Below, in pieces: positions 1 to 52,136 of a stretch of DNA of 52,136 nucleotides. Both the position numbers and the translations under genes were made by a program. Within the stretch, counting starts at the first letter, position 1. The number at the start of each line of letters is the position of its first letter. The notes under the pieces are model-generated. The model was not told the origin of the DNA and searched no databases. It was given only the letters and a program-made list of their open reading frames with translations. This DNA is from Armatimonadota bacterium. GTDB lineage: Bacteria > Armatimonadota > UBA5829. The stretch lies in the NCBI GenBank assembly GCA_039679645.1, contig JBDKUO010000060.1:1-52136 (forward strand), read 5' to 3'.

Positions 1-23
1 TTCAAACACATCACTCGTATGAT

Positions 24-148
24 GGGTAAGGATCTCCGAATCCTTACCCAAGAACCAGTGCCGGATCTCCGAATCCGGCTATTCCAGCAAAGGTTACGGG
101 GTTCGGAGACCCCGATTCGGCATTAAGATGACGATTCGGAGATCGTCA
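24..148. repeat. cluster of four REP-like hairpins with a constant loop
   Basis: Four short inverted repeats lie in a row at 24-49, 60-79, 97-114 and 129-148. All carry the same 8-nt loop, TCTCCGAA in the first two and its exact reverse complement TTCGGAGA in the last two. The arms differ each time: GGGTAAGGA/TCCTTACCC, GCCGGA/TCCGGC, CGGGG/CCCCG and TGACGA/TCGTCA, each fully paired. The cluster is intergenic, upstream of the WYL regulator promoter. It resembles bacterial REP/BIME clusters; the family name is unknown to me. Confidence 0.75.
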
Positions 149-210
149 CCTATCAGGCGTTCATGTTTTTGTAACTCGTGCGTTAGCCCTGCAGAACTGA
201 CATTCATGTG

Positions 211-239
211 TTGACAGTTGTCATTATGCCTGCTAGACT
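211..239 (+). promoter_or_regulatory. sigma-A type promoter of the WYL regulator
   Basis: TTGACA at 211-216, a 17-bp spacer and TAGACT at 234-239. The predicted start of transcription is near 246, just before the GAGGTGAG ribosome-binding site at 247-254. This arrangement supports the downstream TTG start at 259 and argues against the ATG at 208, which would lie upstream of the promoter. Confidence 0.7.
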
Positions 240-258
240 GCGACATGAGGTGAGGAAA

Positions 259-1254
259 TTGGCAAAATCCGCTCTGCTGATAAAGACAATAGAATTGATA
301 AAACAGCAACCCGGCATTACAATCAATGGGCTTGCACGTCAACTGGGGCGGTCTGATAGGACAATCTATAGGTGGCTGAGTGAGCTGGCCGTTGAACTCG
401 CCACACCGGTCTACTGCAGTGATGGCGGCTATTTCCTGAACGACCTGTGCTCAGATGACACTCTATATCTTAATGCTGAAGAAATATTGGCTTTGAAAAT
501 GAGTCTTAAGTCCTCGCCGTTCGGCCAAACGTCACCTATCGGCAAGTATGCGCAGTCTGCCTGGAAAAAGATTCGCGACGCTGTTTCATATGACGGATTG
601 GTAGCCGCGCGTGATATGGCGGAAGTCCATCGCGTTCATGTGAACGCGCCTCCCTTTGATATCGGTTCGGACACCCTAGAAAGGTTAGAGACCGGGTTAA
701 ACAAGCATCATCGCCTGCGTGTAATATACTCCTCTCAAAAAAGCAATGCCGATAAGGAATATATGATCGATCCGTATGCGATAGTATTTAGAAAGCACAG
801 TTGGTATATTATTGCAGCGAGCCGCGAACATGGTAAGGTCAGACAGTTCAAACTGGCGCGTTTTCGCAGGGTAGTGGATACAGGTGAGATTTTTGAAGTG
901 CCCAAAGATTTCAATGTCGATGAGTATTTCCGGCTGAGTTGGGAGGCCTGGGCGGGCGGCGAGCCTACTGTGGTCAAGGTCAGGTTTTCTCCAAGAGTCG
1001 CGCGAATGATCACTGAATCAAGGCGGCACCCTACGCAGATCGTTAGGCCTCAACCGGATGGCGCCGTGGTGTATGAGGTGTGCGTTGCAGGGATAGAGGA
1101 AATAGCAATCTGGATAATGGGCTACGGCAAGGACGCCGAAGTCCTGGAACCGAACTCTCTGAAAGAATACATAATGGAGCATGCCAAAGCTGTGCTTGCG
1201 CTTTATTCGGACGCCGAAAAAAAAGTCGAACAATTTGTGGGCGGGCTGACATAG
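259..1254 (+). CDS. WYL-domain transcriptional regulator
   Basis: An N-terminal DeoR/HTH_11-type winged helix covers roughly residues 5-60, including GLARQLGRSDRTIYRWLSEL. It is followed by a WYL domain with the HSWYIIAASR motif near residue 180 and a C-terminal extension typical of the family (usual length 310-340; here 331). WYL regulators bind DNA and sense nucleic-acid or nucleotide ligands; many control DNA-damage or phage-defence genes, but no target is obvious here. The TTG at 259 is chosen because it has a ribosome-binding site and lies just after a consensus promoter. An ATG-initiated form from 208 is possible in frame but would start upstream of the promoter. Function beyond regulator is not known. 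Confidence 0.85.
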   Translation: MAKSALLIKTIELIKQQPGITINGLARQLGRSDRTIYRWLSELAVELATPVYCSDGGYFLNDLCSDDTLYLNAEEILALKMSLKSSPFGQTSPIGKYAQSAWKKIRDAVSYDGLVAARDMAEVHRVHVNAPPFDIGSDTLERLETGLNKHHRLRVIYSSQKSNADKEYMIDPYAIVFRKHSWYIIAASREHGKVRQFKLARFRRVVDTGEIFEVPKDFNVDEYFRLSWEAWAGGEPTVVKVRFSPRVARMITESRRHPTQIVRPQPDGAVVYEVCVAGIEEIAIWIMGYGKDAEVLEPNSLKEYIMEHAKAVLALYSDAEKKVEQFVGGLT

Positions 1255-1309
1255 AATGACAGTCTTATTGGATATAATGCAGAGGTATATTTAATCAGGC
1301 AGGTGTGCA

Positions 1310-1501
1310 ATGAAATATCTTTCAGACGACCTCGTGCAATATCTGCGATCCAATAAGTTGGGGCAAAGACAAAAAGCCTCGATCCGCGAACTTGCTTCGC
1401 AGTGCCGGCAAAAACATGTCAGCATTGCGGAATACACCGATCAATATGTAAAGCGAACACTTAAAATTTCAGATTCCATCAATAGATCACTCAAGACATG
1501 A
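1310..1501 (+). CDS. small protein of unknown function (63 aa)
   Basis: A short ORF 55 bp after the WYL regulator, with a weak ribosome-binding site (AGGCAGGTG) before ATG and a strong hairpin right after the stop. The product is basic, predicted helical and soluble, with no cysteine pairs except one Cys, no signal peptide and no membrane segment. I do not recognise a family. Position and same strand suggest co-transcription with the WYL regulator. It could be a small helical nucleic-acid or partner-binding protein, but that is only a guess. Confidence 0.55.
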   Translation: MKYLSDDLVQYLRSNKLGQRQKASIRELASQCRQKHVSIAEYTDQYVKRTLKISDSINRSLKT

Positions 1502-1502
1502 C

Positions 1503-1536
1503 GCAGAGCCCGAAGAAAATAATCTTCGGGCTCTGC
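1503..1536. terminator. strong hairpin between convergent genes
   Basis: A 14-bp perfect stem (GCAGAGCCCGAAGA / TCTTCGGGCTCTGC) with a 6-nt A/T loop lies between the small plus-strand ORF and the minus-strand surface protein gene. Plus-strand reading has a delayed CACTTTTC tract; it probably acts as a bidirectional terminator. Confidence 0.6.
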
Positions 1537-1573
1537 AGCTATCACTTTTCTACCCTCCTCTATAGTTTGTTCG

Positions 1574-3859
1574 TTAAGGCGAATATGGTACAGTCGGAGT
1601 TGTCGCTGGAGCAGGTTGGCTCGGCGGCACGTTTGGAGTCAGGTATCCGTTATCAGTGAACGTGTTGAAGTCAACGAACGCATAGTTTGCATTGATCTGC
1701 GAAATGACATCAACCAGTTCCTGACAATTGGTCAGACCAACACTTGCCGGCGATGCTCCTCCAAGGACCAGATAAGCGTCATTGAGTACATTTCCTACTT
1801 TTCTACCCTTGTAAATCCCACTGGTTATCGTGAACTTCTCCAGGTCATAGCCGGGTGTTCTAGGCATCAGCCTGCGGTCGTTGTAAGCAATGTTCATCAT
1901 CAGCGCAATAGTCTCACCGGCAAGCGACCCGGCAGGTGTCGTGCTGTAAGGGCTGTCGTAGCTGTAGTCTAACTTTCCGCATGCTCCGGTCTGCGGCAGG
2001 AACATGCAAAGACGCGTTAGAGAGCTGGTTGAGCCGCTGTACGTTATTGTCTTGCCCTTGCCGACGACCATTTTATTGGTAAGTATCGTGCCGTAATAGC
2101 TAAATGTTGCAAAGGCTTGGGGGAATTTGTTGTAAATCATTCCGCCCGGGATGATAGTGTTGTTCGGATCGCAGAAATCGTGCCACCCCTGCTGAGTAAA
2201 CGTCACCGGCAGATAGCAGCGCCTGTTTGGTGTTGTTTCTTTCACACAGAAGTCTACTCGCACATCGCATCCCGGCGGTAGTGTTACCTGGACAGATCCA
2301 CCGGATGCAAGTATGAATGACTTGAGTCCGCTGCAATTCTCGCTGCAGTATGCAATAACCTCCCACGCCTGCGTAGTCGGGTTCGGCAGCGCCGGTGGTG
2401 TGAGTGTATACACACCGGACCTCAGGCCTTCCGATTCCACACTGATCTCCGGAACCTGATAGAGGAAATACCCACTGGGCAGTGGATTGGCATTGACGGA
2501 TGGCGTCGGATATACGAATCCGTCTTTTGCAAGGTCTACGATCGGACTAGGAACGAACTTAGACGTATCCGGGCAGAACAGTCCCCACAGCCGCGAGGGT
2601 TGATGGTTCCAGAAGTAGTTGCAGCCATATACCTGATTGCTAATATCAGGCGGCGGTATGGTTATTACCAGTTCGTGCGGATCCTCAATAGGAGGGAAGT
2701 TGATATTCGGGCACGGCCACACGCTTGTTGCAACTGTTCCAAAATACTCACCCGGCCACGGTGCGAGTTCACCGTCTGCAGGGATTGTGTCGCATTCCGG
2801 CGGATCCGGAGCAGGGTTATCCATCTTGATAACAAGGTCGCTCTCCCACTGGAACGGGCCAAACGAGAACGATCCGTCAGGGTTGGTAACTGTCGGGTTG
2901 ACAAAGGCCGGCGATGGGTTTGTAACAAGCGTCACGCCGTCAGCTTTGTATAAAGCAACGCTCACTCCCCCGATTCCTTCCTGATCCGGCTGGAACGGGC
3001 TGATACACGAAGTCGGAGGGTCAGGCTGAGCCGCACAATTGGGAGTAGGCTCCCACTCCGGAGGGTTGGGTGGATTAGTGTATTGAGGGCTGGTCCAGGG
3101 CCAAGGTGCCTTATCCAGCAGTTTAAAGCCGGCAATATTCACTGGCTGCCAGTTTCCGAAGACGACATCGTCATTTGTGCCCGGTGACAGGTTTACGGTA
3201 ATCGGATTAGTCGCTCCATCAGGCGCAGTCTTGACCCATCCGGGCTGAACTGTTTCTCTGATGAAGTATTGAGTTGTGCCGGTGCAATCGACGGGGACGA
3301 TAAAATAGTCGGTGCATCCGCTATCATCAGTCGTCTTCATATCCACGACAATGCCCAGCGGTTTTTCAACTGTAAACGTCCACCCGGCAAGTCTCGGTTC
3401 GCCGAGGTCTTCGTGGCCGTTTCCATTGAGATCAAGGAATTTGCATATCTTAAATCTGGCTGATGGAGTAACCAAAAAAGCCACTCGCGACTCATCCTCG
3501 ATCTTGCGGGTAAGAGGCGAGCACCAGTTCGAGTAAAATCGAAGGCGTCCATAGTAGCACCCGCAGGGCTGCCCGTCCGGGTTCCAATCGAACGAGTTTA
3601 CAATAGATGTCGGTGCGCATTCATAGTTTTGCGTCACAATCGGCGTCTCACTGGGGTCAAGAATCTCAAATGTGTAAGGCGAACTGCAACTTGTGAGATA
3701 ACTGATTGTCCAGTTGAACGTGATTGAGTGCGCGCCATCGTTGAGCACTGAAGACGGCGGCGCCGGAGTGCGATAGAGACACACTCCCGGTTGGGTCTGT
3801 GCTGTTGTGCATAGAGCCAACAGTGCAAGACATAGCGTGATGAATTTTAAGTATCGCAA
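1574..3859 (-). CDS. secreted SdrD B-like repeat protein
   Basis: The start is a TTG at 3859 with an AAGGGAGAG ribosome-binding site. The resulting N-terminus (basic RYLK, then a hydrophobic stretch ending ALCTTAQT) is a good Sec signal peptide. The 761-aa product contains SdrD B-like/Cna-B type beta-sandwich modules: one with LDLNGNGHEDLGEP (a calcium-binding type loop) and GWTFTVE near residues 150-260, and another with GIGGVSVALYKADG near 300-400. There is much Pro, Asn and Cys. The C-terminal third (YSYDSPYSTTPAG and after) looks like a separate domain I do not recognise. There is no LPXTG, PEP-CTERM or obvious membrane anchor, so it is probably released or non-covalently surface bound. 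Family role: adhesion or surface structure; the specific ligand is unknown. Confidence 0.75.
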   Translation of the reverse strand: MRYLKFITLCLALLALCTTAQTQPGVCLYRTPAPPSSVLNDGAHSITFNWTISYLTSCSSPYTFEILDPSETPIVTQNYECAPTSIVNSFDWNPDGQPCGCYYGRLRFYSNWCSPLTRKIEDESRVAFLVTPSARFKICKFLDLNGNGHEDLGEPRLAGWTFTVEKPLGIVVDMKTTDDSGCTDYFIVPVDCTGTTQYFIRETVQPGWVKTAPDGATNPITVNLSPGTNDDVVFGNWQPVNIAGFKLLDKAPWPWTSPQYTNPPNPPEWEPTPNCAAQPDPPTSCISPFQPDQEGIGGVSVALYKADGVTLVTNPSPAFVNPTVTNPDGSFSFGPFQWESDLVIKMDNPAPDPPECDTIPADGELAPWPGEYFGTVATSVWPCPNINFPPIEDPHELVITIPPPDISNQVYGCNYFWNHQPSRLWGLFCPDTSKFVPSPIVDLAKDGFVYPTPSVNANPLPSGYFLYQVPEISVESEGLRSGVYTLTPPALPNPTTQAWEVIAYCSENCSGLKSFILASGGSVQVTLPPGCDVRVDFCVKETTPNRRCYLPVTFTQQGWHDFCDPNNTIIPGGMIYNKFPQAFATFSYYGTILTNKMVVGKGKTITYSGSTSSLTRLCMFLPQTGACGKLDYSYDSPYSTTPAGSLAGETIALMMNIAYNDRRLMPRTPGYDLEKFTITSGIYKGRKVGNVLNDAYLVLGGASPASVGLTNCQELVDVISQINANYAFVDFNTFTDNGYLTPNVPPSQPAPATTPTVPYSP

Positions 3860-3954
3860 CTTGATCTCTCCCTTCCAAATAGTGTGGAGTTGGGTTTGGC
3901 GGTGCGCTTTTGAGGAAGCTCGCAGCGACCGGCCAATAAATACTGTCTTGGAGG

Positions 3955-3983
3955 CATATACCCAACGACAAATAGGCTGTAAA
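3955..3983 (-). promoter_or_regulatory. candidate promoter of the surface protein gene
   Basis: Read on the minus strand: TTTACA (3983-3978), 17 bp, TATATG (3960-3955), about 95 bp before the TTG start at 3859. The -10 box is weak. Apart from this and the hairpin at 4178-4201, I see nothing else in the 370-bp gap 3860-4232. Confidence 0.35.
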
Positions 3984-4177
3984 CAATCAGTCGCCAATAG
4001 AATTATATATAGTCCTGGCTGTCGATATAGTATCGCAATTAGTGCGAACATTGAGGCTGGCAGCTATATATTACAGACTCAAAAGGCCTGGCGAGCGTGC
4101 TTTATGTGAAGAATACGTGAAGTTGTTTCTTGGTGAGAGCAAATAGTATTATGAGAGACACATTGAGGTGGATATAA

Positions 4178-4201
4178 CCTCCAGGTAGAGATACCTGGAG
4201 G
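4178..4201. repeat. 3'-end palindrome family, copy 1
   Basis: CCTCCAGGTA and TACCTGGAGG arms surround GAGA. The repeat starts 32 nt beyond the stop codon of the minus-strand methyltransferase gene. It is the same family as the hairpins at 5942, 22891, 29991 and 37089. There is no U-tract, so it is not a classical terminator. Confidence 0.7.
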
Positions 4202-4232
4202 AATCAAGACTAAACTTGAAGGGGTAAATTGC

Positions 4233-5135
4233 CTATGCACCACTATCTATTGCCTGTTTTGCAACACCGGCTATTGCCCGAATGTGATCGGGTGTGGTCC
4301 CACAGCATCCACCGATAATATGTGCTCCGGCGCAAATAAGTTCGGTAACGTGCGCGGCCATATTTTCCGGAGTCGCCTTAAAGATAGTCTTACCGTTCTC
4401 GAAAACCGGCTTTCCGGCATTGGCTTGAATCATAATAGGAATATCAGGCAAGGCTTCACGAATCTGCCTGGCGATCTCTACCATATCTTCAATGCCGTTG
4501 CCGCAGTTTGCACCGACTACATCAGCGCCTGCCTCAGCTACCGCCTTTGCCGCATCAGCGGGTGTCGCTCCCATCATAGTCCTAAAACCGCGAGCACCCG
4601 GCTCAAATGTGAAAGTGCAGATGACAGGCAAGTCGGTATTTTCCTTTGCGGCTTTTACGGCTTGAGCTGCCTCGATCGCAGACATCATCGTCTCAATACA
4701 AAGGGCATCCGCTCCGCCTTCTGCGAGAGCAATGACCTGCTCTTTGAACGCGTTATAGAGGTCGTCGTTGGATGCATTGCCGCCCTCGTCGTAAGGGATC
4801 TGCCCGGTGGGACCTACAGATGCGGCCACGTAGCCCTTTTCTCCCATAGCCCCTTTCGCTATCCTAGCGGCAGCTATGTTCATCTCGGCGACTCTATCCT
4901 CAAGCCCGAACTCTTTCTGCTTATAACTTGTGCCGCCGAATGAGTTGGTCTCGATGATGTCACTTCCTGCCGCTATATATGACTCGGCAATGGCTTTAAC
5001 TATATCAGGATGCGTGACGGACCACAACTCGGGCGATTCACCAGGCTTCAGACCTTTTGCCTGTAAAAATGTGCCCATCGCGCCGTCTGAGATCAGTATT
5101 TCACCTGCGGCGATTCTCTCAAGCAGTCTTTTCAT
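4233..5135 (-). CDS. homocysteine S-methyltransferase family protein
   Basis: A single (beta/alpha)8 homocysteine-binding domain of 300 aa, the family's usual length. It resembles the N-terminal module of MetH and BHMT. The three zinc-binding cysteines are visible: Cys211 in GANCGNG and Cys277-Cys278 in GGCCGTT. The N-terminal DGAMGT motif (residues 18-22) and ETNSFGG are typical. It transfers a methyl group to homocysteine to make methionine; the methyl donor cannot be told, and no cobalamin or folate domain is attached, so a partner protein or a simple methyl donor is needed. Start: ATG at 5135 preceded by GGAGGGACGAG; upstream in-frame codons lack a ribosome-binding site. It follows the SGNH hydrolase gene by about 100 bp on the same strand. 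Confidence 0.85.
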   Translation of the reverse strand: MKRLLERIAAGEILISDGAMGTFLQAKGLKPGESPELWSVTHPDIVKAIAESYIAAGSDIIETNSFGGTSYKQKEFGLEDRVAEMNIAAARIAKGAMGEKGYVAASVGPTGQIPYDEGGNASNDDLYNAFKEQVIALAEGGADALCIETMMSAIEAAQAVKAAKENTDLPVICTFTFEPGARGFRTMMGATPADAAKAVAEAGADVVGANCGNGIEDMVEIARQIREALPDIPIMIQANAGKPVFENGKTIFKATPENMAAHVTELICAGAHIIGGCCGTTPDHIRAIAGVAKQAIDSGA

Positions 5136-5237
5136 CTCGTCCCTCCGATATCCTGATATTTTTCTTCTTCTGCTTTCCAAGCACCGATTATGTGTTTAAG
5201 CCAATCAAACAATCCCATTTATACATCCTCAAGGATG

Positions 5238-5864
5238 TTAGAGTATCCCCAACTCCTCCACAGTATCCAGCCACTGCCTCGCTATCAAAGCATGACCATA
5301 TAGCGTGGGATGAACACCATCCGCCGCCCAATATTGAGGCTCCCTCCGGCATATGGCCTGAGCAAATATTCCATCCAGCGGTATCAGAACTGCCTTAAAT
5401 TCCCTGGCAAGATTTCGAACCACTTGAATCTTGGGGTCCAGGTCTTCGCGCCAGGCTAGACGGTCTTGAGGATAAGGCAGCACGAACGGATCCATCATAA
5501 CAATAAGAGCATCGGTGTTTTCGCGCGTGCGAGTAAGTATATCACGGTAGCCCTGCTCGAACAAATCGGCAGACGTCGGATCATTGCTGTCATAACGGCG
5601 CCAGGTATCGTTGATCCCGATCAGTATGGAGACCACATCTGGTTTGATATCTATGCAGTCTTCCTGCCAGCGCTCCTGAAGGTCTCTGACTCTGTTACCA
5701 CTGATACCCCGGTTTACAAAAACTACTCTATCTTCAGGATATTTAGCCCCATATGCCGCGGCTATCATCATAGGATAACCCGGGCCGAGATCGGCTGGGT
5801 TATTATAATCTCTTCCGCAATCTGTTGTGCTATCTCCCTGAAACAATACTATCGTGTCTTTCAT
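5238..5864 (-). CDS. SGNH/GDSL-family hydrolase
   Basis: A 208-aa esterase-type protein with all four SGNH blocks: GDS with Ser12 (FQGDSTTD), GISG with the oxyanion glycine (NRGISGNR), GIND (IGINDTW) and the C-terminal DGVH with Asp182 and His185. No signal peptide, so probably cytoplasmic. Family members deacetylate sugars or cleave acyl or aryl esters. Lying downstream of a CUT1 sugar transporter on the same strand, it may remove acyl groups from an imported oligosaccharide; this is inference from context. Confidence 0.85.
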   Translation of the reverse strand: MKDTIVLFQGDSTTDCGRDYNNPADLGPGYPMMIAAAYGAKYPEDRVVFVNRGISGNRVRDLQERWQEDCIDIKPDVVSILIGINDTWRRYDSNDPTSADLFEQGYRDILTRTRENTDALIVMMDPFVLPYPQDRLAWREDLDPKIQVVRNLAREFKAVLIPLDGIFAQAICRREPQYWAADGVHPTLYGHALIARQWLDTVEELGIL

Positions 5865-5941
5865 AGCTTAATCCCTTGCTTATATAGTTCTGAGCGTGCG
5901 TATTATTACGCCCATAAGGTTGTTAAGCGTTCTTATCAAAA

Positions 5942-5971
5942 ATCCCTCCAGGCAAGATACACTGGAGGGAT
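5942..5971. repeat. 3'-end palindrome family, copy 2
   Basis: The arms are ATCCCTCCAG and CTGGAGGGAT around GCAAGATACA. It is 69 nt after the stop of the permease gene, directly after a second, unrelated hairpin. Confidence 0.7.
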
Positions 5972-5974
5972 ACT

Positions 5975-6012
5975 AAATGCCGAGCGCTTACATTGCTAAA
6001 CGCCCGGCATTC
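5975..6012 (-). terminator. probable terminator of the ABC transporter operon
   Basis: On the minus strand AATGCCGGGCG pairs with CGCTCGGCATT (one bulge each side) about 30 nt after the permease stop codon, and is followed by a short TTTAGT. It is a moderate intrinsic terminator. Confidence 0.5.
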
Positions 6013-6039
6013 ATAAACTGAAAAAACGCTTCCGTCGAC

Positions 6040-6918
6040 CTACCTGCCGCCAAAGCCCGACATCTTGATTCCTTCGACGAAGTATCTCTGGTTGAATACA
6101 AACAAGAGGATAACAGGGATAACAACCATCATTGATGTGGCCATCATCTGAGTGTAATTGGTTAAGTTCATTCCAATAAAATAAGTAAGGCCGATTGGAA
6201 TGGTACGCAACTGCTCTGATATCGTGACAACTAAAGGCCACATGAAATTACCCCATGACCCCATGAAAGTGAAGGTTGTTATAGTGGCAATAGCTGGTTT
6301 TGAAAGAGGCACTACAACATTGCGCAAAATTCCGATGTACCCGCAGCCATCTATCTTCGCCGCATCCTCAAGCTCGCCGGGCAAACTCATAAAAAACTGC
6401 CTGAGCATAAACGTTCCGCCTGCGCTGAAAATGCCTGGAATAATCAATGATGAGTATGTATTGATAAGGCCCAGATGTTTAAATATTACAAAGACAGGGA
6501 TCATAGTGACTGATCCGGGGATCATCATAGTCGCCAGATAAGCCAGGAAGAGCCTGTCTCTACCCGGAAAGCGAAGCCTCGCAAACGAGAACGCAGCCAT
6601 TATACTGGTTGAAACCTGACCCACGGTTACGCATACGGCAACGAATATGCTGTTAAGATAAAGTCTCGGCAGATTGATAGCATTCCATGCATCCGGATAG
6701 TTTCCCCACCATGCTCTGACCAGCTTTCCATCAACCATTGTATCGTGCCAGAAAAAGTGGGCGGGAAGCCATTGGATCCCACCCGCAGTTGAGAAAACCT
6801 CCCCAGGCTGCTTGATCGACGTACTCAACATCCACAAGAATGGAATGGCCATAGTGATGGCGCCTAAAGTCAAAATAACATACAAGATAATTTTAGTGCC
6901 TAGTCCCAGCTTATTCAT
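6040..6918 (-). CDS. CUT1 sugar ABC transporter permease (MalG type)
   Basis: A 292-aa integral membrane protein with six predicted helices, the first at residues 10-32. The EAA loop that contacts the ATPase is visible as EDAAKIDGCGYIGILRNVVVP. The length is normal for MalG/LacG-type permeases. Its start overlaps the end of the upstream permease by 8 bp, showing translational coupling. Together with the upstream permease and binding protein it imports a sugar or oligosaccharide; the substrate is unknown. No ATPase gene lies in the operon, so a shared MsmX/UgpC-like ATPase elsewhere is expected. Confidence 0.9.
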   Translation of the reverse strand: MNKLGLGTKIILYVILTLGAITMAIPFLWMLSTSIKQPGEVFSTAGGIQWLPAHFFWHDTMVDGKLVRAWWGNYPDAWNAINLPRLYLNSIFVAVCVTVGQVSTSIMAAFSFARLRFPGRDRLFLAYLATMMIPGSVTMIPVFVIFKHLGLINTYSSLIIPGIFSAGGTFMLRQFFMSLPGELEDAAKIDGCGYIGILRNVVVPLSKPAIATITTFTFMGSWGNFMWPLVVTISEQLRTIPIGLTYFIGMNLTNYTQMMATSMMVVIPVILLFVFNQRYFVEGIKMSGFGGR

Positions 6919-8128
6919 AGTTCACCAACTGCCCGCCTATTTTCCAGGTTATCATAGTCAATATGAACACCACGATAAAGATAAACCATGATATGGCAGA
7001 TGCATATCCCATGTTGAAATTTTCAAAAGCGGTGGTGTAAAGATAATACTCGAGGGTTGTCGTGCTGCCGACCGGCCCACCTCCGGTCATTATTTTAGCC
7101 ATCATGAATCCACCCTGGAAACCTCCGATAATACCCATGATAAGGTTGTAAAATGTTGTCGGACTTATCATAGGCCAGGTTACAGACCAGAACTTCTTCC
7201 AACCACCGGCACCATCTATTTCAGCCGCCTCATACATAGACCTCGGGACTCCCTGCAGCGCCGCCAGATAAAGAATCATGCCGAAACCGCCGATGCCGCC
7301 CCAAATACCCATAAATATCAGAGAGGGTTTTGCCAGACTCACCTCACCAAGCCAATTAGGCGGAGTACCCATAAAATTGCCGATCGATCTAAATATGACA
7401 TTCCAGGACATAGCAATCAGAATGTAAACCGCTGCTCCCGCAATAACTACGAGAGTCTTATAAAGTGACTCATGCCAGTAAATTTTCAGCTTTTCACATA
7501 TCCAAAGCAAAAGACCAAGCACAGCCGCTATCGCGCCTATGATCAGCAGGCCGAGCACTACTGCACACAAGAGTGTAAAGAGCAGGGCAAGCGGCTTAGA
7601 GGCATAGATTACGCTGCCGGCATTGCGAATAAACTGGTTCAAGAGTCCGACTTCGGAGTTGAAGAGGTACTTCCATAAGATCAACAGCGCCACACCGGCG
7701 GAGACCGACGGAAGGAAGTATATAGTCCTGAAAAACACTACTCCTTTGATCTTCTGGTTGAGCATCAGTGCGAGTATCAGATTGCCGGCCATACCCAGAG
7801 GAATGCCGATCATGAAGAAGACGGTGTTGTAGAGATATTGCCAGAAAAACGGGTCGTTTGCGACCAGGTGGCCGCTGTCATGACGAAACCACAACAAACT
7901 CCTAAAGTTATCCAGCCCGATCCACACCGGCTTCGAGAAGATGTTCCAGTATGTAAAGGCCATATATAGCGACACTAATACCGGGATCGCAGTAAATATG
8001 GCAAACCCGATGAAATTGGGCATCAGAAAACCATAAGCCGCAACAGTTTCGCGAAAAGCATTACCCGACCAGTTTATCTTCGATCTTTTCTTTGGTTCGT
8101 TTTTCTTAGGCACTGCAGAACCTCTCAT
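6911..8128 (-). CDS. CUT1 sugar ABC transporter permease (MalF type), enlarged
   Basis: A 405-aa membrane protein, about 100 aa longer than the usual 290-310. A basic N-terminus precedes a first helix near residue 30-55. The EAA motif is EAAEIDGAGGWKKFWSVTWP. The extra length comes from an internal block near residues 180-270 with two added hydrophobic helices (LALLFTLLCAVVLGLLIIGA and a later TLVVIAGAAVYILIAM). It resembles the longer MalF variants, though the insert is not the periplasmic P2 loop of E. coli MalF. It overlaps the binding-protein gene by 4 bp (ATGA) and the next permease by 8 bp. Confidence 0.88.
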   Translation of the reverse strand: MRGSAVPKKNEPKKRSKINWSGNAFRETVAAYGFLMPNFIGFAIFTAIPVLVSLYMAFTYWNIFSKPVWIGLDNFRSLLWFRHDSGHLVANDPFFWQYLYNTVFFMIGIPLGMAGNLILALMLNQKIKGVVFFRTIYFLPSVSAGVALLILWKYLFNSEVGLLNQFIRNAGSVIYASKPLALLFTLLCAVVLGLLIIGAIAAVLGLLLWICEKLKIYWHESLYKTLVVIAGAAVYILIAMSWNVIFRSIGNFMGTPPNWLGEVSLAKPSLIFMGIWGGIGGFGMILYLAALQGVPRSMYEAAEIDGAGGWKKFWSVTWPMISPTTFYNLIMGIIGGFQGGFMMAKIMTGGGPVGSTTTLEYYLYTTAFENFNMGYASAISWFIFIVVFILTMITWKIGGQLVNYE

Positions 8129-9465
8129 TTCAAGAAGTTAGGATTCGCCAGGTTGCGGCGGATCACTTCATTTATCTTCTTTGCGATATTGTTACAGGCT
8201 GCTTCCGGAGTCTGATCGCGAAGCCACATCTTGTCCAGCTCGGCGTTAGTAATAGCAGCCTGATCAGCACCGGAAATATATGGTGACCACTCGATATCAC
8301 GGCCAAATTTTAGCTCGTCTATAAAGAGCTGGTTCTTTGTCTCGTTTGGATACTTTGGGTTATATATATAGTCTTTTATTATTTGCGGAGAGTTGCGAGC
8401 CGGAAGACCATCCGCGTAATCCGATATCAGTTTCTGATTTTCCCTGCCCAAAATATGACGAAGGAATTTGAGCGCAGCTTCTTTATGCTTGCATGTTTTA
8501 GGAATTACGTAGCACTTGCTGAGAAATGGCGCGACCGTATATTTTCCCCTAGGATAAGGCGCAACATCCCATTCCAGACCTTTTTGCACTCGAAACTGAG
8601 GTATCATATACCTTCCGGTGATAACCATTGCAGCCTTGCTCTGTGCAAACAGTAGAAATGCGCCGCCATAGCCACCCATCGAGGCCATGCTTCCCGTCTC
8701 CTCGCCTGTGGGAAGCACATGATACTTCATTCTCAAGTCATACCAAAATTGAATACCCTGCTTGCATTCTATAGAATCCATCAGGCAAGTTTCGCCATCA
8801 GGGCTGAAGAACCTGCCGCCGTATTTCCATATGAAGATGCATGGTATGTTATCGATATACATGCCCTTCTGGATTGCAATTTTTCTACCGTTTATCACCT
8901 TATATATGGTAAGCTTCTTTGCGGCTGCGACATAATCGTCCCAGGTCCAGCCCTCTTTGGGATAAGGCACTCCGGCCTGCCTGAAAAGCTTTTTATTATA
9001 AAACATGTACATGTTGCCGCCGTTTTCAGGAATGCCTACAATCTTGCCTTTATAATAAATGTAGGGCTTTAGCTGCGGCCAGAGCTCATTAACTGGGATT
9101 TTATACTTTTTTACATATGGTGTAAGATCAAGCAGGAGGTTGTTTTTAGCAAATTTATCGAGTTCATCTAGGGTATACATCGTCATAATATCAGGGGGGA
9201 CGTTTCCGGCAAGCTGAGTAAGTAGCCTTTGGGGTGTTGCCTCCGGATCATTTATGACATGAATATCGGGGTTCTTCTTCTCGAAAAACGCTATGGTTGT
9301 CGGCCTAATCGGATGCGGGTCGACTACCCAGCGTATATTTGTTATTTTGCTCGAAGACGGCTTTGCAGTGGTTGATAGGTATATACCTAAAACTATGAGG
9401 AGAACCAGACCTGCAACCGGCAGTGTTCCTTTTATAAATGTCAGCAATGCTTTATTGATTTTCAT
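8125..9465 (-). CDS. extracellular sugar-binding protein of a CUT1 ABC transporter
   Basis: A family 1 solute-binding protein of 446 aa. The N-terminal helix at about residues 12-32 has no lipobox cysteine, so it is membrane-anchored or cleaved by signal peptidase I. Family features include PPDIMTMYTLDELDKFAKN, NMYMFYNKKLFRQAG and the WTWDDY segment. It is first in the operon and overlaps the permease gene by 4 bp. Start: ATG at 9465 with AGG six nt upstream; a GTG at 9471 is the alternative. Substrate unknown. Confidence 0.88.
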   Translation of the reverse strand: MKINKALLTFIKGTLPVAGLVLLIVLGIYLSTTAKPSSSKITNIRWVVDPHPIRPTTIAFFEKKNPDIHVINDPEATPQRLLTQLAGNVPPDIMTMYTLDELDKFAKNNLLLDLTPYVKKYKIPVNELWPQLKPYIYYKGKIVGIPENGGNMYMFYNKKLFRQAGVPYPKEGWTWDDYVAAAKKLTIYKVINGRKIAIQKGMYIDNIPCIFIWKYGGRFFSPDGETCLMDSIECKQGIQFWYDLRMKYHVLPTGEETGSMASMGGYGGAFLLFAQSKAAMVITGRYMIPQFRVQKGLEWDVAPYPRGKYTVAPFLSKCYVIPKTCKHKEAALKFLRHILGRENQKLISDYADGLPARNSPQIIKDYIYNPKYPNETKNQLFIDELKFGRDIEWSPYISGADQAAITNAELDKMWLRDQTPEAACNNIAKKINEVIRRNLANPNFLK

Positions 9466-9781
9466 ATTCACCCTAACCCATTGCTCTCACAGCTATGAGG
9501 CAGTTGTCTATCTCAACGCTATATGGTTTTCCAGCTTTACATATACATCGTGTCCACGTGTGGATGTGTACAAATGCAATAGCATCGAAGCCATGATAAC
9601 ACATGAGATTGTAGATATCCAGCAAACAGTTTTATCATTTTTCAGTATTGTTACATATGCCTTGACTGTAGCAAACAAGCGCAATATACTACAGACGTGA
9701 GAGTATCTCAGGTTTGGGTAAACTCCAACCAAGCCTTTTCCAACCCCTCTGGCAGGGCGACGCAATAGGAGGGCATTTCCT
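9466..9781. other. divergent intergenic region with operator-like repeat
   Basis: A 316-bp gap between the minus-strand transporter operon and the plus-strand CoA-activase gene. A clear plus-strand promoter lies at 9662-9690 (listed separately). An inverted repeat TCCAC-GT-GTGGA at 9553-9564 has the size of a LacI-family half-site pair and could control the sugar transporter; that is a guess. No gene is visible in the gap. Confidence 0.4.
9662..9690 (+). promoter_or_regulatory. promoter of the CoA-activase gene
   Basis: TTGACT (9662-9667), 17-bp spacer, TATACT (9685-9690), about 90 bp upstream of the ATG at 9782. Good sigma-A match. Confidence 0.7.
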
Positions 9782-12700
9782 ATGTCTATAAGAATCGGAT
9801 TCGACGTTGGGTCGGATACGGTAAAAACCGTCATCATTCGCGAGGATGAATCGATAGAGCCGCTGGAGATCACGCGTATTCAGGGGCAGCCGATAAGGCG
9901 CGTCAAAGAAATCCTCGAAGGTATCTGCTCTAAAACGAGCGGCAAGGTTTATATGGCAGCGACCGGCGGCGGCGCCGGAACTTTGAAAGAACTGATCGGA
10001 ATTGATGCCATACACGAGCCGAATGCGCTCGCTGCAGCAGTGGACAAACTCTACCCCCAGGTGCGCACAGTAGTGGAGATGGGCCGGGAGGCTCAAAAAT
10101 ATCTGCTCTTTGAGCGCGACGCGGTAAGCGGCAGGCTGCTGGTTGAGGATTCCAACCTCGGCAACAAATGCGCGTCAGGCAGCGGGTCTTTTCTCGATCA
10201 TATGGCAAAGCGGCTCAATTACTCATCGATTGAGGAGTTCGCTCAGGTTGCTCTCGAAACCGAAAGCCCCGCAAGCCTTTCGGGCCGCTGCGCTGTTTTT
10301 ACCGAGTCGGACATCACGCACTTATATCAGAAAGGAACCCCACGCAATCGAATCGCGGCAGGTATCCATCAGGCTATCAGCCGAAACTATCGCTCGGCTA
10401 TAGCGCGCGGCAAAGAGTTTCGCGATAAAGTCGCTTTTATCGGCGGTGTATCGGAAAACCCTGCTGTGGTGAAATATCTTGCCGAAGAACTCGGGCTCGG
10501 CGCGAGGCTCTTTGTTCCCAAACACAATCGGACCCTCGGAGCCATTGGGGCGGCGCTGAAAGCTGAGTCGATGGTTGACATCCGGGACGCTGTAAAAATA
10601 CTGGAAGAGCACCTTAAAAAACCAATCGAATACCCAGGCGCGGAGCCTATCAGACTCGAAAAGTCCGAGATCCAGTGGAAGACCAACAAGGGCGATCTCA
10701 GCACTTCGATCTCAGAACTCAGTTCTGGGCTTCCCCGCGATATTGAGCGCGCAGCGCTCGGAGTAGATATAGGCTCAGTGAGCACAAAGGCAGCGGTTGT
10801 CACACAGATAGACGGCAAGTTTTATGTGCTGGCCGCATATTACCGCCGCACGGACGGCGACCCGCTGGCGGCTGTCCGCGACACTCTTGCAAAAATCGAT
10901 CAGCAGCTCAAAGACGCAGGATTCAACATAGGAAAGATATCCGCAGCTACTACGGGCAGCGGGCGCTACCTCACAGGTGATTACATAGGCGCGGACCTGA
11001 TCAAAAATGAGATTACCGCTCAGGCATCGGGCGCATTTGCGTATGCCGAAGACGTCGATACAATTTTTGAGATCGGCGGTCAGGACAGCAAATATATCCG
11101 CCTCGACGGCGACGTGATAATCGACTTTGAGATGAACAAGGCATGCGCAGCCGGCACTGGCGCTTTTCTTGAAAAGCAGGCTGCTCGGCTTGGCGTGCCG
11201 CTGGAAGACTTCGGTGATCTGGCAATACAAAACACTCGTCCGCCCGACCTGGACTGGACGTGCACGGTCTTTTCCGAATCTGCCATGGTCTATTATCAGC
11301 AGAACAATGTCCCCGCAGCCGACCTGGCTGCTGGGATCTGCCTTGCCAGTGTCAAGAATTATCTCAACAAAAACGTCGCCAGCCGAGATATAGGCGGCAA
11401 GATTGCATTCCAGGGCGCAGTGGCATTCAACAAGGGCATGGTCGCGGCGTATGAGACTGCTCTTGGTCGAAAGATAGTTGTCCCCCCGTATCCGCACATC
11501 ACAGGTGCTGTGGGCGCAGCGCGGCTGGCGTATCTGGCAAACCCGGAGGTAAGCACTTTCAGGGGGTTCGACAAGATCGCTGAGACTGAGTATGAGATCA
11601 CATCGTTTGAGTGCAAGTCGTGCGCCAACCGCTGCGACGTCAACACATTCAAGATAAAGGATGGCCCAAAGTACTTCTATAACGACCGCTGTGAAAAATA
11701 TAGCGCCTTGCAAAAGAAGAACCTGGGTGAGCACCTGCCCGACCTGTTTGCTGAGCGCGAAAAGATGATGTTTGAGATAGGCAACAGCAGCGCCTCTGCG
11801 GGAGTCTCGCCCTCTCTTCCCCAACACCCGACACCCAACACCCAACACCTAAAAGTGGGTGTTCCGCGGGGGCTGATGTTCAGCGAACTCTTCCCGTTGT
11901 ATAACGCATTTTTGAGTGAGTTGGGCTTTGAGGTGGTCGTCTCCGATCAGACAAACAAGCGAATAGTCGAAATGGGATTGGATGTCGCTATAGGCGAACC
12001 TTGTTTCCCGTTCAAGGTCGCGCATGGCCACTATATGGACCTGATCGAAAAGAACGTCGATGTGATTTTCGCGCCGCGCATAATTTCGACCGAGCAGCCG
12101 AACTCGAATATGCGGCAGGCTCAGACCTGCCCGTATCTGCAGGCTGCGCCGGACGTCATATCATCATGCGTGGGGGTGACTGAGCGCGGGATCAAACATG
12201 TTTCACCCGTGCTTCACTTCAAGCGCGGTCGCAAACATCTGGAAAAGGCATTTGTGCAGGCCGGAAAAGAACTGGGTAAGAGCGCAGGTGAATCCAAGGC
12301 AGCACTGGAAGTCGGACTAAAGGTTCTCAGCAAGTTCAGAAAATGGCAGGAAAAGCGTGGAGCCGAAGTGCTCGCGACTCTTGCCCCTGACCAGATGGCC
12401 TTTATTGTAGTAGGGCGTCCGTATACCCTATGGGACCCCGTCGTCAATATGGATATCGGCAAAAAGATTCAGGATATGGGAATCCTTGCGATACCGCAGG
12501 ACTTTTTGCCGCTTGAAGCAGCCGATATCTCCGATCACTGGCCTAACGCCTACTCGCGCCAGATTCAAAAGAAGCTGATGGCCGCACGGCTGATTCGTGA
12601 GGATTCTCGCCTAAAGGCCGTGGTGCTGACATATTTTGCATGCGGGCCGGACTCATTCGGCAACCCCTTCTTTAAGGACGAGATAGGCGAGCCGTGCTAT

Positions 12701-14161
12701 ATGATGCAGATTGACGAGCACACCGCCGACGCAGGGGTCATCACCCGCATCGAAGCATTTGCCGATACGGCAAGTAAAGGCGCCGCGAAGAAGTCTGAGC
12801 AGATAAGAACCACCGATACGCCTATTGTAAACCTGCATGGGCGCAGGCTGTGGCTTCCATATGTCAACGAAGCCGCGCCTCTCCTTGCGTCGGCGCTCAG
12901 AGCCTATGGGGTGGACGCATACGCGCTTCCCAAATCTCCTGATCCGGCCTTGAACCTGGGCCGGAAGGCCATATCGGAAGACGTCTGCCTGCCGGCTCTC
13001 GTGACCACTGAAGATATCATCTATCGTCTGCAGCAGCCTGACTTTGATCCGGACAAAGAAGCATTCTTCCAGGGCAACTCCGAGGGGCCATGCAGGTTCG
13101 GGATGTACAGCATGCTTCAGCGCAGGATCCTTGACAAACTGGGCTTTGAGCAGGTTCCGATAGTCACCCTTGGCAGCAAGAGCGAAGACGGTGGGCTTGG
13201 AGTATCGTTCCTGGTGCTTGGCTGGGATATGGTCGTCTGCCATGACCTGCTCTTCAAGATGGTGCAGCGCACCCGGCCTTACGAGATCAACAAAGGTGAG
13301 ACCGACAGGCTCTTTGAATACTATGTTCAGAAACTTATCGACATGGCGCCCGAATGCAGGAAGCGGATAGAGTCCAACAAACTCTCCGTCTTTTTCAACA
13401 CGAAGCATCTGGACTTAATGCAGGAACTGCTGCATCGGGCGCAGGAGGATTTCGACAAGATCCCCAAACGCGCAGAGGACAGGCTGCTGGTAGGTGTGGT
13501 AGGCGAGTGGTTAGTGCGGCTGCATGAGCGCGCCAACCAGAGTATACTTCGCAAGCTTGAGGCCGAAGGCGCCGAAACATGGCTTGCCCCGATGAGCGAG
13601 TTTTTCTTCTACGCCATCTATATAGCAAAAGTCCTCTCGAACGACGTCATGAAGGATGTGGGAATCAGCTTGGACGGGATCAAAAACCGCAGCGGGTATT
13701 CGTTCTATTGCAAAATTGCCGCACGCGAGGAGCATGCGTTATACCATGCGACCCTGCCTTATCTGGACGGATACGACGATATCGGTCCTGAAGAGGTCGT
13801 CCGCAACGGCTCCGAATACGTTAACTACAATTTCGGTGGTGAAGCTATCTGCTCTATGGGCAAGAGCGAAGACTTCACCAAGCGCGGCGTGGCAGGCATA
13901 GTGAGTGTGATACCGTTCAACTGCATGCCCGGCAACACTGTAACAGCCCTGAGCCAGTCACTGCGCAGGCGTCACAATAACATACCGTTCCTGAACCTGG
14001 ATTATGACGGGTTTGTCGACTCATCACGCGATGCGAAGATAGTCAACTTTATGTGGCAGGTAAAAGAGCGCTACCAGGGTCAAAAGCAGGCCCGCCGCGA
14101 AGCCGAGGAGGCTCTGGAGCTTTCGAGTGTTGAAGGCAGGAAAGGCGGAAGTGCGGAATAA
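9782..14161 (+). CDS. large 2-hydroxyacyl-CoA dehydratase activase/BcrAD-type ATPase protein
   Basis: A 1459-aa protein with two ASKHA ATPase (BcrAD/BadF/HgdC) domains: the first begins GFDVGSDTVK (about residue 6), the second ALGVDIGSVSTK (about 323). Each has a cysteine in the expected iron-sulfur ligand position (NKCASGSG; KACAAGTG near 452, then WTCTVF near 494). In the known dimeric activase these cysteines hold a bridging [4Fe-4S] cluster. A CxxC-rich linker (CKSCANRC, about 610) leads to a DUF2229 region (GVPRGLMF onward, about 690) and a C-terminal HgdB-like region rich in conserved cysteines. The ribosome-binding site AGGAGGG precedes ATG. Family members couple ATP hydrolysis to low-potential electron transfer. 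No separate dehydratase subunits are nearby; the true substrate is unknown. A short tandem repeat inside the gene encodes a Pro/His/Thr linker near residues 680-690. Confidence 0.88.
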   Translation: MSIRIGFDVGSDTVKTVIIREDESIEPLEITRIQGQPIRRVKEILEGICSKTSGKVYMAATGGGAGTLKELIGIDAIHEPNALAAAVDKLYPQVRTVVEMGREAQKYLLFERDAVSGRLLVEDSNLGNKCASGSGSFLDHMAKRLNYSSIEEFAQVALETESPASLSGRCAVFTESDITHLYQKGTPRNRIAAGIHQAISRNYRSAIARGKEFRDKVAFIGGVSENPAVVKYLAEELGLGARLFVPKHNRTLGAIGAALKAESMVDIRDAVKILEEHLKKPIEYPGAEPIRLEKSEIQWKTNKGDLSTSISELSSGLPRDIERAALGVDIGSVSTKAAVVTQIDGKFYVLAAYYRRTDGDPLAAVRDTLAKIDQQLKDAGFNIGKISAATTGSGRYLTGDYIGADLIKNEITAQASGAFAYAEDVDTIFEIGGQDSKYIRLDGDVIIDFEMNKACAAGTGAFLEKQAARLGVPLEDFGDLAIQNTRPPDLDWTCTVFSESAMVYYQQNNVPAADLAAGICLASVKNYLNKNVASRDIGGKIAFQGAVAFNKGMVAAYETALGRKIVVPPYPHITGAVGAARLAYLANPEVSTFRGFDKIAETEYEITSFECKSCANRCDVNTFKIKDGPKYFYNDRCEKYSALQKKNLGEHLPDLFAEREKMMFEIGNSSASAGVSPSLPQHPTPNTQHLKVGVPRGLMFSELFPLYNAFLSELGFEVVVSDQTNKRIVEMGLDVAIGEPCFPFKVAHGHYMDLIEKNVDVIFAPRIISTEQPNSNMRQAQTCPYLQAAPDVISSCVGVTERGIKHVSPVLHFKRGRKHLEKAFVQAGKELGKSAGESKAALEVGLKVLSKFRKWQEKRGAEVLATLAPDQMAFIVVGRPYTLWDPVVNMDIGKKIQDMGILAIPQDFLPLEAADISDHWPNAYSRQIQKKLMAARLIREDSRLKAVVLTYFACGPDSFGNPFFKDEIGEPCYMMQIDEHTADAGVITRIEAFADTASKGAAKKSEQIRTTDTPIVNLHGRRLWLPYVNEAAPLLASALRAYGVDAYALPKSPDPALNLGRKAISEDVCLPALVTTEDIIYRLQQPDFDPDKEAFFQGNSEGPCRFGMYSMLQRRILDKLGFEQVPIVTLGSKSEDGGLGVSFLVLGWDMVVCHDLLFKMVQRTRPYEINKGETDRLFEYYVQKLIDMAPECRKRIESNKLSVFFNTKHLDLMQELLHRAQEDFDKIPKRAEDRLLVGVVGEWLVRLHERANQSILRKLEAEGAETWLAPMSEFFFYAIYIAKVLSNDVMKDVGISLDGIKNRSGYSFYCKIAAREEHALYHATLPYLDGYDDIGPEEVVRNGSEYVNYNFGGEAICSMGKSEDFTKRGVAGIVSVIPFNCMPGNTVTALSQSLRRRHNNIPFLNLDYDGFVDSSRDAKIVNFMWQVKERYQGQKQARREAEEALELSSVEGRKGGSAE
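11819..11849 (+). repeat. short tandem repeat inside the CoA-activase gene
   Basis: Four near-identical units of the type CCAACAC/CGACACC occur in a row within the reading frame and encode a low-complexity QHPTPNTQH linker between the CxxC-rich segment and the DUF2229 region. Repeat number may vary between strains. Confidence 0.6.
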
Positions 14162-14181
14162 GATTCCATTGAGTAAACAAG

Positions 14182-15339
14182 ATGATTCCAAAGCCACTTA
14201 ACGACATAACAAAAGCTGATATTGATTTCCTTGTTGATCAAGCTACTTCTGAATGACGAACGCTTGATTATAAGCTAACGCTTCCTGGAAATTCAGATAA
14301 GGACAAAGTTTCTTTTCTTGCCGATGTCAGCGCCTTTGCAAATGCTGGCGGTGGAGACTTGATATTTGGGATAAAGGAACGCGATGGTGTTGCTGAATCT
14401 GCACCCGGGCTTGCCAACATAGATGCCGATAAGGAAATGCGCAGAATTGAAGATATAGCAATGCGTGGTCTCGATCCACGCATACTCAATATTCACTCAA
14501 GAGCCATTGCAGGTTTTTCAGATGGACCTGTTATACTTATGCGCATTCCCAAAAGCTTTATGTCACCCCATGCGGTTCTGCAGCCGAATGGCGATTGGGT
14601 TCGTTTTTATACAAGAAGCAGCCGTAACAATCAGATATTGGATATTCCTCAGATTCGCTCTGCTTTCTTAATGTCCGAGAGCTTATCAGACCGTATGCAA
14701 AAGTTTCAGCGTGAACGCTTGGCGCGAATTATCGGCGGGGAGACGCCAATTCCACTACCTGAAGGTGTGAAGCTTGTCATCCACGCACTGCCTTTCACAG
14801 CTTTTGATCCAACTAGTCAGACTGATATTGCACGAGCAGCAGAGAAACTCTATGGGAATATTAAGCCACCCTTCTCTTTTGACTGGAACGGCTGTTACAA
14901 CCTTGATGGCTATCTGGCTTTTGATAAATGCAATTATGCTCAGATCTACAGGAAAGGCATTGTAGAGGCTGTCGGTTCTTACAGAGCAATAAATGAAAGC
15001 ATAAATAAAGACTCTCTAGGAGGAACATGCATAGAGAAATCGATACTCTGTGCTTTGGCTGATTACCTTGATTGTCTAAAATTACTGAGTATTGAACCAC
15101 CTATTTCTTTAATGCTCGCTCTACTGAATGTAAAAGACAAGTTTTTCGTAAACTCATACAGCGAACCACCTGCTAGAATTGATAGGGGTTTGATGATCTT
15201 ACCAGAACTGACAATTCAAGATATAGATACATCTGAGCTTGATATTTTGCTAAAACCCACGCTAGACATCCTTTGGCAATCATGTGGATACCAGGAATCT
15301 CCAAACTATGATGAGAACGGACGTCACATAAGCAGATAG
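14182..15339 (+). pseudogene. AlbA/Schlafen-type ATP-binding protein, interrupted by TGA
   Basis: From an ATG at 14182 the frame reads MIPKPLNDITKAD.. and LVDQATSE, then meets TGA at 14254-14256, then continues in the same frame with RTLDYKLTLPGN and NAGGGDLIFGIKE to 15339 (385 codons in all). RTLDYK..L and FANAGGGDLIFGI are the hallmark of the AlbA_2 (Schlafen AAA_4) domain, so the stop lies inside that domain. A single base change in one codon explains it. Re-initiation at the ATG at 14359 could give a 326-aa C-terminal piece lacking the domain core. The gene looks AT-richer than its neighbours and lies next to a toxin-antitoxin pair, suggesting an acquired island. A sequencing error is possible. 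Confidence 0.75.
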
Positions 15340-15346
15340 ATGTCCT

Positions 15347-15757
15347 TCATGTTTGCTGCCCAATCAGTTCATAACCCCTCTCCCTAAAATGCCTGTCATA
15401 TGCAAACACCCTATCAACCTTGCGCCGCCTGATGACCTCAAAGCTCACACAATCAACTAGGCTAGGTGACCGGTTAGATGATGCAGCGTTAAGAACTGAG
15501 ACAGCAGTATTATGAAGCTGCTCATCCACCCATTCGACAGATAACACCGGGACCATGTTCTCTGAGAATTGGCATGCAATTGCAATACCGAATCGGCTGT
15601 GCAATAATGCCGTGGTTTCTACGATTACGTAGTTAGACGTAATCACTTCCTCATCTGAGTTCATCAACCCAGTCCATATGGCTGAGGCAGATTTGTTTCG
15701 AGGATCAGCGCTGTCGAAGATGGCAAGAATGGCGGAGGTGTCGATGAATACGCTCAC
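15347..15757 (-). CDS. VapC-type PIN-domain ribonuclease toxin
   Basis: A 136-aa PIN domain. The acidic residues that bind the metal are visible: Asp6 in VFIDTSA, Glu in VIVETTALL, and the C-terminal aspartates in SLVDCVSF and FAYDRHF. The product should cut RNA (tRNA or rRNA in characterised relatives) when free of antitoxin. The start overlaps the antitoxin stop by 4 bp, the usual antitoxin-first layout. Confidence 0.88.
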   Translation of the reverse strand: MSVFIDTSAILAIFDSADPRNKSASAIWTGLMNSDEEVITSNYVIVETTALLHSRFGIAIACQFSENMVPVLSVEWVDEQLHNTAVSVLNAASSNRSPSLVDCVSFEVIRRRKVDRVFAYDRHFRERGYELIGQQT

Positions 15758-15993
15758 TGCGTATAGGCCTCCTCCAGATAACGGTCGTGGTTCACCGACA
15801 AATCACCCATCTCTGATTTGACGCAACCTATCACATGCAATGCTCGCTGTCTTGCCTCAAGTGCAGATTGCTGCTTCAATGAAGTATCAAGGGCATGACG
15901 AATATACTCAGCCATTGATATTCCCATCTGAGCCGCAGCGCGTTTTGCTTGTTCCGCCTGATTTTCAGTTAATTGAATTTGGGTCCTAACCAT
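15754..15993 (-). CDS. ribbon-helix-helix antitoxin (VapB type)
   Basis: 79 aa with an N-terminal RHH fold (RTQIQLTENQAEQAKRAA then MGISMAEYIRHALD) that binds the operator, and a C-terminal tail that should wrap the toxin. Start: the ATG at 15993, directly after GGAGGTGCGCC; the longer frame from 16020 has no ribosome-binding site. It is translationally coupled to vapC. Confidence 0.85.
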   Translation of the reverse strand: MVRTQIQLTENQAEQAKRAAAQMGISMAEYIRHALDTSLKQQSALEARQRALHVIGCVKSEMGDLSVNHDRYLEEAYTQ

Positions 15994-16010
15994 GGCGCAC
16001 CTCCGATTAC

Positions 16011-16039
16011 AGTATACCACATGTGTGATTACATGACAG
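16011..16039 (-). promoter_or_regulatory. vapBC promoter with palindromic operator
   Basis: On the minus strand a TATACT -10 box (16016-16011) lies next to a perfect CACATGTG palindrome (16018-16025), and GTAATC occurs on both sides. This is the expected place for autoregulation by the antitoxin. The -35 box (CTGTCA) is weak. Confidence 0.5.
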
Positions 16040-16046
16040 CAAAACT

Positions 16047-16076
16047 AAAAAAACCGGGGCACAAATCGCGCCCCGG
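16047..16076 (-). terminator. intrinsic terminator of the enolase gene
   Basis: Minus strand: CCGGGGC, a 9-nt loop, GCCCCGG, then TTTTTTT. It lies just downstream of the enolase stop codon at 16109. Confidence 0.85.
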
Positions 16077-16108
16077 CTCTATTTCTAATTACTTTTAACT
16101 ACTAGAAG

Positions 16109-17404
<1,296 letters not shown>

Positions 17405-17550
17405 TCACCTCGATAGTTCGTTGTGGGGCAGTGATTTTCAAAAACCCACCAATTATAACATGGCAGGCGGCCAACATGGAATGTTTCGGGTATCAATTTA
17501 CCCACATGACACGGCATTTCCAACTATTTGGAGAAGAAATACCGCGAGCT

Positions 17551-17576
17551 GGGCTATGTGAGTCGCGTCATAGCCC
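17551..17576. repeat. short inverted repeat after the HTH gene
   Basis: GGGCTATG and CATAGCCC arms with a 10-nt loop, 18 nt past the stop of the minus-strand HTH gene. There is no U-tract; it may protect or end the transcript. Confidence 0.4.
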
Positions 17577-17593
17577 AACCCGCAGCGCGGAGT

Positions 17594-18118
17594 TCATTTC
17601 TTTCTTGTTCGATTCACTTCGCTCAGGTACACCTCGTACCACCCCGCGTATTCTCCCTCTTCGTAGGCCGCTCTTACCTTGCGCCTGGCGGTTCTAAGCG
17701 CTGCTGCTGTCCTTGACGTAGACAAACCAAGGTTTGCCGCTATATTCTTGATCGTCAAACCTGCCACACTCAGCCGGAAGACAATCTCTTGAAAAGCCGT
17801 TACTTCACTTACGCCGATAAGATCATCCAATTGGCGCTCGAATATATAGTCCATCACTTCAGCCGGCACGGCATATTCATCGATTTGAGGCAGACGGCGA
17901 TTCTCATCGCGAATTTTTCTATCAAGCTGGACCTGCGTATAGGCACCGGTATTGTACCCAAAGCCGACTGCCGTGGACAGCATCGTATTCGCAACATCCT
18001 CAAGGTCGATGAGGCCTTCCCTGGCCGCAAGAAGCAGGATATCGAAATTGATATTTTGCGATGAGGTTTTCTCGTGTGTTCTATTGTTGACTACTGCCAA
18101 TGGAAGAGCATTACTCAA
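17594..18118 (-). CDS. HTH protein with a sigma-70 region 4-like C-terminus
   Basis: 174 aa. The C-terminal half (FRLSVAGLTIKNIAANLGLSTSRTAAALRTARRKVRAAY, shown here only as landmarks LTIKNIAANLG and SRTAAALRTARRKV) fits a helix-turn-helix of the sigma-70 region 4/RNA polymerase sigma-like type. The N-terminal half is acidic and has no known domain. The start is a TTG at 18118, eight nt after AAGGAGG; a nearby ATG is out of frame. Upstream are a strong promoter and a LexA-type box, so the gene is likely induced by DNA damage. The function is unknown; it could be a small regulator rather than a full sigma factor, since region 2 is absent. Confidence 0.7.
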   Translation of the reverse strand: MSNALPLAVVNNRTHEKTSSQNINFDILLLAAREGLIDLEDVANTMLSTAVGFGYNTGAYTQVQLDRKIRDENRRLPQIDEYAVPAEVMDYIFERQLDDLIGVSEVTAFQEIVFRLSVAGLTIKNIAANLGLSTSRTAAALRTARRKVRAAYEEGEYAGWYEVYLSEVNRTRKK

Positions 18119-18150
18119 GATTAGGGCCTCCTTATTAGTAACATTAATGA

Positions 18151-18163
18151 GAACGTTTGTTCG
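18151..18163. promoter_or_regulatory. LexA (SOS)-type operator
   Basis: The sequence CGAAC-AAAC-GTTC on the minus strand fits the Gram-positive SOS box consensus CGAAC-N4-GTTCG in all but the last base. It lies between the -10 box and the start codon of the HTH gene at 17594-18118, near the start of transcription, as expected for a repressor site. Confidence 0.65.
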
Positions 18164-18181
18164 ATAGCAACCTAGTATAAT

Positions 18182-18209
18182 ATACCATGTTCACCAATAG
18201 TGGTCAACC
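18182..18209 (-). promoter_or_regulatory. promoter of the HTH gene
   Basis: Minus strand: TTGACC (about 18207-18202), about 17 bp, TATATT (about 18185), followed by an overlapping TATACT. The LexA-type box follows directly. Confidence 0.6.
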
Positions 18210-18292
18210 GTTTTTTAGGATTTATCCCAAGTTTTTTTTCGCATTATTAATCGCGTGGATCGACTGATAAAACAGCAGGTTTTGACAAGAAG

Positions 18293-18321
18293 TTGACCTA
18301 GACTCGTTTTTGCGTTATACT
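18293..18321 (+). promoter_or_regulatory. promoter of yebC
   Basis: TTGACC (18293-18298), 17-bp spacer, TATACT (18316-18321). About 85 bp upstream of the yebC start. A second TTGACA lies 11 bp further up. Confidence 0.7.
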
Positions 18322-18406
18322 ACATCAGGTTTGGGCTTGGTCAGTCCGACCTTGTGTGATTGACCCCCTCTCCCCGCAACCAATACTCCCGAGGTGAAAA
18401 CATAAA

Positions 18407-19159
18407 ATGTCAGGTCATTCCAAATGGCATAATATAAAACTGCGAAAGGGCAAACAGGACCTACAGCGCGGCAAGATATTCACTAAGCTGGCTCGCGAAA
18501 TAATCGTCGCAGCCAAAGAAGGCGGCGGCAATCCCGATTCGAACCTGCGGCTGAGAATCGCAGTCCAAAAGGCACGAGAAAACTCCATGCCCGCCGACAA
18601 CATCAAGCGCGCAATCCAGCGAGGAACCGGCGAGATTGAGGGAGCCAACTTCGAAGAAATCACCTACGAAGGCTATGGGCCAGCAGGAGTAGCTGTACTT
18701 GTTCCATGCCTTACCGATAACCGCAACCGAACTGTTGCCGAACTCCGCAATATATTTTCCAAGACAGGCGGAAATCTGGGCGAAATGGGTTGTGTTGGCT
18801 GGATGTTCGATCAAAAGGGTATGGTCCAGATACCAGCAGATAAATCGGACGAAGAGAGCGTTATGATGGCGACCATGGACGCAGGCGCTGAAGACATCAA
18901 AGAAGAGGAAGATGTCATCGAGGTCATATGCCCGCCGGACGCTTTGGCAAAAGTCCGTGACGCCTTGACTGAAGCCGGGATCGAATTTACCTCTGCCGAA
19001 TTGACGATGATTCCTAAGAGCACAGTCCGAGTTGAAGATATCAAGGGAGCAAGCCAGATTCTTCGATTGATGGATGCGCTGGAAGATAATGACGACGTCC
19101 AGAATGCTTATGCAAACTTCGATATCCCTGATGAAATTCTCCAAGAAGCTGCAGGATAG
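18407..19159 (+). CDS. yebC: YebC/PmpR family transcriptional or translational regulator
   Basis: 250 aa, normal length. It begins with the family signature MSGHSKWHNIK and KGKQDLQRGKIFTKLAREI, with three alpha/beta domains. Bacterial YebC proteins bind DNA near promoters in some species, and recent work shows a role in ribosome rescue at proline stretches; which applies here is unknown. A ribosome-binding site GAGGTG precedes ATG. In many genomes yebC is next to ruvC, but here it is not. Confidence 0.95.
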   Translation: MSGHSKWHNIKLRKGKQDLQRGKIFTKLAREIIVAAKEGGGNPDSNLRLRIAVQKARENSMPADNIKRAIQRGTGEIEGANFEEITYEGYGPAGVAVLVPCLTDNRNRTVAELRNIFSKTGGNLGEMGCVGWMFDQKGMVQIPADKSDEESVMMATMDAGAEDIKEEEDVIEVICPPDALAKVRDALTEAGIEFTSAELTMIPKSTVRVEDIKGASQILRLMDALEDNDDVQNAYANFDIPDEILQEAAG

Positions 19160-19241
19160 TATAAAGCCAAGTTAAATATTTTTGGCATGATGCGAACCGT
19201 TCAGCCTTTTGTGTCGTCAAATAGTCGGGACGGTGAGCACT

Positions 19242-19466
19242 ATGATCAAACTGCGAGTTGAATGGCGCTACAGGTGCCAGGATTGTGGAACTGAACTTGT
19301 ATCCGATTTCTTTGCCGACTCAACGGAGGGTTTGTCTTGTCCCTGGTGTGGCAGTGTGTGCCCGAACGCGCGCAGCATCTGTGATGATGAGATCAAGAAC
19401 CACATTGAAAGGGTCGTAAGGGAGACGGAGCAGAAAGCAAACGGGATAATAACTGCACGAAGTTAG
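19242..19466 (+). CDS. small zinc-ribbon protein
   Basis: 74 aa with two CxxC knuckles (CQDC and CPWC) 16-20 residues apart, the form of a zinc ribbon, followed by a charged helix. An ATG at 19242 is preferred to the upstream alternatives because it begins just before the domain. The role is unknown; many such proteins bind nucleic acid or other proteins. It lies between yebC and smpB on the same strand. Confidence 0.6.
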   Translation: MIKLRVEWRYRCQDCGTELVSDFFADSTEGLSCPWCGSVCPNARSICDDEIKNHIERVVRETEQKANGIITARS

Positions 19467-19490
19467 CTATCATTTTTTATAATATGTTTA

Positions 19491-19523
19491 CCAAGAGCCG
19501 GGAGCCAGTCTCCCGGCTCTTGG
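19491..19523. repeat. perfect 14-bp hairpin before smpB
   Basis: CCAAGAGCCGGGAG and CTCCCGGCTCTTGG surround CCAGT. There is no U-tract on the plus strand, but the hairpin sits between the zinc-ribbon gene and the smpB promoter, so it may end or insulate transcription. Confidence 0.55.
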
Positions 19524-19530
19524 CGTACCG

Positions 19531-19539
19531 TGATATAAT
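19531..19539 (+). promoter_or_regulatory. extended -10 promoter of smpB
   Basis: TG-A-TATAAT, an extended -10 box, ends only 9 nt before the smpB ATG at 19549. Transcription would start at or next to the start codon, so the mRNA is probably leaderless. No ribosome-binding site is visible. Confidence 0.55.
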
Positions 19540-19548
19540 AGTGCGATT

Positions 19549-20022
19549 ATGGCGAAAGATAAAAAGACAAAACCCCAGGACGTTTCGATCTCCAATCGTA
19601 AGGCCTGGCATGAATACTTTATAGATGATCAGTTCGAGGCCGGGATCGTGCTTGTCGGCACTGAGGTTAAGTCTCTGCGTTTGGGCAAGGCGAGCATAAC
19701 AGAAGCGTTCTGCAAGATCGAAAACGGAGAACTATGGCTCCATGGAATGCACATCGCGCCGTATGAGCAGGGTAATCGCTACAACGTAGACCCACTGCGC
19801 CCGCGCAAACTGCTCATGCGTAAGGCGGAGATCGAGAAGATCAACCGCAAGCTTCAGGAAAAAGGCTTTACACTAATACCTCTTAAGCTCTACTTCACTC
19901 GCGGCTACGCTAAGGTGAATGTCGGCCTCGGTCGCGGCAAAAAACTCTACGACAAGCGCGAATCCATTGCGACCCGCGACGTAGAGCGTGAGCGCCGCCG
20001 CGAAGAATCTTCAAGAATGTAG
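19549..20022 (+). CDS. smpB: SsrA-binding protein SmpB
   Basis: 157 aa, usual length. Binds tmRNA and takes part in trans-translation to rescue stalled ribosomes. Family landmarks: SNRKAWHEYFIDD, GIVLVGTEVKSLR, YEQGNRYNVDPLRPRKLL and the C-terminal basic tail KRESIATRDVERERRR. No ribosome-binding site; see the extended -10 element just upstream. No tmRNA gene is recognised in the 250 bp that follow. Confidence 0.96.
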   Translation: MAKDKKTKPQDVSISNRKAWHEYFIDDQFEAGIVLVGTEVKSLRLGKASITEAFCKIENGELWLHGMHIAPYEQGNRYNVDPLRPRKLLMRKAEIEKINRKLQEKGFTLIPLKLYFTRGYAKVNVGLGRGKKLYDKRESIATRDVERERRREESSRM

Positions 20023-20122
20023 ACACACTGTTCTTCCACATTGGCTGGGGAGGCAAACTACGTCGCGTCTGCTGGGCCCAGGGTTCACTGCCCGAAAAAG
20101 ATAGGACCATCTCTGCTGTCAA

Positions 20123-20140
20123 ATGAGTCTGCGGACTCAT
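20123..20140. repeat. short palindrome in the smpB-DUF2752 gap
   Basis: ATGAGTC-TGCG-GACTCAT is perfectly paired. It is the only structure I see in the 248-bp gap 20023-20270, where the two flanking genes converge. Confidence 0.45.
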
Positions 20141-20270
20141 GGCCGGCTGGCTTCTTGCGGCTACAATCATTATGGATGCACTTGGAGGGTCGGCACGGCT
20201 AACGGAACAGACAGTGATTCGCGCTCACCCCTGCAAACGACGGCAAACCGCCGACCCCCGAGCATCCTCC

Positions 20271-20651
20271 TCAATGCGGCGCCAGCAGCGAAAAAGGGAA
20301 GACGGGTATGTTGCGGGCTGCCCAAAAGATCATCATGCTTGCCAGGACTATCCAGGCTGCACGATTGGACATTCTGACTTGTTGATGCGCAATTATCCGG
20401 ATGAATGTTGTCAAGCCGATTAGTGGGATAATGACCATCATAAATACGTTGAGGCGAATGGCTGCGACAATGTGTCCGGCTGCCATTTCATTGGCAGCCC
20501 TGGTCAAACCACAGCCGGGGCAATATAACCCGGTAAGCAGATGAAACGGACAAGGCGGCAGCCACCGGCTCACTTTTGATATGCAGCATATCAAAACGAC
20601 GATGCCGATAACCACCGCCCCAAGTAGTGCGAGTGATGATCTGTATCTCAT
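20271..20651 (-). CDS. DUF2752 membrane protein
   Basis: 126 aa with three membrane helices and the DUF2752 signature CPGCGLTRA after CPFHLLTGLY. The function is unknown. It follows the zinc-ribbon/CD225 gene with a 4-bp ATGA overlap, a pairing I associate with this family, so the two products probably act together at the membrane. Confidence 0.85.
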   Translation of the reverse strand: MRYRSSLALLGAVVIGIVVLICCISKVSRWLPPCPFHLLTGLYCPGCGLTRAANEMAAGHIVAAIRLNVFMMVIIPLIGLTTFIRIIAHQQVRMSNRAAWIVLASMMIFWAARNIPVFPFSLLAPH

Positions 20652-21142
20652 ATCCTCCTGGTCGGGCCAGGCATTGGAAATGGATAGTTGCCTATTCCAT
20701 GCGTAAGCACCCAGGCAATACCTATGATGAGATTAATTACCCATACTCCAATTGCAACAAATATCATTATCTTGGCTAGGTTAGCGTCGGCCATCGCGCC
20801 TTGATAGTCACCCATCCGCTTCTTGCCGTTTGCCTGTGAGGACTTTACTATAGCAATGATGCCGAATGGGAGTGCAAATATGGAGCAGCACACTGACAGC
20901 ACGGTAATCACTATTGACCATATCATAAGGTCGGGCACCGGGCGAGGTGGAGCTGCTGTCGGGTCAAAATACTGTGGGGGGCCAGGGGGTGGTTGCTGAG
21001 AATAGACTGGCGGCTGTGGAGTTTGGACAGGTGGTTGTGATATTGCAGTTGTACTCTCACCAGCCAGATCCGCACCGCAGAGTGCGCATTTTACTGCATC
21101 ATCTTTATTTTCCCAATTACACTTCGGGCATTTCATTTGCAT
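20648..21142 (-). CDS. zinc-ribbon plus CD225/dispanin-like membrane protein
   Basis: 164 aa. N-terminal double CxxC zinc ribbon (CPKC..CALC, residues 5-26), a Pro/Gln-rich linker (about 30-65), then two helices with an intervening loop typical of CD225/dispanins (IWSIVITVLSVCCSIFALPFGIIAIV and KIMIFVAIGVWVINLIIG, quoted as landmarks VLSVCCSIFALPFGI and VAIGVWVI). Start: ATG at 21142 after CGGGAGGGC; an upstream start is possible but lacks a ribosome-binding site. The role of bacterial CD225 proteins is unknown. Confidence 0.8.
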   Translation of the reverse strand: MQMKCPKCNWENKDDAVKCALCGADLAGESTTAISQPPVQTPQPPVYSQQPPPGPPQYFDPTAAPPRPVPDLMIWSIVITVLSVCCSIFALPFGIIAIVKSSQANGKKRMGDYQGAMADANLAKIMIFVAIGVWVINLIIGIAWVLTHGIGNYPFPMPGPTRRI

Positions 21143-21156
21143 AAAGCCCTCCCGTA

Positions 21157-21209
21157 ATGACGATTGTACAGCTTGCGCGTATAATATCAAACTGATAAGA
21201 TTTACGCAA
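21157..21209. promoter_or_regulatory. overlapping divergent promoters (recF / CD225 gene)
   Basis: Plus strand: ATGACG (21157-21162), 17 bp, TATAAT (21180-21185) for recF. Minus strand: TTGCGT (21209-21204), 17 bp, TATTAT (21186-21181) for the CD225 gene. The two -10 boxes overlap, so the promoters should compete. Confidence 0.6.
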
Positions 21210-21250
21210 GAGCTAAAGCTATTTCAGACAAGTTTGAAAAATAGATAGAT

Positions 21251-22369
21251 ATGCATATTAATACGCTAAACCTGACGAACTTTCGCAATTATGAGAATCT
21301 GGAGATAAAGCCTGATATCGGCCTGAATGTGCTCGTCGGGATGAACGCACAGGGCAAGAGCGCTGTCCTGGAGGCGATTTATCTGCTTGCGACGAGTAAG
21401 TCTCACAGGACTTCCCGCGACATGGACCTGATCCGGCTTGGCGAGGGTGTCGCATGGGTATGCGCCGAGGCAGTGCGCTCCGAAAGAAATGACGTCATCC
21501 TGGAGATTGCGCTGAGCCGGACTGAAGCTAAGACGGTAAAGATAAACAAAGTCAAGCATCTTAAGATAGGCGATATTGTTGGCCAGTTAAATGCTGTCAT
21601 ATTCAGCAATTCGGATATTGAGATGGTCCGCGGCGAGCCGTCTCTGCGGAGAAGGTTCTTAAATCTTGAGATATCTCAGGTAAGCCCGCAGTATATATAC
21701 GCCCTGGGCAGGTATAAGCGAGTTCTGAGCCAGAGAAACAACCTCCTTAAAGAAATAAAGTCGAGCAGGCTTCAGAGTGCGGATATCGACGCATGGGATG
21801 GCCAGTTAGCTGAATACGGAGCTGTAATAATATCGCGAAGAGCTAAGTTTATTAGTTTTCTGGCAGAATCGGCGGCCAGGATATATTCATCTCTTACCGA
21901 TAACGCCGAAGAGCTAAAGGTTACATATAAACCGAATATAGATGCCGGATTGAAGTCTTCAGAAAAAGAGACAGCGGCGAAATTCGCCAAAATACTTATT
22001 GCCAGGCGGGAGATGGACATTATGCGCGGGACCACTACTTCGGGTCCTCACAGAGACGATATATCTTTGAGTGTTAACGGACTCGCGGCCAGAGAGTTCG
22101 CGTCTCAGGGCCAGCAGAGGAGTATTGCTATAGCGCTCAAGCTGGCTGAGATAGACCTTATGTCTCAAAGTGTCGGGGAGAGCCCTGTAGTGCTGCTGGA
22201 TGATGTGATGGCCGAACTCGACGATGCCAGGCGCGCAAGAGTTTTGGAAGTGACCCTGGGCAGATGCCAGACATTTATCACGACCACGTCTCTTGATGAA
22301 ATAGGCAGGTCGGGGGTCGATAGAGCCAAAGTTTTTGATGTCAGATCGGGTAAGGTGGCAGCGAGATGA
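21251..22369 (+). CDS. recF: DNA replication/repair protein RecF
   Basis: 372 aa, normal for RecF. Loads RecA at gaps with RecO and RecR. Walker A GMNAQGKS (residues 30-37), the ABC-type signature ASQGQQRSIAIALKLAE, and Walker B VVLLDDVMAELDDAR are all intact. There is no clear ribosome-binding site before ATG. It overlaps the DciA gene by 4 bp. The usual neighbours dnaA, dnaN and gyrB are not here, so the origin cluster has been split. Confidence 0.95.
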   Translation: MHINTLNLTNFRNYENLEIKPDIGLNVLVGMNAQGKSAVLEAIYLLATSKSHRTSRDMDLIRLGEGVAWVCAEAVRSERNDVILEIALSRTEAKTVKINKVKHLKIGDIVGQLNAVIFSNSDIEMVRGEPSLRRRFLNLEISQVSPQYIYALGRYKRVLSQRNNLLKEIKSSRLQSADIDAWDGQLAEYGAVIISRRAKFISFLAESAARIYSSLTDNAEELKVTYKPNIDAGLKSSEKETAAKFAKILIARREMDIMRGTTTSGPHRDDISLSVNGLAAREFASQGQQRSIAIALKLAEIDLMSQSVGESPVVLLDDVMAELDDARRARVLEVTLGRCQTFITTTSLDEIGRSGVDRAKVFDVRSGKVAAR

Positions 22370-22872
22370 GAAGACCAATGTTTAGGGGCGGCGGTATAAG
22401 CCGGCTTGGCGGTATATTGAATGCTTCACTCGATGATTTGGGTATTCGCCAAAAGGTAATGGAGCAGCAGACAATCGCGCGGTGGGCTGCGGTCGTGGGT
22501 TCAAATATCGCCGCGGCGAGCATGGCTGATAAATTACGCGACGGAGTGCTTTTCGTATGTTGTAAGAGCAGCACATGGGCAAATGAGCTTTCTTTTCACA
22601 AAGAACATATCATTAAGAAGCTCAACTCGGCAGCAGGAAAGAAGATTGTAAAGGACATCAGGTTCACTGCCAGGGGATATCGCAAGATAGTCGAATCCCG
22701 AAAAGATGAGGACACCAAGCTTCGGGGTCTGGATAAGATAGAGCTGGATAAAGAAACGTCCGAGATAGCTGAAAAAGTCGCCTCTGTTGCCCCATCACCC
22801 GAGCTTGCCGCAAAGATTCAAAAAGCAGTGCTGACGAGCAAGAGGTTGGAGAAGGTTAAGAAGGGGAATTAA
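22366..22872 (+). CDS. DUF721 / DciA-type helicase-loader protein
   Basis: 168 aa. The N-terminal DUF721 core is visible (LDDLGIRQKVMEQQTIARWAAVVG; landmarks GIRQKVMEQ and LFVCCKSSTWANELSF). DciA acts as loader or partner of the replicative helicase DnaB in bacteria without DnaC. The recF-DUF721 pair with ATGA overlap is a common arrangement. The C-terminal third is charged and probably disordered. Confidence 0.85.
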   Translation: MRRPMFRGGGISRLGGILNASLDDLGIRQKVMEQQTIARWAAVVGSNIAAASMADKLRDGVLFVCCKSSTWANELSFHKEHIIKKLNSAAGKKIVKDIRFTARGYRKIVESRKDEDTKLRGLDKIELDKETSEIAEKVASVAPSPELAAKIQKAVLTSKRLEKVKKGN

Positions 22873-22890
22873 ATCACATAAGTTGGTTAT

Positions 22891-22919
22891 ATCCCTCCAG
22901 GTAAGATACCTGGAGGGAT
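22891..22919. repeat. 3'-end palindrome family, copy 3
   Basis: ATCCCTCCAGGTA and TACCTGGAGGGAT around AGA, 19 nt after the DciA stop. In this copy the loop reads in the opposite sense to its gene compared with copies 1, 2, 4 and 5. Confidence 0.75.
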
Positions 22920-22968
22920 CGGAGGGATTGAAAATATCAGTGTCTGAAGGACACTTTATGCTTTACCC

Positions 22969-23030
22969 TTGTTCGGGCAGATTTGCAATCTGGCCCGCAG
23001 AAAGCCGGATGGCATCTCCTGATGCCACAA
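22969..23030 (+). repeat. left REP pair (A-B) of the RAYT element
   Basis: Two hairpins: A, GGGCAGATT-TGC-AATCTGG-CCC near 22975-22995, and B, GGCATC-TCCT-GATGCC at 23011-23026. The block is an imperfect inverted copy of 23615-23675 (TTGTTCGGGCAGATTTG.. read towards the gene). Confidence 0.75.
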
Positions 23031-23057
23031 CTTATCACTTATAGGAGAACCTAACAA

Positions 23058-23606
23058 ATGCGAAGATACCGCATATTTGAAAAAGGCATCACTCCGCATT
23101 TTATCACATGGACGATAACAGGCTGGCTTCCGGTATTTCTGTCGGATTCTTACTGCAGCATAATAACAAATAGCCTGAAATATTGCAGACGAGAAAAAGG
23201 TTTGCTTGTACACGGTTATGTGATAATGCCGACCCACATTCACGCAATTGTTTCAGCTTCTGTTGGCTCGAATTTATCGGATATCCTTCGTGATACAAGG
23301 AAATTCACCGCTAAAGAGGTAGTTAGGCGTCTGATTGATGATGGAAATAAGCTATTCGATTGGTTCTTTAGAGATTCTGCAAAAAAGGATGGTAGACCGG
23401 AAGGAAGTTATAAGGTGTGGGAGGGCGGATTTCATCCTGAAGCTTTGGAATCAGAAAAATTCGTAATTCAGAAGCTCGAATATATCCACCAAAATCCTGT
23501 GAGGAAAGGTTTGGTTGAGAAGCAAGAGTATTGGAAATACTCAAGCGCTGGTTTCTATATCAACAATATTCAAGAGCCACTGGATTTTGATAGGTTTGAA
23601 TTTTGA
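23058..23606 (+). CDS. REP-associated tyrosine transposase (RAYT, Y1_Tnp family)
   Basis: 182 aa, typical for IS200/IS605-like RAYT enzymes. The HUH metal site is His60-Ile-His62 (PTHIHAIV) and the nucleophile is Tyr142 in KLEYIHQNPVRKG. Such enzymes cut and join single-stranded REP hairpins. It is framed by inverted REP pairs, with hairpin order A-B on the left and B'-A' on the right, which suggests the enzyme acts on those hairpins. Both hallmark motifs are intact, so it may be active. Confidence 0.9.
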   Translation: MRRYRIFEKGITPHFITWTITGWLPVFLSDSYCSIITNSLKYCRREKGLLVHGYVIMPTHIHAIVSASVGSNLSDILRDTRKFTAKEVVRRLIDDGNKLFDWFFRDSAKKDGRPEGSYKVWEGGFHPEALESEKFVIQKLEYIHQNPVRKGLVEKQEYWKYSSAGFYINNIQEPLDFDRFEF

Positions 23607-23614
23607 TCGTTACG

Positions 23615-23675
23615 TGTTGGCATCAGAGATGCCATTTTGCCCTTGTCGGCGCAGATTACAAATCTGCCCGAACAA
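23615..23675 (-). repeat. right REP pair (B'-A') of the RAYT element
   Basis: B' (GGCATC-AGA-GATGCC, 23619-23633) and A' (GCGCAGATT-ACA-AATCTGCCCG, near 23650-23670) mirror the left block. Together they form imperfect terminal inverted repeats of about 60 bp around the transposase gene. Confidence 0.75.
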
Positions 23676-23704
23676 TTACTCCTGGTAAAAGATTGGATCA
23701 AAAA

Positions 23705-25159
23705 ATGGCTGACAAGTGGTCTCAAATACTCCAAAAGATAGATGATTTTCGCTGGAGGATCCCGCAGTCGTATAAGTCCGGCATGCGCACTGAGGGGATA
23801 ATCTACTCCAGCGAGAAAATGCTTGTGAATTTGGATGAGTCACTTGAACAGGTGGCCAATGTAGCGTTCCTGCCGGGCATTGTCGGCGCGTCGATGGCTA
23901 TGCCCGATATCCACTGGGGTTACGGCTTTCCCATAGGCGGGGTCGCCGCAATGGATTGTGAGAGCGGCGTGGTCTCCCCTGGTGGAGTAGGCTTTGATAT
24001 CAACTGCGGCGTACGTCTGCTTCGCACTGATCTCACTTTGGATGATATCAAGGGCAAGATAGGCGACCTGATAGACCAGCTCTATATTAATGTGCCCTCA
24101 GGGGTCGGCAGCGAAGGCAATATCAGGGTCGATGAACAGGAACTCAAGCAGGTGATGGTCAAGGGCGCCAAATGGATGGTGGAGCATGGCTTCGGCTGGG
24201 CTGAGGACCTCGAAGCAAGTGAGGAGGGCGGCGCAATATCCATGGCCGACCCCGGCAACATCAGCAAAGAGGCTATAAAGCGCGGTCGGCCCCAGATCGG
24301 GACCCTGGGCGCTGGAAACCATTTTCTTGAAATCCAGGCAGTAGAGTATATCTATGATGAGGATGTAGCCGGTGTCTTCGGGATTACGGAGCCTGGTCAG
24401 ATAACGGTCATGATCCACACGGGCAGCCGGGGGTTCGGCCATCAGGTCTGCCAGGATAATCTCAATGTGATGCAGCGCGCGATGATCAAATACGGCATAT
24501 CTCTTCCGGACAGGCAGCTTGCCTGCGCGCCGATAAAATCCGAGGAGGGGCAGGCATATCTTGCATCCATGGCATGCGCGGCAAACTTCGCCTGGGCGAA
24601 CCGGCAGGCGATAGCCCACTGGGTGAGGGAGAGTTTTGAAAAAGTGATGGGCGCAGGCGCGCATAAGTTGGGGATGAGCCAGGTATACGATGTTGCTCAC
24701 AACATGGCCAAGATCGAAGAGCATCTTGTGGATCACAAGATGAAGAAGCTCTGCGTTCACCGCAAGGGGGCTACCAGAGCTTTCGGACCGGACAACCCAT
24801 ATGTGCCGAAGCAGTATCGCAAGGTCGGCCAGCCTGTGCTAGTGCCGGGCGATATGGGCAGGTATTCGTTTTTGCTGGTGGGCACCCAGACTGCTATGAA
24901 TCAGACTTGGGGATCGACTTGCCATGGCGCGGGCCGAATGATGAGCCGCCATGAGGCTGTAAAGAAGATGCGGGGCCGTCAGGTGCAGGATGAGCTTGCC
25001 GAGCGCGGGATATTGGTGAAGGCCAAAGGCCGGGATACTCTATCCGAAGAGGCGTCTTATGCATATAAAGATGTGGCGGATGTAGTCGGGACATGCGACG
25101 GTGCAGGCATTTCAAGATTGGTAGCAAAGATGAGGCCCCTGGGCGTGGCGAAAGGATAA
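23705..25159 (+). CDS. rtcB: RNA ligase RtcB
   Basis: 484 aa, normal RtcB length. Seals 2',3'-cyclic phosphate or 3'-phosphate RNA ends to 5'-OH ends with GTP and Mn2+. Family marks: MPDIHWGYGFPIGGVA, GVGFDINCGVR with the Mn ligand cysteine, GAGNHFLE, the histidines in MIHTGSRGFGHQV, the guanylylated histidine in KLCVHRKGATRAF, and the C-terminal GTCDGAGISR..MRPLGVAKG. Start: ATG at 23705, since the longer frame to 23603 would run through the right REP repeat. The ribosome-binding site is weak. Bacterial rtcB often repairs damaged tRNA or rRNA; no rtcA or rtcR is seen nearby. Confidence 0.95.
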   Translation: MADKWSQILQKIDDFRWRIPQSYKSGMRTEGIIYSSEKMLVNLDESLEQVANVAFLPGIVGASMAMPDIHWGYGFPIGGVAAMDCESGVVSPGGVGFDINCGVRLLRTDLTLDDIKGKIGDLIDQLYINVPSGVGSEGNIRVDEQELKQVMVKGAKWMVEHGFGWAEDLEASEEGGAISMADPGNISKEAIKRGRPQIGTLGAGNHFLEIQAVEYIYDEDVAGVFGITEPGQITVMIHTGSRGFGHQVCQDNLNVMQRAMIKYGISLPDRQLACAPIKSEEGQAYLASMACAANFAWANRQAIAHWVRESFEKVMGAGAHKLGMSQVYDVAHNMAKIEEHLVDHKMKKLCVHRKGATRAFGPDNPYVPKQYRKVGQPVLVPGDMGRYSFLLVGTQTAMNQTWGSTCHGAGRMMSRHEAVKKMRGRQVQDELAERGILVKAKGRDTLSEEASYAYKDVADVVGTCDGAGISRLVAKMRPLGVAKG

Positions 25160-25319
25160 TCTCAATATAGCGCTATAGGCTCTATGGCGGAGTAAGACTA
25201 ATAGTTCCTGAGGGTGATGTACAATGGGCAATATCCATACTAGGGCAAAAACTTGAAGGATTGTCGGTGTTTTACAACTAACTCATTGCTGATAGTTACG
25301 ATATAAGAGGGGTTCAGCA

Positions 25320-26360
25320 TTGAGAACGATCAATATTGGCATCATAGGATGTGGCGGCATAGCCACAAAGGCGCATATGCCGGCTCTGCAAAACGTGCCG
25401 GATGTAAAGATTATGGCGGTCTGCGACGTTAATGAGGAATGCACCAAAAGCGCCGCAGAAAAATTCGATATACCTCATACATTCACCGACTACAAGAAAA
25501 TGCTGGAAATGGACGAAATAGAAGCCGTCCATGTATGCACTCCCAACTTTTTGCACACGCAGCCCACAATAGATGCTCTCAACGCAGGCAAACATGTAAT
25601 TGTCGAAAAGCCGATTGCAAGAAACGCTGTCGAAGGCGCGCTGATGCTGGATGCAGCGAAAAAGAGCGGCAAAAAGTTTATGGTTGCGCACTGCGTACGC
25701 TTTGGCGCGGATATTCAGGCGCTCAAGCGTTTTATTGACGCAGGAGACTTGGGTGATATCTACTTCGGCAGAGTGTGGGCCCTGAGGCGCAGAGGTGTGC
25801 CGAGCTGGGGAGTTTTCACCGACAAAGAAAAGCAGGGCGGCGGCCCTCTGATCGATATAGGCGTGCATATGCTCGACCTTACGCTCTACCTTATGGGGCA
25901 TCCAAAGCCTATATCGGCCTCAGGCCAGTGCTTCACGAAGATAGGAGATACCCCGGGCCATGTGGGAGCATACGGGAAGTGGAACTGGGAGAACTATACC
26001 GTTGAGGACTACGCTGCAGGATTTGTGAGGCTGGATAACGGCGCATCGCTGATCATAGAGTCCAGCTTTGCCGCGAATATCTCCGAGGATATAATGCGGT
26101 CTTCGATATTGGGCACAAAGGGCGGCGCGGAGACCAACCCGGTCCGTATTTTCGGCGAGCAGAGAGAAATGGTGTTTGATATGACGCCTAAGTTCATTCC
26201 TACTGTAAATACGTATGAGGAAGAATGTAAGGGCTTTTACAGCAGCATAAGGAACGACACCGAGCCGCCCGTGACCGGTGAGCAGGCTCTAAACGTCATG
26301 AAGATCCTTGACGCGCTGTATAAATCGAGCGATGAAGGCAAAGAGGTTTTGATAGACTAG
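25320..26360 (+). CDS. Gfo/Idh/MocA-family oxidoreductase
   Basis: 346 aa with an N-terminal Rossmann fold (GIIGCGGIATKAHMPAL, residues 6-22) and EKPIARN, the lysine-proline catalytic motif, near residue 97. The C-terminal alpha/beta domain follows. These enzymes use NAD(P) to oxidise or reduce sugars and polyols; the substrate cannot be told. The start is TTG at 25320 with GAGGGG upstream. The gene is alone, between rtcB and a terminator; the 160-bp upstream gap has no clear promoter. Confidence 0.88.
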   Translation: MRTINIGIIGCGGIATKAHMPALQNVPDVKIMAVCDVNEECTKSAAEKFDIPHTFTDYKKMLEMDEIEAVHVCTPNFLHTQPTIDALNAGKHVIVEKPIARNAVEGALMLDAAKKSGKKFMVAHCVRFGADIQALKRFIDAGDLGDIYFGRVWALRRRGVPSWGVFTDKEKQGGGPLIDIGVHMLDLTLYLMGHPKPISASGQCFTKIGDTPGHVGAYGKWNWENYTVEDYAAGFVRLDNGASLIIESSFAANISEDIMRSSILGTKGGAETNPVRIFGEQREMVFDMTPKFIPTVNTYEEECKGFYSSIRNDTEPPVTGEQALNVMKILDALYKSSDEGKEVLID

Positions 26361-26388
26361 CTTTGGAGCCGGCAAATTTGTAGATCAA

Positions 26389-26423
26389 GGCAGAGCAGTT
26401 GTATAATTGCTCTGCTTTTTTTG
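26389..26423 (+). terminator. intrinsic terminator after the oxidoreductase gene
   Basis: GGCAGAGCA..TGCTCTGC with a 13-15-nt loop, then TTTTTTT. It starts about 30 nt past the oxidoreductase stop codon. A near copy lies at 27544-27577. Confidence 0.8.
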
Positions 26424-26463
26424 TTCTGGTGGTTCGACTGGCATCGATAAAGGAGGTATACGT

Positions 26464-27237
26464 ATGGACATGTGGAAATTCTTTGACATCACGCATCGGG
26501 AGCACGTTATCTGCAATCCGATGAGTCTTGAAAAACTTGAACAGCTTATCACACTTCTGCCTCTGAAACCTGGGGCACGCGTGCTTGATATTGCCACTGG
26601 AAAGGGCGAGTTTCTCATCAGGCTTGCAGAACGGTACCGACAGATGACAGGTACAGGAGTTGACTTCTCTCCCCACTGCATTGCTGATGTCCACATGAAG
26701 CATCAAGAACGTGTTCCGGAGGCCCAGCTCCATTTCTTGGAGATGGACGGGGCCAAGTATGTCCCGGAGGTCTTAGAGAGCTGTGATCTGGTAGCCTGCA
26801 TCGGTGCGAGTTGGATTTATGGCGGGTATCGTTGGACGTTGAACGCGCTGCAGAAGATGGCAGCCCCAGAAAGTTGGATCGTTGTGGGAGAACCGTACTG
26901 GCGGCATGAACCGGAAAGAGAGTATTTAGAAGCCATCGGAGTGAAACGGAACGACTTCGGAACACATTTTCAGAATGCAGAGGTCGGGCGAGAGCAAGGA
27001 TTGGAGGCTGTCTACACACTCGTAAGCAGCCAGGATGACTGGGATAGATATGAAGGGTTACAGTGGTATGCTGCGGAAACCTGGGCGAGTGATCATCGTG
27101 ATGATCCAGATGTGGAGACCGTGCTGAAGCGAGTGCGTGAGAGCAAGACAGCATATCTGAGGTGGGGAAGAGAAACGCTGGGTTGGGCGATTTATGTGTT
27201 CAAGAAAGGGGGGCGTAGCACATTTCCAGTTAGCTAA
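26464..27237 (+). CDS. SAM-dependent methyltransferase (class I)
   Basis: 257 aa. Motif I of the class I methyltransferase fold is ARVLDIATGKGEFLIRLAERY near residue 38 (landmark DIATGKGEF), with the acidic motif GTGVDFSP after it. The ribosome-binding site AAAGGAGG is strong and sets the ATG at 26464. The substrate is unknown; small-molecule methylation is most likely. The gene lies alone between two nearly identical terminators, followed by a cassette-like tail, hence it may be an acquired unit. Confidence 0.85.
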   Translation: MDMWKFFDITHREHVICNPMSLEKLEQLITLLPLKPGARVLDIATGKGEFLIRLAERYRQMTGTGVDFSPHCIADVHMKHQERVPEAQLHFLEMDGAKYVPEVLESCDLVACIGASWIYGGYRWTLNALQKMAAPESWIVVGEPYWRHEPEREYLEAIGVKRNDFGTHFQNAEVGREQGLEAVYTLVSSQDDWDRYEGLQWYAAETWASDHRDDPDVETVLKRVRESKTAYLRWGRETLGWAIYVFKKGGRSTFPVS

Positions 27238-27437
27238 CGCACATTATTGGACATGCCCATGACGAGCCGGATGAGAAAAGAGGCATCACCGCCTCCGAAC
27301 AAACCGTTCCACCGGATCGGCGGGAAAAGGCGCCCGCTTCCCGGTGAACTTCAAGTTGTCAGGCAGAGGGATGAAATCCAGGTCAACACCGCTTCCGGCC
27401 TGCCGGAAGCGGCATGCTCTTTGATAACTCGTTAAAT
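27235..27437. other. cassette-like tail with inverted ends (possible attC-like site)
   Basis: After the methyltransferase stop codon, TAACG-N12-CATGCC (27235) is matched in reverse by GGCATG-N13-CGTTA (27411-27434), enclosing about 200 bp with further partial symmetry (GCCGGA near both ends). GTTAAAT at the right end fits the attC core GTTRRRY; the left AGCTAAC misses RYYYAAC by one base. The interior could encode NKPFHRIG, which I recall from short ORFs behind cassette-like genes in environmental genomes. Length exceeds typical attC sites, so this is tentative. No integrase is present. Confidence 0.3.
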
Positions 27438-27543
27438 GATAAGCGCTTTCGGATTGACATCCGAGTGGAGAACGGTTATGAAGAGGGTTGCAAACGGGGA
27501 GCCAACAAGTTTGAAGATTTGAAATTTGATATTGAGTATTGTA

Positions 27544-27577
27544 AGCAGAGCAGTTCGTGAGGCCGCTCTGCTTTTTA
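27544..27577 (+). terminator. second copy of the GCAGAGC terminator
   Basis: AGCAGAGCAGTT, a 7-nt loop, GCTCTGCTTTTT. It matches the terminator at 26389-26423 closely. The two copies bracket the methyltransferase and its tail. Confidence 0.7.
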
Positions 27578-27620
27578 TGATATGATGAACAAGCTTTTTG
27601 AAACGTCGGAAGCGGCGGCT

Positions 27621-28589
27621 TTACACATAATTGTGCCACAAGTAGATACCGTTTTCACTGTGAGGCAGGTTCATTTGAAATTCGAAGTTTTTGCCATCGA
27701 ATGCACTGACTACATTCTCCAGGTACAAAAGTAATGCATCTTTATTAAGAGATTCTGCCGTTATATGTTCCGGGTCTATGATCAGTAGAGGCTTCTCATC
27801 CCAACTACCAATATCTTTGACAGATGCATTTGGAATCTTTGCTGCAAAAGCATCGCCTGATAGCAAGCGATCGATCAGACGTTTCACGCTTTGCACATCT
27901 GATTCCGTGTAAGAGTCTTCGGTAAGTGCATCAGGCTCATAGAAGACATATTGCGCTTGCTTGGATTTGCTCGCAAGGTCACGATCAACGATTATCAGCT
28001 TGCCGTTATATTCATCTGTCGCTTTCCGAAGTGTTTCAAGAAAATGCTCACGACAAAACCTCTTGTCTTTTGAATTCACGGTCAGAATCAGATTTGTTAG
28101 CTGCCCACAGATGGAACATGGCTTCGGACGACGAGAGCCAGAAAATTGACTCCGCGTCGAGAGTTCTGTAAGACGCGCGACCAATATGATAAGAAGCCAA
28201 GCAGCCATTACTACAGATGCAATAAGCATTACTTGCCCGGCACTGGTTCCCGCAGGATTTTTGTGTGTGACATTATCAAAACTGAGCAACGCATTTCCAA
28301 AGATAAGGTAGCCCAATAGACCCACAATTGGAGTGGCAATCGTCACACTCAGGCAACTCACCGACTTCGAACCGGACCGACCGGCCAGGCGCTCTATCAA
28401 ATAAGCCATGCCGGCAATTATAAACGGACTGATCCAGGCGTAAGCCTGTGCGTATCTGCCGCTGTACGCGTTCTGTGCAGACTTGGCAACGAGAATGATG
28501 AACAATATATACCAGTATGCTGCGCTATGACGCCACCTTCTGTACCACTCGGGCATATCCCAAAATGATTGTGTTTTCTTCTCTTTCAT
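27621..28589 (-). CDS. membrane protein with a cytosolic zinc knuckle, unknown
   Basis: 322 aa. Four hydrophobic helices lie between residues 24 and 150 (YWYILFIILVAKSAQ, AWISPFIIAGMAYLI, IVGLLGYLIFG, VMLIASVVMAAWLLIILV). Then comes a CxxC..CxxH zinc-binding knuckle (CSIC...FCREH, about 165-190) and a soluble C-terminal domain of about 130 aa that I do not recognise. There is no ribosome-binding site before ATG; the start overlaps the stop of the upstream small ORF by 4 bp, so translation is probably coupled to it. Confidence 0.65.
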   Translation of the reverse strand: MKEKKTQSFWDMPEWYRRWRHSAAYWYILFIILVAKSAQNAYSGRYAQAYAWISPFIIAGMAYLIERLAGRSGSKSVSCLSVTIATPIVGLLGYLIFGNALLSFDNVTHKNPAGTSAGQVMLIASVVMAAWLLIILVARLTELSTRSQFSGSRRPKPCSICGQLTNLILTVNSKDKRFCREHFLETLRKATDEYNGKLIIVDRDLASKSKQAQYVFYEPDALTEDSYTESDVQSVKRLIDRLLSGDAFAAKIPNASVKDIGSWDEKPLLIIDPEHITAESLNKDALLLYLENVVSAFDGKNFEFQMNLPHSENGIYLWHNYV

Positions 28590-28831
28590 ATAGAAACAAT
28601 ATTAGTCGTTTCAGTTTCTAGTTCCTGCCTTGTTCGGAAAATGGCATGGTCAGCTTCGAAACTCATGGCAGTTATGTCGCCAGAGCCAGAAAAAATTCTA
28701 ACATCGTCCAGCCAGGGGAGCCAGTTTTCATTCTCATTGGTACGATTATACTTTTTGTCCGACAGCCAATGCAAAAATATCCAGGCAAATTCACCTGGAT
28801 GTGGAACGAGAAGCATGAGGTGAGCAGACAT
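28586..28831 (-). CDS. small unknown protein, coupled to the membrane protein gene
   Basis: 81 aa from the ATG at 28831, or 76 aa from 28816. The stop overlaps the next start by 4 bp (ATGA), which supports it being real. The composition is protein-like: Trp-rich, with an acidic, compact sequence (HPGEFAWIFLHWLSDKK). No known domain. Its first candidate ATG shares the CATG with the start of the divergent gene at 28830, which is unusual. Confidence 0.45.
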   Translation of the reverse strand: MSAHLMLLVPHPGEFAWIFLHWLSDKKYNRTNENENWLPWLDDVRIFSGSGDITAMSFEADHAIFRTRQELETETTNIVSI

Positions 28832-29558
28832 GAAAATAGGCAACACCCCACATTTCTATATGAACACTCAGAACGTTTCTGTGAACAGACAGAGCAGCAA
28901 TATTCAGCTAAAACTGAAAGCCTGCTCTGACGATTGCAGCGCAAGCAACCTGACGGATGATGAAGACACGTTCGTCATGTCCGACGGAGCGATGGTGCAT
29001 ATAGCGGACAATATCGCAGGCTCGGAGGGAGTGGGAGACGGCAGCGGATATGACAATATGGCCGATTTCCTGCGCTCGAACCTCGAAAACACGCTCGGCT
29101 GCTCGGTCGGTTCGATCAGCGTGGATGACCTTGAAGTGGCGGCGTACAAAAGCTCGGTCAACACCAAGCTTGCGGATGTGCGCGAATATGCTCAAGGGAA
29201 CAGCGTCGGCTACACGGTCAATAAGTCTGAAGCCGAGGTGAGTACGCGACATATCGAGGTCACCGGTTCTGTCGTCACCCAAGACGGCAAGGAGATGGAG
29301 TTCAGCCTTACCCTCGATCTTGAAAGCGAGGTCGGTTCGAGCAGCCAGACCAGATACTACGCGTACGGCAGCGCAGCAAAAAACCTGCCTACAGCTATGT
29401 TCGACGGCGTGTCGCGCGAGCTTCACAGCACGGATTTCAAATTCGACGCATACCCCGACGGCAAAAACGCCGTTAAAGGAAAAGGCACATTCTGCTTGAA
29501 GAAAGAATCTGATTCAAAGGCAGGCGGCAACTTCAGGCGTGTCAATGTATTAGTCTAG
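28830..29558 (+). CDS. unknown soluble protein (242 aa)
   Basis: A strong ribosome-binding site (GAGGTGAG) precedes ATG. Acidic and Ser/Asn/Gly-rich, without signal peptide or membrane segment; the second half looks rich in beta strands (HIEVTGSVVTQDGKEMEFSLTLD, landmark SVVTQDGKEMEFSLTL). I do not recognise a family. The promoter must lie within the minus-strand ORF 28586-28831; a TATACT occurs near 28747. A terminator follows at 29611-29653. Confidence 0.7.
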   Translation: MKIGNTPHFYMNTQNVSVNRQSSNIQLKLKACSDDCSASNLTDDEDTFVMSDGAMVHIADNIAGSEGVGDGSGYDNMADFLRSNLENTLGCSVGSISVDDLEVAAYKSSVNTKLADVREYAQGNSVGYTVNKSEAEVSTRHIEVTGSVVTQDGKEMEFSLTLDLESEVGSSSQTRYYAYGSAAKNLPTAMFDGVSRELHSTDFKFDAYPDGKNAVKGKGTFCLKKESDSKAGGNFRRVNVLV

Positions 29559-29610
29559 CCTGTAGGGTTCGCAGAGCAAGAAAAAAAGATAATATATGTA
29601 GTAGTCCATG

Positions 29611-29653
29611 GGCAGCAGGTAGTGTATATTCGCACCTGTTGCCTGTTTTGTTA
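29611..29653 (+). terminator. probable terminator of the 242-aa protein gene
   Basis: GGCAGCAGGT pairs with ACCTGTTGCC (one G-T pair) over a 13-nt loop and is followed by TGTTTTGTTATTTT. It begins 53 nt past the stop codon. Confidence 0.6.
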
Positions 29654-30050
29654 TTTTAGGACACCCCAGTCCTGATACAGCCGCATATCCAGCTCCAACA
29701 AAATATTCACTACCCGTGAACAACATTTAACCAAAATACCATGGTCCGTTAACCACATTTTGGCCGAGTTGTCGTCTTATAATTATAGGAGGATATCTTT
29801 ACCGATGATCAATTCTTTGTATGCTTCGCGGACGTATGTCCCGAAGATTGTGCAAGCGCTTCGGAGCATATGCTCTCGAAGCATCTTAGCTAGGAAAATG
29901 AATTGCAGATATAAAAAACAGCCAAAACGAACTGCCTCAAGCTCAATATTTCAGATTTCACGCTCGGTTCGTTTTGACAAAATTGCAAAAATCCCTCCGG
30001 GCAAGATACCGGAGGGATGAAGGATTTGATATGGCACCTCAAGTCGGCAT
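29654..30050. other. intergenic region without a convincing gene
   Basis: The 29.7-30.0 kb gap holds a TAGGAGG plus ATG at about 29805, but the reading frame (71 aa) runs into the 3'-end palindrome at 29991 and is not supported. Inverted AAAACGAAC/GTTCGTTTT repeats lie near 29926-29977. Otherwise nothing is recognised. Confidence 0.4.
29991..30018. repeat. 3'-end palindrome family, copy 4
   Basis: ATCCCTCCGG and CCGGAGGGAT around GCAAGATA. Relative to the other copies the A-T pair is replaced by G-C on both arms, a compensated change. It is 33 nt after the NlpC/P60 gene stop. Confidence 0.75.
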
Positions 30051-30659
30051 TTAAGTCAGGCCGTATGTTCTAGCGCCGACATAATACCTTTTGTAATACT
30101 TCTCCTTGAGGCTGTCGATCTTGACCCCGGACATCGGGTTTGAGGCGTGGATAAATACGCATGAAGTCAGAACAAGCCCGACATGACTGACATAGCCCTT
30201 CTTAATATCAAAGAAGACCAGGTCGCCGGTCTCCCAGTCACCCGCTTTAACCGGTTTGCCCGCCTTATACTGCTGCCGGGCAGTTCTGGGAAGTGTGACT
30301 CCCATTTGTTTGTATACATAGCGTGTGAACCCTGAGCAGTCGAATGCGCTGGGTGTGGTTCCTCCCCATCTGTATGGTGTGCCTAGATATTGCAGGGCGG
30401 TCTTTTTAAGTTCCACTTTGCAGTCTGCCGGCTGAGGGGCGTCGGTTTCTTGTGCAAATACAGTCTGATCTGCGCCGGAATCAAGGGCGAGTGTAATCTC
30501 TGTAGGTGGTTCATCTTTATCTGTGGATTCCTGTTTGGCAGCCGACTGTTTATCAGTGGCGGGCATTGAGTGCTTTTTTGCGGCTGGTGATGAGGTTGCA
30601 GCAAATGCTAGGATCTGGACCACGAGTGCTGCAATGGTCCATGTCTTGACGTTACGCAT
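30051..30659 (-). CDS. secreted NlpC/P60 peptidoglycan hydrolase
   Basis: 202 aa. A signal peptide (MRNVKTWTIAALVVQILAFAA) precedes a short linker and one NlpC/P60 domain (about 84-202) with the triad Cys108 (AFDCSGF), His159 (SHVGL) and His171 (IHAS). It should cut cell-wall peptides between D-gamma-glutamyl and diamino-acid residues. The 5' leader (30660-30780) folds strongly and holds the ribosome-binding site inside a hairpin, suggesting control at the RNA level. Confidence 0.9.
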   Translation of the reverse strand: MRNVKTWTIAALVVQILAFAATSSPAAKKHSMPATDKQSAAKQESTDKDEPPTEITLALDSGADQTVFAQETDAPQPADCKVELKKTALQYLGTPYRWGGTTPSAFDCSGFTRYVYKQMGVTLPRTARQQYKAGKPVKAGDWETGDLVFFDIKKGYVSHVGLVLTSCVFIHASNPMSGVKIDSLKEKYYKRYYVGARTYGLT

Positions 30660-30783
30660 ATTGAGAAGCGTCCTCCCTGGTTTTCAACGCTTCCCACCGC
30701 GCCTTTTTGAACCATTTAGGTTCCATCGCCGCCCAAAGGAGTGCGGTTAGGCGCCTCTTCCTCTTTTACTAGTGCTCATTAAA
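30660..30783 (-). ncRNA. structured 5' leader of the NlpC/P60 gene, unidentified
   Basis: Minus-strand RNA about 120 nt long. GCGCCU (in AGAGGCGCCUAACC) can pair with AGGCGC (in CAAAAAGGCGCGG), enclosing CCGC..GCGG and GAACC-UAAAU-GGUUC hairpins. A further stem, GAAGCGU..ACGCUUC, puts GGGAGG of the ribosome-binding site in its loop, 13 nt before ATG. A CUCAU..AUGAG hairpin lies at the 5' end. It does not match any riboswitch class I know, including the ydaO class used elsewhere in this window. ACCGC/GCGGU offers an alternative pairing, so switching is possible. Confidence 0.45.
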
Positions 30784-30886
30784 GATGAGTCTGTTGCCGT
30801 TACATGAGCAATACTAACACGCGTCCAATATCAAGTAAAGCAAGCGGCCGGAGGAAAAATGCAAAAAAGTTGAAATAATACAACGC

Positions 30887-32635
30887 TTAGTCGCTATAAT
30901 CTTCCCATCCGTCTTTTACGTCGATCCTTGCCTTCTCTGTCTGATGCTCGCGCTCCATCTCGGTCTCTGAAAGCTTTCCCGTCAGCCAAGCCTGATTACC
31001 CGGGAAGTTATCCGGGTTGAGGTGCACGTTATAGAAATGCCAGACCAATATCGCAAGCATTGCCAGCAGGGCTTCGTCGCTGTGGGCGATAAGCGCGATT
31101 GACTGTGCTATGGCAGGCAGGCGGTTTCCAATCTGGACCGGAAACCACAGCACCAGCCCCGACAATATCATGACAGGCGCGCCCCACCAGACGGCAAAGT
31201 AATCGAACTTCTCTCTAAAGCTGAACCTGTCATATTCTGGCCGCTTTATCTTGGAAGACAGGCCGTATTTGACCGTGTCTACAAAGTCTGCAAAATCTTT
31301 TCCGGTCGGCCACATACTCCAGGATTTGAATGAAAAATCTTCTCTTCTCCATCGCAATAGCAGATGCAGGCAGTGCCATACCCAGACGAATATCAGTCCT
31401 ATGGCTCCCACTCTGTGCGCAATGCGCGCGCCCTCGAAGCCGCCGAAGAGCGAGTTGAGGTGACTGGTCCAACCTACATCGGCGTATCTGAGTGGCATGC
31501 CGGTGAGCACGAGGACAGTAAAGCTCAGGGCAAGCAGTATGTGCTGGAGCCTCTGAGAGAGCGTGAAACGCTCATAATATCGCTGCGGTTTCTTTTCATG
31601 GGTATGCCTGATTTTGATGACATATGCTGTGAAAGCCGATGCCAGCAGCGCCGCCCACACTATCCAGGCCCACTCTGCCGCACGCGGATTGAATGACGCA
31701 ATCAAGATGCCTGCGACAAGCGAATAAAAGCTCAGTGCGATGAGCGCGGCGGATACCTTTCCTGACCTTGGCGAGCAGTATTTGCAAAAGACTTTTTTCC
31801 GGAGGTCGAGAGTGATCATCACGACCAGGCAGAGCATCACTGCCGAGGTCAATATGCGGAAAAACAGCCTTTCCCCTTTCAATGCGGGCGACTGCCCGAT
31901 CTCAATTTGAAGATGGTTCGCGCCCGATTCCGCGAAATTGAGCTTTGCGCCGGGGTGGCATTTGCCACATGTCCCGGCAACATTGGCTTTGCTGATAGGC
32001 GAGTCTTCGTCATTTGGCGAGAGCACATGGTGGCTGCCGTGACAATCAATACATGTGGCTGTCTTTTCTTTGCCGGAAAGCAATAGAGCTTTGCCGTGAT
32101 AGCTGTGCTCATATGAGGATACGGCATCGGGTTTTACGCCGTAGCGCTTCATCCGCGCCCGGTCGCTGTGGCAGCCGGCGCACATCATTACCTGCCTGCT
32201 TCGAGTCTGCCTCTGCCCGAGCGAATGCGGATAGCCTTTGTGGCAGGATGTGCATGTCGGGTGGTCGCTATGGTGCTTGTCGTGTCTGCCATGGACGCTT
32301 GTTTTAACCTCGCTGGCAATGTCCGGGTGGCAGGAGTTGCAGGTTGCGTCAGACGGTTTTGTAATATGCTTTGCGTCAACTCTATGCCTCTTGGCGGGAT
32401 GGCATGAAAGGCACTGGCTTGCCTGCGGATCGGGCTTCTGCAAACCGGCGTTAAAATGCAGCGTACGCGCGTTTGCATCGACATCGTGGCAGGGGCCGCA
32501 TGTCCTTTTGATGCTGGCTTCAGCTATCTTTGAGGAGTTGATTATATCCCCGTTTGAGTTTTTTAGCTGCACCCCCTGCCCGATGGCCGGTGTAAGCGCT
32601 AAGAGGGTGAAGACAACTATTAGCCTGTATGTCAC
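30887..32635 (-). CDS. heptaheme cytochrome c fused to a cytochrome b-type membrane domain
   Basis: 582 aa. After a signal peptide (MTYRLIVVFTLLALTPAIGQG), seven CxxCH heme c sites occur at residues 46, 75, 99, 128, 152, 195 and 223. Then at least five hydrophobic helices follow, with paired histidines in HILLALSFTVLVLTGMPLRY, RIAHRVGAIGLIFVWVWHCLHLL and IAHSDEALLAMLAILVWHFYNVHL (each shown as a landmark), typical of a di-heme cytochrome b561/FdnI-type quinol-binding domain. It probably passes electrons between the quinone pool and periplasmic partners. No catalytic subunit is adjacent. It starts 9 nt after the lhr stop codon, so it may be co-transcribed with the helicase gene. Confidence 0.85.
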   Translation of the reverse strand: MTYRLIVVFTLLALTPAIGQGVQLKNSNGDIINSSKIAEASIKRTCGPCHDVDANARTLHFNAGLQKPDPQASQCLSCHPAKRHRVDAKHITKPSDATCNSCHPDIASEVKTSVHGRHDKHHSDHPTCTSCHKGYPHSLGQRQTRSRQVMMCAGCHSDRARMKRYGVKPDAVSSYEHSYHGKALLLSGKEKTATCIDCHGSHHVLSPNDEDSPISKANVAGTCGKCHPGAKLNFAESGANHLQIEIGQSPALKGERLFFRILTSAVMLCLVVMITLDLRKKVFCKYCSPRSGKVSAALIALSFYSLVAGILIASFNPRAAEWAWIVWAALLASAFTAYVIKIRHTHEKKPQRYYERFTLSQRLQHILLALSFTVLVLTGMPLRYADVGWTSHLNSLFGGFEGARIAHRVGAIGLIFVWVWHCLHLLLRWRREDFSFKSWSMWPTGKDFADFVDTVKYGLSSKIKRPEYDRFSFREKFDYFAVWWGAPVMILSGLVLWFPVQIGNRLPAIAQSIALIAHSDEALLAMLAILVWHFYNVHLNPDNFPGNQAWLTGKLSETEMEREHQTEKARIDVKDGWEDYSD

Positions 32636-32643
32636 GTTTTACT

Positions 32644-35600
32644 TTACCCATTTCTGCCAAACAATCGAAAACATGTGCTTTCTTTTTCAAACCCGGCAGA
32701 CTGCATCATATCTTCCACGAAGCTGCCGATGATTGAAGTATCTGCCAACTGCGATATCTCCACCTTGCGAAACGACCGCACAGGCCAGGGGCTGTCAACA
32801 AGGTGAGCAAGAGCGGATATTGCTTTAGCTGCAACTTCATCGCTGAGGCCGTCTTGAACTCTCAGAGTTTTGGACCCGAGTTCCAAACTTACAACGGGCA
32901 GGCCGTCTATAACTACCGCGTAGTTCGACACCAGTCTGGCTACCCTTCCAAAGCCGATGTCAAACGGACCCGAGGATGAAAACAGATACGCCGGGTCGCA
33001 TGCGTTGATCAGCACTGCAGCCTTCTCAGTTGAACTCAATTGCCCTATTCTTGATCGGCCCATTAATGTGTCTACCGCTTCAGGCAGGCCGAACTGCGCC
33101 CCGCCCAGGCCCTCTATAAAATATCCCCGCTCTATCTCGCCCGCCAGTTCCATTCTCTGGTATATCTGATACAGGTCGCCCCAGGGCACATCCACCTCAC
33201 CCGGACGATGGACAATGTCCTTCGCCACCACGCCATACCTTTCGAGCAGCACGCGCGCGTATATCTCCAGTGACTCGCGTTCATCCCGCCCGGTTCCGGC
33301 AAGTGATGAGAATGCAGACCACCTGCCCGGGCTAGAAGCAGGCTGGCCGGCAAAAGTCTTCGCAATCCGCGCACGGCTTCGATAGTACTGCCGCCTGTCG
33401 GCTGGATATGAAAAGCTTGCAGCTTGTTTGGGCGCTGTTACAACCGGTGGCTTGCCGGAGCGCAGAATCTTAAAACTGTCGTGAGTGACCTCACCAGTCC
33501 ATATCATCTCCCAGAGCGCCCTGCCGACGACACGCGAGTCCATCCCCGTTTCAGCGACAATATCTATGACAAATGATGCTCCCCTATCTTTAAGGCAGTT
33601 AAGAACAATCTCTTTATCATGCGACGTTTCTGTATTCGGAGCACCTGCCTGTATCAACGGGTATAGAGCGGGCAGACCCTCCCTCGCCAGAAAGGCTATG
33701 TTTCCTGCCTTTTCCGGATCGGCTGACTGGCCCGTCCAGACGAATTCCGCAGCCATGCACAAATCATCTATCTGGTCAACGCTGAAGTCTCTGACCCTCC
33801 GGGCGAATATGTCCGGTTCCCATACGCTGTAAGGCAGGGACACTCCTTCGAGCTGTCGCAGCGCCGTGCGCGTGCCGTCCCGGCCTGAAAGCCGGTGATC
33901 CGGGTGCAAATGCTGCCAGCGCAGAAGGAATTCTGAGTATGCCTGCGCTGAGGCCGGCTTCGATTCCATCCTCCCGATCGCCAGAGTGCGGCGATACACG
34001 GACTCGATATGGCCGGAGCCGACATACCTCACCTTTCGTGAATGCGGAGCCGGTCGGATCTCGACAAGCTCACCGGATGCCGCCATAGCCTTCACTTTTT
34101 TGTTTACAACATCGGCGGGCAGGCCATAGTCATCGGCTATATCGCCCGGCACGATCACCCCTCTGTTTGATATGTGTCTCTCCAGGATATCGTCGAGGGC
34201 TTTATTGTCACCCGATATCGCGCGAAGGTAGTCTTCCAAATGATCACTAGCGACAAGTCTATCGGGTAGTCTGCCGTCCTTAAATGTGACACGGACCAGC
34301 CTGCCTTCTTCTATAAGCCCATCTACAATCTCAGGCTCTGCTGACCTTTCGGCGGCGTCCTGCTCGGGTATATCGCCCAGACGCCTGACCAGTTCATACA
34401 GTTCTTCGGCTGTGCGCGCTCGATATCGCTCACCAATGCCCTGGAGCATATTGTCCAGGTCGGCCAACGCCTGCTCGTTAAGATCGCGGCCTAGTTTGCC
34501 GTCCACCAGTTCGTCTATCAGCGCGCGTTCGACAGGAGCGTGCCTGCGCCTGTGCGCGCCCTTTGGCTGGTCCCACTCATACTGATAGATCATCTGGAAG
34601 TTGAGGAGCATGGATGAGGCAAAGGGTGAAGGTGTCTGCCTCTCGACAGTGCTCACCTCGATCTCGCCGGACCGGACCTGCGATAGTATCTCGCGCAGTT
34701 CGTCCATCTCCAAGTAATCGCGCATGCATTCCCGGAAAGTCTCGATTATTATGGGAAAGCCGTCGAACTGCTTGGCTATAAAGAGCAGGTCTTTAGCCTT
34801 CATTCGCTGGAGCCAGAGAGGGGTCCGCTTTCCGTGCCCGGCTCCCGGCAGCAGCAGCGCACGCGCGGCGTTCTGCCTGAACCTTAATCCAAAGAGCGCC
34901 GTATTGGGCAGTTCCTCCATTATAAGATCATAAGCAAGCTCGGGTGTGAGCATTTTGACAATGCCGAATGGGACAGGGGAGTCGGAATCGGGCAGGCGTA
35001 AGAGCATACCGTTGTCCCCGGAAATTGTCTCGGGGTCAATGCCCAGTTCGCGCTTGATAAGAGCCGAGAGTGCAATCCGCAGGGCATTGTGGACCTTACC
35101 GCCGAACACACTGAGCAGCGCCAACCGGCTACAGCCTATCTCGTCCGAAAAACTCTCCAGCACTATGCGTTTGTCCGTAGGCAGACCCGACTCAGCCTGC
35201 GCATGCACAAAGCTCACCAGGTTGTCCGCCGCCTGCGCATCGACAGGCAGGTTCTGCCGCACCCAGTTGGAGGCGTTGTCTTCCTGCTCGGCTATATTGC
35301 GCAGCATCTCGCCCAGCATCCTGCCTGTCCTGACGGACCTGGGCACACTCTCGCCCCGCCAGAATGGCGTCTGCGCCTGATAGGCCGAGCCGTGCGTCAC
35401 TATTACCCTGTCAGTCTCGATCTTAGCGATCCGCCAACTGTTTGTCCCCAGAGAGAATGTGTCCCCGACCCGCCTTTCGTAGACGAACTCCTCGTCCAGC
35501 TCGCCGATCTTTAGATGGGGTTCTGACAGGTATACGCCGTATTGGCCTGTGTCCGGTATTGCGCCGCCGTTTGCAATCACCAGCCGCTGCGCTCCCGGCA

Positions 35601-37059
35601 GGGGCGATATTTTGCCCGTTACTCTGTCGAAAGAGACCCTCGGGCGCAGGTCCTTGAACGCTTTGGACGGATACCTGCCGGAGACAAGCTGGAGCGTGAT
35701 ATTAAAGACTTCCTCTGAGAGCTGATTGAACGAATAGGTGCGCCTGAGGGTTGCATATACATCATCCCAGGTGGCACTCTCCAGAGCGGCCATCGCGACT
35801 ATCTGCTGGGCAAGCACATCCAGGCAGTTCTTGGGAACGCTTATCGGTTCCACATCGCCTTCGAGCATGCCCTTTGCCACACTCACCGCTTCGGCCAGGT
35901 CCGGATTTGTCTTGGGGATAATTCTTCCCTTGCTGACGGCTGTGTGCACATGCCCCGCACGGCCTACGCGCTGCAGGCCTCTCGAGACCTCCTTTGGAGA
36001 CTCCACCTGGCAGACCAGTTCCACAGCGCCCATGTCTATCCCTAGCTCGAGTGTGCCGGTGGCGACGACGCCTTTTAAGGTGCCGTCTTTGAGCGCGGTC
36101 TCGGTCATACGCCGCATCGGGGCTGAAACGCTGCCGTGATGAGGCCGGACTATCTCCTCCCCGGCCAGATCGTTGATCCCCAGTGTGAGCTGCTCGACGA
36201 TGCGCCGCGTGTTGGCAAAGATGATAGTGGACTTGTGGGATTGGACCAGGTCCAGGAGCCGCCTGTATATAGACGGCCAGACCGATCCGTCCTCCGGGTG
36301 ACGCAGGTCTTCGCAGGTGCAGACAACTTTTAAATCCACCTGCCTGCGCACACCCGTATCGACTATCTCCACCGGTCTTGCCTGACCCGAACCGTCAAAC
36401 CCACCCAGAAAAGCGGCGACCTCGGAGAGTGGCTTTTGAGTAGCCGACAGGCCCACACGCACCGGCGGATTATGGCATATATTCTCCAGGCGCTCCATCA
36501 GCACGGACAGGAATACTCCGCGCTTATTCGGGCTCAGCGCGTGGATTTCGTCGATTATTACATATCGCACGCTCTCCAGCACTTTTCGCGCGGCCGATGT
36601 GAGTATAATATGCAGCGACTCCGGGGTCGTGATCAGAATATGGGGCGGTTTAGTGAGCATCCGGCGGCGCTCGTTGGCAGGGGTATCGCCGGTGCGCACT
36701 GCTGTCTTGATCTCCGGCAGCGAATAACCCATCTGGTGAGCTGTCTCGACGATTTCAGTCAAGGGCTGGGAGAGGTTTCGTTCGATATCATAATTCAGAG
36801 CCTTCAATGGTGAGATATACAAAATCTCGATGCCCTGCTCGCTAGACTTGCCCGGTTCGAGGTCGCAGAGCACACGGTTTATCCCTGCAAGGAAAGCGGC
36901 CAGTGTCTTACCTGAGCCGGTGGGAGCCAGAATAAGCGTGTTCTTGCCCTGGCTTATCAGCGGCCACCCGAGACTCTGGGGCTGGGTCGGCTCGCCAAAT
37001 TTGTCGATAAACCACTTGGTTATGCATGGATGAAAATCATCTGGAAAGTGTCTGGACAT
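32644..37059 (-). CDS. lhr: Lhr-type large DEAD/DEAH helicase
   Basis: 1471 aa, close to the size of E. coli Lhr (about 1540). A superfamily 2 helicase core with Walker A APTGSGKT (residues 45-52), Walker B DEIH (170-173), then motif VI QRVGRAGH near 360, followed by the winged helix and Lhr-specific C-terminal domains. Lhr unwinds RNA-DNA or DNA substrates and has been linked to DNA damage responses; some relatives act on crosslinks or deaminated bases. The -10 box sits 8 nt before ATG and no ribosome-binding site is seen, so the mRNA may be leaderless. Confidence 0.93.
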   Translation of the reverse strand: MSRHFPDDFHPCITKWFIDKFGEPTQPQSLGWPLISQGKNTLILAPTGSGKTLAAFLAGINRVLCDLEPGKSSEQGIEILYISPLKALNYDIERNLSQPLTEIVETAHQMGYSLPEIKTAVRTGDTPANERRRMLTKPPHILITTPESLHIILTSAARKVLESVRYVIIDEIHALSPNKRGVFLSVLMERLENICHNPPVRVGLSATQKPLSEVAAFLGGFDGSGQARPVEIVDTGVRRQVDLKVVCTCEDLRHPEDGSVWPSIYRRLLDLVQSHKSTIIFANTRRIVEQLTLGINDLAGEEIVRPHHGSVSAPMRRMTETALKDGTLKGVVATGTLELGIDMGAVELVCQVESPKEVSRGLQRVGRAGHVHTAVSKGRIIPKTNPDLAEAVSVAKGMLEGDVEPISVPKNCLDVLAQQIVAMAALESATWDDVYATLRRTYSFNQLSEEVFNITLQLVSGRYPSKAFKDLRPRVSFDRVTGKISPLPGAQRLVIANGGAIPDTGQYGVYLSEPHLKIGELDEEFVYERRVGDTFSLGTNSWRIAKIETDRVIVTHGSAYQAQTPFWRGESVPRSVRTGRMLGEMLRNIAEQEDNASNWVRQNLPVDAQAADNLVSFVHAQAESGLPTDKRIVLESFSDEIGCSRLALLSVFGGKVHNALRIALSALIKRELGIDPETISGDNGMLLRLPDSDSPVPFGIVKMLTPELAYDLIMEELPNTALFGLRFRQNAARALLLPGAGHGKRTPLWLQRMKAKDLLFIAKQFDGFPIIIETFRECMRDYLEMDELREILSQVRSGEIEVSTVERQTPSPFASSMLLNFQMIYQYEWDQPKGAHRRRHAPVERALIDELVDGKLGRDLNEQALADLDNMLQGIGERYRARTAEELYELVRRLGDIPEQDAAERSAEPEIVDGLIEEGRLVRVTFKDGRLPDRLVASDHLEDYLRAISGDNKALDDILERHISNRGVIVPGDIADDYGLPADVVNKKVKAMAASGELVEIRPAPHSRKVRYVGSGHIESVYRRTLAIGRMESKPASAQAYSEFLLRWQHLHPDHRLSGRDGTRTALRQLEGVSLPYSVWEPDIFARRVRDFSVDQIDDLCMAAEFVWTGQSADPEKAGNIAFLAREGLPALYPLIQAGAPNTETSHDKEIVLNCLKDRGASFVIDIVAETGMDSRVVGRALWEMIWTGEVTHDSFKILRSGKPPVVTAPKQAASFSYPADRRQYYRSRARIAKTFAGQPASSPGRWSAFSSLAGTGRDERESLEIYARVLLERYGVVAKDIVHRPGEVDVPWGDLYQIYQRMELAGEIERGYFIEGLGGAQFGLPEAVDTLMGRSRIGQLSSTEKAAVLINACDPAYLFSSSGPFDIGFGRVARLVSNYAVVIDGLPVVSLELGSKTLRVQDGLSDEVAAKAISALAHLVDSPWPVRSFRKVEISQLADTSIIGSFVEDMMQSAGFEKESTCFRLFGRNG

Positions 37060-37067
37060 ATGACGAT

Positions 37068-37073
37068 ATTATA
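37068..37073 (-). promoter_or_regulatory. -10 box placed for a leaderless lhr transcript
   Basis: TATAAT ends 8 nt before the lhr ATG at 37059. The expected -35 position falls in the palindrome at 37089-37117 and no consensus is seen there. Confidence 0.4.
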
Positions 37074-37088
37074 CTCCAGATGACTATA

Positions 37089-37117
37089 ATCCCTCCAGGT
37101 AGGATACCCGGAGGGAT
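37089..37117. repeat. 3'-end palindrome family, copy 5
   Basis: ATCCCTCCAGGTA and TACCCGGAGGGAT around GGA, with one unpaired A-C position. It is 19 nt after the phosphofructokinase stop and directly upstream of lhr. Confidence 0.7.
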
Positions 37118-37135
37118 TGTATACAACTCCAGCGA

Positions 37136-38863
37136 TTATTTACCGCAGCAGCAACAGCACTTTTCCTTACCTTTGCCTTTTTCCAGGGCGAGGGTGCAGG
37201 TAGGCGCGTCGCAGACTTCAGACGGACCGAAATACTGGATCGGGCCGGGGAAGACATAGCAGTCATTGAGAGCCCAGTTTTCACGGTTGGCCGAGAAATG
37301 CTTGAACGGCTCGCCGTCAAGCTCGACCAGAGCCTTCTTAATGACCGGGGTGGGCTTACCTTTACGGATCTCCATGTTGAGCATCATCGTGACCGGTGTT
37401 CCGCCCGCGACCCACTCATCTGACGACTTGGTAAGGTTCTGCACGTTCACGGTGTAACCGGTGAGTTCAGCACGAACCAACTGCGCGGCGGCATAACCGA
37501 GTGAATAGCAGTAGTCTGCGTCAAAGTTGGACGGATATGCGCAGCGGCCTTCGTAACCGAAGAAGTGCCCCAGCGGGCTGAACTTTGCCTCGGTCTCGCC
37601 TTTGGACTTCAATAATCTGATCTTATCTGCGACCAGGTCTATGAGCAGCCGCTCTGTCTCGACCTGCGAAAGAGGCACATTGCCGTGGCTGTCGCGCTTA
37701 AGCAGGACTTCCTGGGCGTCCAGGGGCAGCGAGCTGTAGACACGCGCGCTGTGGTCGGAAAGCTGGCCGCTCAGATACTGCACGCGGTCCTCATGATCGC
37801 CAAGCTCGCGGATGTATTTCTCTTCCCTGCCGAGGATATTGGAAAGTTCATCGATCATGGTCTTGATATCAGAAATAAACTCAGGCAGGCCTTCAGGAAC
37901 GACCAGAATACCATAATTCTTGCCCGCGGCTGCGCGCTTAACCACTACGTCGGCTATATAGTCCACGATCTCGCCGAGAGTGGTGCCCTTTGCCTGAATC
38001 TCTTCTGAGACGAGACAGATATTGGGATGAGTCTGCAGAGCGCACTCCAGGGCTACGTGGCTGGCAGCGCGGCCCATGAGCCTGACGAAGTGCCAGTATT
38101 TTACAGCGGATGTTGCGTCGCGGCAGATGTTGCCGATCAACTCTGAATAGGTCTTGGTGGCGGTGTCGAAACCGAATGACGCTTCGATCTGGTCATTTTT
38201 CATGTCACCATCGATTGTCTTGGGCACACCTATCACTCTGGTCTTGGAATCCTGAGAATCGAGATACTCGGCAAGCACGGCTGCATTGGTGTTGGAGTCA
38301 TCGCCGCCGATTATCACTAGGCCGTCCAAGTCCATCTCCTTGAAATTTTCCAGACATGCGGCCAGGTCTTCGGGTTTTTCGATCTTGTCGCGCCCGCTCA
38401 TGATCATATCGAAACCGCCGGTGTTGCGATAGTTATCGATAATCTCAGCGGTCAGCTCCATATATTTGCCCTTGATGCAGCCTCCCGGGCCTTTCAGAAA
38501 ACCATATATCCTGGTGTCTTTGTTGGCAGCCTTGAGCGCGTCAAAAATTCCGGCTATGACGTTGTGGCCGCCGGGGGCCTGTCCACCGGAAAGGACCACG
38601 CCTACATTCATTGGAGAGATGTTGAGGTTGCCGTCGCCCTCGACTATTTTGGCGACAGGTTGGCCATAGGTATGCGGAAACAGCTTCTTGATGTCCGACT
38701 TATCGGTGGCCGGTTCGGTCGGCGCTCCAAGCTCGACCTTTATATTTCCTGCGCGAAGCGCCTTGGGCAGCTTCGGCTGATATGTGGCTCGCGCCTTTTG
38801 CAATGCGGATTTCTCGGCACTCATGTTACTAATTCTTCCTCTTGATGGATTAGGCTCGTACAT
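37136..38863 (-). CDS. pfp: PPi-dependent 6-phosphofructokinase (long form)
   Basis: 575 aa. Phosphorylates fructose 6-phosphate with pyrophosphate, reversibly. GGQAPGGHN (residues 93-101), GGDDSNTN (187-194), PKTIDGD (214-220) and MGR (263-265) are the substrate sites; Asp in GGDDS and Lys in PKTIDGD point to PPi rather than ATP use. The length fits the long 'plant-type' PFP. The C-terminus ends in KCCCCCGK, an unusual cysteine run. Two starts are plausible: ATG at 38863 with GGAGGG 6 nt upstream, or ATG at 38824 with AGAGGAAG. I take 38863. Its ribosome-binding site is inside a perfect hairpin (38870-38887). Confidence 0.93.
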   Translation of the reverse strand: MYEPNPSRGRISNMSAEKSALQKARATYQPKLPKALRAGNIKVELGAPTEPATDKSDIKKLFPHTYGQPVAKIVEGDGNLNISPMNVGVVLSGGQAPGGHNVIAGIFDALKAANKDTRIYGFLKGPGGCIKGKYMELTAEIIDNYRNTGGFDMIMSGRDKIEKPEDLAACLENFKEMDLDGLVIIGGDDSNTNAAVLAEYLDSQDSKTRVIGVPKTIDGDMKNDQIEASFGFDTATKTYSELIGNICRDATSAVKYWHFVRLMGRAASHVALECALQTHPNICLVSEEIQAKGTTLGEIVDYIADVVVKRAAAGKNYGILVVPEGLPEFISDIKTMIDELSNILGREEKYIRELGDHEDRVQYLSGQLSDHSARVYSSLPLDAQEVLLKRDSHGNVPLSQVETERLLIDLVADKIRLLKSKGETEAKFSPLGHFFGYEGRCAYPSNFDADYCYSLGYAAAQLVRAELTGYTVNVQNLTKSSDEWVAGGTPVTMMLNMEIRKGKPTPVIKKALVELDGEPFKHFSANRENWALNDCYVFPGPIQYFGPSEVCDAPTCTLALEKGKGKEKCCCCCGK

Positions 38864-38869
38864 AACAGA

Positions 38870-38887
38870 CCCTCCGCGTGCGGAGGG
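38870..38887 (-). promoter_or_regulatory. hairpin covering the pfp ribosome-binding site
   Basis: CCCTCCGC-AC-GCGGAGGG is a perfect inverted repeat. The GGAGGG arm is the ribosome-binding site of the ATG at 38863, so the stem would block initiation there and leave the start at 38824 open. Confidence 0.5.
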
Positions 38888-38957
38888 CTCTTCAAGCCAC
38901 TATATTATAGTAAGTCTAGTGAGTTTTGACAAAGACTAAAATCAGTTCTAAGCCATA

Positions 38958-38986
38958 TTGACATGCAGCCGACTGCATGCTACACT
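38958..38986 (+). promoter_or_regulatory. promoter with inverted repeat in the spacer
   Basis: TTGACA (38958-38963), 17 bp, TACACT (38981-38986). Between the boxes ATGCAG-CCGA-CTGCAT forms an inverted repeat where a repressor could bind. The following 160-nt leader holds hairpins (ATGATA..TATCAT at 39025-39049; GCGCAA..TTGCGC near 39074-39100; CGACG..CGTCG near 39103-39123). Confidence 0.55.
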
Positions 38987-39151
38987 CCACACATTATTTT
39001 TCGTGTTGGCAGTTAATAATTGGTATGATAATCGTACAGATCGTATCATGGGCACAATTGTTGTGGTAGGGCATGCGCAAAATCAAAGGTATTGCGCAGT
39101 CGACGAGAGAGGCGACCGTCGATAAATCATCTAAGAAGGAGAGTGTGAGAG

Positions 39152-40102
39152 ATGAAATCAGCAAGATGTACTAGAATTTTTTTGTCAATTGTAATTTTGT
39201 CTGTTCTGACTATTGGGGCTCAGGCCACCGACCTGACAATGTTCTGCGGATCCGATGTTCACTGCACCGGTACAACGATCCCAAACAGAGCCAAAGCTGT
39301 TGTTCAGAGAATGAACTCTCTGCCCGGCTCGGCGTACCCGGCGGCAATCGGCGGCACAGTTGGCACCCCGAGCGGAGTTCTCATTTGCGGCGATTGCTGT
39401 GACGGTGGAACTTGGGGTACCACTCCCGCTACTGATACTCCACAGTGGTATTCGAACCGCAACTACCAGGACCAGTGGAACACCTTCAACTATCACTTCT
39501 CAAAAGCCGGCGTCACTGGTGATAATAATCGCTTGAAGTATCCCACGTATGTCACCGGCGGCAATCACGACTGGTGGAGATTTGCAGGTTATACATCGGG
39601 TACTTCCACATACGTAGCCCAGAAGCTCAAAGATCGCTACACACCCAACTGCAATATCACCGAGGGGAATGTGTCCTACGCATTCAATAAAGATGGAGTT
39701 CACTTCATCTCGCTCGGGCGCTATCCAGACCAGTATGTACGCAGTTGGCTGGCACTGGACCTTGCAAACGTAACTACCAGCACCCCTATAGTAATGTTTC
39801 TGCACTATTATCTCAATGACGATGAGGAATGGTGGAGTTATGAGGTGCGTGACTTGCTCGCAGACATAATAGATGGCTACAATGTCATCGCCATATTCAA
39901 TGGTCATACGCATAGCACGCAGCACTACACATGGAATGGATATGATTGCTATGATGACGGCTCGATTACTGAGTATGGCAATTTCCTGGTAATGCATATT
40001 ACCGACACCACACTCAGCGTCGGCCACTATTATGCAAACTGCGATTCAAGCGGCAATTTCACCACCGGCGGTTGGACTTGGACACACGTTAAGTCGCTCT
40101 AG
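39152..40102 (+). CDS. secreted metallophosphoesterase
   Basis: 316 aa. Signal peptide MKSARCTRIFLSIVILSVLTIGA, cleaved near AQA. Calcineurin-type phosphoesterase motifs: SDVHC (D-x-H), GDCCDGG, GGNHDWW, the FLHYY histidine and NGHTHS. It should be an extracytoplasmic metal-dependent phosphoesterase; the substrate is unknown. GAGAGTGTGAGAG precedes ATG. A terminator follows at 40149-40180. Confidence 0.85.
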   Translation: MKSARCTRIFLSIVILSVLTIGAQATDLTMFCGSDVHCTGTTIPNRAKAVVQRMNSLPGSAYPAAIGGTVGTPSGVLICGDCCDGGTWGTTPATDTPQWYSNRNYQDQWNTFNYHFSKAGVTGDNNRLKYPTYVTGGNHDWWRFAGYTSGTSTYVAQKLKDRYTPNCNITEGNVSYAFNKDGVHFISLGRYPDQYVRSWLALDLANVTTSTPIVMFLHYYLNDDEEWWSYEVRDLLADIIDGYNVIAIFNGHTHSTQHYTWNGYDCYDDGSITEYGNFLVMHITDTTLSVGHYYANCDSSGNFTTGGWTWTHVKSL

Positions 40103-40148
40103 CATTGATCGAATAAACCGATGCGCTTTTCGCCTCAAGCCGTATCTA

Positions 40149-40180
40149 TCAGAGCCGGCTCAAAAAGCCGGCTCTGATTT
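40149..40180. terminator. bidirectional hairpin after the phosphoesterase gene
   Basis: TCAGAGCCGGCT-CAAAA-AGCCGGCTCTGA followed by TTT; 12-bp perfect stem between convergent genes. Confidence 0.7.
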
Positions 40181-40240
40181 ATGTTTCATTAAAACGGACT
40201 GAGCTTTCACTACTCAGCATGCTGGGATACCGCACCGTTA

Positions 40241-42319
40241 TTATGCCCTCGCAATGTCGCCATCTCTAATCTCAAATCTCGGAGCGGAGGCGTCCAGCTC
40301 GGAAAACATATCTGCAGTCTCGGGATGGCAGGTAAAGAAGAGGACCTGGTTAGAGACTGCAAGCTCAGCTATAGCTTGCGCAGCGGCACGGGAGCGGGCC
40401 GGATCGAAGTTGACCAGGATATCGTCCATTATCACAGGCAGAGGCTCGGCTGCAAGGCCATACTCAAGGATCAGACCGAAGCGCAGAGCCAGATAGAGCT
40501 GCTCGCGAGTGCCGCGGGAGAGTTTCGAGACGTCCCTGCGGATGCCCTCGGAAGTCTCAAGCTCAACTTCATCCCGGCCCAGGGGCGAGAAGACCCGTGA
40601 ATATGCGCCGGATGTGAATCGATTTAGAAAACCTGACGCGGACTGTATTACTCGGGGCTGTTTTTCGCGCTCATACTGCTGACGGGTCTGCTCCAGGAGC
40701 GATTTGCAGATAGCCTTCACGGCCCAATCGGATGCGTGTTTATCCAACTGCGCTTTAAGTGCCCTCTCTTGCAGGAGGGCTGCTGAAAGCTCCTCGCTTT
40801 TTTCGATCTCGGCTTTGCGCTGGATGAGCCGCCCGCGCCTCTCGATCAGATCTGAAAGATTGACTTGAAGCCGGTCAAGCTCATCGCGTTTGCTCATGTA
40901 TTTGGACTGGATCGAATCAAAATCTGTCGATTCAAGCTCGGGCTTAAGATGCATCGCATGTTCCCGGCCAGCAATCAGCTCGATATCGGCTTCCAGGCGG
41001 GCAATATCTGCCCTGATCTGCTCGCGTCTGGAATACACTTCGCTGCGGTTTCGGAAATCCTCCTCATCGGCTGATCCGCCTGCTCGAAGCAGGGTTTCAT
41101 GATCTCTTCGAGCCTGGTCAAGCTCATTTTCGAGGTCCGCAATCTCGCTCGATATCCTGGCGATTGCACTCTCATGCGACTGCTTGAGATGATCATAGAC
41201 TTGGGCGCGATGCGACTTCTCTGACGCATCGAGGTTCGACTGCACCCAGAACCCTGCTGAAACCGCAGTAATACCCAGCAGCCCGAAGGCCGCCGCCGCC
41301 AGAGCGTTATCTCTGAACGCTACCGAAAGAGCGACCAGACACATTCCTATTATTATCGCGATAGGTTTTACAGGGGCCCGCCTTATAGGCTGCATGGACA
41401 CATCTGTTGGGCAGTTATGTTTTTGAGTTTCAAGCTCGGATCGTTTAAGACTGAACCTGTGTGAGAGGTCGGCTGTTTTCTCTACAGACCGCTCCAGGCG
41501 TCCGATTCCGTCGGCTGGAAAGGAATCGATATCGGGCAGGCAGTCGAACTCTGCCTTGGCTCTATATAGAGACTCCCAGATCGGCCAGGCCTTTTTCATC
41601 TGGTCAAGATGGGTTATCTCTCTTTCCAGGCAAGTCTTTTGCTGCTGAGCCTTCTGTATATCACTGTCGATACTTGATAGCTGAGCGCAGAGAGTATCAT
41701 AATCCGAGCTTAGTGTGCTCAACTCTTTGATCTTTGAACTGCAAGAGCCGATCTCGCCCAGCAGAGCATTTATCTTGGGTTTGCCGGCTCTCGGGGAAAA
41801 CAGAGCAGACATCTCCGAGTCGATCCGCTTCTCTACATCGACTGCCGATATATCTCCCGCACCGGCGCCATAGCTGTAGATTCGCGAACGGACGTCTTGA
41901 GAATCCAGCTTTTGGAGTTCGTCCAGACTGAAAGCAAAAACGTTGCGATGAAGGTCTTTTTTTACTCCCGGCAGAAGTTGGGATATAGTCTCCTCGCCGC
42001 CTTTGGCGCCGTCGGGCATCGTAACTTCGAGCACTCCCTGCGCTCTGCCGGGTCCGCGTTTGATGATGTAGTCCAGACCGCTGCGGTCCAGCCGGAGCTT
42101 GATTATGCCGCCGTGCTCCACATCCGCAATGGGCTTATACTGGTTCTCCCTGCTCTGAGCTGTCTCAAAGCCGAAAAAGACCGTTCTGATGAAGGCAAGC
42201 AGCGTGCTTTTGCCCGCCTCGTTGTCCCCGACGAATATATTGAGGCCGCCCGAGAGGCCGTCGACGCGCACTTTGGAGAGCATGCCGAAACCCGATATGA
42301 AGAACTCAGAGATCTTCAT
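40241..42319 (-). CDS. SbcC/YhaN-type ATPase of an exonuclease complex
   Basis: 692 aa. Walker A GDNEAGKST (about 31-39), signature LSRGTREQLYLAL and Walker B PVIMDDILVNFDPAR are intact, with long coiled-coil arms in between. Two hydrophobic helices near the middle (PIAIIIGMCLVALSVA and LLGITAVSAGFWVQ) are a feature of YhaN-like rather than classical SbcC proteins, and suggest membrane association. There is no CxxC zinc-hook. It starts 3 nt after the phosphoesterase stop (ATG at 42319 with GGAGGAGACC), so the two form a complex typical of SbcCD/Mre11-Rad50, which processes DNA ends and hairpins. Confidence 0.85.
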   Translation of the reverse strand: MKISEFFISGFGMLSKVRVDGLSGGLNIFVGDNEAGKSTLLAFIRTVFFGFETAQSRENQYKPIADVEHGGIIKLRLDRSGLDYIIKRGPGRAQGVLEVTMPDGAKGGEETISQLLPGVKKDLHRNVFAFSLDELQKLDSQDVRSRIYSYGAGAGDISAVDVEKRIDSEMSALFSPRAGKPKINALLGEIGSCSSKIKELSTLSSDYDTLCAQLSSIDSDIQKAQQQKTCLEREITHLDQMKKAWPIWESLYRAKAEFDCLPDIDSFPADGIGRLERSVEKTADLSHRFSLKRSELETQKHNCPTDVSMQPIRRAPVKPIAIIIGMCLVALSVAFRDNALAAAAFGLLGITAVSAGFWVQSNLDASEKSHRAQVYDHLKQSHESAIARISSEIADLENELDQARRDHETLLRAGGSADEEDFRNRSEVYSRREQIRADIARLEADIELIAGREHAMHLKPELESTDFDSIQSKYMSKRDELDRLQVNLSDLIERRGRLIQRKAEIEKSEELSAALLQERALKAQLDKHASDWAVKAICKSLLEQTRQQYEREKQPRVIQSASGFLNRFTSGAYSRVFSPLGRDEVELETSEGIRRDVSKLSRGTREQLYLALRFGLILEYGLAAEPLPVIMDDILVNFDPARSRAAAQAIAELAVSNQVLFFTCHPETADMFSELDASAPRFEIRDGDIARA

Positions 42320-42321
42320 TG

Positions 42322-43578
42322 TCAGGTCTCCTCCGTCAAAGCGTCCAGACCGTAGAGAGCCGCCGCATCCAACCATTCCAGAAGCCGGTCATCACTGGGC
42401 CGGCTCAAATATGCGTGAGCCCGACCATGCTCAAAGAGAGGCTGCAGCGCGCTCCTGAGACCTGCAAGGCGATCCGGGTTCTGGCGCGCTTCCTGCGCCA
42501 GCCGAAGGAAGTCGCCTACAAAGTCTTCGGATAGACGCCTCTCGTCTATATTGATATCCGGCCGGGTCTCATCTATTATCGACTCGACCCAGACAAAATC
42601 CCCATGCAGTGATTCGCTTTGCCTGAGGTCGTCTGTGATATCCTCTAGTATAGCCTTGCGCGCCAGTGTGCGGTGAAGAGGTGTCCTGCCAATCAGGTGA
42701 AAGCGAACCAGCGCCGGACGGCCTGACCGCCGTCTGATATCCTCCAGCCTCTCGCCAAGAGAGTCGATAAGCTCCTGCTCCTGCGTGACCCCTGTGGCGG
42801 ATATCTCTTCATCAAACCAGCGAATCGCGTCGGTCTCTGTAAACTCCAAACTTGCGCTGCCCGCATCATCGACACTAACGATATAGCAGCCCTTTGGACC
42901 GGTCTCTTTGGGGTTCAGACCCTGTGAGCTGCCGGGATACACTACAAGGGGAGCGCTGTCGCGCAGGATGGCCCTCTTGTGAATGTGGCCAAGTGCCCAG
43001 TAGTCGAAGCCGGAATCTGCAAGGTCGGCTAGTGTGCACGGCGCATATGGATCATAGCTTGCTGCCTGGCCGCAATTGCAGTGCAGCAGAGCCACGGCGA
43101 ATGGAGAATCTTTGTCATGCGAAAGACGCAGGGCAAGGTTTTCAGTAATACCGGATTTTGAGTGGCTGATACCGTGGACTGTTGCGATCAGGCTGCCATT
43201 GCGGATAACCGGTCTGACTTCAAGCTCAGACGATGAGAAGAAGTGGACACTTGCAGGCCAGTCGAGACTTGCGCTCCAGCCGTTGGATGGGTCATGATTG
43301 CCGCATACTATATATGAGCTGATGCCCGCCTCGGACAATTTTTCGAGAGCAGAGCGAAACCTCAGCTGTGCGCGCAGGCTTTTGTCGCTGCAATTATACA
43401 CATCCCCGGCTATTACCAGAAAATCGACACTGCGTGCCAGGCAGAGCTTGACGATGTTATCGAGCGAGGCAAAAGTGGCATTTTGCAGGACTGACGAAAG
43501 CTCCGGAGAGATGTATCCCAGACCATCGAACGGACAGTCCAGATGCAGATCGGCCGCATGCACGAATGTGAACGACAT
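42322..43578 (-). CDS. SbcD/YhaO-type DNA repair phosphoesterase
   Basis: 418 aa. Mre11-like metallophosphoesterase: DLHLD (residues 10-14), VIAGDVYNCS, GNHDPSNGW, LHCNC and GHIHK metal ligands are all present. It should be the nuclease subunit with the downstream ATPase. The start is the ATG at 43578 after GAGCACTGAGGAG. It is the first gene after a promoter, c-di-AMP riboswitch and terminator on the same strand, about 110 nt past the terminator, so expression is probably controlled by c-di-AMP. Confidence 0.88.
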   Translation of the reverse strand: MSFTFVHAADLHLDCPFDGLGYISPELSSVLQNATFASLDNIVKLCLARSVDFLVIAGDVYNCSDKSLRAQLRFRSALEKLSEAGISSYIVCGNHDPSNGWSASLDWPASVHFFSSSELEVRPVIRNGSLIATVHGISHSKSGITENLALRLSHDKDSPFAVALLHCNCGQAASYDPYAPCTLADLADSGFDYWALGHIHKRAILRDSAPLVVYPGSSQGLNPKETGPKGCYIVSVDDAGSASLEFTETDAIRWFDEEISATGVTQEQELIDSLGERLEDIRRRSGRPALVRFHLIGRTPLHRTLARKAILEDITDDLRQSESLHGDFVWVESIIDETRPDINIDERRLSEDFVGDFLRLAQEARQNPDRLAGLRSALQPLFEHGRAHAYLSRPSDDRLLEWLDAAALYGLDALTEET

Positions 43579-43687
43579 CTCCTCAGTGCTCCGATTAATC
43601 ACTTCGAGTTATAATGCGAGAAATCGCCGATAAAGCATTGAAAAGCAGATTCCTCACATTAGTTCGGAATGACGGAATAGGTGACAA

Positions 43688-43720
43688 TTAAAAAGCTGCG
43701 ATAGACAGATCTACCGCAGC
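43688..43720 (-). terminator. expression-platform terminator of the riboswitch
   Basis: Minus strand GCTGCGGTAGAT, loop, ATCGCAGC-type pairing (GCTGCG / CGCAGC, with TAGA/TCTA inside), then TTTTTAA. The first arm CTGCGG is also complementary to CCGCAG in the 3' part of the aptamer, which would form an antiterminator. Confidence 0.85.
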
Positions 43721-43734
43721 GTGTGGTTGAAAGA

Positions 43735-43852
43735 TACCTTCCTGCCTCGCCTGCGGAGTAAGCTGTCGGGCTAGGGTAGGAAGCTCCCCCTCCGTTTCCG
43801 GACTCGCCCCCTCATCGGTCGGGTCCTCCGCTTTCATAAGAAATTAGGCGTT
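43735..43852 (-). ncRNA. c-di-AMP riboswitch (ydaO/yuaA class)
   Basis: The minus-strand RNA has the conserved blocks of the ydaO class in order: P1 CGCCU (43850-43846), GCGGAGGACCC, GGGGGCGAGUC, GCCCGACAGCUUACUCCGC, AGGCG (P1 3' strand, 43752-43748). CCCGACAGCU-ACUCCG is nearly identical to my recollection of the Thermoanaerobacter tengcongensis aptamer. CUUCCU (43783-43778) and AGGAAG (43743-43738) can form the class's pseudoknot. This class usually switches genes off when c-di-AMP is bound, by letting the terminator form. Here the next genes are sbcD/sbcC-like, not the usual K+ transport or wall hydrolase genes. Confidence 0.92.
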
Positions 43853-43903
43853 TTGTTATGTATTCGATTTTGTATTAAGTTGTACAGTCGTGTGGAATTG
43901 GGA

Positions 43904-43954
43904 AGGTGCAAAGCACCTCGGCACTATAATAGTGCTGCTTGCAAGATTTGTCAA
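43904..43954 (-). promoter_or_regulatory. promoter of the riboswitch-sbcD-sbcC unit
   Basis: Minus strand: TTGACA (43954-43949), 17 bp, TATTAT (43931-43926). A perfect inverted repeat GCACTA-TTA-TAGTGC (43935-43921) covers the -10 box and could be an operator. A further AGGTGC-TTT-GCACCT hairpin (43918-43904) lies at the transcript start. It is downstream of the LTXXQ gene, so the riboswitch has its own promoter. Confidence 0.75.
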
Positions 43955-43998
43955 TAGTCATCGGTAAAAATTTACAACATTTTTGCAAGCAGCCTGTA

Positions 43999-44586
43999 TT
44001 ACTGCGGGTTTGCCGGAGCAGCAGGCGATGTAATGGGCTGTGCGCCGGATTGTTCAAGCTTTGGCTTTAATATCTGTATGTGCGAAATTGCCGCAAATTG
44101 CGCCAGCACTGTATTGAGCTTAGACTTTTGATCATCATTGAGCAAGGCGCGAAGCCCCTCAAGCGTCTTTATCTTTTGAGTCACAATCGACGATTCCGCT
44201 TTCATTGCTTCCACTGCTGCAGATGTAAGCTCCGACTCGGATGCGTTATTGTCGAGCAGCACCTTTGTGTATTTGTCAACGGCCTTTTGCTGTTCCTGAA
44301 TTGCCGGATTGAGCGTTTTTTCGGACTCTGAAAACAACTCGGTAACCTTTGCCTTCTGCTCATCCGTGAGATTTAGACGGGCGGAAAGCATAGGCACTGC
44401 ATTGGAGTTTATCACATGCAGTGAAGACATCAGGCAGGGAGCAGGCAGGACCATTTCCTGAGCGCTCGATGTGGACGATGGCCCCTGCATTGTTGGAGCG
44501 GGGGGAGGCGTCTCCTGCGCGCAGAGCATAGGCGCAGCCATTACGATCAGACAACACGACAGCACAAACAATAGCAAATTTCTCAT
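43999..44586 (-). CDS. LTXXQ-like (Spy/CpxP-type) periplasmic protein
   Basis: 195 aa. Signal peptide MRNLLLFVLSCCLIVMAAPMLCAQ, then a helical domain with two LTXXQ-like motifs (LTDEQK and LNDDQK), spaced as in Spy/CpxP folds. Such proteins act as ATP-independent chaperones or stress sensors in the periplasm. It lies 57 nt after the uracil-DNA glycosylase gene on the same strand. Confidence 0.65.
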   Translation of the reverse strand: MRNLLLFVLSCCLIVMAAPMLCAQETPPPAPTMQGPSSTSSAQEMVLPAPCLMSSLHVINSNAVPMLSARLNLTDEQKAKVTELFSESEKTLNPAIQEQQKAVDKYTKVLLDNNASESELTSAAVEAMKAESSIVTQKIKTLEGLRALLNDDQKSKLNTVLAQFAAISHIQILKPKLEQSGAQPITSPAAPANPQ

Positions 44587-44643
44587 ATTGAGCCTCCGGT
44601 TTATATTCAGTTGAGTTACGAAAAAACACTTCGGGATGTTCCA

Positions 44644-45276
44644 TTAGAAAAGAGTGAGCTTCGGCTCTTTCTTTGCTTCGATTACTTTTTTGCGCGCCGA
44701 TTCGATATCCGAAATAAGCAGAGACTTGCCGCCGTCATAACTCTGGCCTGCCTGCCTCAAGATATAGGCCGGGTGCAGAGCCGCGATTGCATAGTGGGCA
44801 TATTTGGTAGGATAGAAAATGCCGCGCTCTTTGGTCATCTTGAAATCCTTTTTGATGACGAACTTAGCCGAGGGCGCTCCCAGGCAGAGGATCACAAGCG
44901 GTTTGATTACACGTATCTGATTTTCCAGCCAGTGCGTGCAGGCGTCGATTTCATCAGTCGCAGGAGGGCGGTTGCGCGTCCTGCCGTTTTCGGTAATACA
45001 TGCGCGGCACTTGAGCACGTTGCAGATAAATACATGCTGTCTGCCTATGCGGCAGGCGGCAAGCGCTTCATCCAGCAGCGCACCTGCCCTACCAACAAAT
45101 GGTCTGCCTGTGGCGTCTTCATTCATGCCGGGGCCTTCGCCGATTATCATAAGCGGGGACTCTGGGTTGCCTTCGCCGAAAACTACATTTCTTCGAGTTT
45201 GAGCGAGCGCGCACTCGCTGCAGTCGAGGCACTGCGCCTTAAGCTGCTCAATTTGCTGGGTAACTGACTCTTCCAT
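44644..45276 (-). CDS. uracil-DNA glycosylase, family 4 (Fe-S)
   Basis: 210 aa. Removes uracil from DNA after cytosine deamination. The [4Fe-4S] ligands of family 4 are Cys19, Cys22, Cys90 and Cys113. Motifs GEGPGMNEDATGRPFVG (46-62) and LHPAYILR are intact. It starts 1 nt after the HIT gene stop. Confidence 0.92.
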   Translation of the reverse strand: MEESVTQQIEQLKAQCLDCSECALAQTRRNVVFGEGNPESPLMIIGEGPGMNEDATGRPFVGRAGALLDEALAACRIGRQHVFICNVLKCRACITENGRTRNRPPATDEIDACTHWLENQIRVIKPLVILCLGAPSAKFVIKKDFKMTKERGIFYPTKYAHYAIAALHPAYILRQAGQSYDGGKSLLISDIESARKKVIEAKKEPKLTLF

Positions 45277-45277
45277 T

Positions 45278-45766
45278 TTAGCCTGCCAATCGGTCGAATT
45301 CGATTTTCAGTTTTTTGTAGGTGGCTTCGAGGGATTCGGGAATAACCTTCACATCCGCAAAGACCGGCATGAAGTTGGTATCCCCATTCCACCTGGGGAC
45401 TATGTGCAGATGCAGATGGTCCGCAATGCCTGCCCCGGCTGCCGTGCCGAGGTTTATGCCGATATTATAAGCGTCGGGCCTGCATACCGCGCTCAGCGCC
45501 TTGCACGACATCTGCGTGAGCTGCATAATTTCGAGGCTCTCTTCGTCGGTAAGCTCCGTCAGATCAGCGATGTGGCGGTAGGGCGGGATAAGCAGATGCC
45601 CATTGGAATATGGGAAGGCGTTCATAATCACAAACGCGTGCTTGCCGCGATAGAGTATGCGGTTTTTCTCGTCATTATCCTCTTTTGGAAAGACGCAGAA
45701 GATGCATCCCTCAGTCTTGTTTCCCACGATGTATTCAAGGCGCCAGGGCGCCCAAAGCTGCTGCAT
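45278..45766 (-). CDS. HIT-family nucleotide hydrolase or phosphorylase
   Basis: 162 aa with the histidine triad HLHLHI (His117, 119, 121), a CxxC (Cys21-Cys24) zinc site near the N-terminus and the IPPYRHIAD region. It belongs to the AP4A-phosphorylase/hydrolase-like branch. It likely cleaves dinucleoside polyphosphates such as Ap4A. It is first in a tight cluster with the UDG. Confidence 0.9.
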   Translation of the reverse strand: MQQLWAPWRLEYIVGNKTEGCIFCVFPKEDNDEKNRILYRGKHAFVIMNAFPYSNGHLLIPPYRHIADLTELTDEESLEIMQLTQMSCKALSAVCRPDAYNIGINLGTAAGAGIADHLHLHIVPRWNGDTNFMPVFADVKVIPESLEATYKKLKIEFDRLAG

Positions 45767-45796
45767 ATAATTCCTCTCACTACATAAGTCAGTGAT

Positions 45797-45825
45797 AATC
45801 TACACGAATCTCGTCTGTTAGTCAA
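45797..45825 (-). promoter_or_regulatory. promoter of the HIT-UDG operon
   Basis: Minus strand: TTGACT (45825-45820), 17 bp, TAGATT (45802-45797), about 30 bp before the HIT start; GAGAGGA is the ribosome-binding site. Confidence 0.7.
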
Positions 45826-45923
45826 CCGTTTTACGGTATAAGCTGAAGAAGCATGCCAGTTGACAGAGGAGACAGCGCAAAGTAAGATACAGCTTATCTC
45901 AACATAAAATCCGGAGTCGAGCA

Positions 45924-46724
45924 GTGCAAGAATCTCAAAGCAAGGTTAACGAAATCGCATGGTCATACAGAGCATATGAGCACTGGCTGCGATACAGCGG
46001 TCAGCCGGACCAGGCTGCTGCTCAGATGAAAGATGATCCGACGTCATTTCTCAAGCATGAATTGCCGTATCTGGGCGATGTCACAGGAAAACGCGTTATT
46101 AATTTGATGGGGTCGAATGGCCGCAAAGCAGTGCCTCTTTCGCTGTTGGGAGCAGATGTCACTGTTGTAGATATATCGCCTGAGGGAGCGCGTTATGCTC
46201 AGGAGCTTGCAGAGGCTGCCGGTGTTCTCATCAACTACTTAATATCCGATGTAATGGCGCTGCCCCTTCACGAGTTTGCGAGCAGCTTCGATATAGTCTA
46301 TATGGAAGGTGGCATCTTTCACTATGTGGCCGATCTTTCGGTATTTGCACAGATCGTTAATGAAATCTTATTGCCTGGCGGGCGTTTGGTGGCAAGTGAC
46401 TTCCACCCGATAAGAAAATGCATTTCAGTCAGTGATGGCGAGATATCTCTGGTGGGAAACTACTTCGATGAACAATATCACGAAAGCGATGTCGCGTTCC
46501 AGCAATTCTTCCCAGGGCAGGAACAGGGCGGCTTTCCAAAGTGCCTGCTCCGCTACTGGACTATGGGTGAAATTGTAACCGCATTTGCACACGCCGGACT
46601 GATTATAGAAGAGTTAGTCGAACTGCCGGACTCACAGCTTGCCGGTATTCCTGGAAAGTTTGTATTGACGGCTGGCAAACCTAAAGACCTGCCAAATGAG
46701 AAAGATAACAATGAAAGAAGCTGA
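45924..46724 (+). CDS. SAM-dependent methyltransferase (class I)
   Basis: 266 aa, starting GTG at 45924 with CCGGAG upstream. GKRVINLMGSNGRKAVPLSLLGADVTVVDISPEG (landmarks LMGSNGRKAV and VTVVDISPEG) is the SAM-binding motif I and II region of the class I fold. The substrate is unknown. The end overlaps the next ORF, so the two are translated together. Confidence 0.85.
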   Translation: MQESQSKVNEIAWSYRAYEHWLRYSGQPDQAAAQMKDDPTSFLKHELPYLGDVTGKRVINLMGSNGRKAVPLSLLGADVTVVDISPEGARYAQELAEAAGVLINYLISDVMALPLHEFASSFDIVYMEGGIFHYVADLSVFAQIVNEILLPGGRLVASDFHPIRKCISVSDGEISLVGNYFDEQYHESDVAFQQFFPGQEQGGFPKCLLRYWTMGEIVTAFAHAGLIIEELVELPDSQLAGIPGKFVLTAGKPKDLPNEKDNNERS

Positions 46725-47283
46725 CTTTTATAAAAACCTGCCGCGATTGGAGACAGAGCGTTTAGTCATCAGAAAATACACTCTGGAAGACATAGATGAT
46801 TATTACGGCTTTGCATCTGACCCGGAGGTCACCAAATTTCTGCGTTGGGGACCGCATCCGAACTGGAGCTACACCTCAGAATATATTCAGGGAGTGCTTG
46901 ATAGCTATTCCGACGGTAAAGACACCCCATGGGGAATAGAGCACAAGGCTGAAAAGAAGATCATAGGAAGCATACATATCATGCAGCTTGATCTATATCA
47001 CAAAAAGGCCCAGATCGGCTTTGTACTTGCAAGAACTTACTGGGGCAATGGATATATGGTGGAGGCTGTCAATACAGTTTTCGAGTATTGCTTTACCAAG
47101 CTGCAGCTTAATCGGATAGAAGGACTGTGCATCCCTGAAAATAACGCTGGCGTAAGGGTTATGCAAAAAACTGGTATGAAGCTTGAAGGGCTTCTCAGAC
47201 AGTGCCAATATCAAAAATCAGAATTCAGAGACTTTCAGATATTTGCAATACTAAGATCAGATTATAAAGCTCTTTCGGCATAA
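46711..47283 (+). CDS. GNAT-family acetyltransferase (RimJ/RimL-like)
   Basis: 190 aa. GNAT fold with acceptor-binding ETERLVIRKYTLED at the start, QIGFVLARTYWGNGYMVEA (CoA-binding RxxGxG/A region, here ARTYWGNGYM), and NNAGVRVMQKTGM. Similar to ribosomal-protein or antibiotic N-acetyltransferases; the acceptor is unknown. The ATG at 46711 follows GAGAAAG; a start at 46696 is possible. Confidence 0.85.
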   Translation: MKEADFYKNLPRLETERLVIRKYTLEDIDDYYGFASDPEVTKFLRWGPHPNWSYTSEYIQGVLDSYSDGKDTPWGIEHKAEKKIIGSIHIMQLDLYHKKAQIGFVLARTYWGNGYMVEAVNTVFEYCFTKLQLNRIEGLCIPENNAGVRVMQKTGMKLEGLLRQCQYQKSEFRDFQIFAILRSDYKALSA

Positions 47284-47290
47284 CGGCATT

Positions 47291-47869
47291 CTACTGCGCC
47301 AGCAATTTTTTAGCCTCGCCAAGCGCCCTGCCTCTGTGAGAGATCGCATTCTTCTCGTCAGAGCCAAGCTCGGCCATGTGTTTGCCAAGCTCAGTCACTA
47401 TAAATACGGGATCATAGCCGAACCCGCCTGAGCCGCGTGGGGCATAAGCTATTGTCCCCTCCACTTTCCCTTCGCAGGTCTTCACATCACCATTAGGATC
47501 AGCAATCGCAACTGCACATCTGAAGCGCGCGGTGCGCTTGTCGCACGGCACATCTTTCATAAGGTCGAGGAGTTTGGAGATGCGCATGGCATCGGTCGGA
47601 GCAAACCGGCTTGAAAACACACCCGGAGCGCCATCGAGCGCGTCCACTTCCAGACCGGAATCGTCCGCCAAAGTAAGCTCGCCCGTATACTCGGCGTAAG
47701 CCCTAGCCTTGATGACGGCATTTTCGGCAAATGTAGAGCCTGTCTCTTCGACCTCGGGCGCATCAGGATAGTCCGAAAGCGAGACGACCTCATAGGGCAT
47801 ATCTGTCAAAATCTCGGCCATCTCCCTGGCTTTGCCGGGGTTCTTGGTTGCGATGACGAGCTTTCTCAC
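47291..47869 (-). CDS. rdgB: RdgB/HAM1 nucleoside triphosphate pyrophosphatase
   Basis: 192 aa. Removes non-canonical ITP/XTP/dITP from the nucleotide pool. The motifs ATKNPGK (residues 7-13), ADDSGLEVDAL and SHRGRA are conserved. Its start overlaps the RNase PH stop by 4 bp. Confidence 0.93.
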   Translation of the reverse strand: MRKLVIATKNPGKAREMAEILTDMPYEVVSLSDYPDAPEVEETGSTFAENAVIKARAYAEYTGELTLADDSGLEVDALDGAPGVFSSRFAPTDAMRISKLLDLMKDVPCDKRTARFRCAVAIADPNGDVKTCEGKVEGTIAYAPRGSGGFGYDPVFIVTELGKHMAELGSDEKNAISHRGRALGEAKKLLAQ

Positions 47870-48591
47870 AGGATATCGGCCATCGTCTCTTTGATGAGTT
47901 TTGTGAGTTCGCCGGTGCCCTTCGTCGCGAGGTCAAGAAGGTTGTTGAAGCGATTGCGGGTGAACGGCGCGCCCTCGGCAGTGGACTGAATCTCGATTAT
48001 TCGACCTGATGCGGTCATAACTACGTTCATATCTACCGAGGCATTGGAGTCTTCTTTATAGTTGAGGTCAAGCAGTTCCTCATTCATAACGACCCCTACG
48101 CTGATAGCGGCCATAAGATCGGTGTAAGGCAATTTCTTGCAGATATTTTCTTTCTTCATGACCGCGCAGGCATCTAAAAATGCGATGAATGCGCCGGTAA
48201 TGGACGCCGTCCGTGTGCCGCCGTCGGCCTGAATTACATCGCAGTCGAGCCAGACTGTCCTCTCACCGAACGCGGTCATATCGGCAACCGATCTTATAGA
48301 CCGCCCGACAAGCCTCTGGATCTCTTGAGAACGGCCATTAATTTGGCCTTTGATAATATCGCGCTGGGTCCTGGTCTCGCACGAACGCGGAAGCATGCCG
48401 TACTCGGCAGTCACCCACCCCTGACCAGAGTTCTTGAGAAACGGAGGGACTTTCTCTTCGATTGAAGCTGTGCAGATGACTTTTGTGTCACCCATCTCTA
48501 TGAGGCAGCTTCCCTCGGCATATTTGTTGAAGTTGCGGGTTATCTTAACCGGTCTGTGCTGGTCGGCAGAGCGGCCGTCTAGTCGAATCAT
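47866..48591 (-). CDS. rph: ribonuclease PH
   Basis: 241 aa, the usual length. A 3' exoribonuclease that trims tRNA ends using phosphate. The RNase PH region includes YGMLPRSCETRTQRD, SQEIQRLVGRSIR and WLDCDVIQADGGTRTASITGAF (landmarks DGGTRTASITGA), with the phosphate-binding arginines visible. It forms an operon with rdgB through an ATGA overlap. About 200 bp separate it from murI. Confidence 0.94.
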   Translation of the reverse strand: MIRLDGRSADQHRPVKITRNFNKYAEGSCLIEMGDTKVICTASIEEKVPPFLKNSGQGWVTAEYGMLPRSCETRTQRDIIKGQINGRSQEIQRLVGRSIRSVADMTAFGERTVWLDCDVIQADGGTRTASITGAFIAFLDACAVMKKENICKKLPYTDLMAAISVGVVMNEELLDLNYKEDSNASVDMNVVMTASGRIIEIQSTAEGAPFTRNRFNNLLDLATKGTGELTKLIKETMADIL

Positions 48592-48684
48592 GTTGCTTGT
48601 ATCTCCCTGAATAGCCGAAAGCGGAGAGTGGAGAGCGAAGAGCCCGGAACTGCAACCGCCCGGCTGACTTTATTATTTTTTGAT

Positions 48685-48762
48685 CGTCCGGGATTTAAAT
48701 CCCGGACGCTGTTCTCGGGACTTAAGTCCCCAACACGTTTGATCCGAGAGTTAACTCTCGGA
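48685..48762. repeat. three TTAA-centred palindromes with different arms
   Basis: Perfect inverted repeats at 48685-48708 (CGTCCGGGA-TTTAAA-TCCCGGACG), 48717-48730 (GGGAC-TTAA-GTCCC) and 48743-48762 (TCCGAGAG-TTAA-CTCTCGGA), between rph and murI. All share the TTAA core; the arms change. Confidence 0.7.
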
Positions 48763-48790
48763 CCATCTGCAATTTGTTTTATCGAGTCCC

Positions 48791-49621
48791 CTAAGGGTGA
48801 GTTTGTGCATTTGTTGCCGTGGTTTCAACCGCCGGGCTTATTGTTATTCTTTCAACCTTATCGATAGGCCTTCCGAGAAAAGCGCTGCCGATGGATGCAA
48901 GGCACGCCGTATCCCCGCTGGCACTGAATACATGCGCGGCTTCCAGTCTGCCGGCGGCAATTCCTCGCTCATCAAGAATCTTACCCAGAGCGCAAGTGGT
49001 CTCCATCGCCGGATCGACAATAGTGATATCCGGTCCAGCGGCAGATTCTATCGCGCGGCGCAGGAACGGGTAATGAGTGCAGCCCAAGATAATAGTCCGG
49101 CAGCCTTCGCTGATAAGAGGCGCTGTATAATCACGCGCAGCGGCCTCTGCTTCCTCGCTGTCAGCTCTGCCCGACTCCACCAGAGGCACAAACCTCGGGC
49201 ACGCCTGCTGGACCACTTTACGCTTCGGATCCAGCTTATGAATAGACCTTTCATACGCGCCACTTTTTACTGTCCCGCTTGTAGCGAGCACGCCAATCGC
49301 CGCGCTCTGCGCTACTGCAACCGCCGCTTTCGCACCAGGCTCTATCACTCCAAGAATTGGGACATCCGGGAAGCGACTCTGCGCTGCCTCTAGGGCTACT
49401 GCGCTCGACATATTGCACGCCATTACTACCGCTTTTGCGCCTTTGTTGATCAAATAGGCAGTAATATCGACTGCAAACCCCCTGATTTCGTCAAGGGGTC
49501 TCTCGCCATATGGCACATGCGCGTTATCGGCAAAGTAGAATATCTGCTCCTTGGGATATGTCTGGATGATCTTTGCGGCGACAGACAGCCCGCCAAGACC
49601 AGAATCGAAAACACCTATCAA
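48791..49621 (-). CDS. murI: glutamate racemase
   Basis: 276 aa. Makes D-glutamate for peptidoglycan. IGVFDSGLGGLS (residues 2-13), FADNAHVPYGERP, the catalytic cysteines in VMACNMSSAVAL and ILGCTHYPFL are all present. It follows the GerMN gene after 2 nt. Confidence 0.95.
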   Translation of the reverse strand: MIGVFDSGLGGLSVAAKIIQTYPKEQIFYFADNAHVPYGERPLDEIRGFAVDITAYLINKGAKAVVMACNMSSAVALEAAQSRFPDVPILGVIEPGAKAAVAVAQSAAIGVLATSGTVKSGAYERSIHKLDPKRKVVQQACPRFVPLVESGRADSEEAEAAARDYTAPLISEGCRTIILGCTHYPFLRRAIESAAGPDITIVDPAMETTCALGKILDERGIAAGRLEAAHVFSASGDTACLASIGSAFLGRPIDKVERITISPAVETTATNAQTHP

Positions 49622-49623
49622 CT

Positions 49624-50235
49624 CTATTTATCCGGTTTGAGCAAGGTGGAGTCGGCCTCTATGGGATCGGTAAGCTCGAAATGTCCGCCAAGCGATTCAA
49701 CCGTATTTCCTTCCACTAGAATTTGCACTTTCCGCACTTTCCCGCCGCTGTTTACAACGAGAGTATGGGCGATGGAGTTAAGCACAAGCGACTCCTGGGT
49801 CGAGCCGCCTGAGAATTTATCCACGAACTCTTTACTCAGGTCAAGTGTGGCTATAGCCTTTGCGACTTTGACCGGAACCAGCAACTTAGTCCCCTTGGGA
49901 ATAAGTTTACCTGCCTCACCCTTTTCACCGTTGGTGGCGAGAAGCACTTTTGCAGCTACGCTCAGTATATCACCTTTGATCTCCGTGGTTCTAGTCACGG
50001 GAACAAGATAGAACCTGTTTTTCTCGCTGATCGGCAGGTAGATGACTACTTTACGCTCGGGGATCTCTGCAATTGTGGTATGGTTTTCCACCACGGGTTT
50101 GCTTTCAGGTTTCTTTACTCCCTTACCCATGCCATTGGAAAAGTAATATGTGGCTGCCGCTGCTGCTCCAAAAACGACAAGCGCCAGAATTATTGTCCAG
50201 CCAAAACTGAATGATCTCGATTTTCGCTTTGCCAT
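49624..50235 (-). CDS. membrane-anchored GerMN-domain protein
   Basis: 203 aa. One N-terminal membrane helix (about 12-33) then a GerMN domain (roughly 60-190, with LIPKGTKLLVPVKVAKAIATLDLSKEF; landmarks GTKLLVPVKV and ATLDLSKEFV). The name comes from Bacillus GerM, but GerMN domains occur in non-spore formers as wall or envelope proteins. It lies 2 nt after the amidase stop codon, supporting a wall role. Confidence 0.85.
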   Translation of the reverse strand: MAKRKSRSFSFGWTIILALVVFGAAAAATYYFSNGMGKGVKKPESKPVVENHTTIAEIPERKVVIYLPISEKNRFYLVPVTRTTEIKGDILSVAAKVLLATNGEKGEAGKLIPKGTKLLVPVKVAKAIATLDLSKEFVDKFSGGSTQESLVLNSIAHTLVVNSGGKVRKVQILVEGNTVESLGGHFELTDPIEADSTLLKPDK

Positions 50236-50237
50236 TG

Positions 50238-51869
50238 CTATTGCCTCACTTCAATAGGAGTGCCTTCGATATAAGACCTAAGTCCTGCAACAATCCCGGA
50301 TGCCAGTTTCTTTCTGTAGTTTGCATCAAGCAGCTTGTTTCGGTCGGAAGAGTGGTTGAGATAGCCGCATTCCAGAAGTATTCCCGGCAGGCCGGTGTTC
50401 TCAAGCCGCCTCAGGACAGCCAGCCCGGATTCGTAGAGCGTCTTATCGCTGCGGGGCCGCCTGTCACACATGCCGGTCGCGGAACACACACCCGCATGCA
50501 CCGCATATGCCAGCGCCATAGGGCTTGGCTCGGATTTATGATAGTAGGTCTCGATTCCACTGGCAGAATTGGAGACGCCATTGGAATTGCAGTGAATGCT
50601 GATGAAAAAGTCCGCATCGTTCTTGATTGCAACCTCGGACCGCGCAGCCAGACCCATAGCCACATCGCCAGTTCGGGTCAGAATAACTTTCGCACCCTGA
50701 GAGCGCAGAACATCCGCCAGTTCATCAGCGATCTTGACATTAACATCCTTTTCCATAATATTGCCGCAGCATGCGCCCTTCTGGTTTCCGCCATGCCCCG
50801 GGTCAACCACAATCACTTTGTCCGCAAGCTTTCCGCCGGACTTATCCGGCGGGCGGACAGAGAACACCATCTGCGACTCATCTGCCTGCAGAGAACAAAC
50901 CATGACGCGCTTGAGCTGCAGTTCCAGTTGGGGTTTGTTGGGGTTTGACTTGTCAATCTTTACGCTCTTAAGAAGCGGGCTGGAACCAGCGCACTGCGAA
51001 TCTTCCACAATGCCGCCCGGCAGGATGACGCCGATTTCGGGCGGGCAGACATCATAGCTTACCGAGGCGGAGCCTTTTTTGTCTGTGGAGATAACCAGAT
51101 CAAAACCGTTATCGTGAACCGGATCGACCCGGATGCCGGTGATTGAAAACGTTTTCTTTTTTTCGGTTTTCGGCTGCTGTGAAATCTGTGCTTTGGGTTT
51201 GGGAAGACTTTCGGAGACCTTGACTGCAATCTGGGCAGTCACCGGGTCGCTTATTACTTTATACGGAACGTTCTTCTCCATATCCAGCACTACCCGCGCG
51301 CAGCCGTCCTGACTGCCCAGCCGCGCCCGCAGTATTTTTCCCGTGCCGATGTAGACCTCTCTCGCTTCGGAATCGAGCTTGGCATACGGGATATCGATTA
51401 CCAGCTTGTTGGCGCTTGTCCAGGGCTTTACCGTATAAACAACCGGGAAGCTGCAGTTAATTTTGAGGGTTTCGTCGACAAACTCGACCGACTGCATATG
51501 AGCCGTGAGACTGAGTGTCTTTGCATCACCGTCCCAACCTGACTCACCGCCGATAATGGCGAGAAGTTTGTCCATCGGGAGCATTTTTGCTTTGTTTACG
51601 TCCACAGTCTCGATCTCACCCACCTCTCCACGGGCGGAGATGACTGCGATCTTCTTGTTCTCCGTTGACGCCATGTAGCTTGCGCCAAGCGCATCCAGGA
51701 TGCCCAGGGGAGCCAGTACACGCTTGCCATCCCACACCGATGACGGCGCAAGAACAGCCTCCCTGCCTCCTGCAAGCACACGAACCGGGACCAGCTCCGC
51801 GCAGGCGCCGGGGATTGTGGCGCACACCAGGACAAGGAGCATTAACGAAGCCATTATCATTCGCTTCAT
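50238..51869 (-). CDS. N-acetylmuramoyl-L-alanine amidase (AMIN + Amidase_3)
   Basis: 543 aa. Signal peptide MKRMIMASLMLLVLVCATIPGACA; copper-amine-oxidase-like and AMIN domains (about 25-320) for cell-wall targeting; Amidase_3 catalytic domain (about 350-540) with zinc ligands His in VDPGHGG, Glu in MEKDVN, His in SIHCNS and the catalytic Glu in LLECGYL. Cleaves the amide between MurNAc and L-Ala. ATG at 51869 is chosen because AAGGA is well spaced from it; the 51875 ATG is too close. First gene of the amidase-GerMN-murI operon. Confidence 0.93.
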   Translation of the reverse strand: MKRMIMASLMLLVLVCATIPGACAELVPVRVLAGGREAVLAPSSVWDGKRVLAPLGILDALGASYMASTENKKIAVISARGEVGEIETVDVNKAKMLPMDKLLAIIGGESGWDGDAKTLSLTAHMQSVEFVDETLKINCSFPVVYTVKPWTSANKLVIDIPYAKLDSEAREVYIGTGKILRARLGSQDGCARVVLDMEKNVPYKVISDPVTAQIAVKVSESLPKPKAQISQQPKTEKKKTFSITGIRVDPVHDNGFDLVISTDKKGSASVSYDVCPPEIGVILPGGIVEDSQCAGSSPLLKSVKIDKSNPNKPQLELQLKRVMVCSLQADESQMVFSVRPPDKSGGKLADKVIVVDPGHGGNQKGACCGNIMEKDVNVKIADELADVLRSQGAKVILTRTGDVAMGLAARSEVAIKNDADFFISIHCNSNGVSNSASGIETYYHKSEPSPMALAYAVHAGVCSATGMCDRRPRSDKTLYESGLAVLRRLENTGLPGILLECGYLNHSSDRNKLLDANYRKKLASGIVAGLRSYIEGTPIEVRQ

Positions 51870-51968
51870 AAGCATCTTCCTTGAACCAACGAGGTATTGT
51901 CGTGCCGAAAAGACTTTTAGACGTGAGCGGTATCCGTATCTTCCTCGGCAGTAAAGATTATGACTGTA

Positions 51969-51997
51969 ATTCTACCGGTATCCGTGTGATAATGCAA
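51969..51997 (-). promoter_or_regulatory. promoter of the amidase-GerMN-murI operon
   Basis: Minus strand: TTGCAT (51997-51992), 17 bp, TAGAAT (51974-51969). CGGTATCCGT occurs twice nearby (near 51919 and 51976) and could be a regulator site. In 51998-52136 I see nothing further. Confidence 0.65.
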
Positions 51998-52136
51998 ATT
52001 TTGTAAGAGCGAGGCAATTGCGATAGACGAATATTGCGTTCATTTTAGGCGCAGAATCGCTGCAAATAACTGATATCTCGCTTGTAGCAGTATGCCTCTA
52101 CTGTAAACAGTCCTCAAAAAACCGATTCTCAGCTTT

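Follow-up and report, generated by a model that had tools for sequence, protein, structure and literature searches.

Riboswitches for c-di-AMP are known to control K+ and amino-acid transport, cell-wall remodelling and the osmotic response (PMC7266159). The locus described here, on the minus strand of a 52,136-nt stretch of Armatimonadota DNA (the window, from genome G000), places such a riboswitch ahead of an Mre11-like nuclease gene and a Rad50-like ATPase gene. This raises the question of whether c-di-AMP controls a DNA-end-processing machine in this organism, from which enzyme the signal would come, and in which direction it would act.

The leader RNA: promoter, aptamer and terminator

An Rfam scan of the window at the gathering threshold returned RF00379 (ydaO/yuaA) as the sole match, at 43860–43733 on the minus strand, covering the complete model (1–134) and scoring 73.1 bits (cut-off 38; E = 3.8e-15). 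The original prediction had proposed a c-di-AMP riboswitch with its own promoter and a covariance search as the check, and the search gave a significant, full-length match; the motifs and coordinates of that prediction are correct. The P1 helix (43850–43847 with 43751–43748; CGCC/GGCG) is paired in 26 of 26 aligned relatives. In the pseudoknot (43783–43778 with 43743–43738; CUUCCU/AGGAAG) 79.5% of cells in the relatives' alignment are paired and five of the six pairs show double-sided changes, such that the P1 and pseudoknot arms named at the outset are seen to be paired or covarying across relatives. Taken over all RF00379 helices and the pseudoknot, 93.8% of cells are paired and 14 pairs carry double-sided changes, a level of covariation reached by none of 500 shuffles. 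Position 43760 is U in the window and in G012 and A in 24 of the 26 aptamers aligned (CAGCUUAC vs CAGCUAAC), a substitution that could weaken ligand binding.

The window leader belongs to a class of seven, comprising those of the window, G012, G013, G014, G001, G002, and G003. A pattern scan places a sigma70-type promoter at 43954–43926 (minus strand), with TTGACA (43954–43949) and TATTAT (43931–43926) separated by 17 nt and an 11/12 match. It is followed by a 5′ leader hairpin, GAGGTGCTTTGCACCTTCCC (43919–43900, minus strand), which is kept in all seven leaders in the form GAGGT...ACCTcCCC. A second pattern scan identified an intrinsic terminator at 43720–43690 (minus strand), 12 nt past the aptamer match, with an 11-bp stem, a 4-nt loop and T5 (GCTGCGGTAGA-TCTG-TCTATCGCAGC-TTTTT; −16.6 kcal/mol). 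By themselves such scans are near chance, as shuffles are expected to yield 0.8 promoters and 0.5 terminators; both elements are found again at the equivalent place in relatives, and the promoter recurs in the same position and form in the leaders of G012, G013, G014, G001, G002, and G003. The terminator, likewise proposed originally, is firm. A perfect palindrome, GCACTATTATAGTGC (43935–43921, minus strand), covers the −10 box and is intact in the window and G012. It was considered as a possible operator, for example a LexA box, and set aside, being missing from G013 and G014.

A competing antiterminator is plausible. Its predicted first strand, CTCCGCAGGCG (43758–43748), overlaps the 3′ strands of P1 and of the long-range helix, and its predicted second strand, CGCTGCGGTAG (43721–43711), consists largely of the terminator's 5′ arm, both on the minus strand; in the folding model the folded aptamer would exclude the first strand. 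The pairing is calculated at −14.1 kcal/mol, a value equalled by 22 of 500 shuffled arms, so that the energy taken alone gives modest support. Some antiterminator pairing is possible in each of the seven leaders (17 to 77 of 500 shuffles do equally well). In the window and G012 the antiterminator is the predicted minimum-energy fold as long as the terminator lacks its 3′ arm; in the other five it is not so predicted. Thus the antiterminator first drawn between CTGCGG and CCGCAG stands as a possible pairing throughout the class, but its advantage over shuffles is modest and it appears as the intermediate fold in two of seven leaders.

A YhaO–SbcE operon downstream

The first gene of the operon (42322–43578, minus strand) encodes a 418-residue Mre11/SbcD-like phosphoesterase, YhaO, with a Metallophos domain, a profile match to Mre11 structures and conserved metal-ligand motifs (DxH, GD, GNHD, H166, and GHIH). 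It starts at ATG 43578, with a possible earlier GTG start at 43602. The second gene, sbcE/yhaN (40241–42319, minus strand; ORF open from 42376), begins at ATG 42319, 2 nt beyond the yhaO stop, and encodes a Rad50-like ATPase of 692 residues that matches PF13514 (AAA_27) with 58 bits and Rad50 structures by profile. Its Walker A motif is GDNEAGKS and its Rad50-type ATPase motifs are intact. Hydropathy indicates membrane-type helices at residues 317–335 and 339–357 of SbcE, and a CxxC zinc hook was not found in the window protein. A mid-coil hydrophobic stretch is present in 56 of the 59 partners of homologous YhaO proteins.

Scored against the SbcD model TIGR00619, YhaO reaches 48.8 bits, below the cut-off of 77.65, and in a tree of 43 proteins it falls within a YhaO clade that spans many phyla and excludes the family's more SbcD-like proteins. 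The operon is of the yhaO–sbcE (yhaN) type rather than canonical sbcD/sbcC. Of the earlier sbcD/sbcC assignment, the Mre11-like and Rad50-like genes downstream are retained, but the canonical SbcCD identity is not, given the score below the SbcD cut-off and the missing hook. Together the two genes are predicted to specify an Mre11/Rad50-like nuclease complex anchored in the membrane. A role in anti-phage defence was rejected, as SbcE matches many defence ATPase models weakly (best 45 bits) and has no matched partner.

The genome holds another such pair, at C32 (G000:C32), whose ATPase carries CxxC at residue 412 and lacks a membrane helix, and whose SbcD-like protein scores above the window YhaO against TIGR00619, yet also below the cut-off. 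This zinc-hook pair is without a riboswitch, because the only two riboswitches of the genome are those at the window locus and on C27.

One leader, two unrelated cargoes

Our family survey comprised 25 riboswitches in 15 genomes. In the aptamer tree the seven leaders form one clade (local support 0.82), and they share the consensus sigma70 promoter, 5′ hairpin, aptamer and terminator. Over the 70 nt preceding the aptamer, the window scores z of 4.6–14.1 for similarity to the other six leaders, versus at most 2.1 for the other riboswitches. The leader stands ahead of yhaO–sbcE in three species of one genus (window, G012, and G013), and in G013 the leader–yhaO–sbcE unit occupies a genomic location unlike that of the window and G012. 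In two species of a sister genus (G002 and G003) a homologous leader precedes another Mre11/Rad50-like pair, about 26% identical, that forms a separate clade in the protein tree and is non-orthologous to yhaO–sbcE. The ATPases of this pair likewise have mid-coil hydrophobic helices of membrane type and no zinc hook. Comparison of the leaders of relatives, the approach originally recommended, thus finds the leader with an Mre11/Rad50-like pair in five genomes of two genera, with the order promoter–aptamer–terminator–gene maintained in all five. That one leader precedes two non-orthologous pairs of like design is the strongest evidence for a functional association.

The remaining two members of the class, in G014 (L024, C93:2185-2316) and G001 (L018, C275:6228-6357), have the complete promoter–leader–aptamer–terminator unit, and no ORF of at least 70 aa was found across over 500 nt downstream. 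Each is either a remnant or a free-standing c-di-AMP-sensing RNA. Read-through in G014 would be antisense to a convergent gene that lies beyond the unit; synteny at this leader is uninformative, its tatD and flippase neighbours not being adjacent in other genomes. A further genome, G006 (L073 158-2673, C190), carries a pair of the second type directly after HIT and UDG genes, which are also neighbours of the window's yhaO locus, and no riboswitch was detected at that pair. The same genomic place therefore holds non-orthologous pairs in the window genome and in G006.

An ECF-sigma-type promoter motif, GGAAC-N17-CGT, lies within 200 nt upstream of 13 of the 18 other riboswitches of the family (shuffles expect 0.13), namely L001 1501-1632 (G000:C27:6066-6197), L005–L011, L015–L017, L020, and L025; it occurs in 0 of 7 yhaO-class leaders. 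The motif suggests that these riboswitches may be under joint control of an envelope-stress sigma factor and c-di-AMP. In L001, L005, L006, L007, L008, L010, L012, L020, and L025, 2–8 nt lie between the end of the aptamer and the start codon of a small gene resembling, by appearance, a STAS-domain anti-sigma-factor antagonist, and with this spacing these riboswitches are probably translational.

Across the phylum sample, the riboswitch is present in 67 of 201 genomes. Profiles of both nuclease types, run over these 67 genomes and two riboswitch-free members of the family, gave no further riboswitch-adjacent case, which points to lineage-specific recruitment in the two genera. Nor was such a riboswitch found at the loci of the 80 nearest homologues of YhaO from named genomes, a set reaching from Bacillota to archaea, and YhaO function is therefore generally independent of the riboswitch.

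Source of the signal, mechanism and known systems

The break-repair link had been ascribed to DisA, the c-di-AMP-producing DNA-damage scanner, with a search of the genome for disA as its check. We found no disA. The sole diadenylate cyclase domain of the genome belongs to CdaA (DAC and CdaA_N domains), whose gene is followed by CdaR/YbbR and then by an ndk-like gene, and the DisA linker domain is present in 0 of 19 genomes of the order and was detected in three control genomes. Judged from its CdaA and CdaR genes, the organism probably makes c-di-AMP. CdaA output tracks K+, turgor and wall state. With CdaA as the only cyclase and no DisA, the DNA-integrity-scanner account fails here; the riboswitch and the repair-type operon are real, but that DisA-derived c-di-AMP tunes break repair directly through them is scarcely credible. 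A weaker version of the idea might survive if CdaA output changed in response to damage.

In the mechanism we favor, the RNA would start at the TTGACA/TATTAT promoter. With CdaA-made c-di-AMP in the aptamer, CTCCGCAGGCG would stay engaged as the 3′ strand of P1 and the long-range helix, leaving the terminator (43720–43690) free to fold and the operon off. At low c-di-AMP, CTCCGCAGGCG would instead pair with the terminator 5′ arm and the polymerase would continue into yhaO and sbcE. Since the predicted product is a membrane-anchored nuclease, the K+, turgor and envelope state would set the level of DNA-end processing. We consider it probable that a transcriptional OFF riboswitch lowers YhaO–SbcE at high c-di-AMP in this way and couples K+, turgor and envelope to DNA-end processing; here we infer that the aptamer binds the ligand, that the response is OFF, that the complex is anchored in the membrane and acts in break repair, and what the physiological signal is. 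More tentatively, CdaA-made c-di-AMP may gate a second, membrane-anchored Mre11/Rad50-like complex, relaying turgor, K+ and envelope state to DNA ends, and the leader may be older than its present cargo, having been retained while the nuclease pair behind it was replaced by a non-orthologous one of like design.

The opposite direction, in which an ON switch or a mainly translational one lets c-di-AMP raise the nuclease, would fit the family's other riboswitches, with their aptamers ending just before the start codon of the STAS-like gene. At the window locus, however, a strong terminator lies close behind the aptamer and the helices that the ligand would stabilise share bases with the competing strand, an arrangement from which an OFF switch is predicted, and the characterised kdp leader of Bacillus thuringiensis was shown experimentally to be an OFF switch acting via intrinsic termination (PMC6488665). 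We regard the ON version as very unlikely. It is also unlikely, if less strikingly so, that a private promoter after the terminator drives the operon and leaves the riboswitch as a short separate RNA or a relic. The gene-less units L024 and L018 would suit such an arrangement, as would the enlarged gap between terminator and ATG in the window, which has about 85 extra bases relative to G012 and G013. Within this extra stretch lies a dispersed genomic repeat, GTCATTCCGAACTAATGTGAGGAATCT (43647–43673, minus strand), that is absent at this place from the relatives; the repeat GTCATTCCGAACNNNNTGAGGAATCT and its variants occur elsewhere in G000 as well, and a loose pattern of it matches the genome 14 times, versus 0 for the reversed control pattern. 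In G012, G013, G002, and G003, however, the start codon follows the terminator stem after only about 16–36 nt, which makes a conserved private promoter unlikely, and a promoter scan of the window found none after the terminator. A weak TATAAC box near 43609–43614, the basis of the original concern about a separate promoter, was rejected as a candidate: it lies in the stretch unique to the window's genome, where the scan finds no promoter. A separate promoter is thus not the arrangement conserved in the class: the relatives lack room for one, and the longer gap of the window contains the repeat.

A different objection accepts the switch and questions the cargo. The pair might serve membrane or osmotic physiology, for instance nucleic acid processing at the membrane, rather than repair, and its association with c-di-AMP would then be ordinary. 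In both cargo types the middle of the coil does bear membrane-type helices and lacks a zinc hook, and the genome's cytosolic-type pair is the one without a riboswitch. Set against this are the intact Mre11 metal-ligand and Rad50-type ATPase motifs, and the Bacillus yhaONM operon, a putative double-strand-break repair cluster in which YhaN is SbcE and which is assigned to LexA/SOS regulation (PMC3896406). On balance we find a purely membrane-physiological role rather unlikely and retain the coupling of c-di-AMP to DNA-end processing as our preferred reading.

The window leader has the complete aptamer, helices, pseudoknot, sigma70 promoter and intrinsic terminator of the RF00379 class, and differs from that class in the genes controlled, an Mre11/Rad50-like pair. 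With the B. thuringiensis kdpFABC riboswitch it has in common the promoter, aptamer, intrinsic terminator and a long 5′ UTR; that system governs K+ import and has been characterised by experiment, and the predicted target in the window is a nuclease/ATPase pair. The window operon shares with YhaO–YhaN of Bacillus subtilis and B. pumilus an Mre11-like protein beside a Rad50-like one and mid-coil hydrophobic helices that replace the zinc hook. Bacillus YhaN, at about 930–1000 aa, is longer than the SbcE of the window, and the Bacillaceae yhaO loci examined showed no c-di-AMP riboswitch. Canonical SbcCD/Mre11–Rad50 belongs to the same superfamilies, but the window pair falls below the SbcD cut-off and has no zinc hook, and the question arises why one Mre11/Rad50-like complex of this genome would be membrane-anchored and signal-controlled and the zinc-hook one neither. 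Our literature search, incomplete enough that an earlier mention is possible, found no link between the RF00379 class and an Mre11/Rad50-like pair. Connections between c-di-AMP and DNA repair have so far rested on DisA; here a repair-type nuclease is tied to c-di-AMP through an RNA leader, in organisms without DisA and with two unrelated pairs, which suggests that c-di-AMP, known for the control of salt and the cell wall, also governs a DNA-repair machine.
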